A DNA stretch of 45,501 nucleotides from Clostridiales bacterium (GTDB taxonomy: Bacteria; Bacillota; Clostridia; Lachnospirales; Lachnospiraceae). The stretch lies in NCBI GenBank assembly GCA_012519905.1, contig JAAYPG010000145.1:1-45501 (forward strand), given 5' to 3'. Every line of letters starts with the position of its first letter. The stretch's first letter is position 1. The notes under the pieces are model-generated. The model saw only the letters and a list, made by a program, of their open reading frames with translations, did no database searches and was not told the DNA's origin. Shown here piece after piece: positions 1-45,501 of the stretch. The translations under genes were made by a program, and so were the position numbers.

Positions 1-36
1 GCATTAAAAGGGTTACCTTATATATAGGAGGAATGT

Positions 37-1674
37 ATGATACAAGCCAGTAATATAACATTAAGATTAGGAAAGCGTGCATTGTTTGAAGATGTGAACA
101 TTAAGTTTACTGAAGGCAACTGCTATGGGCTTATAGGTGCTAACGGTGCCGGTAAATCCACTTTTCTTAAAATATTGAGCGGACAATTAGAGCCGACCAG
201 TGGTGAAGTTATAATCACACCAGGTCAAAGATTGTCCTTTTTACAGCAGGACCATTTCAAATATGATGCCTTTTCAGTATTGGATACTGTCATCATGGGT
301 AACCAGAGACTATATGACATTATGAAGGAAAAGGATGCTATCTATGCCAAGGAGGACTTTACCGATGAGGATGGTATTCGTGCCAGCGAATTGGAGGCTG
401 AGTTCGCATCCATGGACGGTTGGGAAGCCGAGGCTAATGCTGCATCCCTTTTGAATGGACTGGGAATAGATACAGAGCTTCATTATAAGCTGATGAATGA
501 GCTTAATGGTAGCGAAAAGGTTAAGGTTCTTTTGGCCCAAGCCTTATTTGGCAATCCTGATATCCTGCTTCTTGACGAGCCAACTAACCATCTAGATTTG
601 GAAGCCATAAGATGGTTTGAAGAATTCCTAATTAATTTTGAAAATACAGTAATTGTAGTATCCCATGACCGTTATTTTCTAAATAAGGTATGTACCCATA
701 TAGCAGACATTGATTATGCCAAGATACAGCTTTATGCTGGTAACTATGATTTCTGGTATGAATCCAGCCAGCTTATGATCAGGCAGATGAAGGAATCCAA
801 CAAGAAGAAGGAAGAAAAGATAAAGGAGCTGAAAGAGTTTATTCAACGCTTCTCAGCAAATGCTTCAAAATCTAAGCAAGCAACCTCAAGAAAGAAGGCC
901 TTAGAGAAAATAGAACTGGACGATATTAGGCCTTCCAGTAGAAAATATCCTTATATTGATTTTAGACCTAGCAGAGAAATTGGTAATGAGGTTCTTACAG
1001 TCTCTAATATTTCTAAAACAATCGACGGTGTAAAGGTTCTTGATGATATAAGCTTTATTGTAGGTCATGATGACAAAATTGCTTTTGTAGGGCCTGATAG
1101 CCTGGCTACAACAACTCTGTTTAGGATCTTGGCAGGGGAGATAGAGCCTGATGAAGGAACTTACAAGTGGGGAATAACCACTCATGTATCCTATTTCCCC
1201 AAGGACAACACCAAGCTTTTTGACAGTGATGAGACTATTGTGGATTTTCTTATGCCATACTCTCCTGAAAAGGATGTTACCTATGTCCGTGGCTTTATGG
1301 GCAGAATGCTCTTTGCCGGCGAAGAAGGTACAAAGAAGCTTCGCGTGCTCTCTGGTGGAGAAAGGGTCCGTGTTATGCTATCTAGAATGATGATTGCAGG
1401 ATCAAATGTATTGATGCTTGATGAGCCAACTAACCACCTGGATATGGAATCCATTACTTCATTAAATAATGGACTTATCAAATTCCCAGGCGTCATTCTT
1501 TTCACCTCACAGGATCATCAATTTATTCAGACAACCGCTAACCGCATTATGGAGATAACTCCTAACGGATTAATTGATAAGATTACAACCTATGATGAAT
1601 ACCTTGATAGTGATGTTATGGCCAGAAAGAGACAGGTCATGCGCTTTAATAAAGAGGAAGAATTGGAGCTGTAA
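37..1674 (+). CDS. ABC-F family ATP-binding protein (YkpA/YbiT-like)
   Basis: 545 aa; two ABC domains, Walker A GANGAGKST, LLLDEPTNHLDLEA and MLDEPTNHLDME, no TM segments; SD aggagg upstream. Confidence 0.9.
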   Translation: MIQASNITLRLGKRALFEDVNIKFTEGNCYGLIGANGAGKSTFLKILSGQLEPTSGEVIITPGQRLSFLQQDHFKYDAFSVLDTVIMGNQRLYDIMKEKDAIYAKEDFTDEDGIRASELEAEFASMDGWEAEANAASLLNGLGIDTELHYKLMNELNGSEKVKVLLAQALFGNPDILLLDEPTNHLDLEAIRWFEEFLINFENTVIVVSHDRYFLNKVCTHIADIDYAKIQLYAGNYDFWYESSQLMIRQMKESNKKKEEKIKELKEFIQRFSANASKSKQATSRKKALEKIELDDIRPSSRKYPYIDFRPSREIGNEVLTVSNISKTIDGVKVLDDISFIVGHDDKIAFVGPDSLATTTLFRILAGEIEPDEGTYKWGITTHVSYFPKDNTKLFDSDETIVDFLMPYSPEKDVTYVRGFMGRMLFAGEEGTKKLRVLSGGERVRVMLSRMMIAGSNVLMLDEPTNHLDMESITSLNNGLIKFPGVILFTSQDHQFIQTTANRIMEITPNGLIDKITTYDEYLDSDVMARKRQVMRFNKEEELEL

Positions 1675-1690
1675 AACAGCTCCTTTTACT
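1665..1690 (+). terminator. Rho-independent terminator overlapping the ABC-F stop codon
   Basis: ggagctgt-aaa-acagctcc followed by tttt; the stem straddles the TAA stop. Confidence 0.6.
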
Positions 1691-1786
1691 TATATAATTT
1701 TCGTCTTATTACATAAAAGGCTTCACAGTAACTATAATCTAGTTTTAGAATATCATATAAATATATAGTTCTAGTAAGGTGATTCA

Positions 1787-2638
1787 ATGCAATACAGAGA
1801 CAAGGCAAAGATTGAGCTGAAAAACTCTTCTTATGTCCCCGTCCTTAGAGATTCCACTGTCTATTATGGTGGTAGCCAGATGTGGTTTTCCAACGCCAAT
1901 AAAAGAAGCAAGGATTACATCATTCATCATTATGGTTGTGGTACCATTGCTACTGCTGACCTTTTCTTATACCTGGCATTAAGGAAAAATGCATATCCTA
2001 GTGGGGTAACAGAATCTGTTCTACAGGGAACTGACTCAGCTTATTATAAGGATTACATGTCATATGTAAGAAAGATCAATATATACTATACTAAAGCAAA
2101 ACGATATATTGCCGTCCTTGGGCCAAGGATTGCCTATGCCTTCAATTCATATGCAAGGACATACCAGTTCCCTCTTCGGGCCAAATGGAATCTTTCACTT
2201 ACCTATTATGATATGCTTGAGCAAATTGAGGAAATGCTCGCTAGGGACATACCTGTGATTCTCTCAATAGGACCCAATATTCCTTTATGGTGGAAGAATG
2301 AGGGCATTAACTTTTATAAGAGGGAAATATCCTATGAGAAAGATGACATTTATCATACAAAAGCTTCTAGCGATTATGAAGGTTCATTAGCTTATCCCAC
2401 CTTATATCAATACCATCAAGTTAAAAACAATATAAACAGCCATTATGTAACTGTTACAGGGCTATATAGAACCGAACCTAATGTTGATGAGCACCAAGAA
2501 AATACTGATGTAAAAGAAAAAATCATGCTAAGAATATCCTCCTGGGGTAAGCCTTTTTATATCGACTATAATGAATATAGAGATTATATCGATAAATCAG
2601 GAAGTAAATTCACAAGTAGCATGATTTATATTAGATAA
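1787..2638 (+). CDS. putative C39-like/papain-like cysteine peptidase family protein
   Basis: 283 aa; HHYGCGTIATAD (Cys), SHYVTVTGLY (His) and SSWGKPFYIDYNEY resemble C39-like order; no signal peptide seen. Confidence 0.5.
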   Translation: MQYRDKAKIELKNSSYVPVLRDSTVYYGGSQMWFSNANKRSKDYIIHHYGCGTIATADLFLYLALRKNAYPSGVTESVLQGTDSAYYKDYMSYVRKINIYYTKAKRYIAVLGPRIAYAFNSYARTYQFPLRAKWNLSLTYYDMLEQIEEMLARDIPVILSIGPNIPLWWKNEGINFYKREISYEKDDIYHTKASSDYEGSLAYPTLYQYHQVKNNINSHYVTVTGLYRTEPNVDEHQENTDVKEKIMLRISSWGKPFYIDYNEYRDYIDKSGSKFTSSMIYIR

Positions 2639-2679
2639 TAATTATATTATTATATCTGTGCAACTAACAACTCAATTGA

Positions 2680-3474
2680 CTAAGCTAACAGCCATTGTAT
2701 AGAGGGTTCCAAATAATAATTCCAGAAATCCCAGTTGTGAACACCAGGGCTTTCAATATACTCTACTGGTACTCCCTCATCCTTTAGGAACTGATGAAAT
2801 GCCCTATTCTCATTAATAAGGAAATCCTCTGTACCACAGGCCATATATATAGCAGGTATGGTTTTATTCTCAGCTTTTAATGTACGAATCAGTTGCTCAG
2901 GGTTATTTTCACTTGTCTCAAGCTTATCTAAATCACCAAACACTGAGGTATAATAATGGTAGTCAGCAATGCCATCCTTAAATTCTTCTGTTTTATTCTT
3001 TATATTATGTATTATAAGCGCAGAAGAAAGAGCAACTATTTTGCCAAATGTCTCCGGATAATATAAGCCTGTATGGATGGCCCCAAATCCACCCATAGAC
3101 AAACCACCTATATAGGTATCCTCCTTGTCCATAGCTATATTAAAGGTGTTTCTTAAATAGTCTACTAATTCCTGTCCAACTAAGCTGCAATAAGCCTTTC
3201 CTGTCCCTTTTCCATCTAAATAAAAGCTATTCTCACCTGTTGGCATAACAATAGCCATATTATATTTACCTGCTAGCTCCTGTGCCGAGCTACCATATAA
3301 CCAATCCTTGCTAGACCCTGAATAACCATGAAGTAAAAAAAGCGTCTTCATCTTTCTCTTATAATTATCATTACCATCTGTCACAAAAGAAGGTGAATCA
3401 TTTGGTAGCACCAACTGAAAGCATGTACTTCTTGCCAGGGCATTAGAGAAATAATCAACTTGTATTAAAGCCAT
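2680..3474 (-). CDS. esterase family protein (alpha/beta hydrolase, putative esterase D/tributyrin esterase type)
   Basis: 264 aa; LLHGYSGSSKDW, GLSMGGFGA nucleophile elbow, HNWDFW. Confidence 0.85.
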   Translation of the reverse strand: MALIQVDYFSNALARSTCFQLVLPNDSPSFVTDGNDNYKRKMKTLFLLHGYSGSSKDWLYGSSAQELAGKYNMAIVMPTGENSFYLDGKGTGKAYCSLVGQELVDYLRNTFNIAMDKEDTYIGGLSMGGFGAIHTGLYYPETFGKIVALSSALIIHNIKNKTEEFKDGIADYHYYTSVFGDLDKLETSENNPEQLIRTLKAENKTIPAIYMACGTEDFLINENRAFHQFLKDEGVPVEYIESPGVHNWDFWNYYLEPSIQWLLA

Positions 3475-3516
3475 ATGTAAACCTCCGCATGAATATATTT
3501 GCCATAATTATAACAT

Positions 3517-3570
3517 AAAAAAAGCTATGCAGTACATCAATTTTCCATAGAAAAATTAATATGCATAACT
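3517..3570 (-). terminator. terminator of the fab/acc operon
   Basis: minus strand: agttatgcat...atgcatagct-like stem followed by a T7 run, just after accA. Confidence 0.7.
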
Positions 3571-3576
3571 TTATTA

Positions 3577-4362
3577 TTAGATATTCCTAAACTTCTGATA
3601 TCGTTTTTCCAACATCTCATCAACTGATAGGGTCATCAATTCCTTTAGATCCGCACCTATAGCATCCTTTACCTGAAGGGTAACATACTCGAAGTCATTA
3701 TGGGCACCACCAGCAGGCTCTTTTATAATTCCATCTATTATGCCAAACTGATACAGGTCCTGAGCAGTAAGCTTCATATCATTTGCAGCTGTCTCGGCTT
3801 TAGAAGCGTCCTTATAGAGAATACTGGCAAAGCCCTCAGGGGAAAGTATGGAATATATAGCGTTCTCAAGCATATATATCTTATCAGCCACCCCAAGAGC
3901 TAAGGCCCCTCCGCTTCCGCCCTCTGAAATAACCACTGAGATTATCGGAGTCCTTAGCATCATCATTTCTGCTAAATTAGTGGCAATAGCTTCTCCTTGG
4001 CCTCTCTCTTCTGCCCCTATACCGCAGAAGGCACCTGGTGTATCAATAAAACATATTACGGGCCTATTAAACTTTTCAGCCTGCTTCATTAATCTTAAAG
4101 CCTTTCGATATCCCTCTGGATGAGGCATAGAAAAATTCCTTGAGATATTCTCCTTAGTGTTACGGCCTTTTTGCTGAGCTATTATAGTAACTGGAAGATC
4201 ATTAAAAAATCCTATCCCACCTACAATAGCCCTGTCCTCCCTGTATAGCCTATCCCCATGTAATTCTACAAAACCTTTAAAAATCAATTCTATATAATCA
4301 AGCCCTGTGGGCCTTATTGGCATTCTCGCTAATTTTACCTTATCCCATGGTGTTAAATCCAT
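3577..4362 (-). CDS. accA: acetyl-CoA carboxylase carboxyltransferase subunit alpha
   Basis: 261 aa; [39 protein letters not shown]; operon context. Confidence 0.96.
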
Positions 4363-4418
4363 AATGCCCCTCCTGTCGTGCCTATCCTATGGCCTTACTT
4401 CATTCTATAACCATTGAA

Positions 4419-5315
4419 TCAGTTATAGGTAACATCATACTCATGCTTTTTATGCAACTTTAGTAAACTGCCCAAGGTATTCTTTAGCTTATCCCTGGTA
4501 ACTATCTTGTCTACAAAGCCATGCTCCAATAGAAACTCAGCTCTCTGAAACCCCTCAGGAAGCTTCTGTCCTATAGTTTGCTCAATAACTCTGGGCCCTG
4601 CAAATCCAATTAAGGCGCCGGGCTCCGCTAATATAATATCTCCTAGCATAGCAAAGCTGGCTGTTACACCACCGGTAGTTGGGTCTGTAAGGACTGTAAT
4701 ATATAATAGTCCTGCCTGACTATGCTTTGCCACTGCTGCACTTACCTTAGCCATCTGCATTAAAGAAAATATACCTTCTTGCATTCTAGCTCCACCTGAA
4801 GCAGTAAAAACTATCACTGGTAATCGCTCGTGAGTTGCCTTTTCATACATCCTACATAGCTTCTCACCAATGGCTGTACCCATACTGCCCATAAAAAAGG
4901 ATGCATCCATAACCCCTATATATGTGGGATACCCACAGATAAGACCCCGGCCAGTTACAAGTCCATCCACAAGCCCTGTCTGAGTCTGAGTTTTTACCAG
5001 CTTATCAGCATAACCAGGGAAATTAAGAGGATCCCTGGTTGTTAATTGATGATCCATTTCCACAAATGTATCCTCATCCAGGATCATCTCCAGACGTTCA
5101 TTTGCAGACACCCTAAAGCAGTATCCACATTCACAGGTCTTATGGCTCTTTATAAGTAACTTTGTATATATAAGCTTGCCACATCCGGGGCATTTTGTCA
5201 TAATACCCTGAGGTACATTCGGTTTATCCTCTTCTGACCCTCTTAGCTCCTGGGGCCTAGAACGATATACCTTAGTAGTTGCGTATTGCTTGGCTTTAAA
5301 CAGATTTCTACTCAT
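4419..5315 (-). CDS. accD: acetyl-CoA carboxylase carboxyltransferase subunit beta
   Basis: 298 aa; Zn finger [11 protein letters not shown]...[16 protein letters not shown]; overlaps accC by 8 bp. Confidence 0.96.
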
Positions 5316-6654
5316 AATTCATCTTTCCTTCGATTATGCCTGTATGGTAATGTCCTGATAGGATTTCATCTCTTTCTAATAGCTCATATTGAAAATCAAT
5401 GTTAGTTTCTATACCATCAATGACCAGCTCAGCTAGAGCTCTTTTCATTCTATTTATAGCTTCCTCTCTGCTATTTCCGTGGGCTATAACCTTAGCCAGC
5501 ATTGAATCATAGCAGGGTGGCACCATATAACCTGGATATAGGGCACTATCCACACGGATACCTAATCCTCCAGGAAATAGTACATTTTCCACAAGCCCAG
5601 GACAGGGGAGAAATCCTCTTTTTGGGTCCTCAGCGTTGATTCTACATTCTATGGCATGGCCACGAAATACAATATCCCTTTGCCTATAGGTAAGCCTATC
5701 GCCCGAGGCTATTTTTATCTGTTCCTTTATTATATCAATTCCAGTAACCATCTCTGTAACGGGATGCTCTACCTGAATTCTTGTATTCATCTCCATAAAA
5801 TAATAATTATTCTCATCGTCTAGTAAAAATTCTATAGTACCTGCATTTACGTATCCTGTGGCTTTTGCAGCCTTCACAGCCGCATTTCCCATCCTGGTCC
5901 TTAGCTCCTCACTAATAACAGTACAGGGGGATTCCTCCATCAACTTTTGATTTCTTCTTTGTACCGAGCAATCCCTCTCACCAAGATGTATAACATTTCC
6001 ATGCTTATCAGCAAGAATTTGAAATTCCACATGCTTAGGATTAATGATCAACTTTTCCATGTATACCTTGTCATCACCAAATGCTGCTTGTGCTTCATTT
6101 TTTGCAGAGCTTATGGCCTTATCTAAATCACAGGCAGAATATACAGCCCGCATACCCTTGCCTCCACCTCCAGCAGAAGCCTTTATCATAACAGGATATC
6201 CAATCTGCTTTGCCAGTTCCTTAGCATCCTCTATATTATCTATCTCACTTTCGCTTCCAGGCACCACAGGGACACCTGCCTTTAGCATGGTTTCTCTGGC
6301 CCTTGATTTACTACCAAGTAACTCTATCGTATCTGCGTCTGGGCCGATAAATGTAATATTGCAGTCCTCACACATTCTGGCAAATGAGCTATTCTCCGAA
6401 AGAAAGCCAAAGCCCGGATGGATTGCACTTGCACCTGTAAGAACGGTTGCACTTATGATGTTTTGCATATTTAAGTAGCTATCCTTTGATTTAGAAGGGC
6501 CTATACATATAGCCTCATCAGCCATAAGTACATGTAAGGCCTCTCTATCCGCCTCAGAATATATTGCAACAGTCTCTATGCCCATTTCCTTGCAGGCACG
6601 AATAATTCTTACAGCTATTTCCCCGCGGTTTGCTATTAATATTTTATGAAACAT
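5308..6654 (-). CDS. accC: acetyl-CoA carboxylase biotin carboxylase subunit
   Basis: 448 aa; [64 protein letters not shown]. Confidence 0.97.
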
Positions 6655-6683
6655 CTACTTCTCCTTATTTTTCACTAATCCCT

Positions 6684-7127
6684 CTATTCATTTGGGTTTG
6701 CACCGTCACCTATTGCAAATGTAAATATTGCCTCTACTGCCACCTCATCCTCTACATAGGCTTTTGCAGACCCAACTCCAAAGCTTCCCTTGTTTTTTAT
6801 TATTTCTACATCCAATATCAGTACATCACCAGGTACAACCTGGCGCCTAAATCTAACCTTATCCATGCCTCCGAAATACACTATTTTTCCCGCGTGTTTC
6901 TCTTCAGAGAGCATTACCACTGCTCCCGTCTGAGCCAGAGCTTCCAATATTATTACCCCCGGCATAACTGCCTTTCCAGGAAAATGTCCCACAAAATATG
7001 GTTCATCCATAGTTACGCACTTTCTTCCTACACCATGTACTCCCGGCTCAAGCTTTTCTATACGGTCAACTAAAAGAAACGGAGGTCGGTGAGGTATTAT
7101 TTTTTGTATTTCATCCACATTTAACAT
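6684..7127 (-). CDS. fabZ: 3-hydroxyacyl-ACP dehydratase FabZ
   Basis: 147 aa; IQKIIPHRPPFLLVDRI, VGHFPGKAVMPGVIILEALAQ. Confidence 0.96.
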   Translation of the reverse strand: MLNVDEIQKIIPHRPPFLLVDRIEKLEPGVHGVGRKCVTMDEPYFVGHFPGKAVMPGVIILEALAQTGAVVMLSEEKHAGKIVYFGGMDKVRFRRQVVPGDVLILDVEIIKNKGSFGVGSAKAYVEDEVAVEAIFTFAIGDGANPNE

Positions 7128-7242
7128 AATAATCCCTTTCTAATATAATAGCAAGACTTTTCCATATTTTAGTGCAATATGGGTCTAAACAGTTATAAAA
7201 CATACTTTATTCATTAAGCTAATTCATTATGATTGAAGCTAC

Positions 7243-7722
7243 TTACTTTACTATAAATAAAGGCTGCCCAAATTCCACCATTTCCTCATTTTCTACCAAG
7301 CATTCAATTATTTCGCCTTCCACTTCACTTTCTATCTCATTCATCAGCTTCATTGCCTCTATGATGCAGACTGGCTGACCCTTCTTTACAAGATCTCCTT
7401 TACTTACAAATGGGGGCTTATCCGGGGCAGGTTGACGATAAAAGGTTCCTACCATTGGAGAAAGAATCTTCTTAGCTCCAGCTAATATGGTATCCTTTGA
7501 CTTGTCTGCATCTAAGCTATCTGGCCCCTGATTGATAGCTGGTGTTTGAACAGGCTGCGAATTTACATTAGGTATCTGCTCACCACCCGAGCAGGGTGCC
7601 GGATATCCACTGCCGATATTCTTCTCCAGCTCAAGCTTAAATTCATCATGTTCTATTGCAATCCTAGTAATACCCATTTTAGTCATTTCCTGCATAAGAT
7701 TAACTATTTCCTTATATTCCAT
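7243..7722 (-). CDS. accB: acetyl-CoA carboxylase biotin carboxyl carrier protein
   Basis: 159 aa; C-terminal biotinyl motif IIEAMKLMNEIESE. Confidence 0.95.
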   Translation of the reverse strand: MEYKEIVNLMQEMTKMGITRIAIEHDEFKLELEKNIGSGYPAPCSGGEQIPNVNSQPVQTPAINQGPDSLDADKSKDTILAGAKKILSPMVGTFYRQPAPDKPPFVSKGDLVKKGQPVCIIEAMKLMNEIESEVEGEIIECLVENEEMVEFGQPLFIVK

Positions 7723-7724
7723 GG

Positions 7725-8963
7725 CTATACCTCCATATTTTTAAAGATTAAGCTTGCATTATGACCTCCAAAACCTAGGCTATTGGTCATTACATAAGAT
7801 AACTTACTCTCTCGTCCCTTACCGGGTACATAATCCAAATCACATTCCTCATCCGCCTCGAGAAGACCTATGGTTGCCGGAATAAAGCCCTCATCTATGG
7901 CCTTGATAGAGACTACTGCCTCAACTGCTCCTGCTGCTCCAAGAAGATGACCTATCATGGATTTGGTTGAGCTTACGGGTATATTATAGGCTTCATCTCC
8001 AAAAGCCGCCTTCATAGCCAGGGTTTCCAACTTGTCATTAATAGGTGTACTTGTGCCATGGGCATTTACATAGGAAATATCCTTGGGACTTATACCCGCC
8101 TCCCTCATGGCATTTCTCATAGACATGGCTCCACCGTGTCCATCTGGAGAAGGTGATGTAATATGATAGGCATCAGCGGTGGCACCATAACCCACTATTT
8201 CTGCATAGATTCTTGCACCACGGTTTATGGCATGATCATAAGCCTCCATAAGCAGGATGCCTGCCCCTTCGCCCATGACAAAACCATCTCTTTCCCTATC
8301 AAATGGAATAGAAGCCCTAAGAGGATTCTGGCTTAAGGATAAAGCTGTAAGAGCATTAAAGCCTGCCACACCTAAGGGGGTAATGGAAGCCTCCGTACCA
8401 CCTGCCAAAATCATATCCGCATAGCCGTGCTTAATGTTTCTATAGGCTTCTCCTATACTGTGTGTACCACTAGCACAGGCTGTTACCACATTGGTGCATA
8501 CACCCTGAGCACCAAATTTTATAGCTATATTACCCGCAGCCATATTGGTGATTGTCATAGGTATGAATAAGGGGTTTACTCTTCTAGGTCCCTTACCTGT
8601 CAAGGTATTTGCTTCCTTTTCTATCTTCTCAAGGCCCCCAATACCTGAACCTACTATCACCCCAAAGCGATCCTTATCAATGCTATCTAAATCAATTCCT
8701 GAATCTTTAATTGCCTGTACAGAAGCTGCTATAGCAAATTGAGAAAACCGATCCATCCTTCTTGCTTCCTTAAAGTCCATATATAACTTAGGATCAAAAT
8801 CCTTTACAGCAGCAACTAGCTTTACAGCAAAGGCCTCGGTATCAAAGTTTTTGATAAAATCAATACCACATACCCCTGCCTTTACATTTTCAAAAAACTC
8901 CTCCACCGTATTTCCAATCGGTGTAACTGCTCCTAAGCCTGTTATTACCACTCTCTGTTCCAT
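7725..8963 (-). CDS. fabF: beta-ketoacyl-ACP synthase II
   Basis: 412 aa; VVITGLGAVTPIGN, TACASGTHSIGEA, NAHGTSTP, GHLLGAAGAVE. Confidence 0.96.
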   Translation of the reverse strand: MEQRVVITGLGAVTPIGNTVEEFFENVKAGVCGIDFIKNFDTEAFAVKLVAAVKDFDPKLYMDFKEARRMDRFSQFAIAASVQAIKDSGIDLDSIDKDRFGVIVGSGIGGLEKIEKEANTLTGKGPRRVNPLFIPMTITNMAAGNIAIKFGAQGVCTNVVTACASGTHSIGEAYRNIKHGYADMILAGGTEASITPLGVAGFNALTALSLSQNPLRASIPFDRERDGFVMGEGAGILLMEAYDHAINRGARIYAEIVGYGATADAYHITSPSPDGHGGAMSMRNAMREAGISPKDISYVNAHGTSTPINDKLETLAMKAAFGDEAYNIPVSSTKSMIGHLLGAAGAVEAVVSIKAIDEGFIPATIGLLEADEECDLDYVPGKGRESKLSYVMTNSLGFGGHNASLIFKNMEV

Positions 8964-9046
8964 AGCTACCTCTCATTCCTCTGCCATATAACGGCATGAA
9001 TATAGTGAATCCTGAATCTATCCATCATTTCTACTGACATAAGGTA

Positions 9047-9787
9047 TTACATTACCATACCTCCATCAACCTGTAATACCTGACCAGTTATATAGTTTGC
9101 TGCTTCCGATGCCAAGAAGCTTACAGCCCCTGCCACTTCATCTGCACTACCAAAGCGACCAAGAGGGATGGCTGCTATACTCGCCTCCTTAACCCTATCA
9201 GCTAAGGCATCTGTCATATCTGTCTGTATAAAGCCTGGGGCTACTGCATTTACAGTAATACCCCTACTAGACAGCTCTCTGGCTGCTGACTTGGTTATAC
9301 CGATTACCCCTGCCTTTGATGCTGCATAATTTGCCTGGCCAATATTTCCGGCAATACCTACTACCGATGATATGTTTATGATCTTACCGAATCTTTGCTT
9401 TAGCATGACTTTAGCAGCATGTTTCATGCAGAAGAAGGTTCCCTTAAGATTAATATTGATTACCTGGTCAAATTCCTCTTCTGACATCCTAATAAGGAGA
9501 TTATCCTTATTTATACCTGCATTGTTTACCAGAATATCCAGGGTCTTATATTCATTTATTGCTTGATCAATTAGATTTTTAGCCTCTTCCTCCTGGCTTA
9601 TGTCTGCTCTTATGGCTATGGCTTCACCACCTGCATTCTTTATAGCCGATAAAAGCTCATCCACCTGACTTATACTATTTCTATAATTTAATACAACCTT
9701 TGCGCCATAATGAGCAAATTGCAGAGCTATTGCTCTTCCTATTCCTCTTCCTGCACCAGTAATTATTGCTGTTTTCCCACTTAGCAT
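9047..9787 (-). CDS. fabG: 3-oxoacyl-ACP reductase FabG
   Basis: MLSGKTAIITGAGRGIGRAIA, NNAGINKDNLLIRM, YAASKAG; start MLSGK preferred (GGAGAT SD upstream) over the ORF-track start at 9799. Confidence 0.94.
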   Translation of the reverse strand: MLSGKTAIITGAGRGIGRAIALQFAHYGAKVVLNYRNSISQVDELLSAIKNAGGEAIAIRADISQEEEAKNLIDQAINEYKTLDILVNNAGINKDNLLIRMSEEEFDQVININLKGTFFCMKHAAKVMLKQRFGKIINISSVVGIAGNIGQANYAASKAGVIGITKSAARELSSRGITVNAVAPGFIQTDMTDALADRVKEASIAAIPLGRFGSADEVAGAVSFLASEAANYITGQVLQVDGGMVM

Positions 9788-9851
9788 ATTAATCTCCATT
9801 TCCCTTCAGCTTTCTTAATCTTCCTATATACCACATATTCAAGCTCAATAT

Positions 9852-10793
9852 CTAAGACAAGGATTGTAGGGCGGATACAGTCTCCTTAAGGGAAGCCATA
9901 TCCTCTACCTGATAGCAACCAAGTCCACGGTCAATCTTCTTTACAAAGCCCGATAAGGTCCTTCCTGGTCCAAGCTCTACAAAGTGCCTAACACCATCCT
10001 CTATCATTCTCCGGATTGACTGTTCCCAGAGCACACTATTCATTACCTGTTTATAAAGTAGGCCCTTAACCTCATCTACACTATGAATATAATCAGCGGT
10101 TACATTGCTGATTACAGGTAGCTTTAGGCTACCCAGGGTCAGATTATCTAGTTCTTTCTTTAAATTATCAGCCGCTGGGGCAAGCATGGAGGTATGAAAG
10201 GGAGCACTTACAGCTAGATAGACAGACCTTTTAGCTCCTAGCCTCTTGGCTATCTCTGCAGCCTTCTCCACAGCCTTTACCTCGCCCCCAATAACAATCT
10301 GACCGGGACAGTTGTAATTGGCAGCTTCCACAATGCCATATTCTTTAGCTTCCTCACATGCCTCTCTTATCTTATCTTCAGAAAGACCAAGAATTGCACA
10401 CATTGTTCCCTTTCCTTCAGCCACCGCCTCCTGCATGAACCTACCACGCTTTTGTACCAAAGGTATAACCTGAGATAAGGTAAATACGCCGCTGATTGTA
10501 AGGGATGTATATTCTCCTAGACTTAATCCTGCCGTTACATTAGGAAAAATTTCATATCTTGATAGAGCATAATAGGCAGCTATGGACGTGGCTAGGATGG
10601 CTGGCTGTGTATATTCAGTACGACTAAGCTCATCCTTACTTCCCTCAAAAATTATATCTGAAAGCTTAATTTTCAATCTCTCATCAGTCTCATCAAATAT
10701 TCTTTTACATTCAGTAAAGTTATTATAAAACTCCTTACCCATTCCAATATATTGGGATCCTTGGCCGGGAAAGAGAAAGGCAATCTTCTCCAT
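9852..10793 (-). CDS. fabD: ACP S-malonyltransferase
   Basis: 313 aa; IAFLFPGQGSQYIGMGKE, GLSLGEYTSL. Confidence 0.96.
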   Translation of the reverse strand: MEKIAFLFPGQGSQYIGMGKEFYNNFTECKRIFDETDERLKIKLSDIIFEGSKDELSRTEYTQPAILATSIAAYYALSRYEIFPNVTAGLSLGEYTSLTISGVFTLSQVIPLVQKRGRFMQEAVAEGKGTMCAILGLSEDKIREACEEAKEYGIVEAANYNCPGQIVIGGEVKAVEKAAEIAKRLGAKRSVYLAVSAPFHTSMLAPAADNLKKELDNLTLGSLKLPVISNVTADYIHSVDEVKGLLYKQVMNSVLWEQSIRRMIEDGVRHFVELGPGRTLSGFVKKIDRGLGCYQVEDMASLKETVSALQSLS

Positions 10794-10864
10794 AGCAACC
10801 TCCTTCCATTTATTTTTTATTTATATACTGCTTTAGATATTTATAAGTCCTATACTTAAGCAAT

Positions 10865-11800
10865 CTACTTATTTCTATTTGCAGAAAGCAAGTTATTAGT
10901 CTGTGTCATTATTTCATCTATTATTTCCTTACAGCTTTGCTCCTTGTCTACAATAGCTGCTATCTGGCCTGCCATGATGCTACCATTATCCATATCCCCT
11001 TCTAGTACGGCTCTGGCCAGGGCCCCCGCTCCAAGCTTCTCATATTCCTCCAAAGGGGCCATCGAAAGGTCAAGCTCATTGAAGCGTCTGCTAAGCTTAT
11101 TCTTTATGACCCTGACTGGATGTCCGGTTCGCCTACCTGTAACGACTGTATCTATATCCTTAGCCTTCAAAATCTTACTCTTGTAATTTTCATGTATCGT
11201 ACATTCATATGCAGTAAGAAAACGGGTTCCTATCTGTACTGCATCAGCACCAAGCATAAGAGCCGCTGCCATTCCTCTACCGTCTGCTATACCTCCGGCA
11301 GCTATGACAGGAACATCCACTGCATCAACTATCTGCGGGACCAAAACCATAGTGGTTAACTCTCCCACATGTCCACCAGCCTCTGTACCCTCCGCAATTA
11401 CCGCATCAGCCCCACTTCTTACCATTCTCTTTGCAATTGCTACTGAGGGCACAACAGGTATAACTTTTATATTGTGAGCCTTCCACATATCCATATGTTT
11501 TCCAGGTGTACCTGCTCCGGTAGTAACCACCTTAATACCTTCCTCGCACACCATCTTAGCCATCTCATCAGCATGAGGACTTAATAGCATAATATTAACA
11601 CCAATTGGTTTAGTAGTAATTTTTTTTGCTTTTTGAACCTCACTACGAATCACTTCAACAGGTGCTGTACCTCCTGCTATAATCCCTAGTCCTCCAGCCT
11701 CAGATACGGCTGCTGCCAAGGATGCATTTGCAATCCATGCCATTGCCCCCTGGAATATGGGATATTCTATTCCTAACATCTCACATATTTGTGATTTCAT
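10865..11800 (-). CDS. fabK: enoyl-ACP reductase FabK (FMN-dependent, NMO/2-nitropropane dioxygenase-like)
   Basis: YPIFQGAMAWIANASLAAAVSEAGGLGIIAGG, EAGGHVGELTT, AAGGIADGRGMAAALMLGADAVQIGTRFL; start MKSQICEML chosen by SD. Confidence 0.93.
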   Translation of the reverse strand: MKSQICEMLGIEYPIFQGAMAWIANASLAAAVSEAGGLGIIAGGTAPVEVIRSEVQKAKKITTKPIGVNIMLLSPHADEMAKMVCEEGIKVVTTGAGTPGKHMDMWKAHNIKVIPVVPSVAIAKRMVRSGADAVIAEGTEAGGHVGELTTMVLVPQIVDAVDVPVIAAGGIADGRGMAAALMLGADAVQIGTRFLTAYECTIHENYKSKILKAKDIDTVVTGRRTGHPVRVIKNKLSRRFNELDLSMAPLEEYEKLGAGALARAVLEGDMDNGSIMAGQIAAIVDKEQSCKEIIDEIMTQTNNLLSANRNK

Positions 11801-11847
11801 CGCTCCCACTCCTGTCTATAACCTATCCTATAATCTGTAAAGTCCAA

Positions 11848-12081
11848 CTATGCTTCTTTTCTCTTCTCAAGATAGGCTTCTATATCACCTATTGTATTAA
11901 TGTTCTCCGTATCCTCTGTAGGAATTTCAATACCGAACTCCTCCTCAAGACTCATTATTACTTGGAATAAATCCAGGGAATCCGCACCCAAGTCATCCTT
12001 TAATGAAGTCTCAGGCTTAAGAGCAGCAAGCTCTACTCCTAATTGTTCTGCTACAACCTCTTTTACTTTGTTTAAATCCAT
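11848..12081 (-). CDS. acpP: acyl carrier protein
   Basis: LKDDLGADSLDLFQVIMSLEEEFGIEIP phosphopantetheine site; SD aaggagga places start at MDLNK. Confidence 0.95.
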   Translation of the reverse strand: MDLNKVKEVVAEQLGVELAALKPETSLKDDLGADSLDLFQVIMSLEEEFGIEIPTEDTENINTIGDIEAYLEKRKEA

Positions 12082-12112
12082 GTTTAAATCCTCCTTCATA
12101 TTTTAATATATC

Positions 12113-13141
12113 TTATCTCCACTCTAGCAATATAGAACCACTTGTCATTCCACCACCAAAGCCTACCAAAATCAACCTATCCCCCTGCTTTAATTCACCA
12201 GTAGCTACTAATTCATCTAGTGCTATTCCTATACTTGCCGCAGAGGTGTTACCATAGCGGTCCAGATTCATATAGAACCGTTCAAGAGGTACTTTACAGA
12301 ACTTTGAAGCCTGTTCAATTATTCTTTGGTTGGCTTGATGGGGTATTATATATGCTATATCATCTATTGATAATCCTGCCTTCTTGAGTATATTATTGAT
12401 ATTATCTGTTATAGTTCTGACAGCATATTTAAAGACCTCCTGCCCAATCATTTCTATCTTGGGTAGCCTATATAGATCTTTCTTGGGCATCCCTTGCATC
12501 TCTATCTCCGTTGGCTGAAAATGACTGGGAGACTTAACATATGGGTTTTGCAAGGGTATGGCAGAACAGGTCAAAAGATTACTCTTACTACCATCTGCCT
12601 CAAGCCTAGATGCTAGAAGCACCCCGCCTTTATCAGTTTTAGACATTACTACCGCCCCTGCTCCATCTCCAAACAGCACACAGGATGAACGATCCTCCCA
12701 ATCCAAAATTCTAGATAAGGTTTCAGAACCTATTACCAGGACATTCTCATACATACCACTCTTAATAAATTGCTCAGCTGTTACCATACCATATATCATT
12801 CCGGTACATGCAGCTGTCAAATCAAAGGCCGCTGAATTCACTGCTCCAATTCTCTCCTGTACTATGCATGCACAGGACGGCATAAAGTAATCTGGAGTGA
12901 TTGTTGTACATATGATTAAATCTATATCCTCTGGCTTAAGGCCCGCCTCTACTACAGCTCTTTTTCCTGCCTCATAAGCCAAATCCGAGGTACTTATACC
13001 TGTTGAAACCCTCCTTTCACGAATTCCCGTTCTGGTCCTAATCCATTCATCACTGGTATCAACTAATTCGCTTAAATCATCATTGGTCATTATATGCTCC
13101 GGCAGATATCTACCGGTACCTATGATAGCTACATGGCTCAT
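12113..13141 (-). CDS. fabH: beta-ketoacyl-ACP synthase III
   Basis: 342 aa; IIGTGRYLPEHIMTNDDLSELVDTSDEWIRTRTGIRERR, DLTAACTGMIYG, IIPHQANQRII. Confidence 0.96.
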   Translation of the reverse strand: MSHVAIIGTGRYLPEHIMTNDDLSELVDTSDEWIRTRTGIRERRVSTGISTSDLAYEAGKRAVVEAGLKPEDIDLIICTTITPDYFMPSCACIVQERIGAVNSAAFDLTAACTGMIYGMVTAEQFIKSGMYENVLVIGSETLSRILDWEDRSSCVLFGDGAGAVVMSKTDKGGVLLASRLEADGSKSNLLTCSAIPLQNPYVKSPSHFQPTEIEMQGMPKKDLYRLPKIEMIGQEVFKYAVRTITDNINNILKKAGLSIDDIAYIIPHQANQRIIEQASKFCKVPLERFYMNLDRYGNTSAASIGIALDELVATGELKQGDRLILVGFGGGMTSGSILLEWR

Positions 13142-13156
13142 CTTGGTGCCCTCCTA

Positions 13157-13627
13157 TCAGCTCTTATTACTTTTATTATCTGAAGTCATGTAGATATCCT
13201 TCAGATGTTTATTCAACTTCCGGAGTGCTGAAAGTAATATCTCCTCCTCGTCCTGGTTAAAGTCTTCCATAACTTCCTTTACCATATCCATATGAAACTT
13301 CTCATGAATACGGTAAGCAAGCTTTCCCCTATTTGTGAGACTGACATTTACTATTCTTCGATCAATATCACTTCTGGAACGTTCTACATACCCCTTTTTT
13401 ATTAGCTTATCAATGGCTGTAGTCAAAGTACCCATTGTAATATCCAGCTTTGAGGCTATCTCAGACATGGTCCTTGAACCATATAGCCCAACTGCCTCTA
13501 TAGTATGGATTTCTGTTATAGAAAGATCCTTAAATGCACCACTCTTAATCGAATATTCCTCAATATGGGTTATGTCATCATAGATTTCTACCAGAATTCT
13601 ATTGATCTCTAAAAATTTGTCCTTCAC
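13157..13627 (-). CDS. fabT: MarR family transcriptional regulator, FabT-like
   Basis: 156 aa winged-helix protein (LDITMGTLTTAIDKLIKKGYVERSRSDIDRRIVNVSLT), first gene of the FASII operon; GTG start. Confidence 0.85.
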   Translation of the reverse strand: MKDKFLEINRILVEIYDDITHIEEYSIKSGAFKDLSITEIHTIEAVGLYGSRTMSEIASKLDITMGTLTTAIDKLIKKGYVERSRSDIDRRIVNVSLTNRGKLAYRIHEKFHMDMVKEVMEDFNQDEEEILLSALRKLNKHLKDIYMTSDNKSNKS

Positions 13628-13694
13628 TAAATCACTCCTAATTATTTATCCTAGCTTAACCCTGTAAGTTTTTTATATTTTGTAATTCAAATAG

Positions 13695-13735
13695 TTTGAT
13701 AATCAAAATATATAATATAATATATACTATGTCAA
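13695..13735 (-). promoter_or_regulatory. fab operon promoter with FabT-type operator
   Basis: minus strand TTGACA (13730-13735), 17-bp spacer, TATATT (13707-13712), abutting palindrome TTTGATTATCAAA (13695-13707). Confidence 0.75.
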
Positions 13736-13752
13736 GTTTTATTTTTTGACAA

Positions 13753-13797
13753 TAAAAAAGTTATTTGGTAACCTTCAATCAGTTACTAAATAACTCT
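13753..13797 (-). terminator. terminator of glnN
   Basis: minus strand agttatttagtaac...gttaccaaataact followed by TTTTTTATT. Confidence 0.75.
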
Positions 13798-13807
13798 TTA
13801 TAATTAT

Positions 13808-15916
13808 TTATAATTCATACAAGAGCTCCCCATATGAGGGAACTGGCCACAGCTCCTTATCTACTATGCACTCTAGAGCATCTATAGGCGTACGAAGTGC
13901 TATCATGGCAGGCCTGACCTTCTGATAGAAGAACTCAGCCTTCTCCTCTAATCTAGTCTTTGTTACAGCCTCGCTCACATATCTTTGAAGTATCTCCAAG
14001 GCAGTCTTAGTCTCAGATAATAATCTAGAAGCCTCTTTTAATAAATCCTTTTGTACATAAAGGTCAGCCTCAGGCATAGCATTTCTAACAGAATTAATAG
14101 TTTCAGCAAGAAGCTTGGTGTATTTTATGACAGCCGGGATATACTGAACGCTTGCCATCATAATCATAGTCTTAGCTTCTATGTTGATTGCTTTACAATA
14201 GGAATCATAGAGTACGTCCTTACGGGCATATAGCTCGGATTTTGATAAAACCTTATGCCTCTCGAATAAAGCTATTGCCTTATCTGTAACTAAGGCAGGT
14301 ATTGCCTCCACCATGGATTTTAGATTGGGAAGTCCCCTTCTTTCAGCTTCCTCTACCCATTCCTTTGTGTATCCGTTGCCATTAAATATAATTCGCTTAT
14401 GGTCTCTTATGGTTTTTCTTAATAGCTCATGAACTGCTAGATTAAAATCCTTAGCCTTCTCTAGCTCATCGGCCATATCACATAGCACATCAGCTACTAT
14501 GGTATTTATTACTGTGTTTGCCATCCCCACTGACATAGATGAGCCAACCATTCTAAATTCAAATTTATCTCCTGTAAAGGCAAAGGGCGATGTACGGTTC
14601 CTATCAGCCCCATCCTTAAATAACTCAGGAATTGAGTGGACCCCCATATTTATCCTTGCATAGTCTTCATTTCCTTTGGCTTCACCATTCTCCATTACCT
14701 GATTTAAAAGATCCTCAAGCTGGGAGCCCAAGAAAATTGATATAATCGCAGGAGGAGCCTCATCCTCCCCTAGTCTATGGTCATTCCCCGGATTTACAGC
14801 TGAAACCCTAAGGATATCTCCATAAAGATCTACAGCCTTGATTACAGCTGTTAGGAATAAGAGAAATTGTGTATTCTTATGGGGTGTTTTGCCCTGTTTT
14901 AATAAATTGACCCCTGTATCTGTTAATATAGACCAGTTATTATGCTTACCGGACCCATTAACCCCTGCAAATGGCTTCTCATGGAGTAAACAGGCTAGAT
15001 TATGGCGATTCGCAACTCGCTTCATACACTCCATAACTAACTGATTATGATCAGTTGCAATATTTGCAGTGGTATAAATCGGTGCCAATTCATGCTGTGC
15101 AGGAGCAGCCTCGTTATGCTGAGTCTTTGCAGTCACTCCCATCTTCCACAGCTCTAAATTCAACTCCTTCATAAATGAAGCGACTCGTTCCTTAATACAG
15201 CCAAAATAATGGTCCTCCATCTCCTGGCCCTTAGGTGGCATGGCTCCAAAAAGAGTTCTTCCTGAATATATTAAATCATCACGTTTAAGATATTTAGCCT
15301 TATCTACAAGAAAATACTCTTGCTCAGGCCCTACTGACGGACTTACATGGGTAACTTCAGTATTGCCAAATAACCTAAGTATACGAATTACCTGAGTGTT
15401 TAAAGCCTCCATGGACCTAAGAAGCGGTGTCTTCATATCCAAGGCTTCCCCTGTATAAGAGCAAAATGCAGTTGGAATACATAGGGTTACACCTAAAGCA
15501 TCCTCACGCAAAAAGGCTGGTGATGTACAATCCCAGGCAGTATAGCCTCTGGCCTCAAATGTAGCTCGAAGACCTCCTGATGGGAAAGAAGAAGCGTCGG
15601 GCTCTCCTTTAATAAGCTCCTTACCTGAAAACTCCATAATTATCTTACCATCAGATGTAGGGCTCAAAAAAGAATCATGCTTTTCAGCTGTAATACTTGT
15701 CATTGGCTGAAACCAATGGGTATAATGAGTAGCTCCATGCTCAATAGCCCAATCCTTCATGGCATTAGCTACCACCTCTGCAACACTAGGATCAAGCTCC
15801 TCACCATTCTCAATTGTTTTTCTAAGAGCCAAATAGATTTTCTTTGGCAACTTCTCAATCATTACAGCATCACTAAACACATCAATACCAAAAATATCAG
15901 TTAAACGTTCTGACAT
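13808..15916 (-). CDS. glnN: glutamine synthetase type III
   Basis: about 700 aa; [57 protein letters not shown]; start MSERL preferred. Confidence 0.94.
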
Positions 15917-15961
15917 AAGCCTTCCTCCCACCTTATCCATATAAATCATATACAGGATATT

Positions 15962-16621
15962 TTATTCCAGATACCATTCATCCTTTCCTGTCTCCTCAGC
16001 CGGTCCTTCAGATTCAGGCATGTATTTTTTAAATACCTTTTCTAACATTAGAGAATTAACAAACATGACGGCTGCCGGTGCAATTAAAATAAAAGGAAAA
16101 AAGAAATATATAATAACCACAGCTAATAGGTTAACTATAATCATAGGTATGGTAAAATGTATATGTCTCATTGACATAAAGACCGCTGCCTTAACTAGCT
16201 GCTTTACTGTCATATCAAATCTTGATAGTATAGGGAATACAAACATTGAAAATGCAACCACTAGGAATGTGATACCGATAAAGACACCCATTAGTAAGGA
16301 GCCCTTGGTACTATCCGGTTCTGTCAGTCCATAGGCATAGAATATGTCAAAGCCAAGAATAAAGAATATGATTGTAAGTATAACCCCCACTATAGCTCCG
16401 CGCTTAAAATTCAGCCTAAAGGACTTAAAAAACTCTCTGAACACATAGCCTCTTTCTCTTCGTATAGTCTTTACGACTGTGTAATATAATGCAGTGTTCG
16501 CAGGCCCAATTGTAATTATAGGTATACATATCAATATATAAGCAATACTTACTAGAAGCATATCGCATATTTTAGTTAATACCGTAAAGAGCGGATTGTC
16601 CAAGTTAAAAAAATTACCCAT
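15962..16621 (-). CDS. DUF624 (YesL-like) membrane protein
   Basis: MGNFFNLDNPLFTVLTKICDMLLVSIAYILICIPIITIGPANTALYY, multiple TM segments. Confidence 0.85.
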   Translation of the reverse strand: MGNFFNLDNPLFTVLTKICDMLLVSIAYILICIPIITIGPANTALYYTVVKTIRRERGYVFREFFKSFRLNFKRGAIVGVILTIIFFILGFDIFYAYGLTEPDSTKGSLLMGVFIGITFLVVAFSMFVFPILSRFDMTVKQLVKAAVFMSMRHIHFTIPMIIVNLLAVVIIYFFFPFILIAPAAVMFVNSLMLEKVFKKYMPESEGPAEETGKDEWYLE

Positions 16622-16708
16622 TATTCGTCTCCCTTTTTCTTTTTTATTCAATTTACTATAACACAAATTGTAATTTTATTAAAGAGAAAAATAAATATAT
16701 CAACGAGA

Positions 16709-16740
16709 AATGCCCCTGCAAAGTAGACAGGGGACATTTT
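16709..16740. terminator. probable terminator downstream of rubrerythrin
   Basis: atgcccctg...caggggacat stem; T run is better on the plus side, so orientation is uncertain. Confidence 0.5.
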
Positions 16741-16762
16741 TTAGATGAATTTATTTATAGTA

Positions 16763-17356
16763 TTAGAAGCAATCATCAAGTAGCTGGAAGTAGGCCTGTG
16801 AATGTACGCATGCAGGACAAACATCTGGTGCGCTATCTCCTTCATGGACATAACCACAATTTAGGCATTTCCAAAATACCTTGCCATCCTTTTTAAAGAC
16901 TGTTCCATTTTTGATATTTTCTAAGAGCTTACGAAATCTCTCCTCATGATGCTTTTCAACTGATGCAATAAGCAAGAAGCGTTCTGCAATATCTTCAAAG
17001 CCCTCTTCTTTAGCAATCTTAGCAAAAGCAGGATAATCGACATCAGCCTCCTCATGCTCACCGTCTGCAGCTGATCTTAAATTAGCTTTGGTATCACCAT
17101 ATGCGAAGGGATATGTAGCATTGATATCAACTGGTGCAGGATTCTCGCCATCAAGATATTGTAGAGCCAGTTTCATAAATACCTTTGCATGCTCCTTCTC
17201 ATTCTCTGCGGTCTCCATGAATATGTTTTGTATCTGCTTATAACCTTCTTTACCTGCAACTGAAGCAAAATAGGTATATCTCATTCTAGCCTGAGACTCA
17301 CCCGCAAATGACTTCATAAGATTTTCCAACGTCTTTGTTCCACGCAAATTACCCAT
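16763..17356 (-). CDS. rubrerythrin
   Basis: 197 aa; N-terminal diiron ferritin-like domain (FAGESQARMRYTYFA, ENEKEHAKVF, VEKHHEERF) and C-terminal rubredoxin-like KCLNCGYVHEGDSAPDVCPAC. Confidence 0.95.
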   Translation of the reverse strand: MGNLRGTKTLENLMKSFAGESQARMRYTYFASVAGKEGYKQIQNIFMETAENEKEHAKVFMKLALQYLDGENPAPVDINATYPFAYGDTKANLRSAADGEHEEADVDYPAFAKIAKEEGFEDIAERFLLIASVEKHHEERFRKLLENIKNGTVFKKDGKVFWKCLNCGYVHEGDSAPDVCPACVHSQAYFQLLDDCF

Positions 17357-17500
17357 ATGTTACCTCCTATTTCGTGTGATTTCCCATATATAATACCACA
17401 TGTTATATAATTTTTCCACAGAGCTTTAGCCGAAAGGCGTTCTCTAAGTGGGTTCGAAAGCAAATCAGTGCAGAAATAGCTTGTAGCCTACTTGACTGTA

Positions 17501-18742
17501 TTAGGATAATGAATGTATGAAAAGCCCGCTTCTAAGCTTCGGTTCAAACCATGTAGACTTTGGAGGCATAAGCTTTCCTGCATCCGATACCTCAAATAAC
17601 TCAGTTATGGATGTTGGATACATTGAAAAAGCCACACGCATATCATCAGCTGCCCGCCTTTCAAGTTCCTTAAGCCCTCTTATTCCCCCTATAAAGTCAA
17701 TTCTATCATCAACTCTCGGATCCTTAATACCTAAGATGGGTTCTAGAAGGTAGTTTTGCAAAATAGACACATCTAAGGACTCCACAGGATCATTCACAGC
17801 TCTTAAAGCCTCCTTGGCCCTAAGCTGGTACCAGCATCCATCTAAAAACATTCCATAGGTGGCCTTCTCCTTTGGCATATAGGGTGATTTTCCTTCCTCT
17901 GATACATCAAAATTCACCTTTACCCTATCTATGAACTCCTCCTTGCTTAATCCATTTAAATCCTTAACGGCACGGTTATAGGGTAAAATCATAAGCTGAT
18001 CATGGGGAAATAGGACTGAAAGAAAATAGTTAAATTTCTCATCTCCACTATATCCAGGATTCTCATCCCTTCTTTTTAGCCCTACCTTGACTGCAGAAGC
18101 AGACCTATGATGCCCATCTGCTATATATATTTCCTTCACCTGGGAGAATGCATCCCTTATAGTTGTAACCTTATCAAGGTCCGATATTCTCCACACATGA
18201 TGTCCTATCCCATCAGAAGAAGTAAAGTAATAAAGTGCCTCCTCCTTCTTAGTTTCCTCTATAACTCTATTAATTTCCTTTATGGAACGATATGCAAGAA
18301 AAATTGGTCCTGTCTGAGCATCACAGACATCCACATGGCGTATCCTGTCCTGCTCCTTATCTTCCCTGGTATTCTCATGTTTTTTTATAACATTATTGAG
18401 GTAATCATCTATAGAAGCACAGGCCACAAGCCCGGTCTGGGAACGACCTTCCATTACCAACTCATATACATAATAACATTCTTCCTTGTCTACTACAAAG
18501 TTACCTTCCCGAATCATTTCCTGCAGAAGATCTCTGGCTTTAGCATAAACTTTGTCATCATAGGTATCCACCTCGTCACCAAAGTTTGTCTCAGCTCGAT
18601 CTATTCTCAAAAAGGACAAAGGTTCCCTTTCTATTTCCTTCTTGGCTTCCTCACGATTATATACATCATAGGGCAGCGCCGCTATTCTATGGGCAACTGA
18701 CCTTTCAGGTCTTGTACAGATAAATGGTTTTACTACTGCCAT
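17501..18742 (-). CDS. DUF1015 domain-containing protein
   Basis: about 413 aa; PFICTRPERSVAHRIAALPYDVYNREEA, IADGHHRSASAV; SD aggaggt places start at MAVVKPF. Confidence 0.9.
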   Translation of the reverse strand: MAVVKPFICTRPERSVAHRIAALPYDVYNREEAKKEIEREPLSFLRIDRAETNFGDEVDTYDDKVYAKARDLLQEMIREGNFVVDKEECYYVYELVMEGRSQTGLVACASIDDYLNNVIKKHENTREDKEQDRIRHVDVCDAQTGPIFLAYRSIKEINRVIEETKKEEALYYFTSSDGIGHHVWRISDLDKVTTIRDAFSQVKEIYIADGHHRSASAVKVGLKRRDENPGYSGDEKFNYFLSVLFPHDQLMILPYNRAVKDLNGLSKEEFIDRVKVNFDVSEEGKSPYMPKEKATYGMFLDGCWYQLRAKEALRAVNDPVESLDVSILQNYLLEPILGIKDPRVDDRIDFIGGIRGLKELERRAADDMRVAFSMYPTSITELFEVSDAGKLMPPKSTWFEPKLRSGLFIHSLS

Positions 18743-18784
18743 ATCATTACCTCCTCTTGTCATAAAAACGTTATATATTTTAGT

Positions 18785-18814
18785 ATCATAATAATTGTAT
18801 CATTTATATGTCAA
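18785..18814 (-). promoter_or_regulatory. sigmaA-type promoter for the DUF1015 gene
   Basis: minus strand TTGACA - 18 bp - TATGAT. Confidence 0.55.
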
Positions 18815-18844
18815 CAACTAGATTGTTTCTACCATCTTCTTTAG

Positions 18845-18889
18845 AAAAAAGATGTCCCATAATAATATCATTATGCTGACATCCTTTTT
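18845..18889 (-). terminator. terminator of serA
   Basis: minus strand gatgtcagcataatgatattattatgggacatc followed by TTTTTT. Confidence 0.7.
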
Positions 18890-18905
18890 CACTATATTTT
18901 ATTAA

Positions 18906-20084
18906 TTATTTAACCCTTCTAACATTAAGTACTCCCTCAATCCCCTTAAGCTTTGAAACCACTTCACCATTAACTGGTGTATCTATATCAATAAGTGTAT
19001 AAGCATATTCGCCTCTACTCTTATTGACCATATTTGCGATATTTACATCAAGCTCTGAAAAACTTCCTGTAAATTGTGTAAGCATTTTAGGAATATTTCT
19101 ATGGAGAATTGCGATACGGCCCTCTGTTGTACATATGCCAGCATCACAGTTAGGATAGTTTACAGAATTTTTAATATTTCCGTTCTCCATATAATCCATA
19201 AGCTGCTTAACTGCCATCATTGCACAATTATCCTCAGATTCCTCAGTGGAAGCTCCTAGGTGAGGAATTGCTATAACTCCTTCCATATTAGCAGTCTTAT
19301 CATTGGGGAAGTCTGTAACATATTTTGCTACTTTACCTGACTTTAATGCCTCTTCCATATCGGCATCATTTACCAGAAGATCTCTTGAGAAGTTGAGGAT
19401 TATAACTCCATCCTTCATCTTGGAGATAGCTTCTTTATTAATCATTTGCTTTGTATTACTATCAGGATTATCATCCTCTATTAGAGGAGTGTGTATGGTA
19501 ATATAGTCACAATCCCTATAAATGTCTTCTCTATTCTTTACATGGATAACCCCTCTTGACAGATTCCAGGCACTATCAACAGATATAAATGGATCACAGC
19601 CATATACAGTCATTCCCAAATGTGTTGCGGCATTTGCAACCAATACTCCTATGGCTCCAAGGCCAATTACACCTATCTTCTTGTTTTTTATCTCTTTACC
19701 AGCGAACTGGCTTTTTCCTTTTTCAACAAGCTTGCCTACACCGGTTTCTCCCTTAATAGTCTGAACCCAGTTAACACCACCAATTATATCACGGGAGGCT
19801 AGCATAAGACCTCCTATAACCAGTTCCTTAACTCCATTGGCATTAGCCCCCGGAGTGTTGAATACAACTATTCCTTTTTCAGCACATTTATCTAAGGGTA
19901 TATTATTAACGCCTGCTCCTGCTCTTGCTATAGCCTTTAGGTTATCTGAAAATTCCATATCATGCATGGCTGCACTTCTAACTAAAATCACATCGGCTTC
20001 ATTTACATCATCCGTCTTACTATAAGCATCGGAAAATAAATTCAAGCCTATTGATGCAATCGGATTAAGACAGTTATATTTCAT
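18906..20084 (-). CDS. serA: D-3-phosphoglycerate dehydrogenase with C-terminal ACT-like domain
   Basis: 392 aa; GAGVNNIPLDKCAEKGIVVFNTPGANANGVKELVI, IGVIGLGAIGVLVANAA, IPHLGASTEESEDNCA. Confidence 0.93.
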   Translation of the reverse strand: MKYNCLNPIASIGLNLFSDAYSKTDDVNEADVILVRSAAMHDMEFSDNLKAIARAGAGVNNIPLDKCAEKGIVVFNTPGANANGVKELVIGGLMLASRDIIGGVNWVQTIKGETGVGKLVEKGKSQFAGKEIKNKKIGVIGLGAIGVLVANAATHLGMTVYGCDPFISVDSAWNLSRGVIHVKNREDIYRDCDYITIHTPLIEDDNPDSNTKQMINKEAISKMKDGVIILNFSRDLLVNDADMEEALKSGKVAKYVTDFPNDKTANMEGVIAIPHLGASTEESEDNCAMMAVKQLMDYMENGNIKNSVNYPNCDAGICTTEGRIAILHRNIPKMLTQFTGSFSELDVNIANMVNKSRGEYAYTLIDIDTPVNGEVVSKLKGIEGVLNVRRVK

Positions 20085-20161
20085 CTTGTTTACTCTCCTT
20101 CCCTACACAGGTTAATTCACAAATCTATCACTAATATTCTCACTAGTTATGATAAAACTTC

Positions 20162-21244
20162 TTATAAATTCTCTGCTTCGAATTTTCTCATGAACTTAAC
20201 CAAAGCTTCAACACCCTCATAAGGCATAGCATTATATATGCTGGCCCTCATACCACCTACGCTTCTATGTCCCTTCAGATTCTCCAGGCCTGCTGCCTTA
20301 GCTTCTTTTACAAACTTCGCATCCAGCTCCTCATTACCAGTTACAAAGGGTACATTCATTAATGAACGGTCTTCCTTCACTACAGTTCCTTTAAATAACT
20401 TACTCTCATCTAAGTAGTCATAAAGAAGCTTAGCCTTTATCTCATTCTTTTCCTTCATAGCCTCAAGGCCACCCATGTTCTTAATCCATTTGAACACCTT
20501 TCCACAGATATAGATACCATATGCAGGAGGTGTATTATATAAAGAAGCATTGTCAGCATGAGTCTTGTACTTTAACATGGTAGGTGTTCCTGGTAAGGTA
20601 TCCTCAGTGATTAAGTCTTCTCTAATAATTGCTATAACCACACCTGCAGGTCCTACATTCTTTTGTACTCCACCAAATAAAAGACCATACTTGGTTACAT
20701 CAATCGGTTCTGATAGGATACAAGAGGATATATCAGCTACAAGATCCTTTCCCTTAGTATTTGGTAGACTCTTAAATTTCGTACCATAGATAGTATTATT
20801 CTCGCATATGTATACATAATCAGCATCTTCGGAAATCGGAAGATCCGAGCAATCAGGTATATATGAGAAGGTTTTGTCAGCAGATGAAGCTATTGCATTG
20901 GCCTTTCCATATAAAGCCGCCTCCTGATATGCTTTCTTAGCCCATTGTCCAGTGATTATATAGTCTGCTACCTTATTCTTCATAAGATTCATAGGAACAG
21001 CTGCAAACTGCTGGGATGCCCCTCCCTGAAGGAAGAGAACCTTATAATTATCAGGAATATTCATTAGTTCCCTTAAATCCTTCTCTGCCTCCTGTATAAT
21101 ACCTTCATATACCTTAGATCTGTGGCTCATCTCCATTACAGACATTCCTGAACCCTTATAATCAAGCATTTCTTCTGCTGCTTCCTTGAGTACTTCTACT
21201 GGAAGCATAGCCGGTCCGGCTGAAAAATTATAAATTCTTCCCAT
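20162..21244 (-). CDS. serC: 3-phosphoserine aminotransferase
   Basis: MGRIYNFSAGPAMLPVEVLKEAAEEMLDYKGSGMSVMEMSHRSK, FGGVQKNVGPAGVV; ATG at 21244 preferred over the TTG at 21262, which overlaps the SD. Confidence 0.95.
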   Translation of the reverse strand: MGRIYNFSAGPAMLPVEVLKEAAEEMLDYKGSGMSVMEMSHRSKVYEGIIQEAEKDLRELMNIPDNYKVLFLQGGASQQFAAVPMNLMKNKVADYIITGQWAKKAYQEAALYGKANAIASSADKTFSYIPDCSDLPISEDADYVYICENNTIYGTKFKSLPNTKGKDLVADISSCILSEPIDVTKYGLLFGGVQKNVGPAGVVIAIIREDLITEDTLPGTPTMLKYKTHADNASLYNTPPAYGIYICGKVFKWIKNMGGLEAMKEKNEIKAKLLYDYLDESKLFKGTVVKEDRSLMNVPFVTGNEELDAKFVKEAKAAGLENLKGHRSVGGMRASIYNAMPYEGVEALVKFMRKFEAENL

Positions 21245-21252
21245 TTCAAAAA

Positions 21253-21400
21253 ACCTCCTCAATTTTTTTATTTTTATAGCAATAATTATAACGGAGGTTT
21301 TACCTCCTCAATTTTTTATTTTATAGCAATAATTATAACGGAGGTTTTACCTCCTCAATTTTTTTTTATAGCAATAATCATAACGGAGGTTTTACCTCCC
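21253..21400 (-). repeat. three tandem 49/47/45-bp units plus partial fourth in the serC 5' leader, each with an SD-like GGAGGT
   Basis: units 21253-21301, 21302-21348, 21349-21393, partial acctccc to 21400; minus strand GGAGGTAAAACCTCC hairpins at the unit junctions. Confidence 0.95.
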
Positions 21401-21464
21401 ACAATCCCCTTATACTATTTCAATTTAAACCATTATAACTTTAATTAAGTAAAGTGATATTAGT

Positions 21465-21493
21465 ATTATAAAACTATGTTATTTTTTTGTCAA
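21465..21493 (-). promoter_or_regulatory. consensus sigmaA promoter for serC
   Basis: minus strand TTGACA (21488-21493) - 17 bp - TATAAT (21465-21470). Confidence 0.8.
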
Positions 21494-21582
21494 TACGTTT
21501 CTAACAGGTATAGCAGTTATATATTCTAATAAATCTTATAAGTTTGATGAAGAAAAAAGACTTTTTTCATACTATTAAATAC

Positions 21583-21626
21583 ACAAAAAGGGAGGGATAC
21601 AGCTTTACCTGCTGAATCCGTCCCTT
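21583..21626 (-). terminator. terminator of ilvB
   Basis: minus strand aagggacggattcagc-aggtaaa-gctgtatccctccctt followed by TTTTTG. Confidence 0.75.
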
Positions 21627-21634
21627 CTGTATCT

Positions 21635-23320
21635 TTACTTATCCTTTAAGTCCTCTTCTGAAAATACTTCCTCAATGGGAGCGCCCGGAGCTACCATCGG
21701 CCATACCTTTTCATCACAGTCAATATTACAATCGACTACAACAGGCTCATTCAAAGCCAGTACTTCCTTTAATACTTCTTCAACTTCTTCAATCTTAGTT
21801 ATCCTGTAGGCTTTGGCACCCATAGCCTCAGCTAACTTAACAAAATCCACTTTATCCTTAAGATTAGTATTTGAATACCTCTTTCCATAGAATAAGGTCT
21901 GCCATTGACGTACCATTCCAAGCACTTGGTTATTTAATATTATTTGAATAATCGGAATATTATAACGGGTTGCTGTCGCAATTTCGTTCATATTCATCCT
22001 AAAACATCCATCACCGGCAATATTTATTACAGTAGCATCAGGCCTGCCTACCTTGGCACCAATAGCTGCACCCAAACCATAACCCATGGTTCCGGCACCT
22101 CCTGAGGTTAGTAGGGTTCTTGGCGCCGTGTAGCTATAGTACTGTGATGCCCACATCTGATGCTGACCAACCTCCGTAGCGATAACTGCTTTACCCCCAG
22201 TAAGCTCATATAATTTCTCTATAATATATGGTCCTGTCAGTATGTCTTTTCTATAGGTACCAGGAAACTTCTTCTTTAAATCAAGAATATGGTCTATCCA
22301 TTCCTTATGATCCTGTTGCTCAAGCATCTTATTAAGTCTAATTAATACCTCTTTAATATCTCCGATAACTGATTGATGGGTCTGAACGTTCTTATTTATC
22401 TCAGCTGGATCAACATCAATCTGTAGTATCTTTGCCTTGCGGGCAAATTTGCTCGTATTGCCTGTCACTCTATCTGAGAACCTAGCTCCAATAGCTATCA
22501 ATAAATCACACTCTGTTATACCTAGATTAGAAGGCTTGGAACCATGCATACCAACCATGCTGGTATATCTGGGATCGGTACCATCAAAAGCTCCCTTACC
22601 CATAAGTGTATCTGCTACAGGGGCATCAACCTTATCAACAAACTCCTTCACCTCGTCATAAGCATCGGATATTACAGCTCCACCACCGACAAACACAAAT
22701 GGCTTCTTAGATTTTTTTATCATTTTTATAGCCAGCTGTAAATCTTCCTCAGTAATTTGGTCTGTACTGCGCTCAATAGGAGGAATATCAACTCTCTGAT
22801 ATTCTGTTGTGGTTGTAGGCGCGGTTACATCCTTAGTAATATCCACAAGAACAGGACCTGGTCGCCCTGATTTGGCTATACGAAATGCTCTTCTTAGAGT
22901 GTCAGCAAGTTTGGTAACATCCTTTACAATGAAATTATGCTTTGTAATCGGCATTGTGATTCCTGCTATATCAACCTCTTGAAAGGAATCTCTACCCAGA
23001 TAATTTACTGCCACATTTGCAGTTATAGCAACCAAGGGAACACTATCCATATAAGCTGTTGCTATACCTGTTACAAGATTAGTTGCCCCAGGACCAGATG
23101 TAGCCATACATACACCCACTTTACCGGTTGCCCTCGCATAACCATCTGCTGCATGGGCCGCACCCTGCTCATGGGATGTAAGAATATGTGTAATTTCATC
23201 ACTATGCTTATAAAGCTCATCGTATATGTTTAGGATTGCGCCACCGGGATAACCGAACACTGTATCTACTCCCTGCTCCTTTAAGCATTCTATAACAATC
23301 CTTGAACCTGATAACTCCAT
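21635..23320 (-). CDS. ilvB: acetolactate synthase large subunit
   Basis: MELSGSRIVIECLKEQGVDTVFGYPGGAILNIYDEL, GDGCFRMNMNEIATA (TPP motif), NNQVLGMVRQWQ; start at 23320 has SD ggaggt. Confidence 0.95.
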   Translation of the reverse strand: MELSGSRIVIECLKEQGVDTVFGYPGGAILNIYDELYKHSDEITHILTSHEQGAAHAADGYARATGKVGVCMATSGPGATNLVTGIATAYMDSVPLVAITANVAVNYLGRDSFQEVDIAGITMPITKHNFIVKDVTKLADTLRRAFRIAKSGRPGPVLVDITKDVTAPTTTTEYQRVDIPPIERSTDQITEEDLQLAIKMIKKSKKPFVFVGGGAVISDAYDEVKEFVDKVDAPVADTLMGKGAFDGTDPRYTSMVGMHGSKPSNLGITECDLLIAIGARFSDRVTGNTSKFARKAKILQIDVDPAEINKNVQTHQSVIGDIKEVLIRLNKMLEQQDHKEWIDHILDLKKKFPGTYRKDILTGPYIIEKLYELTGGKAVIATEVGQHQMWASQYYSYTAPRTLLTSGGAGTMGYGLGAAIGAKVGRPDATVINIAGDGCFRMNMNEIATATRYNIPIIQIILNNQVLGMVRQWQTLFYGKRYSNTNLKDKVDFVKLAEAMGAKAYRITKIEEVEEVLKEVLALNEPVVVDCNIDCDEKVWPMVAPGAPIEEVFSEEDLKDK

Positions 23321-23334
23321 TTTATACACCTCCA

Positions 23335-25008
23335 TCAGTCTGACTTAGGTATCTCCAAGATAGCACCGCGATTACCTGATGTAACCATTGCAGTATATCT
23401 GGCAAGATATCCTGTCGTAATTTTGGGTTTCCGTGGTTGCCACTTTGCTCTTCTAGCCTCTAACTCCTCATCAGAAACCAGGACGTTTAGAGAATTGTTG
23501 TCTATGTCAATACTGATTATGTCTCCTTCTTCTACAAGAGCTATATTTCCTCCAACTGCTGCCTCAGGGGATACATGGCCTATGCATGCACCTCTAGAAG
23601 CACCAGAAAACCGTCCGTCTGTTATTAAGGCTACGGTTGACCCAAGTCCCATGCCCATAATGGCACTGGTCGGATTAAGCATTTCTCTCATGCCAGGGCC
23701 TCCCTTAGGTCCTTCATAACGAATAACCACCACATCGCCGTGGTTTATTTTCTTACCTAGAATAGCTTCTATAGCATCCTCTTCACTATCAAATACCCTA
23801 GCGGGTCCTTCATGCTTAAGCATCTCAGGTGCAACAGCAGAACGCTTGACTACTCCGGAATCTGGAGCCAGATTTCCCTTTAGTACTGCTATACCGCCTG
23901 TCTGGCTATATGGATTATCAATAGGTCTAATAACATCATGGTTATAATTTATACTGTTCTTAATGTTCTCTCCCACTGTCTTTCCGGTAGCTGTAATTAA
24001 ATCTGTATACAGCAAGCCCTTCTTATTCAGCTCATTCATTACTGCATATACTCCACCCGCTTCATGTAGGTCCTCCATATATGTTGGGCCAGCTGGTGCT
24101 AGATGACATAGATTAGGAGTCTTAGCACTGATTTCATTTGCCAGTTCAATATTAAGTTCAATACCTGCCTCATGGGCAATAGCAGGAAGATGAAGCATTG
24201 TGTTAGTGGAGCATCCCAAGGCCATATCAACTGTAAGTGCATTGTGAAATGCTTCCTTGGTCAATATATCCAGGGGACGAATATCTTTCTCCAAAAGCTC
24301 CATAATCTTCATGCCAGCATGCTTGGCGAGACGTATTCTTTCAGAATATGCTGCAGGTATAGTTCCGTTACCCTTAAGGCCCATACCTATAGCTTCTGTT
24401 AGACAGTTCATGGAATTAGCAGTATACATACCAGAACAGGATCCGCAGGAGGCACATACCTTGTTCTCATATTCCTCCACCTCTTCCTCTGTCATCTTAC
24501 CAGCGCTATAAGCACCTACTGCTTCAAATATAGAGGACAAACTGTGCTTTTGACCTCTAATTCTTCCTGCAAGCATAGGTCCCCCACTGACAAATATGGT
24601 GGGAATATTAAGTCTGGCTGCTGCCATAAGAAGACCTGGTACATTTTTATCACAATTAGGCACCATGACAAGTGCATCAAATTGATGGGCCATAGCAACA
24701 CTTTCTGTAGAATCTGCAATCAAATCCCTGGTTGCTAGTGAATATTTCATTCCCTGATGTCCCATAGCTATACCGTCACATACTGCTATAGCAGGAAATA
24801 CAGCAGGGGTTCCACCAGCCATGGCGACACCCATCTTGACCGCATCAACGATTTTATCCAGATTCATATGTCCCGGAACAATCTCATTATATGAACTTAC
24901 AATGCCTATAATAGGTCTATGTAATTCCTCCTTTGTTAGCCCTAGAGCATTGAATAAGGACCTATGGGGTGCCTGTTTTATTCCTTTTTTTACTGAATCA
25001 CTTCTCAT
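23335..25008 (-). CDS. ilvD: dihydroxy-acid dehydratase
   Basis: 557 aa; [64 protein letters not shown]. Confidence 0.96.
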
Positions 25009-25416
25009 AGTAACCCTCCATTCTATTTAAACTGAGTAATTGGATGCTATAATAATTTCACTGCCTGATTAAATAATCAATCATAACCCTAACACAATGG
25101 CAGCTTTTCACTTATGTTTATGTGCTTATATTTATGCACACTTGCTTCTCTGTATCTATTTGCCGTTTTAAAGTAGTACAGTATATAATAAAGGATATTA
25201 CTATAAAAATCAATGATAAAATAAATTTTTATTTTAAGTCTTATTCCATACTATGTTAATTATTATACAAGTTATATTTCTATTGCTTACCGGAGTGTTT
25301 AGTGTTACTATTTTATTATTACATATGACTATAGTGAATAAAGTGCTGGCAGAAACTCCTAGGCTAGGCATATAGCTTTAACTTTGTTAACTCCCAACAG
25401 AAAGGCTAATTAACCT

Positions 25417-26478
25417 ATGAATTTAGAAAAGCAGAAAGCATTTGTCTTACATGTAATATATATTGTTTTTATCTTGGGGCTTGGATATATAATCATAAAA
25501 TATATACTTCCTCTTTTGATGCCCTTCATTATTGGACTTATTATCGCTATGCTTTTTCGTAAGCTAATTGATTATATTGAAAAAAAGTTTCGCATCAAGC
25601 GAACTATTGTATCTATTGTTATGTTGATTGTTTTTTATGGAATTTTGGTATTTATTCTTAGTGTGATTGGGGCAAAGGTATTTACCTTCTTAAAGGATGT
25701 CTTTGGACAGCTACCAGATCTATATAGATATACTATAGAGCCGGCCTTGGACAAGATTACCAATAACCTAATTGAACAATTTCCAGATATCAGGCCCTAT
25801 GTTGAAGAATTTGTCCTTAATATTAGCGATACAATATTCTCCTTTGTTAAGAACGCCTCCACAACGGTTATAGCTACAATTACCGGGCTTGCAGGCAGAT
25901 TGCCTTCATTATTAATAAAATTGATATTTACTATTGTGTCCTCATTCTTCTTTACAATCGATTATTATAAGATTTCTGATTTTATGATACGCCAGTTTAC
26001 TGGTGAACGGAGGAAAATGGTACTAAAGCTTAAAGATGACGGCATCGGAACTATAGCAAAATTCATTAAAGCTTATACTGCAATTATATCTATTACTTTT
26101 TTAGAGCTATCAATCGGTTTCTGGATACTGGGAATACCAAATCCCTTCCTATTTGGCGCTATGATAGCACTTATAGACATACTCCCTATTCTAGGTACCG
26201 GAGCAGTCCTACTTCCCTGGGCCTTAATCGCACTAATTTTAGGTAATACCAAGATCGGTATAGGCATGTTTATCTTATATATTATTATTACCGCGGTACG
26301 CCAGGCAGTCGAGCCTAAGATAGTCGGACAACAAATTGGGCTTCATCCCATCATAACACTAATACTTATGTATGTTGGAGCACAACTTATGGGTGTATTA
26401 GGACTATTGCTTCTTCCTGTAATCGCGACCATAATTAAGACCTTGAATGATGAGGGAACTATACATCTTCTTAAATAA
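25417..26478 (+). CDS. AI-2E family transporter / YtvI-like permease
   Basis: 353 aa, multi-TM; DILPILGTGAVLLPWALIALI, QAVEPKIVGQQIGLHPIITL. Confidence 0.88.
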   Translation: MNLEKQKAFVLHVIYIVFILGLGYIIIKYILPLLMPFIIGLIIAMLFRKLIDYIEKKFRIKRTIVSIVMLIVFYGILVFILSVIGAKVFTFLKDVFGQLPDLYRYTIEPALDKITNNLIEQFPDIRPYVEEFVLNISDTIFSFVKNASTTVIATITGLAGRLPSLLIKLIFTIVSSFFFTIDYYKISDFMIRQFTGERRKMVLKLKDDGIGTIAKFIKAYTAIISITFLELSIGFWILGIPNPFLFGAMIALIDILPILGTGAVLLPWALIALILGNTKIGIGMFILYIIITAVRQAVEPKIVGQQIGLHPIITLILMYVGAQLMGVLGLLLLPVIATIIKTLNDEGTIHLLK

Positions 26479-26549
26479 AGCTAGTGATTTTGTACTTTAT
26501 ATCAAAATTAGTATTATTGTAATAGAAAGAATTTTCCTACAACAAAAAG

Positions 26550-26600
26550 TTGGCTATTTCAATCTTAAGCAAATTTGAAATAGCCAATTTCTTTTTTTAA
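26550..26600. terminator. bidirectional terminator between the AI-2E family gene and the DUF1540 gene
   Basis: ttggctatttcaa/ttgaaatagccaa 13-bp perfect stem, T tract on both sides. Confidence 0.8.
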
Positions 26601-26612
26601 TGCCATAAATTC

Positions 26613-26792
26613 TTAACTAAAAGAATCCTTCTTAACAAATGTTGAGCAATCGGTCTCATCTGAGTCCTTTGCATTTCTAGGTTCTACCTGTATCTGTTCT
26701 GCTGAGCAATGGTCTCCATGCATATAATATTCGCAGGTATTTACAACACATCTAATACCTTCATTTGGTTTATCCATTTTTCTTATAGCCAT
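26613..26792 (-). CDS. DUF1540 domain-containing small Cys-rich protein
   Basis: GIRCVVNTCEYYMHGDHCSAEQIQVEPRNAKDSDETDCSTF; SD ggaggg before MAIRK. Confidence 0.88.
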   Translation of the reverse strand: MAIRKMDKPNEGIRCVVNTCEYYMHGDHCSAEQIQVEPRNAKDSDETDCSTFVKKDSFS

Positions 26793-26864
26793 ATTTTCTT
26801 TCCCTCCAAACATTAATATTACATTTTTATTGTTTGTTAGGACAAAGAAAAAAATTCAGACATT

Positions 26865-27791
26865 TTAGCAATGATGCTGGAAAATTTTTAAAAGTCTAAG
26901 ATAATGATTAGCCTCACGAAGAGTATGGTCTGCCAGTAGGGGTATTATTATAGATTTTATCTTGCATTCTAACAAGCCTTCAGTTCCCTGTGCCTTAAAA
27001 TCACGAATATTTTTTGTTACCCTTAGGCTTTCCCTGGTTAGGCTATTAAAATCAACATTCATGGTCCTATCCATTGCCTCCCTGGCTTCACAGGTCAGCT
27101 TATCAAATTCATGGCCAAATCGATCCGCTGTATCGAATAAGTCCACCTCTGATGGATCTAACAGGCCACGAATAAAGTATGCATGCTCAGCCATAATCTG
27201 ATTCCAAAAGGCCTCCTGTTCAAAGGCATCTCTCTGTATATTTATATAATCTCTTGCTTGGAGCTTCTGAATAAGTCGTCTGTAAAGCTTAGCCTCTCTT
27301 AATATGTGTTCAATTAAAAGAGGATAATTAAAGGTAAACATCTTGCAACATAATACCTCATTCAATATTGTGGTTTTGAACTTGATTATATCATCAAGTA
27401 GTCCTATAGCTCTTCTATTTAAGGCAAAGACTTTCCGCTCTAGTAGCGGGTTAAAGTCATTACCGGCAGCCAAGCCCTTCTCCGCCTGTGTTAATTTGGT
27501 ATCGAAACATATGCCCGTATAGAATTCAGTCATTTTTTCAGCTTCTAGGGTATACTGGGTTATAAATTCTCCTGAAGCTATTGCTTCCCTGCTAATAACA
27601 CCATTAGCTAACGCTATGCAATCTCCAAGCAACTCACCAAACGCTAGTCTTAGTTCATCGGCGTGCTTGCTAAACTTTTCATCCCGAGGTGTAAAGGCTG
27701 TTTGGAGAAAAAATGAATGCTCCTTCATTATTCTTCCAAAGAACAAATGGGTTTCTAGAGACTGTCTAATAAATTCTGATCTTGATAACAT
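26865..27791 (-). CDS. DUF2935 domain-containing protein
   Basis: 308 aa, two similar halves (ETHLFFGRIMKEHSFFLQ and EAFWNQIMAEHAYFIRGLLDP). Confidence 0.85.
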   Translation of the reverse strand: MLSRSEFIRQSLETHLFFGRIMKEHSFFLQTAFTPRDEKFSKHADELRLAFGELLGDCIALANGVISREAIASGEFITQYTLEAEKMTEFYTGICFDTKLTQAEKGLAAGNDFNPLLERKVFALNRRAIGLLDDIIKFKTTILNEVLCCKMFTFNYPLLIEHILREAKLYRRLIQKLQARDYINIQRDAFEQEAFWNQIMAEHAYFIRGLLDPSEVDLFDTADRFGHEFDKLTCEAREAMDRTMNVDFNSLTRESLRVTKNIRDFKAQGTEGLLECKIKSIIIPLLADHTLREANHYLRLLKIFQHHC

Positions 27792-27939
27792 AAATCCTCC
27801 CTAATATCATATTTTTATTTTATATGTTTAGCCATCATAGGTATTTTTTTTAGTCATTCAATAACAGTTTATTACCCTATCCTAATTAAGTTCCAGAAGA
27901 CTTAACAAATCTGCTTAATTATGCAATTTAAATGCAAAT

Positions 27940-27985
27940 ACAGAAAGGATGATGCATATATAGCATCATCCTTTCTGTATTTTTC
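27940..27985 (+). terminator. strong hairpin/terminator, best oriented on the plus strand
   Basis: acagaaaggatgatgc/gcatcatcctttctgt 16-bp perfect stem followed by attttt. Confidence 0.6.
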
Positions 27986-28063
27986 ATCTCCGTACACCTA
28001 ATTTATGTCTCTTGAGGGAAGACAAAACCTGATATCCAAAGTTATATATACAAAAATGTATAC

Positions 28064-28939
28064 TTAATTTATTGGAAACTGCATAGCAATTCCTTCTGCC
28101 ATCATTTCAGCCATCTCCATGGCTTGCATTACTATATCGTCAAAGCCATCAACTGCAGCCTGATAATTCTGCTCAAGCATATAGGTCAGATTGTCACTTA
28201 ATAATTCAAGATGCTCCATCAGCATAGCGCTCCAATCCTCTGTACTCCAATATGGATTAATATTACCCAAGAATTCTGCAATTTCATTTGCATTATTTAC
28301 CCATCTTTGCCATATAGCATCCACTTGATTTGTATCCGATGCATTTGCCGCTTCTACAAGCTCTGCGGCAATAGTAATATGCTGACGAAATAGATTCTCA
28401 AATGTTTGTGCAGCCTCGTCACCATAAAAAGGACGAAGTGCATCGGCAAAATCAGTAGCAGTTCGAAGAAGTCTCTGTGTGGAATATTCCAGCTCGGGAA
28501 GATCAAAAAGAATTCCTAGCATGACCAGTCTGGTCCACATTACATGCTGTCCCCAAAGCATAATAAAATATTCTGTCAAGTCGGCTAGCATCTCTGAATT
28601 ATCATCATCCATTATATCGTCCATATCGTCATACATCATGTCATTATGCATCATACCGCCATTCATCATGCCACCATTCATCATGCCACCATTCATCATG
28701 CCGCCATTCATCATGCCGTTATGCATCATGCCATCATTCATCATATTATTATTATCGATGGGATAGCTTGAATAATACTGAAAGCCTGGTCTAATTGTTA
28801 TTACACGCCCAACCTGAAGATTTCTAGGGTCTACACCTGGATTCAATTCCATAATTGATTCAACAGTAGTATTAAACACCTGAGCCAACATCCATAAGGT
28901 ATCATATGGCCGGACTGTATATCTAATTGTTCCATTCAT
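28064..28939 (-). CDS. LysM domain protein with Met-rich repeat and C-terminal helical domain
   Basis: 291 aa; YTVRPYDTLWMLAQVFNTTVESIMELNPGVDPRNLQVGRVITI LysM; MMNGG repeats; helical tail. Confidence 0.85.
   Translation of the reverse strand: MNGTIRYTVRPYDTLWMLAQVFNTTVESIMELNPGVDPRNLQVGRVITIRPGFQYYSSYPIDNNNMMNDGMMHNGMMNGGMMNGGMMNGGMMNGGMMHNDMMYDDMDDIMDDDNSEMLADLTEYFIMLWGQHVMWTRLVMLGILFDLPELEYSTQRLLRTATDFADALRPFYGDEAAQTFENLFRQHITIAAELVEAANASDTNQVDAIWQRWVNNANEIAEFLGNINPYWSTEDWSAMLMEHLELLSDNLTYMLEQNYQAAVDGFDDIVMQAMEMAEMMAEGIAMQFPIN
28630..28744 (-). repeat. 15-bp tandem repeat encoding the GGMMN Met-rich tract
   Basis: repeated attcatcatgccacc/attcatcatgccgcc units. Confidence 0.9.
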
Positions 28940-29031
28940 AATAAATTACCATCACCTATATAAAGTTCTATTTTAACTTATGATGATAGTGGTAAAAAGG
29001 TTACAATCAAAGATAATTGCATCTGTACTAG

Positions 29032-29445
29032 TTACAATACAATAACCAAGGTACCAGCAGCTATTAGTAATCCCCCGATTACAGCTTTAAGAGTCAGTGT
29101 TTCACCTAAAAAGACAAAGGCCAGTATCATGGTAATTACAACACTTAGCTTATCAATAGGAGCAACCTTTGACACCTCTCCCATTTGCATAGCCCTAAAA
29201 TAAAAAAGCCAGGATGCACCTGTGGCAAGACCCGAGTAAATAAGGAACCTCCAGTTCTTACTTGTGAGTGTAGTAATCTCCCTCTGCTTACCTGTCATAA
29301 ACACTATACCCCATGCCATAATAAGAACTACAAATGTTCTTATGGCCGTTGCAAGGTTTGAATTAATACCCTTTAAGCCTATCTTAGCAAGAATTGATAC
29401 CAAGGCTGCAAATACTGCTGATAATAAAGCATATAAAACCCACAT
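29032..29445 (-). CDS. EamA/DMT family transporter (single-domain)
   Basis: MWVLYALLSAVFAALVSILAKIGLKGINSNLATAIRT; TM helices; start at MWVL preferred. Confidence 0.85.
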   Translation of the reverse strand: MWVLYALLSAVFAALVSILAKIGLKGINSNLATAIRTFVVLIMAWGIVFMTGKQREITTLTSKNWRFLIYSGLATGASWLFYFRAMQMGEVSKVAPIDKLSVVITMILAFVFLGETLTLKAVIGGLLIAAGTLVIVL

Positions 29446-29551
29446 AGTTTCCCTCTTTTCCATATTATAATATAAAAATATTAACATATAACTCAAATAT
29501 AATCTATAAATTCCTTCTTATTATATATGTCTATCATCATAAAAATACAAA

Positions 29552-29617
29552 AGTATCCTGCTAAATAATGCCGATATTTACTTATACATTAACCGGCAAA
29601 ATAATTAGCAGGATACT
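29552..29617 (-). terminator. terminator of leuBCD
   Basis: agtatcctgctaa/ttagcaggatact 13-bp arms with internal gccg/cggc; T-rich minus-strand tail. Confidence 0.65.
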
Positions 29618-29628
29618 CATTTTCTAAT

Positions 29629-30114
29629 TTATTTTTGTTTTATATAATTTATAAGGCCCTCTGCCTTAATTATTCTTTGCATAAATTCTGGAAAAGCATG
29701 CCCCTGATATTCTCTCTTCTTAGTAAGGTTGCGTATTCTTCCGCTGTCAAAATCCACCTCAACCTCATCACCAGCTTCAATATCCCTGGATGCCTCCTCA
29801 CACTCAACAATAGGAAGTCCTATATTGATAGAGTTTCGATAAAATATTCTGGCAAAGCTATCGGCAATTACGCAACTGATACCAGCAGCTTTTATGGCTA
29901 TAGGTGCATGCTCTCTGGAGGAGCCACAACCGAAATTCTTACCTGCAACCATAATATCACCAGGTTTTACTCTGCTTACAAAGTCCTTATCAATATCTAT
30001 CATGCATTTTTCTGCTAGCTCCTTGGGATTGGAGGTATTCAGATACCTGGCGGGAATTATCACGTCTGTATCCACATTGTCACCATATCGATGTACTAAT
30101 CCTTTTGCTTTCAT
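29629..30114 (-). CDS. leuD: 3-isopropylmalate dehydratase small subunit
   Basis: 161 aa; [37 protein letters not shown]. Confidence 0.95.
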
Positions 30115-30175
30115 TATATCCTCCTCAATTTTTTTATTTTACCATACCAAAGACGAAGGATTTAGCCTCCCTTCC

Positions 30176-31441
30176 CTATAACCCCAACTCTTCAGGGCTG
30201 GATATTCTACCTGTTACAGCACTGGCGGCTGCTACCGCTGGACTGGCCAAATAAATCTCCGATTCAATATGGCCCATACGACCTACAAAGTTACGGTTAG
30301 TAGTTGATACAGCCCGTTCTCCTTCAGCCAAGACTCCCATATGGCCTCCCAGACAGGGCCCACAGGTAGGTGTGCTTACTACTGCGCCTGCTTTAATAAA
30401 CGTTGACAACAACCCTTCCTCAAGGGCCTGAAGATAGATTTTTTGAGTAGCAGGAAATATAATGACACGGATACCCTTTGCCACTTTTCTTCCCTCTAGC
30501 ACCTTAGCAGCTATTCGTAAATCATCAAGTCTTCCATTAGTACAAGAGCCAATGACTACTTGGTCTATCTTAATATCTTCGATATTGTCAACAGTGTAAG
30601 TATTTTCTGGTAGATGCGGGAAAGCAACTGTAGGCTTTATAGCAGATAAATCTATCTCATATATGCTATCATATACTGCATCCTCATCAGCTTTATATAT
30701 GGTATAAGGCTTTGTGGAGTGCTCATCCATATAACTGATAGTTTTCTCATCCACTGGGAATATACCATTCTTAGCTCCGGCTTCTATGGCCATATTTGCT
30801 ATAGTAAAGCGATCATCCATGCCTAGATATTCAATACCATCACCAACAAACTCCATGGACTTATACCTAGCACCGTCTACTCCTATCATCCCAATTATAT
30901 GTAGGATAATATCCTTGCCACTAACCCATTTGGATGGCCTTCCTGTTAGGATAAAGCGTATAGCAGACGGCACCTTAAACCAGGCCTGACCTGTAGCCAT
31001 TCCTGCAGCCATATCTGTACTTCCTACACCTGTAGAAAAAGCCCCCAGGGCACCATAGGTACAGGTATGAGAATCTGCTCCAATTACCAAATCTCCTGCT
31101 ACTACTAGGCCCTTCTCTGGAAGAAGCGCATGCTCAATACCCATTTCACCTATTTCAAAATAATTAGTAATATCATGCTCCATAGCAAAGTCCCTCATAC
31201 ATTTACAGTTCTGAGCAGACTTAATATCCTTATTTGGGGTGAAATGATCTGGAACCAAAGCTATTTTATCCTTATCAAATACCTTCTTGCTATTAAGCTT
31301 CTCCATTTCCTTTATAGCCACAGGGGCTGTGATATCATTTCCAAGAACAAGGTCTAAATTAACCTCAATTAATTGACCTGCACTGACCTGCTCAAGACCC
31401 GCATGAGCAGCCAGAATCTTCTGAGTCATTGTCATTCCCAT
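30176..31441 (-). CDS. leuC: 3-isopropylmalate dehydratase large subunit
   Basis: 421 aa; [57 protein letters not shown]. Confidence 0.96.
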
Positions 31442-31458
31442 CTTTATACCTCCTTATT

Positions 31459-31490
31459 GGTACCAGGTACAAAAATCGGTACCTGGTAAC
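31459..31490. repeat. GTACC-type inverted repeat between leuB and leuC
   Basis: ggtaccaggtac aaaaatcg gtacctggtaac, 11/12 bp arms. Confidence 0.8.
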
Positions 31491-31493
31491 GCA

Positions 31494-32576
31494 CTAAATC
31501 TCATCAGCTATCAAATCGCCCATCCTATCACATCCAACCAGACTTTTATCTGGTGACATGATGTCGATTGTTCTATATCCCTTCTTAAGTACTTCCTTAA
31601 CGGCCGCTTCCACTATATCGGCTTCCTTATCAAGCTCAAATGAATATCTTAGCATCATGGCTGCTGAAAGAATGGTTGCGATGGGATTAGCCTTGTTCTG
31701 ACCTGCTATATCAGGTGCAGATCCATGGCTGGGTTCATATAGGCCAAGCTTAGATTCACCAAGGCTTGCACTGGCTAGCATACCTATAGAACCTGTAACC
31801 ATACTAGCCTCATCAGAAAGTATATCTCCAAACATATTTTCAGTAAGTATAACATCAAACTGTCTAGGGTCCTTAACTATCTGCATAGCGCAATTATCAA
31901 CCAGCATATCTGTTAATTCCACATCAGGATATTCCTCTGCCACTTCCTTGGTTACCTGTCTCCATAATCTAGAGGAATCCAGTACATTAGCCTTATCCAC
32001 ACTACAGACTTTCTTTCTTCTTTTCCTTGCTATTTCAAATGCTTTTCTTGCAATTCTGGCAATTTCATTTTCGTTATATACCAAGGTATCTGTGGCAGTT
32101 CTAAGACCATCAACTTCCCTGGTACATCTATCACCAAAGTACAATCCCCCTGTCAACTCTCTCATTACAACAAAATCAAAGCCATCACCTATTATGTCTT
32201 CTCTTAAGGGACAGGCACTTTTTAACTCATTAAATAGGATAGCGGGCCTGATATTGGCAAATAGATTAAGCCCCTTACGTATAGCCAGAAGCCCTGCCTC
32301 CGGTCTAAGATTCGGTGCTAGATCATACCAGCTAGTCTTACCCACATCTCCACCTACAGCACCTAGAAGCACAGAATCACTGTTCTTAGCAGTCTGAAGA
32401 GCTTCATCTGTAAGGGGGACTCCCGTAGCATCGATGGAAACCCCACCCATAAGGACTTCGGTATAGCTAAAGCTATGACCATACTTTGCTCCTACAGCGT
32501 CAAGTACTTTTCTTGCCTCTCTAATAATCTCAGGTCCGATACCGTCTCCGGGAATTACAGCAATATTAAAATCCAT
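31494..32576 (-). CDS. leuB: 3-isopropylmalate dehydrogenase
   Basis: 360 aa; IAVIPGDGIGPEIIREARKVLDAV, ENMFGDILSDEASMVTGSIGML, YEPSHGSAPDIAGQNKANPIA. Confidence 0.96.
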   Translation of the reverse strand: MDFNIAVIPGDGIGPEIIREARKVLDAVGAKYGHSFSYTEVLMGGVSIDATGVPLTDEALQTAKNSDSVLLGAVGGDVGKTSWYDLAPNLRPEAGLLAIRKGLNLFANIRPAILFNELKSACPLREDIIGDGFDFVVMRELTGGLYFGDRCTREVDGLRTATDTLVYNENEIARIARKAFEIARKRRKKVCSVDKANVLDSSRLWRQVTKEVAEEYPDVELTDMLVDNCAMQIVKDPRQFDVILTENMFGDILSDEASMVTGSIGMLASASLGESKLGLYEPSHGSAPDIAGQNKANPIATILSAAMMLRYSFELDKEADIVEAAVKEVLKKGYRTIDIMSPDKSLVGCDRMGDLIADEI

Positions 32577-32713
32577 GAAAGCTTTCCTCCTGAACGCATT
32601 TTCTTATTGTTATTTTATCACATTTGCAATATAATTGAAATACATATTAATAATGCCTGTTATAACCTATAGTTATGATGCGAAACTGAAGAAACTCTAA
32701 GGAAGGAAATGAA

Positions 32714-33601
32714 ATGAATAATTTATCCTTATATTATGTATTTAACTGCGTGGCAGAGACGGGAAACATCTCACAGGCCGCCAAACTTCTATATGTGAGC
32801 CAACCCGCTGTCAGCAAAGCAATATCTAGCCTTGAGGAAAGTATGGGCCTGACCTTGTTCATAAGAAACTCTAGGGGAGTTAGGCTTACTGAAGAAGGAC
32901 AACTTCTATATCAATATACCAAGGAGGCTTTTGATATCTTAAAGCGGGGCGAGAAGCGGCTGACACATATGAAGGAGCTGGGGGTGGGACACCTTAGAAT
33001 TGGAGTCAGCTCCACCCTATGTAAATATGTCCTGCTGCCCTATCTTAATCGCTTCCTTAAAGCCTATCCTCATATAAAGATTACTATAGAAAGTCAATCC
33101 ACTATTCATACCTTAAAGCAACTTGAAAGCAATGCTCTTGACATAGGTCTCGTTGCAAAGCCCTCTAATCAAAAGATGTATGAATTTATTTCGCTATATG
33201 ATATAGAGGATGTCTTTGTCGCTACAATTGACTACCTGGAAAACCTTCGCTTGAGAGAAAAAAATAAGGATATATTCTCTGTAGCCAATATTATGCTACT
33301 AGATGAAGAGAATATATCCCGCATGTATATCGATGAATATTTTAAAGAAAATAATATACATCCACAACAGGTTCTTGAGGTTAGTAGTATGGATCTACTT
33401 ATCGAGTTTGCAAAAACAGGAATAGGAGTGGGCTGTGTAGTAAAGGAATTTATTACTGATGAGCTTGAAAGTGGTCAATTAAGGCAGATCCCCTTAAAAA
33501 AGCCCATAAACAAAAGAGAGATAGGCTTTTGCTATAATAAAGCCGCCTATCTCTCAGATTCTATGACAAAACTTATTGATTTTATGAAGTTATCTACATA
33601 G
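32714..33601 (+). CDS. LysR family transcriptional regulator, divergent from leuBCD
   Basis: 295 aa; N-terminal HTH NISQAAKLLYVSQPAVSKAISSLEESMGLTLFIRNSRGVRLTEEG and substrate-binding domain. Confidence 0.93.
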   Translation: MNNLSLYYVFNCVAETGNISQAAKLLYVSQPAVSKAISSLEESMGLTLFIRNSRGVRLTEEGQLLYQYTKEAFDILKRGEKRLTHMKELGVGHLRIGVSSTLCKYVLLPYLNRFLKAYPHIKITIESQSTIHTLKQLESNALDIGLVAKPSNQKMYEFISLYDIEDVFVATIDYLENLRLREKNKDIFSVANIMLLDEENISRMYIDEYFKENNIHPQQVLEVSSMDLLIEFAKTGIGVGCVVKEFITDELESGQLRQIPLKKPINKREIGFCYNKAAYLSDSMTKLIDFMKLST

Positions 33602-34037
33602 GAGGAGATATATATGGTGGAACTACATCCACTAGATAATCAGCGGACACATACCTAATCTCATCCTTATACAAGATTTTGGCCCATTCCCCTTCAATAG
33701 AGATCACATCAATTGCTTCAGTATGAACTAAAAATCCTACAACATTATCCTCATCTGTGGTAGGTGAGGATCTTACATTTAGAATAGCCCCATATGTGCT
33801 GAGCTTAACATACTTAGTAGTAGTCTCACCCACATATACTGGTTCATCCTCATCAGGGGTCTCAACCGGTTCATCGAAATCATCTACGGGGTCATCCTCT
33901 ATATCTAAGTAATCATCTTCGTCTATATATTCCGGTGCCTGTGTGGGTATGAAATTAGTCTCTTTATCATTACCCTTACAAGCTGTTAAAATCAGTACTG
34001 CTATTATCATTACTATATACGCTAAACTCTTTTTCAT
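33594..34037 (-). CDS. SH3-domain lipoprotein with acidic linker
   Basis: 147 aa; lipobox ILTAC; acidic EYIDEDDYLDIEDDPVDDFDEP; ILNVRSSPTTDEDNVVGFL SH3b. Confidence 0.85.
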   Translation of the reverse strand: MKKSLAYIVMIIAVLILTACKGNDKETNFIPTQAPEYIDEDDYLDIEDDPVDDFDEPVETPDEDEPVYVGETTTKYVKLSTYGAILNVRSSPTTDEDNVVGFLVHTEAIDVISIEGEWAKILYKDEIRYVSADYLVDVVPPYISPPM

Positions 34038-34065
34038 GTTATATCACTCCAACCATACTTACATT

Positions 34066-34158
34066 CTGTACCGGGTACAGGAACGGGTACCTATATTATC
34101 ATAGCATAATTATCTCGGAGTTCCAACAGCAAATTTTAAAATTTTGTACCCGGTACAG
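34066..34158. repeat. 93-bp element bounded by 14-bp inverted GTACC palindromes
   Basis: CTGTACCGGGTACA (34066-34079) and its exact reverse complement TGTACCCGGTACAG (34145-34158). Confidence 0.85.
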
Positions 34159-34172
34159 TAATAGGGTTAGAT

Positions 34173-36794
34173 TTACAGATTCTCGTTTCTTATGCCATCC
34201 ATAATGTTTTCTTCTCTAATTTTACTCATGGAATACATCATACTGATAAATACCACTATAAATACACTTAAAATACTAACTAATATGCTTTTATATGGTA
34301 GGTAGAAACCCATTTCCACTCCATTCTCGATTGATTTATAGATTAGATAGGTAACCCCAATTGAAGCCGGAAGTCCATATAGTAATGCCTTTAGTCCATA
34401 AAATATACATTCATAGTTTAGCATTTTATTAAAACTGCTATTTGTCATTCCTACGGATTTTAGCATAGCAAATTCCCGCCTTCTTAAATTTACATTGGTT
34501 GATATGGTATTAAAGACATTTGCTATGGTTATTAAGGATATTAGCACAATGAATCCGTATGCAAATACTGTTATGATAGTGATGATATTTCGACTGCTCT
34601 GTATTTGGTCTGCTATATTTTGTACATTAATAGACAAGACCCCTCCTGCCTTTATTATATTTTCAGCTTTAATAATAGTTTTCATAGGATCATTTGCGGC
34701 AAATAGCATTTTCTCAACATACCACTGATCCTTTAGCACCGAAAAGCTTGTATCCAGCTGCTTCTCATCTAGAATCATTATTAAGGAATTCCAATAGGAG
34801 TAATCTTCCACTCCAAATGGAGTCAGGTCAGCATATGCAGCTATATCAACATCAATTTCCTTTGTTTCACCGTCCTTATCTGAATACTCGATTACTAATG
34901 AATCAAGGGACTTATCCTTAATTATATTCGTATTATTAAATCTATTTTCTATTGGATTATAATAATGTTGATTATCTATTATTATTGCCGATTTTCTATC
35001 ACTATCTAATATATTACTCTCTTTAATTCCGACTTCATCCAAATACTCTAAAAATGTATCATGATCCACACTATAGATATTAACTTCTACACTAAGCTCA
35101 TCCATATCATTTCCATCACTATACTGCACCATTCTATTATAGTGGTCACTGGCTATATATTCTTTGTCTATCGTAGTGGATAAATTAAATACTTTAGTTA
35201 ATGAGCCCTGCTTGATATCATCTAATTCCAGAACTTCCTTATATATAGCCCTGTCTATATCTTCTACTTCTGCCATATCATTTCTATATCTACTGAATAC
35301 AAAATCATAATCTGTATCCTCATACACATTATCAACACTGTCCTTAAGATACATACCAAATGCTGAAGCGGATACGAACAAAACAACGCTGATAAATAGC
35401 GATATAACTGTACTTCTATAGCGACGACGATTCCTTTTTAGGTTCTTTAGGGCTATATCCCCTTCCAATCCAAATAGCTTTCGTGTAATCTTTGATGTCT
35501 TTACACTCTTAGATGTAAGCTTGATATCGATAGTCTGCCTTATAGCATCCATTGCAGAAATCCTCTTGCTACGTCTAGCTGGTATATATGCAGATATAAG
35601 AATTGTGATTAAAGCAAGCAATACTGCACTTATTATTGCTGGTGGCGATACAGACAAGGATAAGGTAATATTATAATCAGCGGGTAGGAAGGTGATTAGC
35701 TGGTTTCTCAGAATATAAAGAGTAGTGCCAATACCAGCTATACCCGCTAAGACCCCTAAGGGAATACCAATCACTGCTATAACTATGGATTCAAAGAAAA
35801 TGGAGTTCCTTCTCTGTACAGCTGTTGCCCCTGCAGAGGATAATAAGCCAAACTGCTTGACCCTTTCACTTAATGATATAGAGAAGGAATTATATATAAG
35901 AGAAATTGAACCCACCATAATAAGTGCTATTAGTATGGCTCCTAAGCTGTATAAAACCTTATTGTAGCCACTATTGGGGCTGATGCCCATATATCTTAAT
36001 AGCTCACTATTGTAATCAAATTCTTCTGTGTCTAATTCACTGGCTAGATTCTCAATTAGTGATAACACTTGTCTAGGTCTCATCGCTTTTACATAGGCAT
36101 TAAGCTTCCTGTTATCCATATCATCCAGATTCATCCTGCTGATAATTGTATATCCAGGATTGCTGTAATTCTCAAATTCAAAGGCTAGTCGTTTACTGAT
36201 GCCTACAACTGTAAATGTCCTGCTCTCCTTAACATCCAGGGATTCGATTATTTCATTGTTCTCACCAATATAATAATCTTTCATATCCGTTACGACTGTT
36301 CCGTCATCCAGTACCCTATCCCCTATATCTAAGGTAAGCTTATCTCCAAGGTTAAACTGTACTCCACCATTGGTTTCAATGTGCTCTGAAATCAGTATTT
36401 CATCATCAGCTTGAGGAAGTCTTCCGCTAACCAACCTAATAGGCAGGGTGTCAAAAGCTGTATCATCAATCTCTAATAAGCGCAGGTAGGGCTTATAGGT
36501 ATTAAGACTACCATCCAGCATGGCAAAGCCTTTCAAATGGGTCAAGGCAACCTTTTCTAAGCTATCATTTTCCATTAGAGAGCTATGTCCCTCAGTATCT
36601 ATATTATAAAGGACACCATGCCAATCACCCTTGTCAGCAATAGTATAATCTAAGATATAGTTCTGAAGACTGGATATAAATGTAGTTACCGCTGTTATCA
36701 TAGATGCTGATAGGATTACTCCGATAATTGTGACTATGGTACGGGTTTTATTCTTTATCAATCCTTTTAAAGTTACCTTATTCATTATATTCAT
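34173..36794 (-). CDS. FtsX-type ABC transporter permease
   Basis: 873 aa; two FtsX-like TM blocks and large non-TM insert regions; adjacent to its ATPase. Confidence 0.9.
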   Translation of the reverse strand: MNIMNKVTLKGLIKNKTRTIVTIIGVILSASMITAVTTFISSLQNYILDYTIADKGDWHGVLYNIDTEGHSSLMENDSLEKVALTHLKGFAMLDGSLNTYKPYLRLLEIDDTAFDTLPIRLVSGRLPQADDEILISEHIETNGGVQFNLGDKLTLDIGDRVLDDGTVVTDMKDYYIGENNEIIESLDVKESRTFTVVGISKRLAFEFENYSNPGYTIISRMNLDDMDNRKLNAYVKAMRPRQVLSLIENLASELDTEEFDYNSELLRYMGISPNSGYNKVLYSLGAILIALIMVGSISLIYNSFSISLSERVKQFGLLSSAGATAVQRRNSIFFESIVIAVIGIPLGVLAGIAGIGTTLYILRNQLITFLPADYNITLSLSVSPPAIISAVLLALITILISAYIPARRSKRISAMDAIRQTIDIKLTSKSVKTSKITRKLFGLEGDIALKNLKRNRRRYRSTVISLFISVVLFVSASAFGMYLKDSVDNVYEDTDYDFVFSRYRNDMAEVEDIDRAIYKEVLELDDIKQGSLTKVFNLSTTIDKEYIASDHYNRMVQYSDGNDMDELSVEVNIYSVDHDTFLEYLDEVGIKESNILDSDRKSAIIIDNQHYYNPIENRFNNTNIIKDKSLDSLVIEYSDKDGETKEIDVDIAAYADLTPFGVEDYSYWNSLIMILDEKQLDTSFSVLKDQWYVEKMLFAANDPMKTIIKAENIIKAGGVLSINVQNIADQIQSSRNIITIITVFAYGFIVLISLITIANVFNTISTNVNLRRREFAMLKSVGMTNSSFNKMLNYECIFYGLKALLYGLPASIGVTYLIYKSIENGVEMGFYLPYKSILVSILSVFIVVFISMMYSMSKIREENIMDGIRNENL

Positions 36795-37471
36795 TACCTA
36801 ATCACCTCGTCCTTAGCAATTCGGCCATCCTCAATGCTGATAATCCTATTTGCCTGTAATGCGATTTTCTCGTCATGGGTAATGATAATCAAGGTTTGAT
36901 TGTATTTCTGGTTATATAGCTTTAGTAGGCTAATTATTTCTTCACTATTCTTACTATCCAGATTTCCGGTAGGCTCATCGGCTAACACTATGGCAGGATT
37001 ATTAACTAGGGCACGTCCAATGGATACCCTCTGCTGTTGTCCCCCTGAAAGCTGATTAGGCAGATGCTCCAATCTGTCCCCTACACCTAGGGTGGCTATT
37101 AACTCCTGCAACTCCTCCCTTTTTACTGCTCTATCATCAAGTAGTAATGGCAAGGTGATATTTTCCTCAACATTTAGAACTGGTATCAGGTTATAAAACT
37201 GATATATAAGACCTATTTGCCTTCGTCTAAATATTGCCAGCTTAGTTTCATTAAGATCATAAATATCAGTTCCATCGATGTATACCTTACCTGATGTAGG
37301 AGTATCTACCCCTCCAAGCATGTGTAAAAGGGTGGATTTGCCAGAACCTGATGGTCCTATTATAGCGATAAACTCTCCTTTTTCTACTGTAAATGAAACA
37401 TGGTCCAGGGCCGTAACGGCCGTATCGCCTTTGCCGTATATCTTTGTTAGATTCTCAACGCGTAATATCTC
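36794..37471 (-). CDS. ABC transporter ATP-binding protein (MacB/BceA-like)
   Basis: MEILRVENLTKIYGKGDTAVTALDHVSFTVEKGEFIAIIGPSGSGKSTLLHMLGGVD, LSGGQQQRVSIGRAL, LADEPTGNLDS. Confidence 0.94.
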   Translation of the reverse strand, partial: EILRVENLTKIYGKGDTAVTALDHVSFTVEKGEFIAIIGPSGSGKSTLLHMLGGVDTPTSGKVYIDGTDIYDLNETKLAIFRRRQIGLIYQFYNLIPVLNVEENITLPLLLDDRAVKREELQELIATLGVGDRLEHLPNQLSGGQQQRVSIGRALVNNPAIVLADEPTGNLDSKNSEEIISLLKLYNQKYNQTLIIITHDEKIALQANRIISIEDGRIAKDEVIR

Positions 37472-37596
37472 CATATATTTTTTCATCCCTTCTTTGCTTC
37501 TAGAGTTCTTACTTCATTAAAGAGTATACAATACAGAGATGACAGCTCGGTGACTATAAATCTTACAAAATTGTCACTTTATTACTGTTAATATAA

Positions 37597-38601
37597 TCAT
37601 ATAACCGATTTGTATAACCTGATAACAAAGCTACTTCCCTTGCCCAACTCACTTTTAACCTGAATATCCCCCTGCTGACTCTTAATAATACTATAGGACA
37701 TGGCAAGTCCAATTCCCACGCTATCGGACGAGGCATTTTGACCACGATAAAAGCGAGTAAATATATGGGGTAAATCCTCTCTTCTAATACCTATCCCATT
37801 ATCTGATATATTAATCTCAGAGTATAAGATATTGTCTTGAACCGATAGGCTTATATGACCATTCTTAGGAGTATGCTCAATACAGTTTTTAAGAATATTA
37901 ATAAGAGCTTCTCTAGTCCACATCTCATCACATAATATTTCAAGATTACCGGCTGATTTAGTGTAGGTGATACCCTTTACCTCCATAGGAATTAGGAATG
38001 GGGAGATCGCACTCTCTAACAGCTTTGATGCTGAAATGCTAGTCTTTTTCATCTTAACAACACCGGCATCTAGCTTGGACATTTTAAGAAGAGATGCTAC
38101 AAGCCAGTCTATACGCTCTAATTGAGCATTTATAAGATTGGTGAATTCATATCTCTTGTCCCTGGGAAGCTTCTCATCTTGAAGTAGGTCCACCATCATC
38201 ATCATGGAAGTTAGGGGTGTCTTAAGCTGATGGGATATTTCTGCCATTTGATTAGATAGTAATATCTTATCACGCTGTAATAGCTCATTGTATTCAGTAA
38301 GCATCAAGGTCACCTTATATATCTCACTTTTTAGAATGCTCAGCTCTCCTTCTTTGTTATCACGAATATCCATTGAGCAATCACCAGCGGATACTTTTCT
38401 TAAATACTCAGCCAGGTCTCTAAGATCCCTATATCGCCTTATGGTAAATGCTTGAAATATTAGGCACAAGAAAAAAACCGTAATCAATACCATGAGTCCG
38501 GCCCATACATTTAAGGAAAAGCCTATTATAGACAATATGATAGTAATAGCAAATATTATCATACATGCTTGCTTTACCTCTTTGTTCCTAATATAGTGCA
38601 T
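37597..38601 (-). CDS. sensor histidine kinase
   Basis: 334 aa; two N-terminal TM helices with a very short loop, HAMP-like region, ISHQLKTPLTS H-box, HATPase DNGIGI. Confidence 0.93.
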   Translation of the reverse strand: MHYIRNKEVKQACMIIFAITIILSIIGFSLNVWAGLMVLITVFFLCLIFQAFTIRRYRDLRDLAEYLRKVSAGDCSMDIRDNKEGELSILKSEIYKVTLMLTEYNELLQRDKILLSNQMAEISHQLKTPLTSMMMMVDLLQDEKLPRDKRYEFTNLINAQLERIDWLVASLLKMSKLDAGVVKMKKTSISASKLLESAISPFLIPMEVKGITYTKSAGNLEILCDEMWTREALINILKNCIEHTPKNGHISLSVQDNILYSEINISDNGIGIRREDLPHIFTRFYRGQNASSDSVGIGLAMSYSIIKSQQGDIQVKSELGKGSSFVIRLYKSVI

Positions 38602-38652
38602 AAATTTACTCCCTTTGTCTTATATTCTAAGTCCTGTATCTAATATCAATAT

Positions 38653-39327
38653 CTAGATTCGATATCCAAGACCTCTTTCTGTTTTTATAATAGTTGGGTT
38701 CTGAGGGTCATCCTCAATTTTCTCCCGCAGACGCTTGATATAGACTGTTAAGGTATTATCATTAACAAATTCACCTGATACATCCCATATGCTTTCCAGA
38801 AGCTGATTTCTCGTGATAACATGTCCTTCATTGTTAATTAAGGTTAGAAATAGTCTATACTCCAAGGCTGTCAAAAACAAGTCCTCACCTTTCTTTCTTA
38901 CCTTTCCTTCGCTAATATTGACCTCTACATCGCCATAATGTAACACCTGGTTATCCTCATGCTTCTTCCCGCTTCTACGAAGTACGCTTCGAATTCTGGA
39001 TTGTAATTCTCTAATACGAAAGGGCTTGGTAATATAATCATCTCCGCCTATATCAAGCCCCATGACCACACTACCCTCATCATCCCTAGCAGTCAAAAAG
39101 ATCACAGGCACATCTTTTATCTCCTTTACTAGCTTGCACAGCTCAAAACCATTACCATCAGGTAATGAAATATCAAGAAGAGCAATATCGAACTCCTCCT
39201 TCATAATTGCATGCTTAGCGGTGCTTGCATTACTACAGACAATCACCTCATAATTTTCTTGACTCAGTGAGTAGTCCAATCCCAAAGCTATAGCCTCATC
39301 ATCCTCTACCAATAATAACCTCTTCAT
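38653..39327 (-). CDS. OmpR-family response regulator
   Basis: 224 aa; LLVEDDEAIALGLDYSL, DISLPDGNG, winged-helix C-terminus. Confidence 0.94.
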   Translation of the reverse strand: MKRLLLVEDDEAIALGLDYSLSQENYEVIVCSNASTAKHAIMKEEFDIALLDISLPDGNGFELCKLVKEIKDVPVIFLTARDDEGSVVMGLDIGGDDYITKPFRIRELQSRIRSVLRRSGKKHEDNQVLHYGDVEVNISEGKVRKKGEDLFLTALEYRLFLTLINNEGHVITRNQLLESIWDVSGEFVNDNTLTVYIKRLREKIEDDPQNPTIIKTERGLGYRI

Positions 39328-39469
39328 ATACTTAACCTTTCCTAGATCTAACAGTATTCATCTGATATACATAATAACCGCCAATAAGGAGGCAGTGTAT
39401 TAAAATATCTCCTATATTCTATCATATATTTTTGCCAAATACTAACATTAATATATATGATATAAACAA

Positions 39470-39504
39470 TGCCAGCTACCAAATCTGCTTTTTGGTAGCT
39501 GGCA
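39470..39504 (-). terminator. terminator of the ABC exporter operon
   Basis: tgccagctaccaaa/tttggtagctggca 14-bp perfect arms, modest T tail. Confidence 0.6.
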
Positions 39505-39526
39505 CTCTTCTATTAGTCCTTCTCAA

Positions 39527-41317
39527 TTAGTCCTTCTCAAGAAACTGATATTGAGAAAGATATAATTCATAATATAAACCTTTTTTGTCTATAAGTTCAT
39601 CATGAGTTCCCATCTCAACAATGCGGCCATCATCAATATATAGGATGCAGCTAGAATTTTTTATGGTAGATAGGCGATGGGCAATTATAAAGGACGTCCT
39701 ATCCTTTAGGAGCCTCTTTAGTCCTTCCTGTAATAGGATCTCTGTCTCTGTATCTATGCTAGAGGTTGCTTCATCAAGAATCAGAATCTTAGGATCTGCA
39801 AGGAGAGCTCTAGCAAAACTAATAAGCTGTCTTTGACCAACGGATAATCTTGTTCCTCGCTCATTTACCTCGGTTTCATAGCCATTCTCCAGCTCCATAA
39901 TAAAATCATGGGCTCTAACAGTCTTAGCGGCTTCAACTACTTTTTCGTCCTCAGCCTCCATATTACCGTAACGGATATTATCCATTATGGTACCAGAGAA
40001 GATAAAGCTATCTTGTAGCATAACTCCCATTTGCTTTCTAAGAGATTTTATCTTAACTTCGTTAATATCAACATCATCTATTGTTATCATTCCAGAATCC
40101 AAGTTATAGAATCGACTTATTAGATTGATAATAGTGGTTTTGCCAGCTCCCGTAGGCCCTACTATAGCAATTGTGTCTCCGGGGTTAACCTTGAAGCTAA
40201 CATTGTTCAATATGGGAACGCCATCTTCGTAACTAAAGCATACATCCTTAAATTCTACCTGACCGACTATCGGTGGCATATCGTAGGCATCCTCTTTGTC
40301 CTTAACGAGCACAGGCTCATCTATTGTCTCAAAGATTCTCTCCATGTAAGAAATCGCAGTTAGTAGTGAATTATAGAAGCCTGCCAGGGTATTTACAGGT
40401 GCCCAGAATCTTCCTATATAACCAGACATGGCTGCAAGTACACCTACAGATATACCTGCTAATCCCTGATCTAGCCATGCGATTCCTACTACATATACCG
40501 CTGCTGTGGTCCAAGTAGATATGTTATTGATAGCTGGCCACAGAAGGAAGTTTAGTGTCACAGCCTTCATCCATGTACTACTATATTCCTTACTTAGATC
40601 GTTAAATATCTCTATGTTTTCCTCTTCCCTCGTAAAGCTTTGGGTTACTCTGATACCATTTATACTCTCAGCAATATAAGCATTTAGATTAGAGGATTTA
40701 TTACTGAGCTTTTGCCAGGCCACCCTCTGCTTGGTCTTTATGGTAAAGATTAGTATCATTAGTAAAGGTAGACCCATTAGACATATAATACTAAGTCTTA
40801 CATTTATAGATAGCATAAAGCCAACTATAAATACTAAGCTAAATAACTCGGTTATTGTATTTACGATACCATTTGAAAGTAAGTCACTTAGTGAATTAAC
40901 ATAATTAACTACACGCACCTGAATCTTACCATGGGGCTTGTCATCATAATATGAAAATGGCAGTTCCTGTAGATGCTCAAAGATATCACTTCTTATCTTG
41001 TGTATAATATTTTGTCCTAGCCTTGATGTTACTGATATCTTCATTCTTAATATTGCAGAAATTATAAAATAAATCACAAGCATAACCAAGCTGATAGTAA
41101 CTATACCCTTGACATCACCATTAGGAATATACACATCCATGATAGTCATCAATATTCTAGGGGTCAGCATGCCAAGAGCAGATGATATGGTCATAAGTAA
41201 TATAACCAGGGCCATATCCTTACGGTAGGGCCTAATATATCTAGCCAATCGCTTTAGATGGGAAATATTAAACTCTGTCTGTAGTGTTTCATCTATGTCA
41301 TATTTATTCCTAGCCAA
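39527..41317 (-). CDS. ABC exporter half-transporter (TMD-NBD), heterodimer subunit B
   Basis: 596 aa; 6-TM domain plus NBD: GPTGAGKTT, LSVGQRQLISFARALL, LILDEATSSID. Confidence 0.94.
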   Translation of the reverse strand: MARNKYDIDETLQTEFNISHLKRLARYIRPYRKDMALVILLMTISSALGMLTPRILMTIMDVYIPNGDVKGIVTISLVMLVIYFIISAILRMKISVTSRLGQNIIHKIRSDIFEHLQELPFSYYDDKPHGKIQVRVVNYVNSLSDLLSNGIVNTITELFSLVFIVGFMLSINVRLSIICLMGLPLLMILIFTIKTKQRVAWQKLSNKSSNLNAYIAESINGIRVTQSFTREEENIEIFNDLSKEYSSTWMKAVTLNFLLWPAINNISTWTTAAVYVVGIAWLDQGLAGISVGVLAAMSGYIGRFWAPVNTLAGFYNSLLTAISYMERIFETIDEPVLVKDKEDAYDMPPIVGQVEFKDVCFSYEDGVPILNNVSFKVNPGDTIAIVGPTGAGKTTIINLISRFYNLDSGMITIDDVDINEVKIKSLRKQMGVMLQDSFIFSGTIMDNIRYGNMEAEDEKVVEAAKTVRAHDFIMELENGYETEVNERGTRLSVGQRQLISFARALLADPKILILDEATSSIDTETEILLQEGLKRLLKDRTSFIIAHRLSTIKNSSCILYIDDGRIVEMGTHDELIDKKGLYYELYLSQYQFLEKD

Positions 41318-41319
41318 GT

Positions 41320-43083
41320 CTATTCCCCCATTTCCTTTTGTAACATATTATTGAGATATTGATCAAAATCACCATATTGATGATGGAATACCCTATGATA
41401 ATAGCCTTTCATATCAAGTAGACTATCATGATTTCCTGATTCCACAATCCTGCCATCCTCTACTACAAGGATAAGATCAGCATCCTTAATAGATGAAATT
41501 CTATGGGCAATAATAAATACAGTATGCTTACTCTCTATTCTTGTTAGCTCCTCTTGAATTAAGGCCTCTGTCTCCATATCTACTGCAGAGGTAGTGTCAT
41601 CAAGAATGATAATCGGTGGATTCTTTAGTAAGGCCCTGGCAAGAGAAATCCTTTGCTTCTGACCTCCAGATAGGCCAACCCCTCTCTCACCAACTATGGT
41701 GTCATATCCATCTGGCATCTGAAGTATGAAATCATGGGCATTTGCCACCTTAGCGGCAGCAATAACCTCCTCCATACTACAATCAGGCCTACCATATGCT
41801 ATATTACCTTCTATAGTATCTGAAAATAGGAATACATCCTGCATGGCCAGTCCAATATTATCTCGAAGACTGTATAGGTCAAGGTTCTTAACATTTATAC
41901 CATCCAGTGTTATCTCACCGGAACTAACATCATAAAATCTACATAGTAGATTCATTAGGGTAGACTTTCCTGAGCCAGTTGAACCTATAATACCAACAGT
42001 CTGTCCTGCCTTAACCTTAAAATTAACATCCTTTAGTATCTTCTCTTCACCTATAGAGTAGCTTACCTTAGAAAATTCAATGTCACCTCTAAAGCGTGTT
42101 CTAGTAATCGCTTTTTCAGGATTCGTAATAATCGGTTCTTCGCTTATAGTGGAGTATACCTTTTCTACAGAGGTTACAAATCTCTGATAATCATTTGCAA
42201 GCCATCCAGCCTGGCGAAGGGGGAGATTTAGCATCCATAGATAGCCACTGACTGTCACCAACTTACCTAGCGACATAGACCCTGATACTACCATAAGGCC
42301 TCCAACAAGGTATAGAATAACAGTAAGTGCATTAGCTAAGAATTCAAATGCCGGTACATACTTTTTCCAAATCTTAGCTGCATTCAGCTCAGCATCCCTA
42401 AAGCCATCATTTTCCTTATTGAATTTGGCTATTTCATAGTCCTCCTTGGCAAATGCCTTGACAACACGGTTGCCACTGACATTTTCCTGAACAAAGGTAT
42501 TAAGACTGGAAAAATGCTGTCTGATGTTACGGAAGGCAGGCTTAACAGATTTAAGTTGCTTTGCTGTAACATATACGGTTAAAGGCATTACAGCTATCAT
42601 ACATAAAGCCAATCTGTAGTCAACCATAAATATCATCACGAGAGCGATTATAAATAACAGACTATTCTCGTATACAGAATATATAACCATGGATACGAAA
42701 TGTCTAATAGCATCCATATCTCCTGTCTGCCTAGACATTAAATCGCCTGTTCTATTCGCATTATAGAAGGTGAAGTCCTGCCTCATGAATTTGCGAAATA
42801 CATAGTCCCTCATAGTATAGATCATTTCCTGCGAGGTCTTTTCAAATATCATTACAAACCAGAATCTAATGGCAGTACGAAATAATGTAGATAAAATCAT
42901 AATCACTATCAGGGTGGGTAGTATCTCACGATTTCCACCTACGATTACATCGTCTACTATGGTTCCTGATATCTGAGGATTAACTATGGCTGATACAGCC
43001 GTTACAGTAGCTAAAAACAAAGCAAATATCAGTCTTTTGCGGTATTTTTTCAGAAATGAAAAAACCCATTGCATTGCTGTCAT
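41320..43083 (-). CDS. ABC exporter half-transporter (TMD-NBD), heterodimer subunit A
   Basis: 587 aa; GSTGSGKST, LSGGQKQRISLARALL, IILDDTTSAVD. Confidence 0.94.
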   Translation of the reverse strand: MTAMQWVFSFLKKYRKRLIFALFLATVTAVSAIVNPQISGTIVDDVIVGGNREILPTLIVIMILSTLFRTAIRFWFVMIFEKTSQEMIYTMRDYVFRKFMRQDFTFYNANRTGDLMSRQTGDMDAIRHFVSMVIYSVYENSLLFIIALVMIFMVDYRLALCMIAVMPLTVYVTAKQLKSVKPAFRNIRQHFSSLNTFVQENVSGNRVVKAFAKEDYEIAKFNKENDGFRDAELNAAKIWKKYVPAFEFLANALTVILYLVGGLMVVSGSMSLGKLVTVSGYLWMLNLPLRQAGWLANDYQRFVTSVEKVYSTISEEPIITNPEKAITRTRFRGDIEFSKVSYSIGEEKILKDVNFKVKAGQTVGIIGSTGSGKSTLMNLLCRFYDVSSGEITLDGINVKNLDLYSLRDNIGLAMQDVFLFSDTIEGNIAYGRPDCSMEEVIAAAKVANAHDFILQMPDGYDTIVGERGVGLSGGQKQRISLARALLKNPPIIILDDTTSAVDMETEALIQEELTRIESKHTVFIIAHRISSIKDADLILVVEDGRIVESGNHDSLLDMKGYYHRVFHHQYGDFDQYLNNMLQKEMGE

Positions 43084-43105
43084 ATAATTCCTCCTTGGTG
43101 TGTCC

Positions 43106-43214
43106 GGCAGATTAGTAGCCCCTGACCTTAGGTCTTTGCTTATCTAGTACTTATCCGTATGCATTAGGACGATAACCCGAAGCAATCATCCTAATACATA
43201 CGGACTAATCTGCC
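43106..43214 (-). ncRNA. candidate structured 5' leader of the ABC exporter operon
   Basis: outer arms ggcagattagt/actaatctgcc, long inner hairpin 43154-43204 (15/16 arms), small hairpin gaccttaggtc 43124-43134; lies just upstream of the SD of the 43083 CDS. Confidence 0.5.
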
Positions 43215-43457
43215 TATTATGAACATAATTATATAGCAACAGACCTTGGGCCTACTGCTCTCGTATACAGTATATATCATATAAGTTCAATATTAAAATG
43301 TAGATTATTACAAATCTAATGTTCTTTTTTATAAGTCTTGACTAGATATATAGAGTTAGTAATATAAAATTAGTGCTAAAATTATGTTTCATATTTATAT
43401 AGAGAATGATATAATTACCTTGATGGCTTGTGTTACAGCCATAGAGAGGTGAAAAAT

Positions 43458-44327
43458 ATGGTAATAGATTATGACCTAACTTATAATGACTTTAATCCAA
43501 CTGTATTTTATGTATCAAAGCTTAAGATGACCAAAAATGGCGTTTATCATGACCATGATCATGCTGAGCTGGCTTTTATCTTATCCGGTAAAGGCAGATA
43601 CCTTGTAGACGGTGTTGAATATGATGTAGAAGCCGGGGATCTAGTCATTTGTAATCCTGGCGTTAAACACGCCCACATAGTCACCAATAAGGATGAGCCT
43701 ACTATTGAATTTATAGCAGGTTTTTATGATTTTCATTTTAAGAACATGGCTCAAAACTCTATTGAGACTAAGGACGGTTCCTGTATCATAAAGACAGCAA
43801 CTGAGCTAAAGCAGAATCTTATGATGCATTGCTATGCCATGATTGCAGAAAAAGAAAGCAGCAATGTCGGCAAATATTTCATGTTCAAAACGCATCTCAT
43901 CCAGATGCTTCTACTTGTAATGCGTGAAATTGTCAGTGATGATGATTACAAACAGTCAAAATGCAGCTTTGAATCATATAATAAGAATTATGCTGTAAAA
44001 CAAATCATAAATTATCTAAATGAAAACTACAATCAGAAGATATCTTTAGAGCAGATTGCACATAATATGTATCTAAGCCCTGTATATATCTCAAAGATCT
44101 TTAAGGAAGAGACTGGTGAATCTCCTATAAATTATCTAATAAAGATAAGATTGGAGAAAGCAAGAGATATATTGGTCAAAAATGAAGGTAGCAGCATAAA
44201 AAGCATAGCAAATAAAGTAGGCTATGAGGATGTCTATCATTTTAGTAAGCTATTTAAGAAATATTATGGTATCTCACCATTATACTATAGAAAAAGGGAA
44301 CTGGAGAAACGAGCTTCTAACGAATAA
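43458..44327 (+). CDS. AraC family transcriptional regulator with N-terminal cupin
   Basis: HDHDHAELAFILSGKGRYLVDGVEYDVEAGDLVICNPGVKH cupin; two C-terminal HTHs; SD gaggtg before MVIDYDL. Confidence 0.92.
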   Translation: MVIDYDLTYNDFNPTVFYVSKLKMTKNGVYHDHDHAELAFILSGKGRYLVDGVEYDVEAGDLVICNPGVKHAHIVTNKDEPTIEFIAGFYDFHFKNMAQNSIETKDGSCIIKTATELKQNLMMHCYAMIAEKESSNVGKYFMFKTHLIQMLLLVMREIVSDDDYKQSKCSFESYNKNYAVKQIINYLNENYNQKISLEQIAHNMYLSPVYISKIFKEETGESPINYLIKIRLEKARDILVKNEGSSIKSIANKVGYEDVYHFSKLFKKYYGISPLYYRKRELEKRASNE

Positions 44328-44343
44328 AGTGAGGTGTTGATAT

Positions 44344-45111
44344 ATGAACATGTACGACATTATTTTCTCTAGAAAAAGCATAAGGAGCTATTATCAGGAA
44401 GCAATCGACTGGGATATTCTAGAAGACATTCTTAACTTTGCCGATAGCTTACCTATGCTTACTAAGGATATAAAGGTGGAATTTAAGCTCATTAGCAATA
44501 TTGAGCAAAACCAAGGATTTAACGGACCATTTGCAGTAAGAGCACCTTATTACATTGTTTTTTCCTCCGAGAAGAAGGATGATTATCTGCTAAATGCTGG
44601 TTACCTTATGCAGCAATTAAGCCTATATATTGAAACAAAGGAGCTGGGAACCTGCTTTTTGGGTGCTGCAAGTCCTGGATGGGGTCTGAAGAAGACCATG
44701 AGATTTGACTATGTAATTGCACTTGCCTTTGGAAAATCTAAGGTACCCCTGTATAGAGATGCATTTCTTGCAAAGCGCTCTCCCGAGAATGAACTCGTAG
44801 TATATAAGGAAGAGGTATCAAGCGATATTCGCAAGATGCTAGAAGCAGCTCGTCTAGCCCCATCGGCCTACAATGGTCAGCCCTGGCGTTTTGTTGTATA
44901 TAAGAACCGAATTCATATATTCGCCAAAAAGAACCCATGGTTTGCCAAACCCTTGTATAAGTTGAAAATGATCGATATCGGAATAATGCTTGCCAATATG
45001 CTTATAGCCGCCGAAGAACTCTGGCTAGATGTAAAACTGGCAAAATCAGACTCAGTAATGAACAAATCATTTCAAAATAATGAGTATGTCCTGACCTTAT
45101 TAATTGGGTAA
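44344..45111 (+). CDS. nitroreductase family protein
   Basis: 255 aa; IIFSRKSIRSYYQEAIDWDILEDIL, AARLAPSAYNGQPWRFVV. Confidence 0.88.
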   Translation: MNMYDIIFSRKSIRSYYQEAIDWDILEDILNFADSLPMLTKDIKVEFKLISNIEQNQGFNGPFAVRAPYYIVFSSEKKDDYLLNAGYLMQQLSLYIETKELGTCFLGAASPGWGLKKTMRFDYVIALAFGKSKVPLYRDAFLAKRSPENELVVYKEEVSSDIRKMLEAARLAPSAYNGQPWRFVVYKNRIHIFAKKNPWFAKPLYKLKMIDIGIMLANMLIAAEELWLDVKLAKSDSVMNKSFQNNEYVLTLLIG

Positions 45112-45165
45112 ATTATCTAAACAATATAAATAAAAACAAAAATAAGAAAATTTTAAATTAAGGTA

Positions 45166-45194
45166 TTGACAAACACAATTATCTATAGTATATT
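45166..45194 (+). promoter_or_regulatory. sigmaA promoter of tRNA-Gly
   Basis: TTGACA - 17 bp - TATATT. Confidence 0.8.
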
Positions 45195-45236
45195 ATGACA
45201 TGTGCCCGGCACAAAGCAAAAGGCACAGCATAATAC

Positions 45237-45308
45237 GCGCGAGTGGCTCAGTGGTAGAGCATCGCCTTGCCAAGGCGAGGGCCGCGGGTTCGAATCCCGT
45301 CTCGTGCT
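45237..45308 (+). tRNA. tRNA-Gly(GCC)
   Basis: cloverleaf: acceptor gcgcgag/ctcgtgc, anticodon loop ttGCCaa, T arm gcgggttcgaatcccgt; no encoded CCA. Confidence 0.95.
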
Positions 45309-45315
45309 TAAAAAG

Positions 45316-45352
45316 AAAAGTTCATTCGTTAGAATGGACTTTTTCTTTTTGT
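45316..45352 (+). terminator. terminator of tRNA-Gly
   Basis: aaaagttcattc-gtta-gaatggactttt followed by tctttttg. Confidence 0.8.
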
Positions 45353-45420
45353 GTATATGACGTTTAAGATAAGTACCCTTTAAAATAAACAACCAAAAAA
45401 TAATTTCGTTTATAAACTCA

Positions 45421-45501
45421 TTAAATTTTTTTTCTATCTAAATTTAAAATAATCTTATCGCAAGTATCGCATCTATGTCCATTAACCTTCGAAGCACCGA
45501 A
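45421..45501 (-). CDS. C-terminal fragment of a zinc-ribbon-like protein (PF20097/DUF6487-like), truncated by the window edge
   Basis: minus-strand translation FGASKVNGHRCDTCDKIILNLDRKKI*, open to the window edge; CxxC motif. Confidence 0.5.
   Translation of the reverse strand, partial: FGASKVNGHRCDTCDKIILNLDRKKI

What the first reader, a model, noticed from the sequence alone, without database searches (positions are those of the whole stretch)
21253..21400. Triplicated Shine-Dalgarno/anti-SD hairpin unit in the serC leader
Seen directly: on the serC strand the leader reads GGGAGGTAAAACCTCC-(~30 nt)-TTGAGGAGGTAAAACCTCC-...-TTGAGGAGGTAAAACCTCC-...-TTGAGGAGGTTTTTTGAAATG. Three units of 49, 47 and 45 bp are near-identical, with length differences confined to the A/T tract. 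Each upstream SD is followed by a perfect anti-SD (GGAGGT-AAA-ACCTCC), while only the last SD is free and well spaced from the ATG. Inference: tandem duplication of a translation-initiation region creates decoy ribosome-binding sites, and upstream ACCUCC copies could compete for the true SD. This could make serC translation depend on copy number, temperature or ribosome availability, and copy number could vary between strains. A consensus promoter at 21465-21493 puts the whole array in the 5' UTR.
Basis: partly seen in the sequence, partly recalled or inferred. Interest (0 to 1): 0.7.

Follow-up and report, generated by a model that had tools for sequence, protein, structure and literature searches.

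The report
Dispersed repeats embedded in ribosome-binding sites
The triple repeat in front of serC belongs to a previously unreported family of about 48-base repeats that sit on the ribosome-binding sites of more than 100 different genes in uncultured Herbinix bacteria, each carrying a decoy site, a matching blocking sequence and a replacement site that could act as a translation switch.

Summary
The array is real (21253-21399, minus strand; units of 45, 47 and 49 nt). It is not a serC peculiarity. The same architecture, decoy SD hairpin, anti-SD (NNNCCTCC), conserved GTT, ~30-nt AT spacer, true SD (GGAGGNNN), start codon, occurs about 57 times in this genome and 33-115 times in four related Herbinix MAGs. 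It was found at 106 unrelated genes. A single well-supported clade carries the GTT type; complete H. luporum has none, and 387 other genomes of the class have none. Of 183 evaluable copies, 172 end in the SD of an ORF on the same strand, 46-49 nt downstream in 160. The three bases beside CCTCC complement the true SD's flank in 163, 162 and 152 of 171 loci; the next two positions are at chance. The fit to the adjacent decoy is poorer (139/171). So each anti-SD can mask either the displaced upstream SD or the real one, with nearly equal predicted energy. I read this as a dispersed, SD-carrying repeat that replaces a gene's ribosome-binding site and makes a potential two-state translation switch. 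The anatomy is shown; the switch is inferred. Absence of G-U pairs leaves DNA-level templating as a serious rival.

The parts
21465..21493 (-). serC promoter, TTGACA-17-TATAAT; puts the whole array in the 5' UTR
   Evidence: 12/12 consensus match; conserved in serC leaders across the genus
21355..21399 (-). Unit 1 (45 nt): first decoy SD/anti-SD hairpin (21399-21385) + spacer. Its GGAGG probably corresponds to the ancestral, displaced serC SD
   Evidence: left flanks of first decoys carry almost no consensus; empty versus filled serC sites in relatives
21308..21354 (-). Unit 2 (47 nt): decoy hairpin 21354-21340 + spacer
21259..21307 (-). Unit 3 (49 nt), SD-proximal: decoy hairpin 21307-21293 and spacer; its anti-SD AAAACCTCC complements the true SD GGAGGTTT
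   Evidence: model R1 hit 21251-21307, 58.4 bits, E 1.4e-11
21251..21258 (-). True serC SD with the three paired flanking bases, GGAGGTTT
   Evidence: pairing rule from 171 loci
20165..21244 (-). serC, phosphoserine transaminase (360 aa)
   Evidence: NCBIfam TIGR01364, 519.9 bits against cut-off 443.6
30117..30169 (-). Second, degenerate copy in the window (GGAGGCTAAATCCTTCG ... TTGAGGAGGATA) directly upstream of a leuD-like ORF starting at 30114
   Evidence: model R1, 30.7 bits, E 5.9e-5; ORF read, gene name recognised by eye

Best explanation
The serC array is three tandem copies of a ~48-nt dispersed repeat that lives in ribosome-binding sites. One copy reads: [old SD GGAGG]-N(0-2)-A-NNN-CCTCC-GTTRTAWGTWRTG-AT spacer-[new SD GGAGG]-NNN-start codon. 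Arrival of a copy displaces the gene's original SD about 48 nt upstream, where it becomes the decoy, and supplies a replacement SD. The anti-SD then has two mutually exclusive partners: the decoy (local hairpin, true SD open, ON) or the true SD (8-bp distal helix, SD masked, OFF). The two are nearly equal in predicted energy, so I propose that the element acts as a bistable brake on translation initiation. Folding during transcription would favour the local ON hairpin first, because the decoy and anti-SD are made before the true SD; opening of the decoy hairpin, for instance by a 30S subunit on the decoy or by a ribosome finishing the upstream gene, would release the anti-SD onto the true SD. 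Shown: the family, its link to SDs, the fixed spacing, the covariation, the energies. Inferred: that the switch works in cells, its trigger, and its direction.
For: 172 of 183 evaluable copies are followed by an SD plus an ORF on the same strand; spacing is 46-49 nt in 160 of 172. Anti-SD -1/-2/-3 against true SD +1/+2/+3: Watson-Crick in 163/162/152 of 171, shuffled means 83/115/139; +4 is at chance, 39 against 39.0. One copy per gene: full 3-nt match in 86 of 106 against 29.9 shuffled; rarer types alone 33 of 41 against 11.9. Helix measure 97.9% paired against 88.4% shuffled (0/500), falling to 63-70% when slid by one base. No other column pair tested in the unit shows a comparable signal. 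Where units of an array differ, the SD-proximal one fits the true SD better in 16 of 18 cases, worse in 1. Orthologous loci: 45 pairs differ in SD triplet, and in 29 both copies are fully matched by their own anti-SD. Spacer length is kept within 1 nt in 68 of 85 orthologous pairs although spacer identity is only 0.685, against 0.605 for shuffled spacers. Energies: local -15.3, distal -16.7 kcal/mol on average, difference under 2 in 86 of 168; swapping SD triplets between loci shifts the mean from -1.36 to about +0.4. The pairing rule also holds in genus members without the GTT motif, at 14 of 15 loci read by eye.
Against: No expression, probing or ribosome data. No G-U pair among 513 cells, while 36 are mismatches: RNA-level compensatory evolution usually passes through wobble pairs. 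The genes form no regulon (tRNA ligases, ribosomal protein S18, purM, murD, flagellar genes, araA). Copy number ranges from 1 to 115 within one clade, which looks like spreading DNA as much as regulation. The non-GTT loci were found with a model that rewards pairing, so that sample is biased.
Confidence: 0.45

Rival explanations
1. A selfish or neutral dispersed element (MITE-like, with 8-bp terminal inverted repeats NNNCCTCC...GGAGGNNN) that inserts at SDs or is copied there. The inverted arms are kept identical by DNA-level copying (template switching, or target choice by complementarity). The local hairpin merely masks the displaced SD so that the insertion is tolerated.
For: No G-U pairs, and mismatches are mostly A:A and T:T. 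Element-bearing SDs have flanks unlike other genes of the same genomes (TTT/ATT/AAT; T at +2 0.84 against 0.30; G at +4 0.44 against 0.16), as if the right end came with the element. Presence/absence at serC and ispF across the genus. A ~48-nt gain inside the serC SD in G008 relative to G004/G007. A shared motif after CCTCC.
Against: Spacers of different loci are barely more alike than shuffled ones (0.636 against 0.605), so no recent spread is visible, yet length is held to +-1 nt. No transposase was looked for or seen. Other Herbinix members show the same architecture with a different sequence after CCTCC. The match stops sharply at 3 nt and -4 is an invariant A.
Confidence: 0.35
2. Each upstream SD is a docking site for 30S subunits that protects or feeds the mRNA (as with STAB-SD); 48-nt spacing lets ribosomes sit side by side, and more units mean more stability or initiation.
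For: Strict SD-to-SD spacing of 46-49 nt, and tandem arrays. STAB-SD binds 30S and blocks RNase J1 (PMC4113751).
Against: Every upstream SD is masked by a local anti-SD, and the anti-SD is tuned to the true SD, which a docking site does not need. Many copies are operon-internal, 5-34 nt after a stop codon, not near a 5' end.
Confidence: 0.1
3. Serine-specific or copy-number-tuned control of serC only.
For: Unit number at serC does differ between species.
Against: 106 unrelated genes carry it.
Confidence: 0.03

Closest known systems
Anti-SD / anti-anti-SD expression platforms of translational riboswitches (general knowledge)
   Same: An anti-SD with two mutually exclusive partners, one of which is the true SD.
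   Different: No aptamer or ligand domain; the alternative partner is itself an SD; the same 48-nt module is reused at over 100 unrelated genes and in tandem.
TAACTGA intergenic direct repeats of Beggiatoaceae (PMC4679880)
   Same: Many copies genome-wide, just upstream of start codons, proposed translational role, lineage-restricted.
   Different: 7-nt units with almost no SD character that overlap the expected RBS position; no SD/anti-SD hairpin or pairing rule.
STAB-SD of Bacillus thuringiensis cry3A (PMC4113751)
   Same: A second SD upstream of the true one that does not start translation.
   Different: A single unmasked SD near the 5' end; no anti-SD, no fixed 48-nt spacing, no dispersed family.
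Short dispersed intergenic repeats and MITEs such as MIRU, BOX and REP (general knowledge)
   Same: Short, dispersed, intergenic, lineage-specific; tandem arrays with variable copy number.
   Different: Nearly every copy here carries the SD of the downstream gene, and the arms covary with that SD; the body is almost unconserved while its length is.

Membership tests
Any Rfam RNA family | Score above the curated threshold | tested here: not met
   Best match to the serC leader 21.4 bits against a gathering score of 56, E 0.65
Translational riboswitch platform | Two mutually exclusive pairings, one sequestering the SD | tested here: met
   By sequence, covariation and predicted energy
Translational riboswitch platform | Conserved ligand-binding aptamer | tested here: not met
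   Only a ~13-nt motif after CCTCC is conserved; no further covarying helix
MITE / mobile element | Presence/absence polymorphism at orthologous sites | tested here: met
   serC and ispF leaders in the genus
MITE / mobile element | Near-identical copies at different loci, showing recent dispersal | tested here: not met
   Spacer identity between genes 0.636 against 0.605 shuffled; maximum 0.90 in a few AT-rich pairs
MITE / mobile element | Mobilising enzyme or autonomous partner | not tested
   Not searched
STAB-SD | Upstream SD close to the mRNA 5' end, binding 30S, stabilising mRNA | not testable with these tools
   No transcript ends or half-lives; many copies are operon-internal
TAACTGA-type repeats | 7-nt direct repeat upstream of start codons | tested here: not met
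   Units are nearly all 44-52 nt; sequence unrelated

The most novel reading that the evidence does not exclude
A genome-wide, ligand-free translation-control module: a reusable decoy-SD/anti-SD/SD cassette of fixed length that spreads over ribosome-binding sites and sets or senses initiation (free 30S, translation of the upstream gene, temperature) at a few per cent of a bacterium's genes, with gain tuned by tandem copy number.
Probability: 0.22. Interest if true: 0.92.

Novelty: new variant of a known kind. Interest (0 to 1): 0.72.

Why it matters
If the switch works, one small sequence rewires translation initiation of over 100 genes in a lineage without any regulator protein, and nature supplies about 170 already matched variants (different SD triplets, 1-3 or more units) as a ready-made mutational series for studying SD/anti-SD competition. 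If it is instead a self-masking mobile repeat, it would be an unusual dispersed element whose preferred niche is the ribosome-binding site and which hands the host a replacement SD. Either way it is absent from Rfam and was not found in the literature searched here.

Tried and rejected
Rfam scan of the leader: no match. An extra helix inside the spacer: no column pair outside anti-SD x true SD gives z above 4. A terminator on the opposite strand: scored, but only from the A/T tract of serC, and most copies lack it. A conserved promoter inside the unit (CCTCCGTTATAAT looks like a -10): the TATAAT is not conserved between loci. Regulon by function: genes are mixed. Assembly artefact: the arrays recur in several independent MAGs, although copies often lie at contig ends, so counts are probably low. 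Paper searches for tandem or decoy SDs and for SD-containing repeats found nothing equivalent. My first tree placed G013 and G032 wrongly because the wrong ORF was picked; it was replaced. Target preference: SD flanks at empty sites read by eye are mixed (ispF often already T-rich, serC mostly GGAGGAT, cysS not T-rich), so this does not decide between the two main explanations.

Full report
OBSERVATION. The serC leader on the minus strand contains GGGAGGTAAAACCTCC followed by two TTGAGGAGGTAAAACCTCC repeats and a final TTGAGGAGGTTTTTTGAAATG. Tandem Repeats Finder reports 21253-21399, period 47, 3.1 copies, 95%. A 12/12 sigma-70 promoter lies at 21493-21465 and is conserved in serC leaders throughout the genus. 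The ORF is serC (TIGR01364).

IT IS A GENOME-WIDE FAMILY. The 19-mer core occurs 7 times exactly in the 2.59-Mb genome, on four contigs. A 68-nt query gives 46 matches, many at a 45-48-nt period. GGAGGN{3,10}CCTCC occurs 73 times per strand against 7 for the reversed control pattern. An exact 18-mer search of 85,462 named species hits almost only MAGs that prove to be members of this genus, including Herbinix sp. STF1_226; two single hits in unrelated taxa, and the single hit in CALWIA, look like chance. G006 is a single contig of 2,609,352 bp, exactly the published chromosome length of H. luporum SD1D (PMC4956452), so the genus is Herbinix.

DISTRIBUTION. A covariance model built from 70 copies finds 115 copies in G032, 90 in G008, 88 in G013, 57 in the window's genome, 33 in G014, a few in some others, and none in G006 or G022. 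In 388 genomes sampled from the class only the window's own genome matches at E 1e-4, with stricter filters. On a serC+ispF tree the GTT-type carriers fall in one clade (96/80), sister to G006+G022. Orthologous leaders show presence and absence: ispF is filled in five genomes and empty in the other 25 read.

ANATOMY. I collected the copies by hairpin patterns that do not look at the downstream SD, plus one similarity search with the serC unit. Of 183 evaluable copies, 172 are followed by an SD and an ORF on the same strand; distance from hairpin start to true SD is 46-49 nt in 160. Starts are ATG in 164 of 172, with SD-to-start spacing mostly 5-9 nt. There are 96 single copies, 59 doubles and 17 triples. 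The 106 genes are unrelated: metG, cysS, serS, hisS, purM, murD, pyrF, rpsR, flgC, araA, ispF and others. In this genome the decoy often lies 5-34 nt after the stop codon of an upstream gene, where a native SD would be expected. This suggests that the decoy is the old SD and the true SD came with the element. At serC, G004 and G007 read ...GGGAGGATTAGAAA-ATG, whereas G008 reads ...GAGGGAGGAT-[~48 nt]-TAGAAA-GTG.

THE PAIRING RULE. The three bases before CCTCC complement the three bases after the true GGAGG: 163, 162 and 152 of 171 Watson-Crick against shuffled means of 83, 115 and 139. Positions 4 and 5 are at chance, and the adjacent decoy fits less well (139/171). With one copy per gene, 86 of 106 match fully against 29.9 shuffled; among rarer types, 33 of 41 against 11.9. 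The counted helix is 97.9% paired against 88.4% shuffled and collapses when slid by one base. In arrays with unlike units the SD-proximal unit fits better in 16 of 18 cases. Among 45 orthologous pairs that differ in SD triplet, both copies are fully matched by their own anti-SD in 29. Members of the genus outside the GTT clade have the same architecture with other sequence after CCTCC, and by my count their final units match in 14 of 15 loci; that sample was found with the model and is biased towards pairing.

ENERGETICS. With constraints, the local decoy hairpin state averages -15.3 and the distal state -16.7 kcal/mol; in 86 of 168 loci they differ by less than 2. Exchanging SD triplets between loci raises the mean difference from -1.36 to about +0.4. 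For serC itself the local state is preferred at 37 C (-15.3 against -14.0) and the distal one slightly at 55 C (-7.9 against -8.5). Energies of ~90-nt fragments are rough guides only.

FUNCTION OR PARASITE? For function: the pairing rule with a sharp 8-bp limit, an invariant A just before it, and spacer length held within 1 nt in 68 of 85 orthologous pairs although the spacers are nearly as unlike as shuffled ones. For a DNA-level element: not one G-U pair in 513 cells, SD flanks unlike those of other genes in the same genomes, mixed gene functions, and large copy-number differences. The two readings can both be true. I put the translation switch first at 0.45 and the self-masking dispersed element at 0.35.

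LIMITS. All strong carriers are MAGs; arrays often coincide with contig ends; E-values of the model are rough; no transcript, probing or ribosome data were available. Literature coverage is open-access only.

Noticed in passing
window 21439-21454 (-): An inverted repeat CTTTA-N6-TAAAG directly downstream of the serC -10 box recurs in nearly all serC leaders of the genus, independent of the array; it looks like an operator or part of a leader structure.
   Followed up: no
window 30117-30169 (-): A degenerate copy of the element upstream of a leuD-like ORF; it shares about 20 nt (AAATAAAAAAATTGAGGAGG) with the serC RBS.
   Followed up: partly
L305, L308, L316, L329: The same small gene (MKSLEELKAIREKMQ...), redox-type by eye, carries non-GTT versions of the decoy/anti-SD/SD architecture in four Herbinix species outside the main clade, suggesting that the architecture is old in the genus.
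   Followed up: partly
L325 (G009): A longer array of a non-GTT version (GGAGGAAAATCCTCCTTGTGAGG..., at least four units, ~50-nt period) with a matched final SD GGAGGATT.
   Followed up: no
window 28630-28745: 15-bp tandem repeat, 7.7 copies (CATTCATCATGCCAC), in a probably coding region.
   Followed up: no
G013 contigs (SHOH01), e.g. L069: The public record calls this MAG Anaerolineaceae, but genome relatedness places it in Herbinix (Lachnospiraceae): a mislabelled public record.
   Followed up: no
L015 (metG) and L031 (valS), own genome: The element sits between what look like T-box leaders and the start codon, so those genes would have two stacked RNA controls.
   Followed up: no
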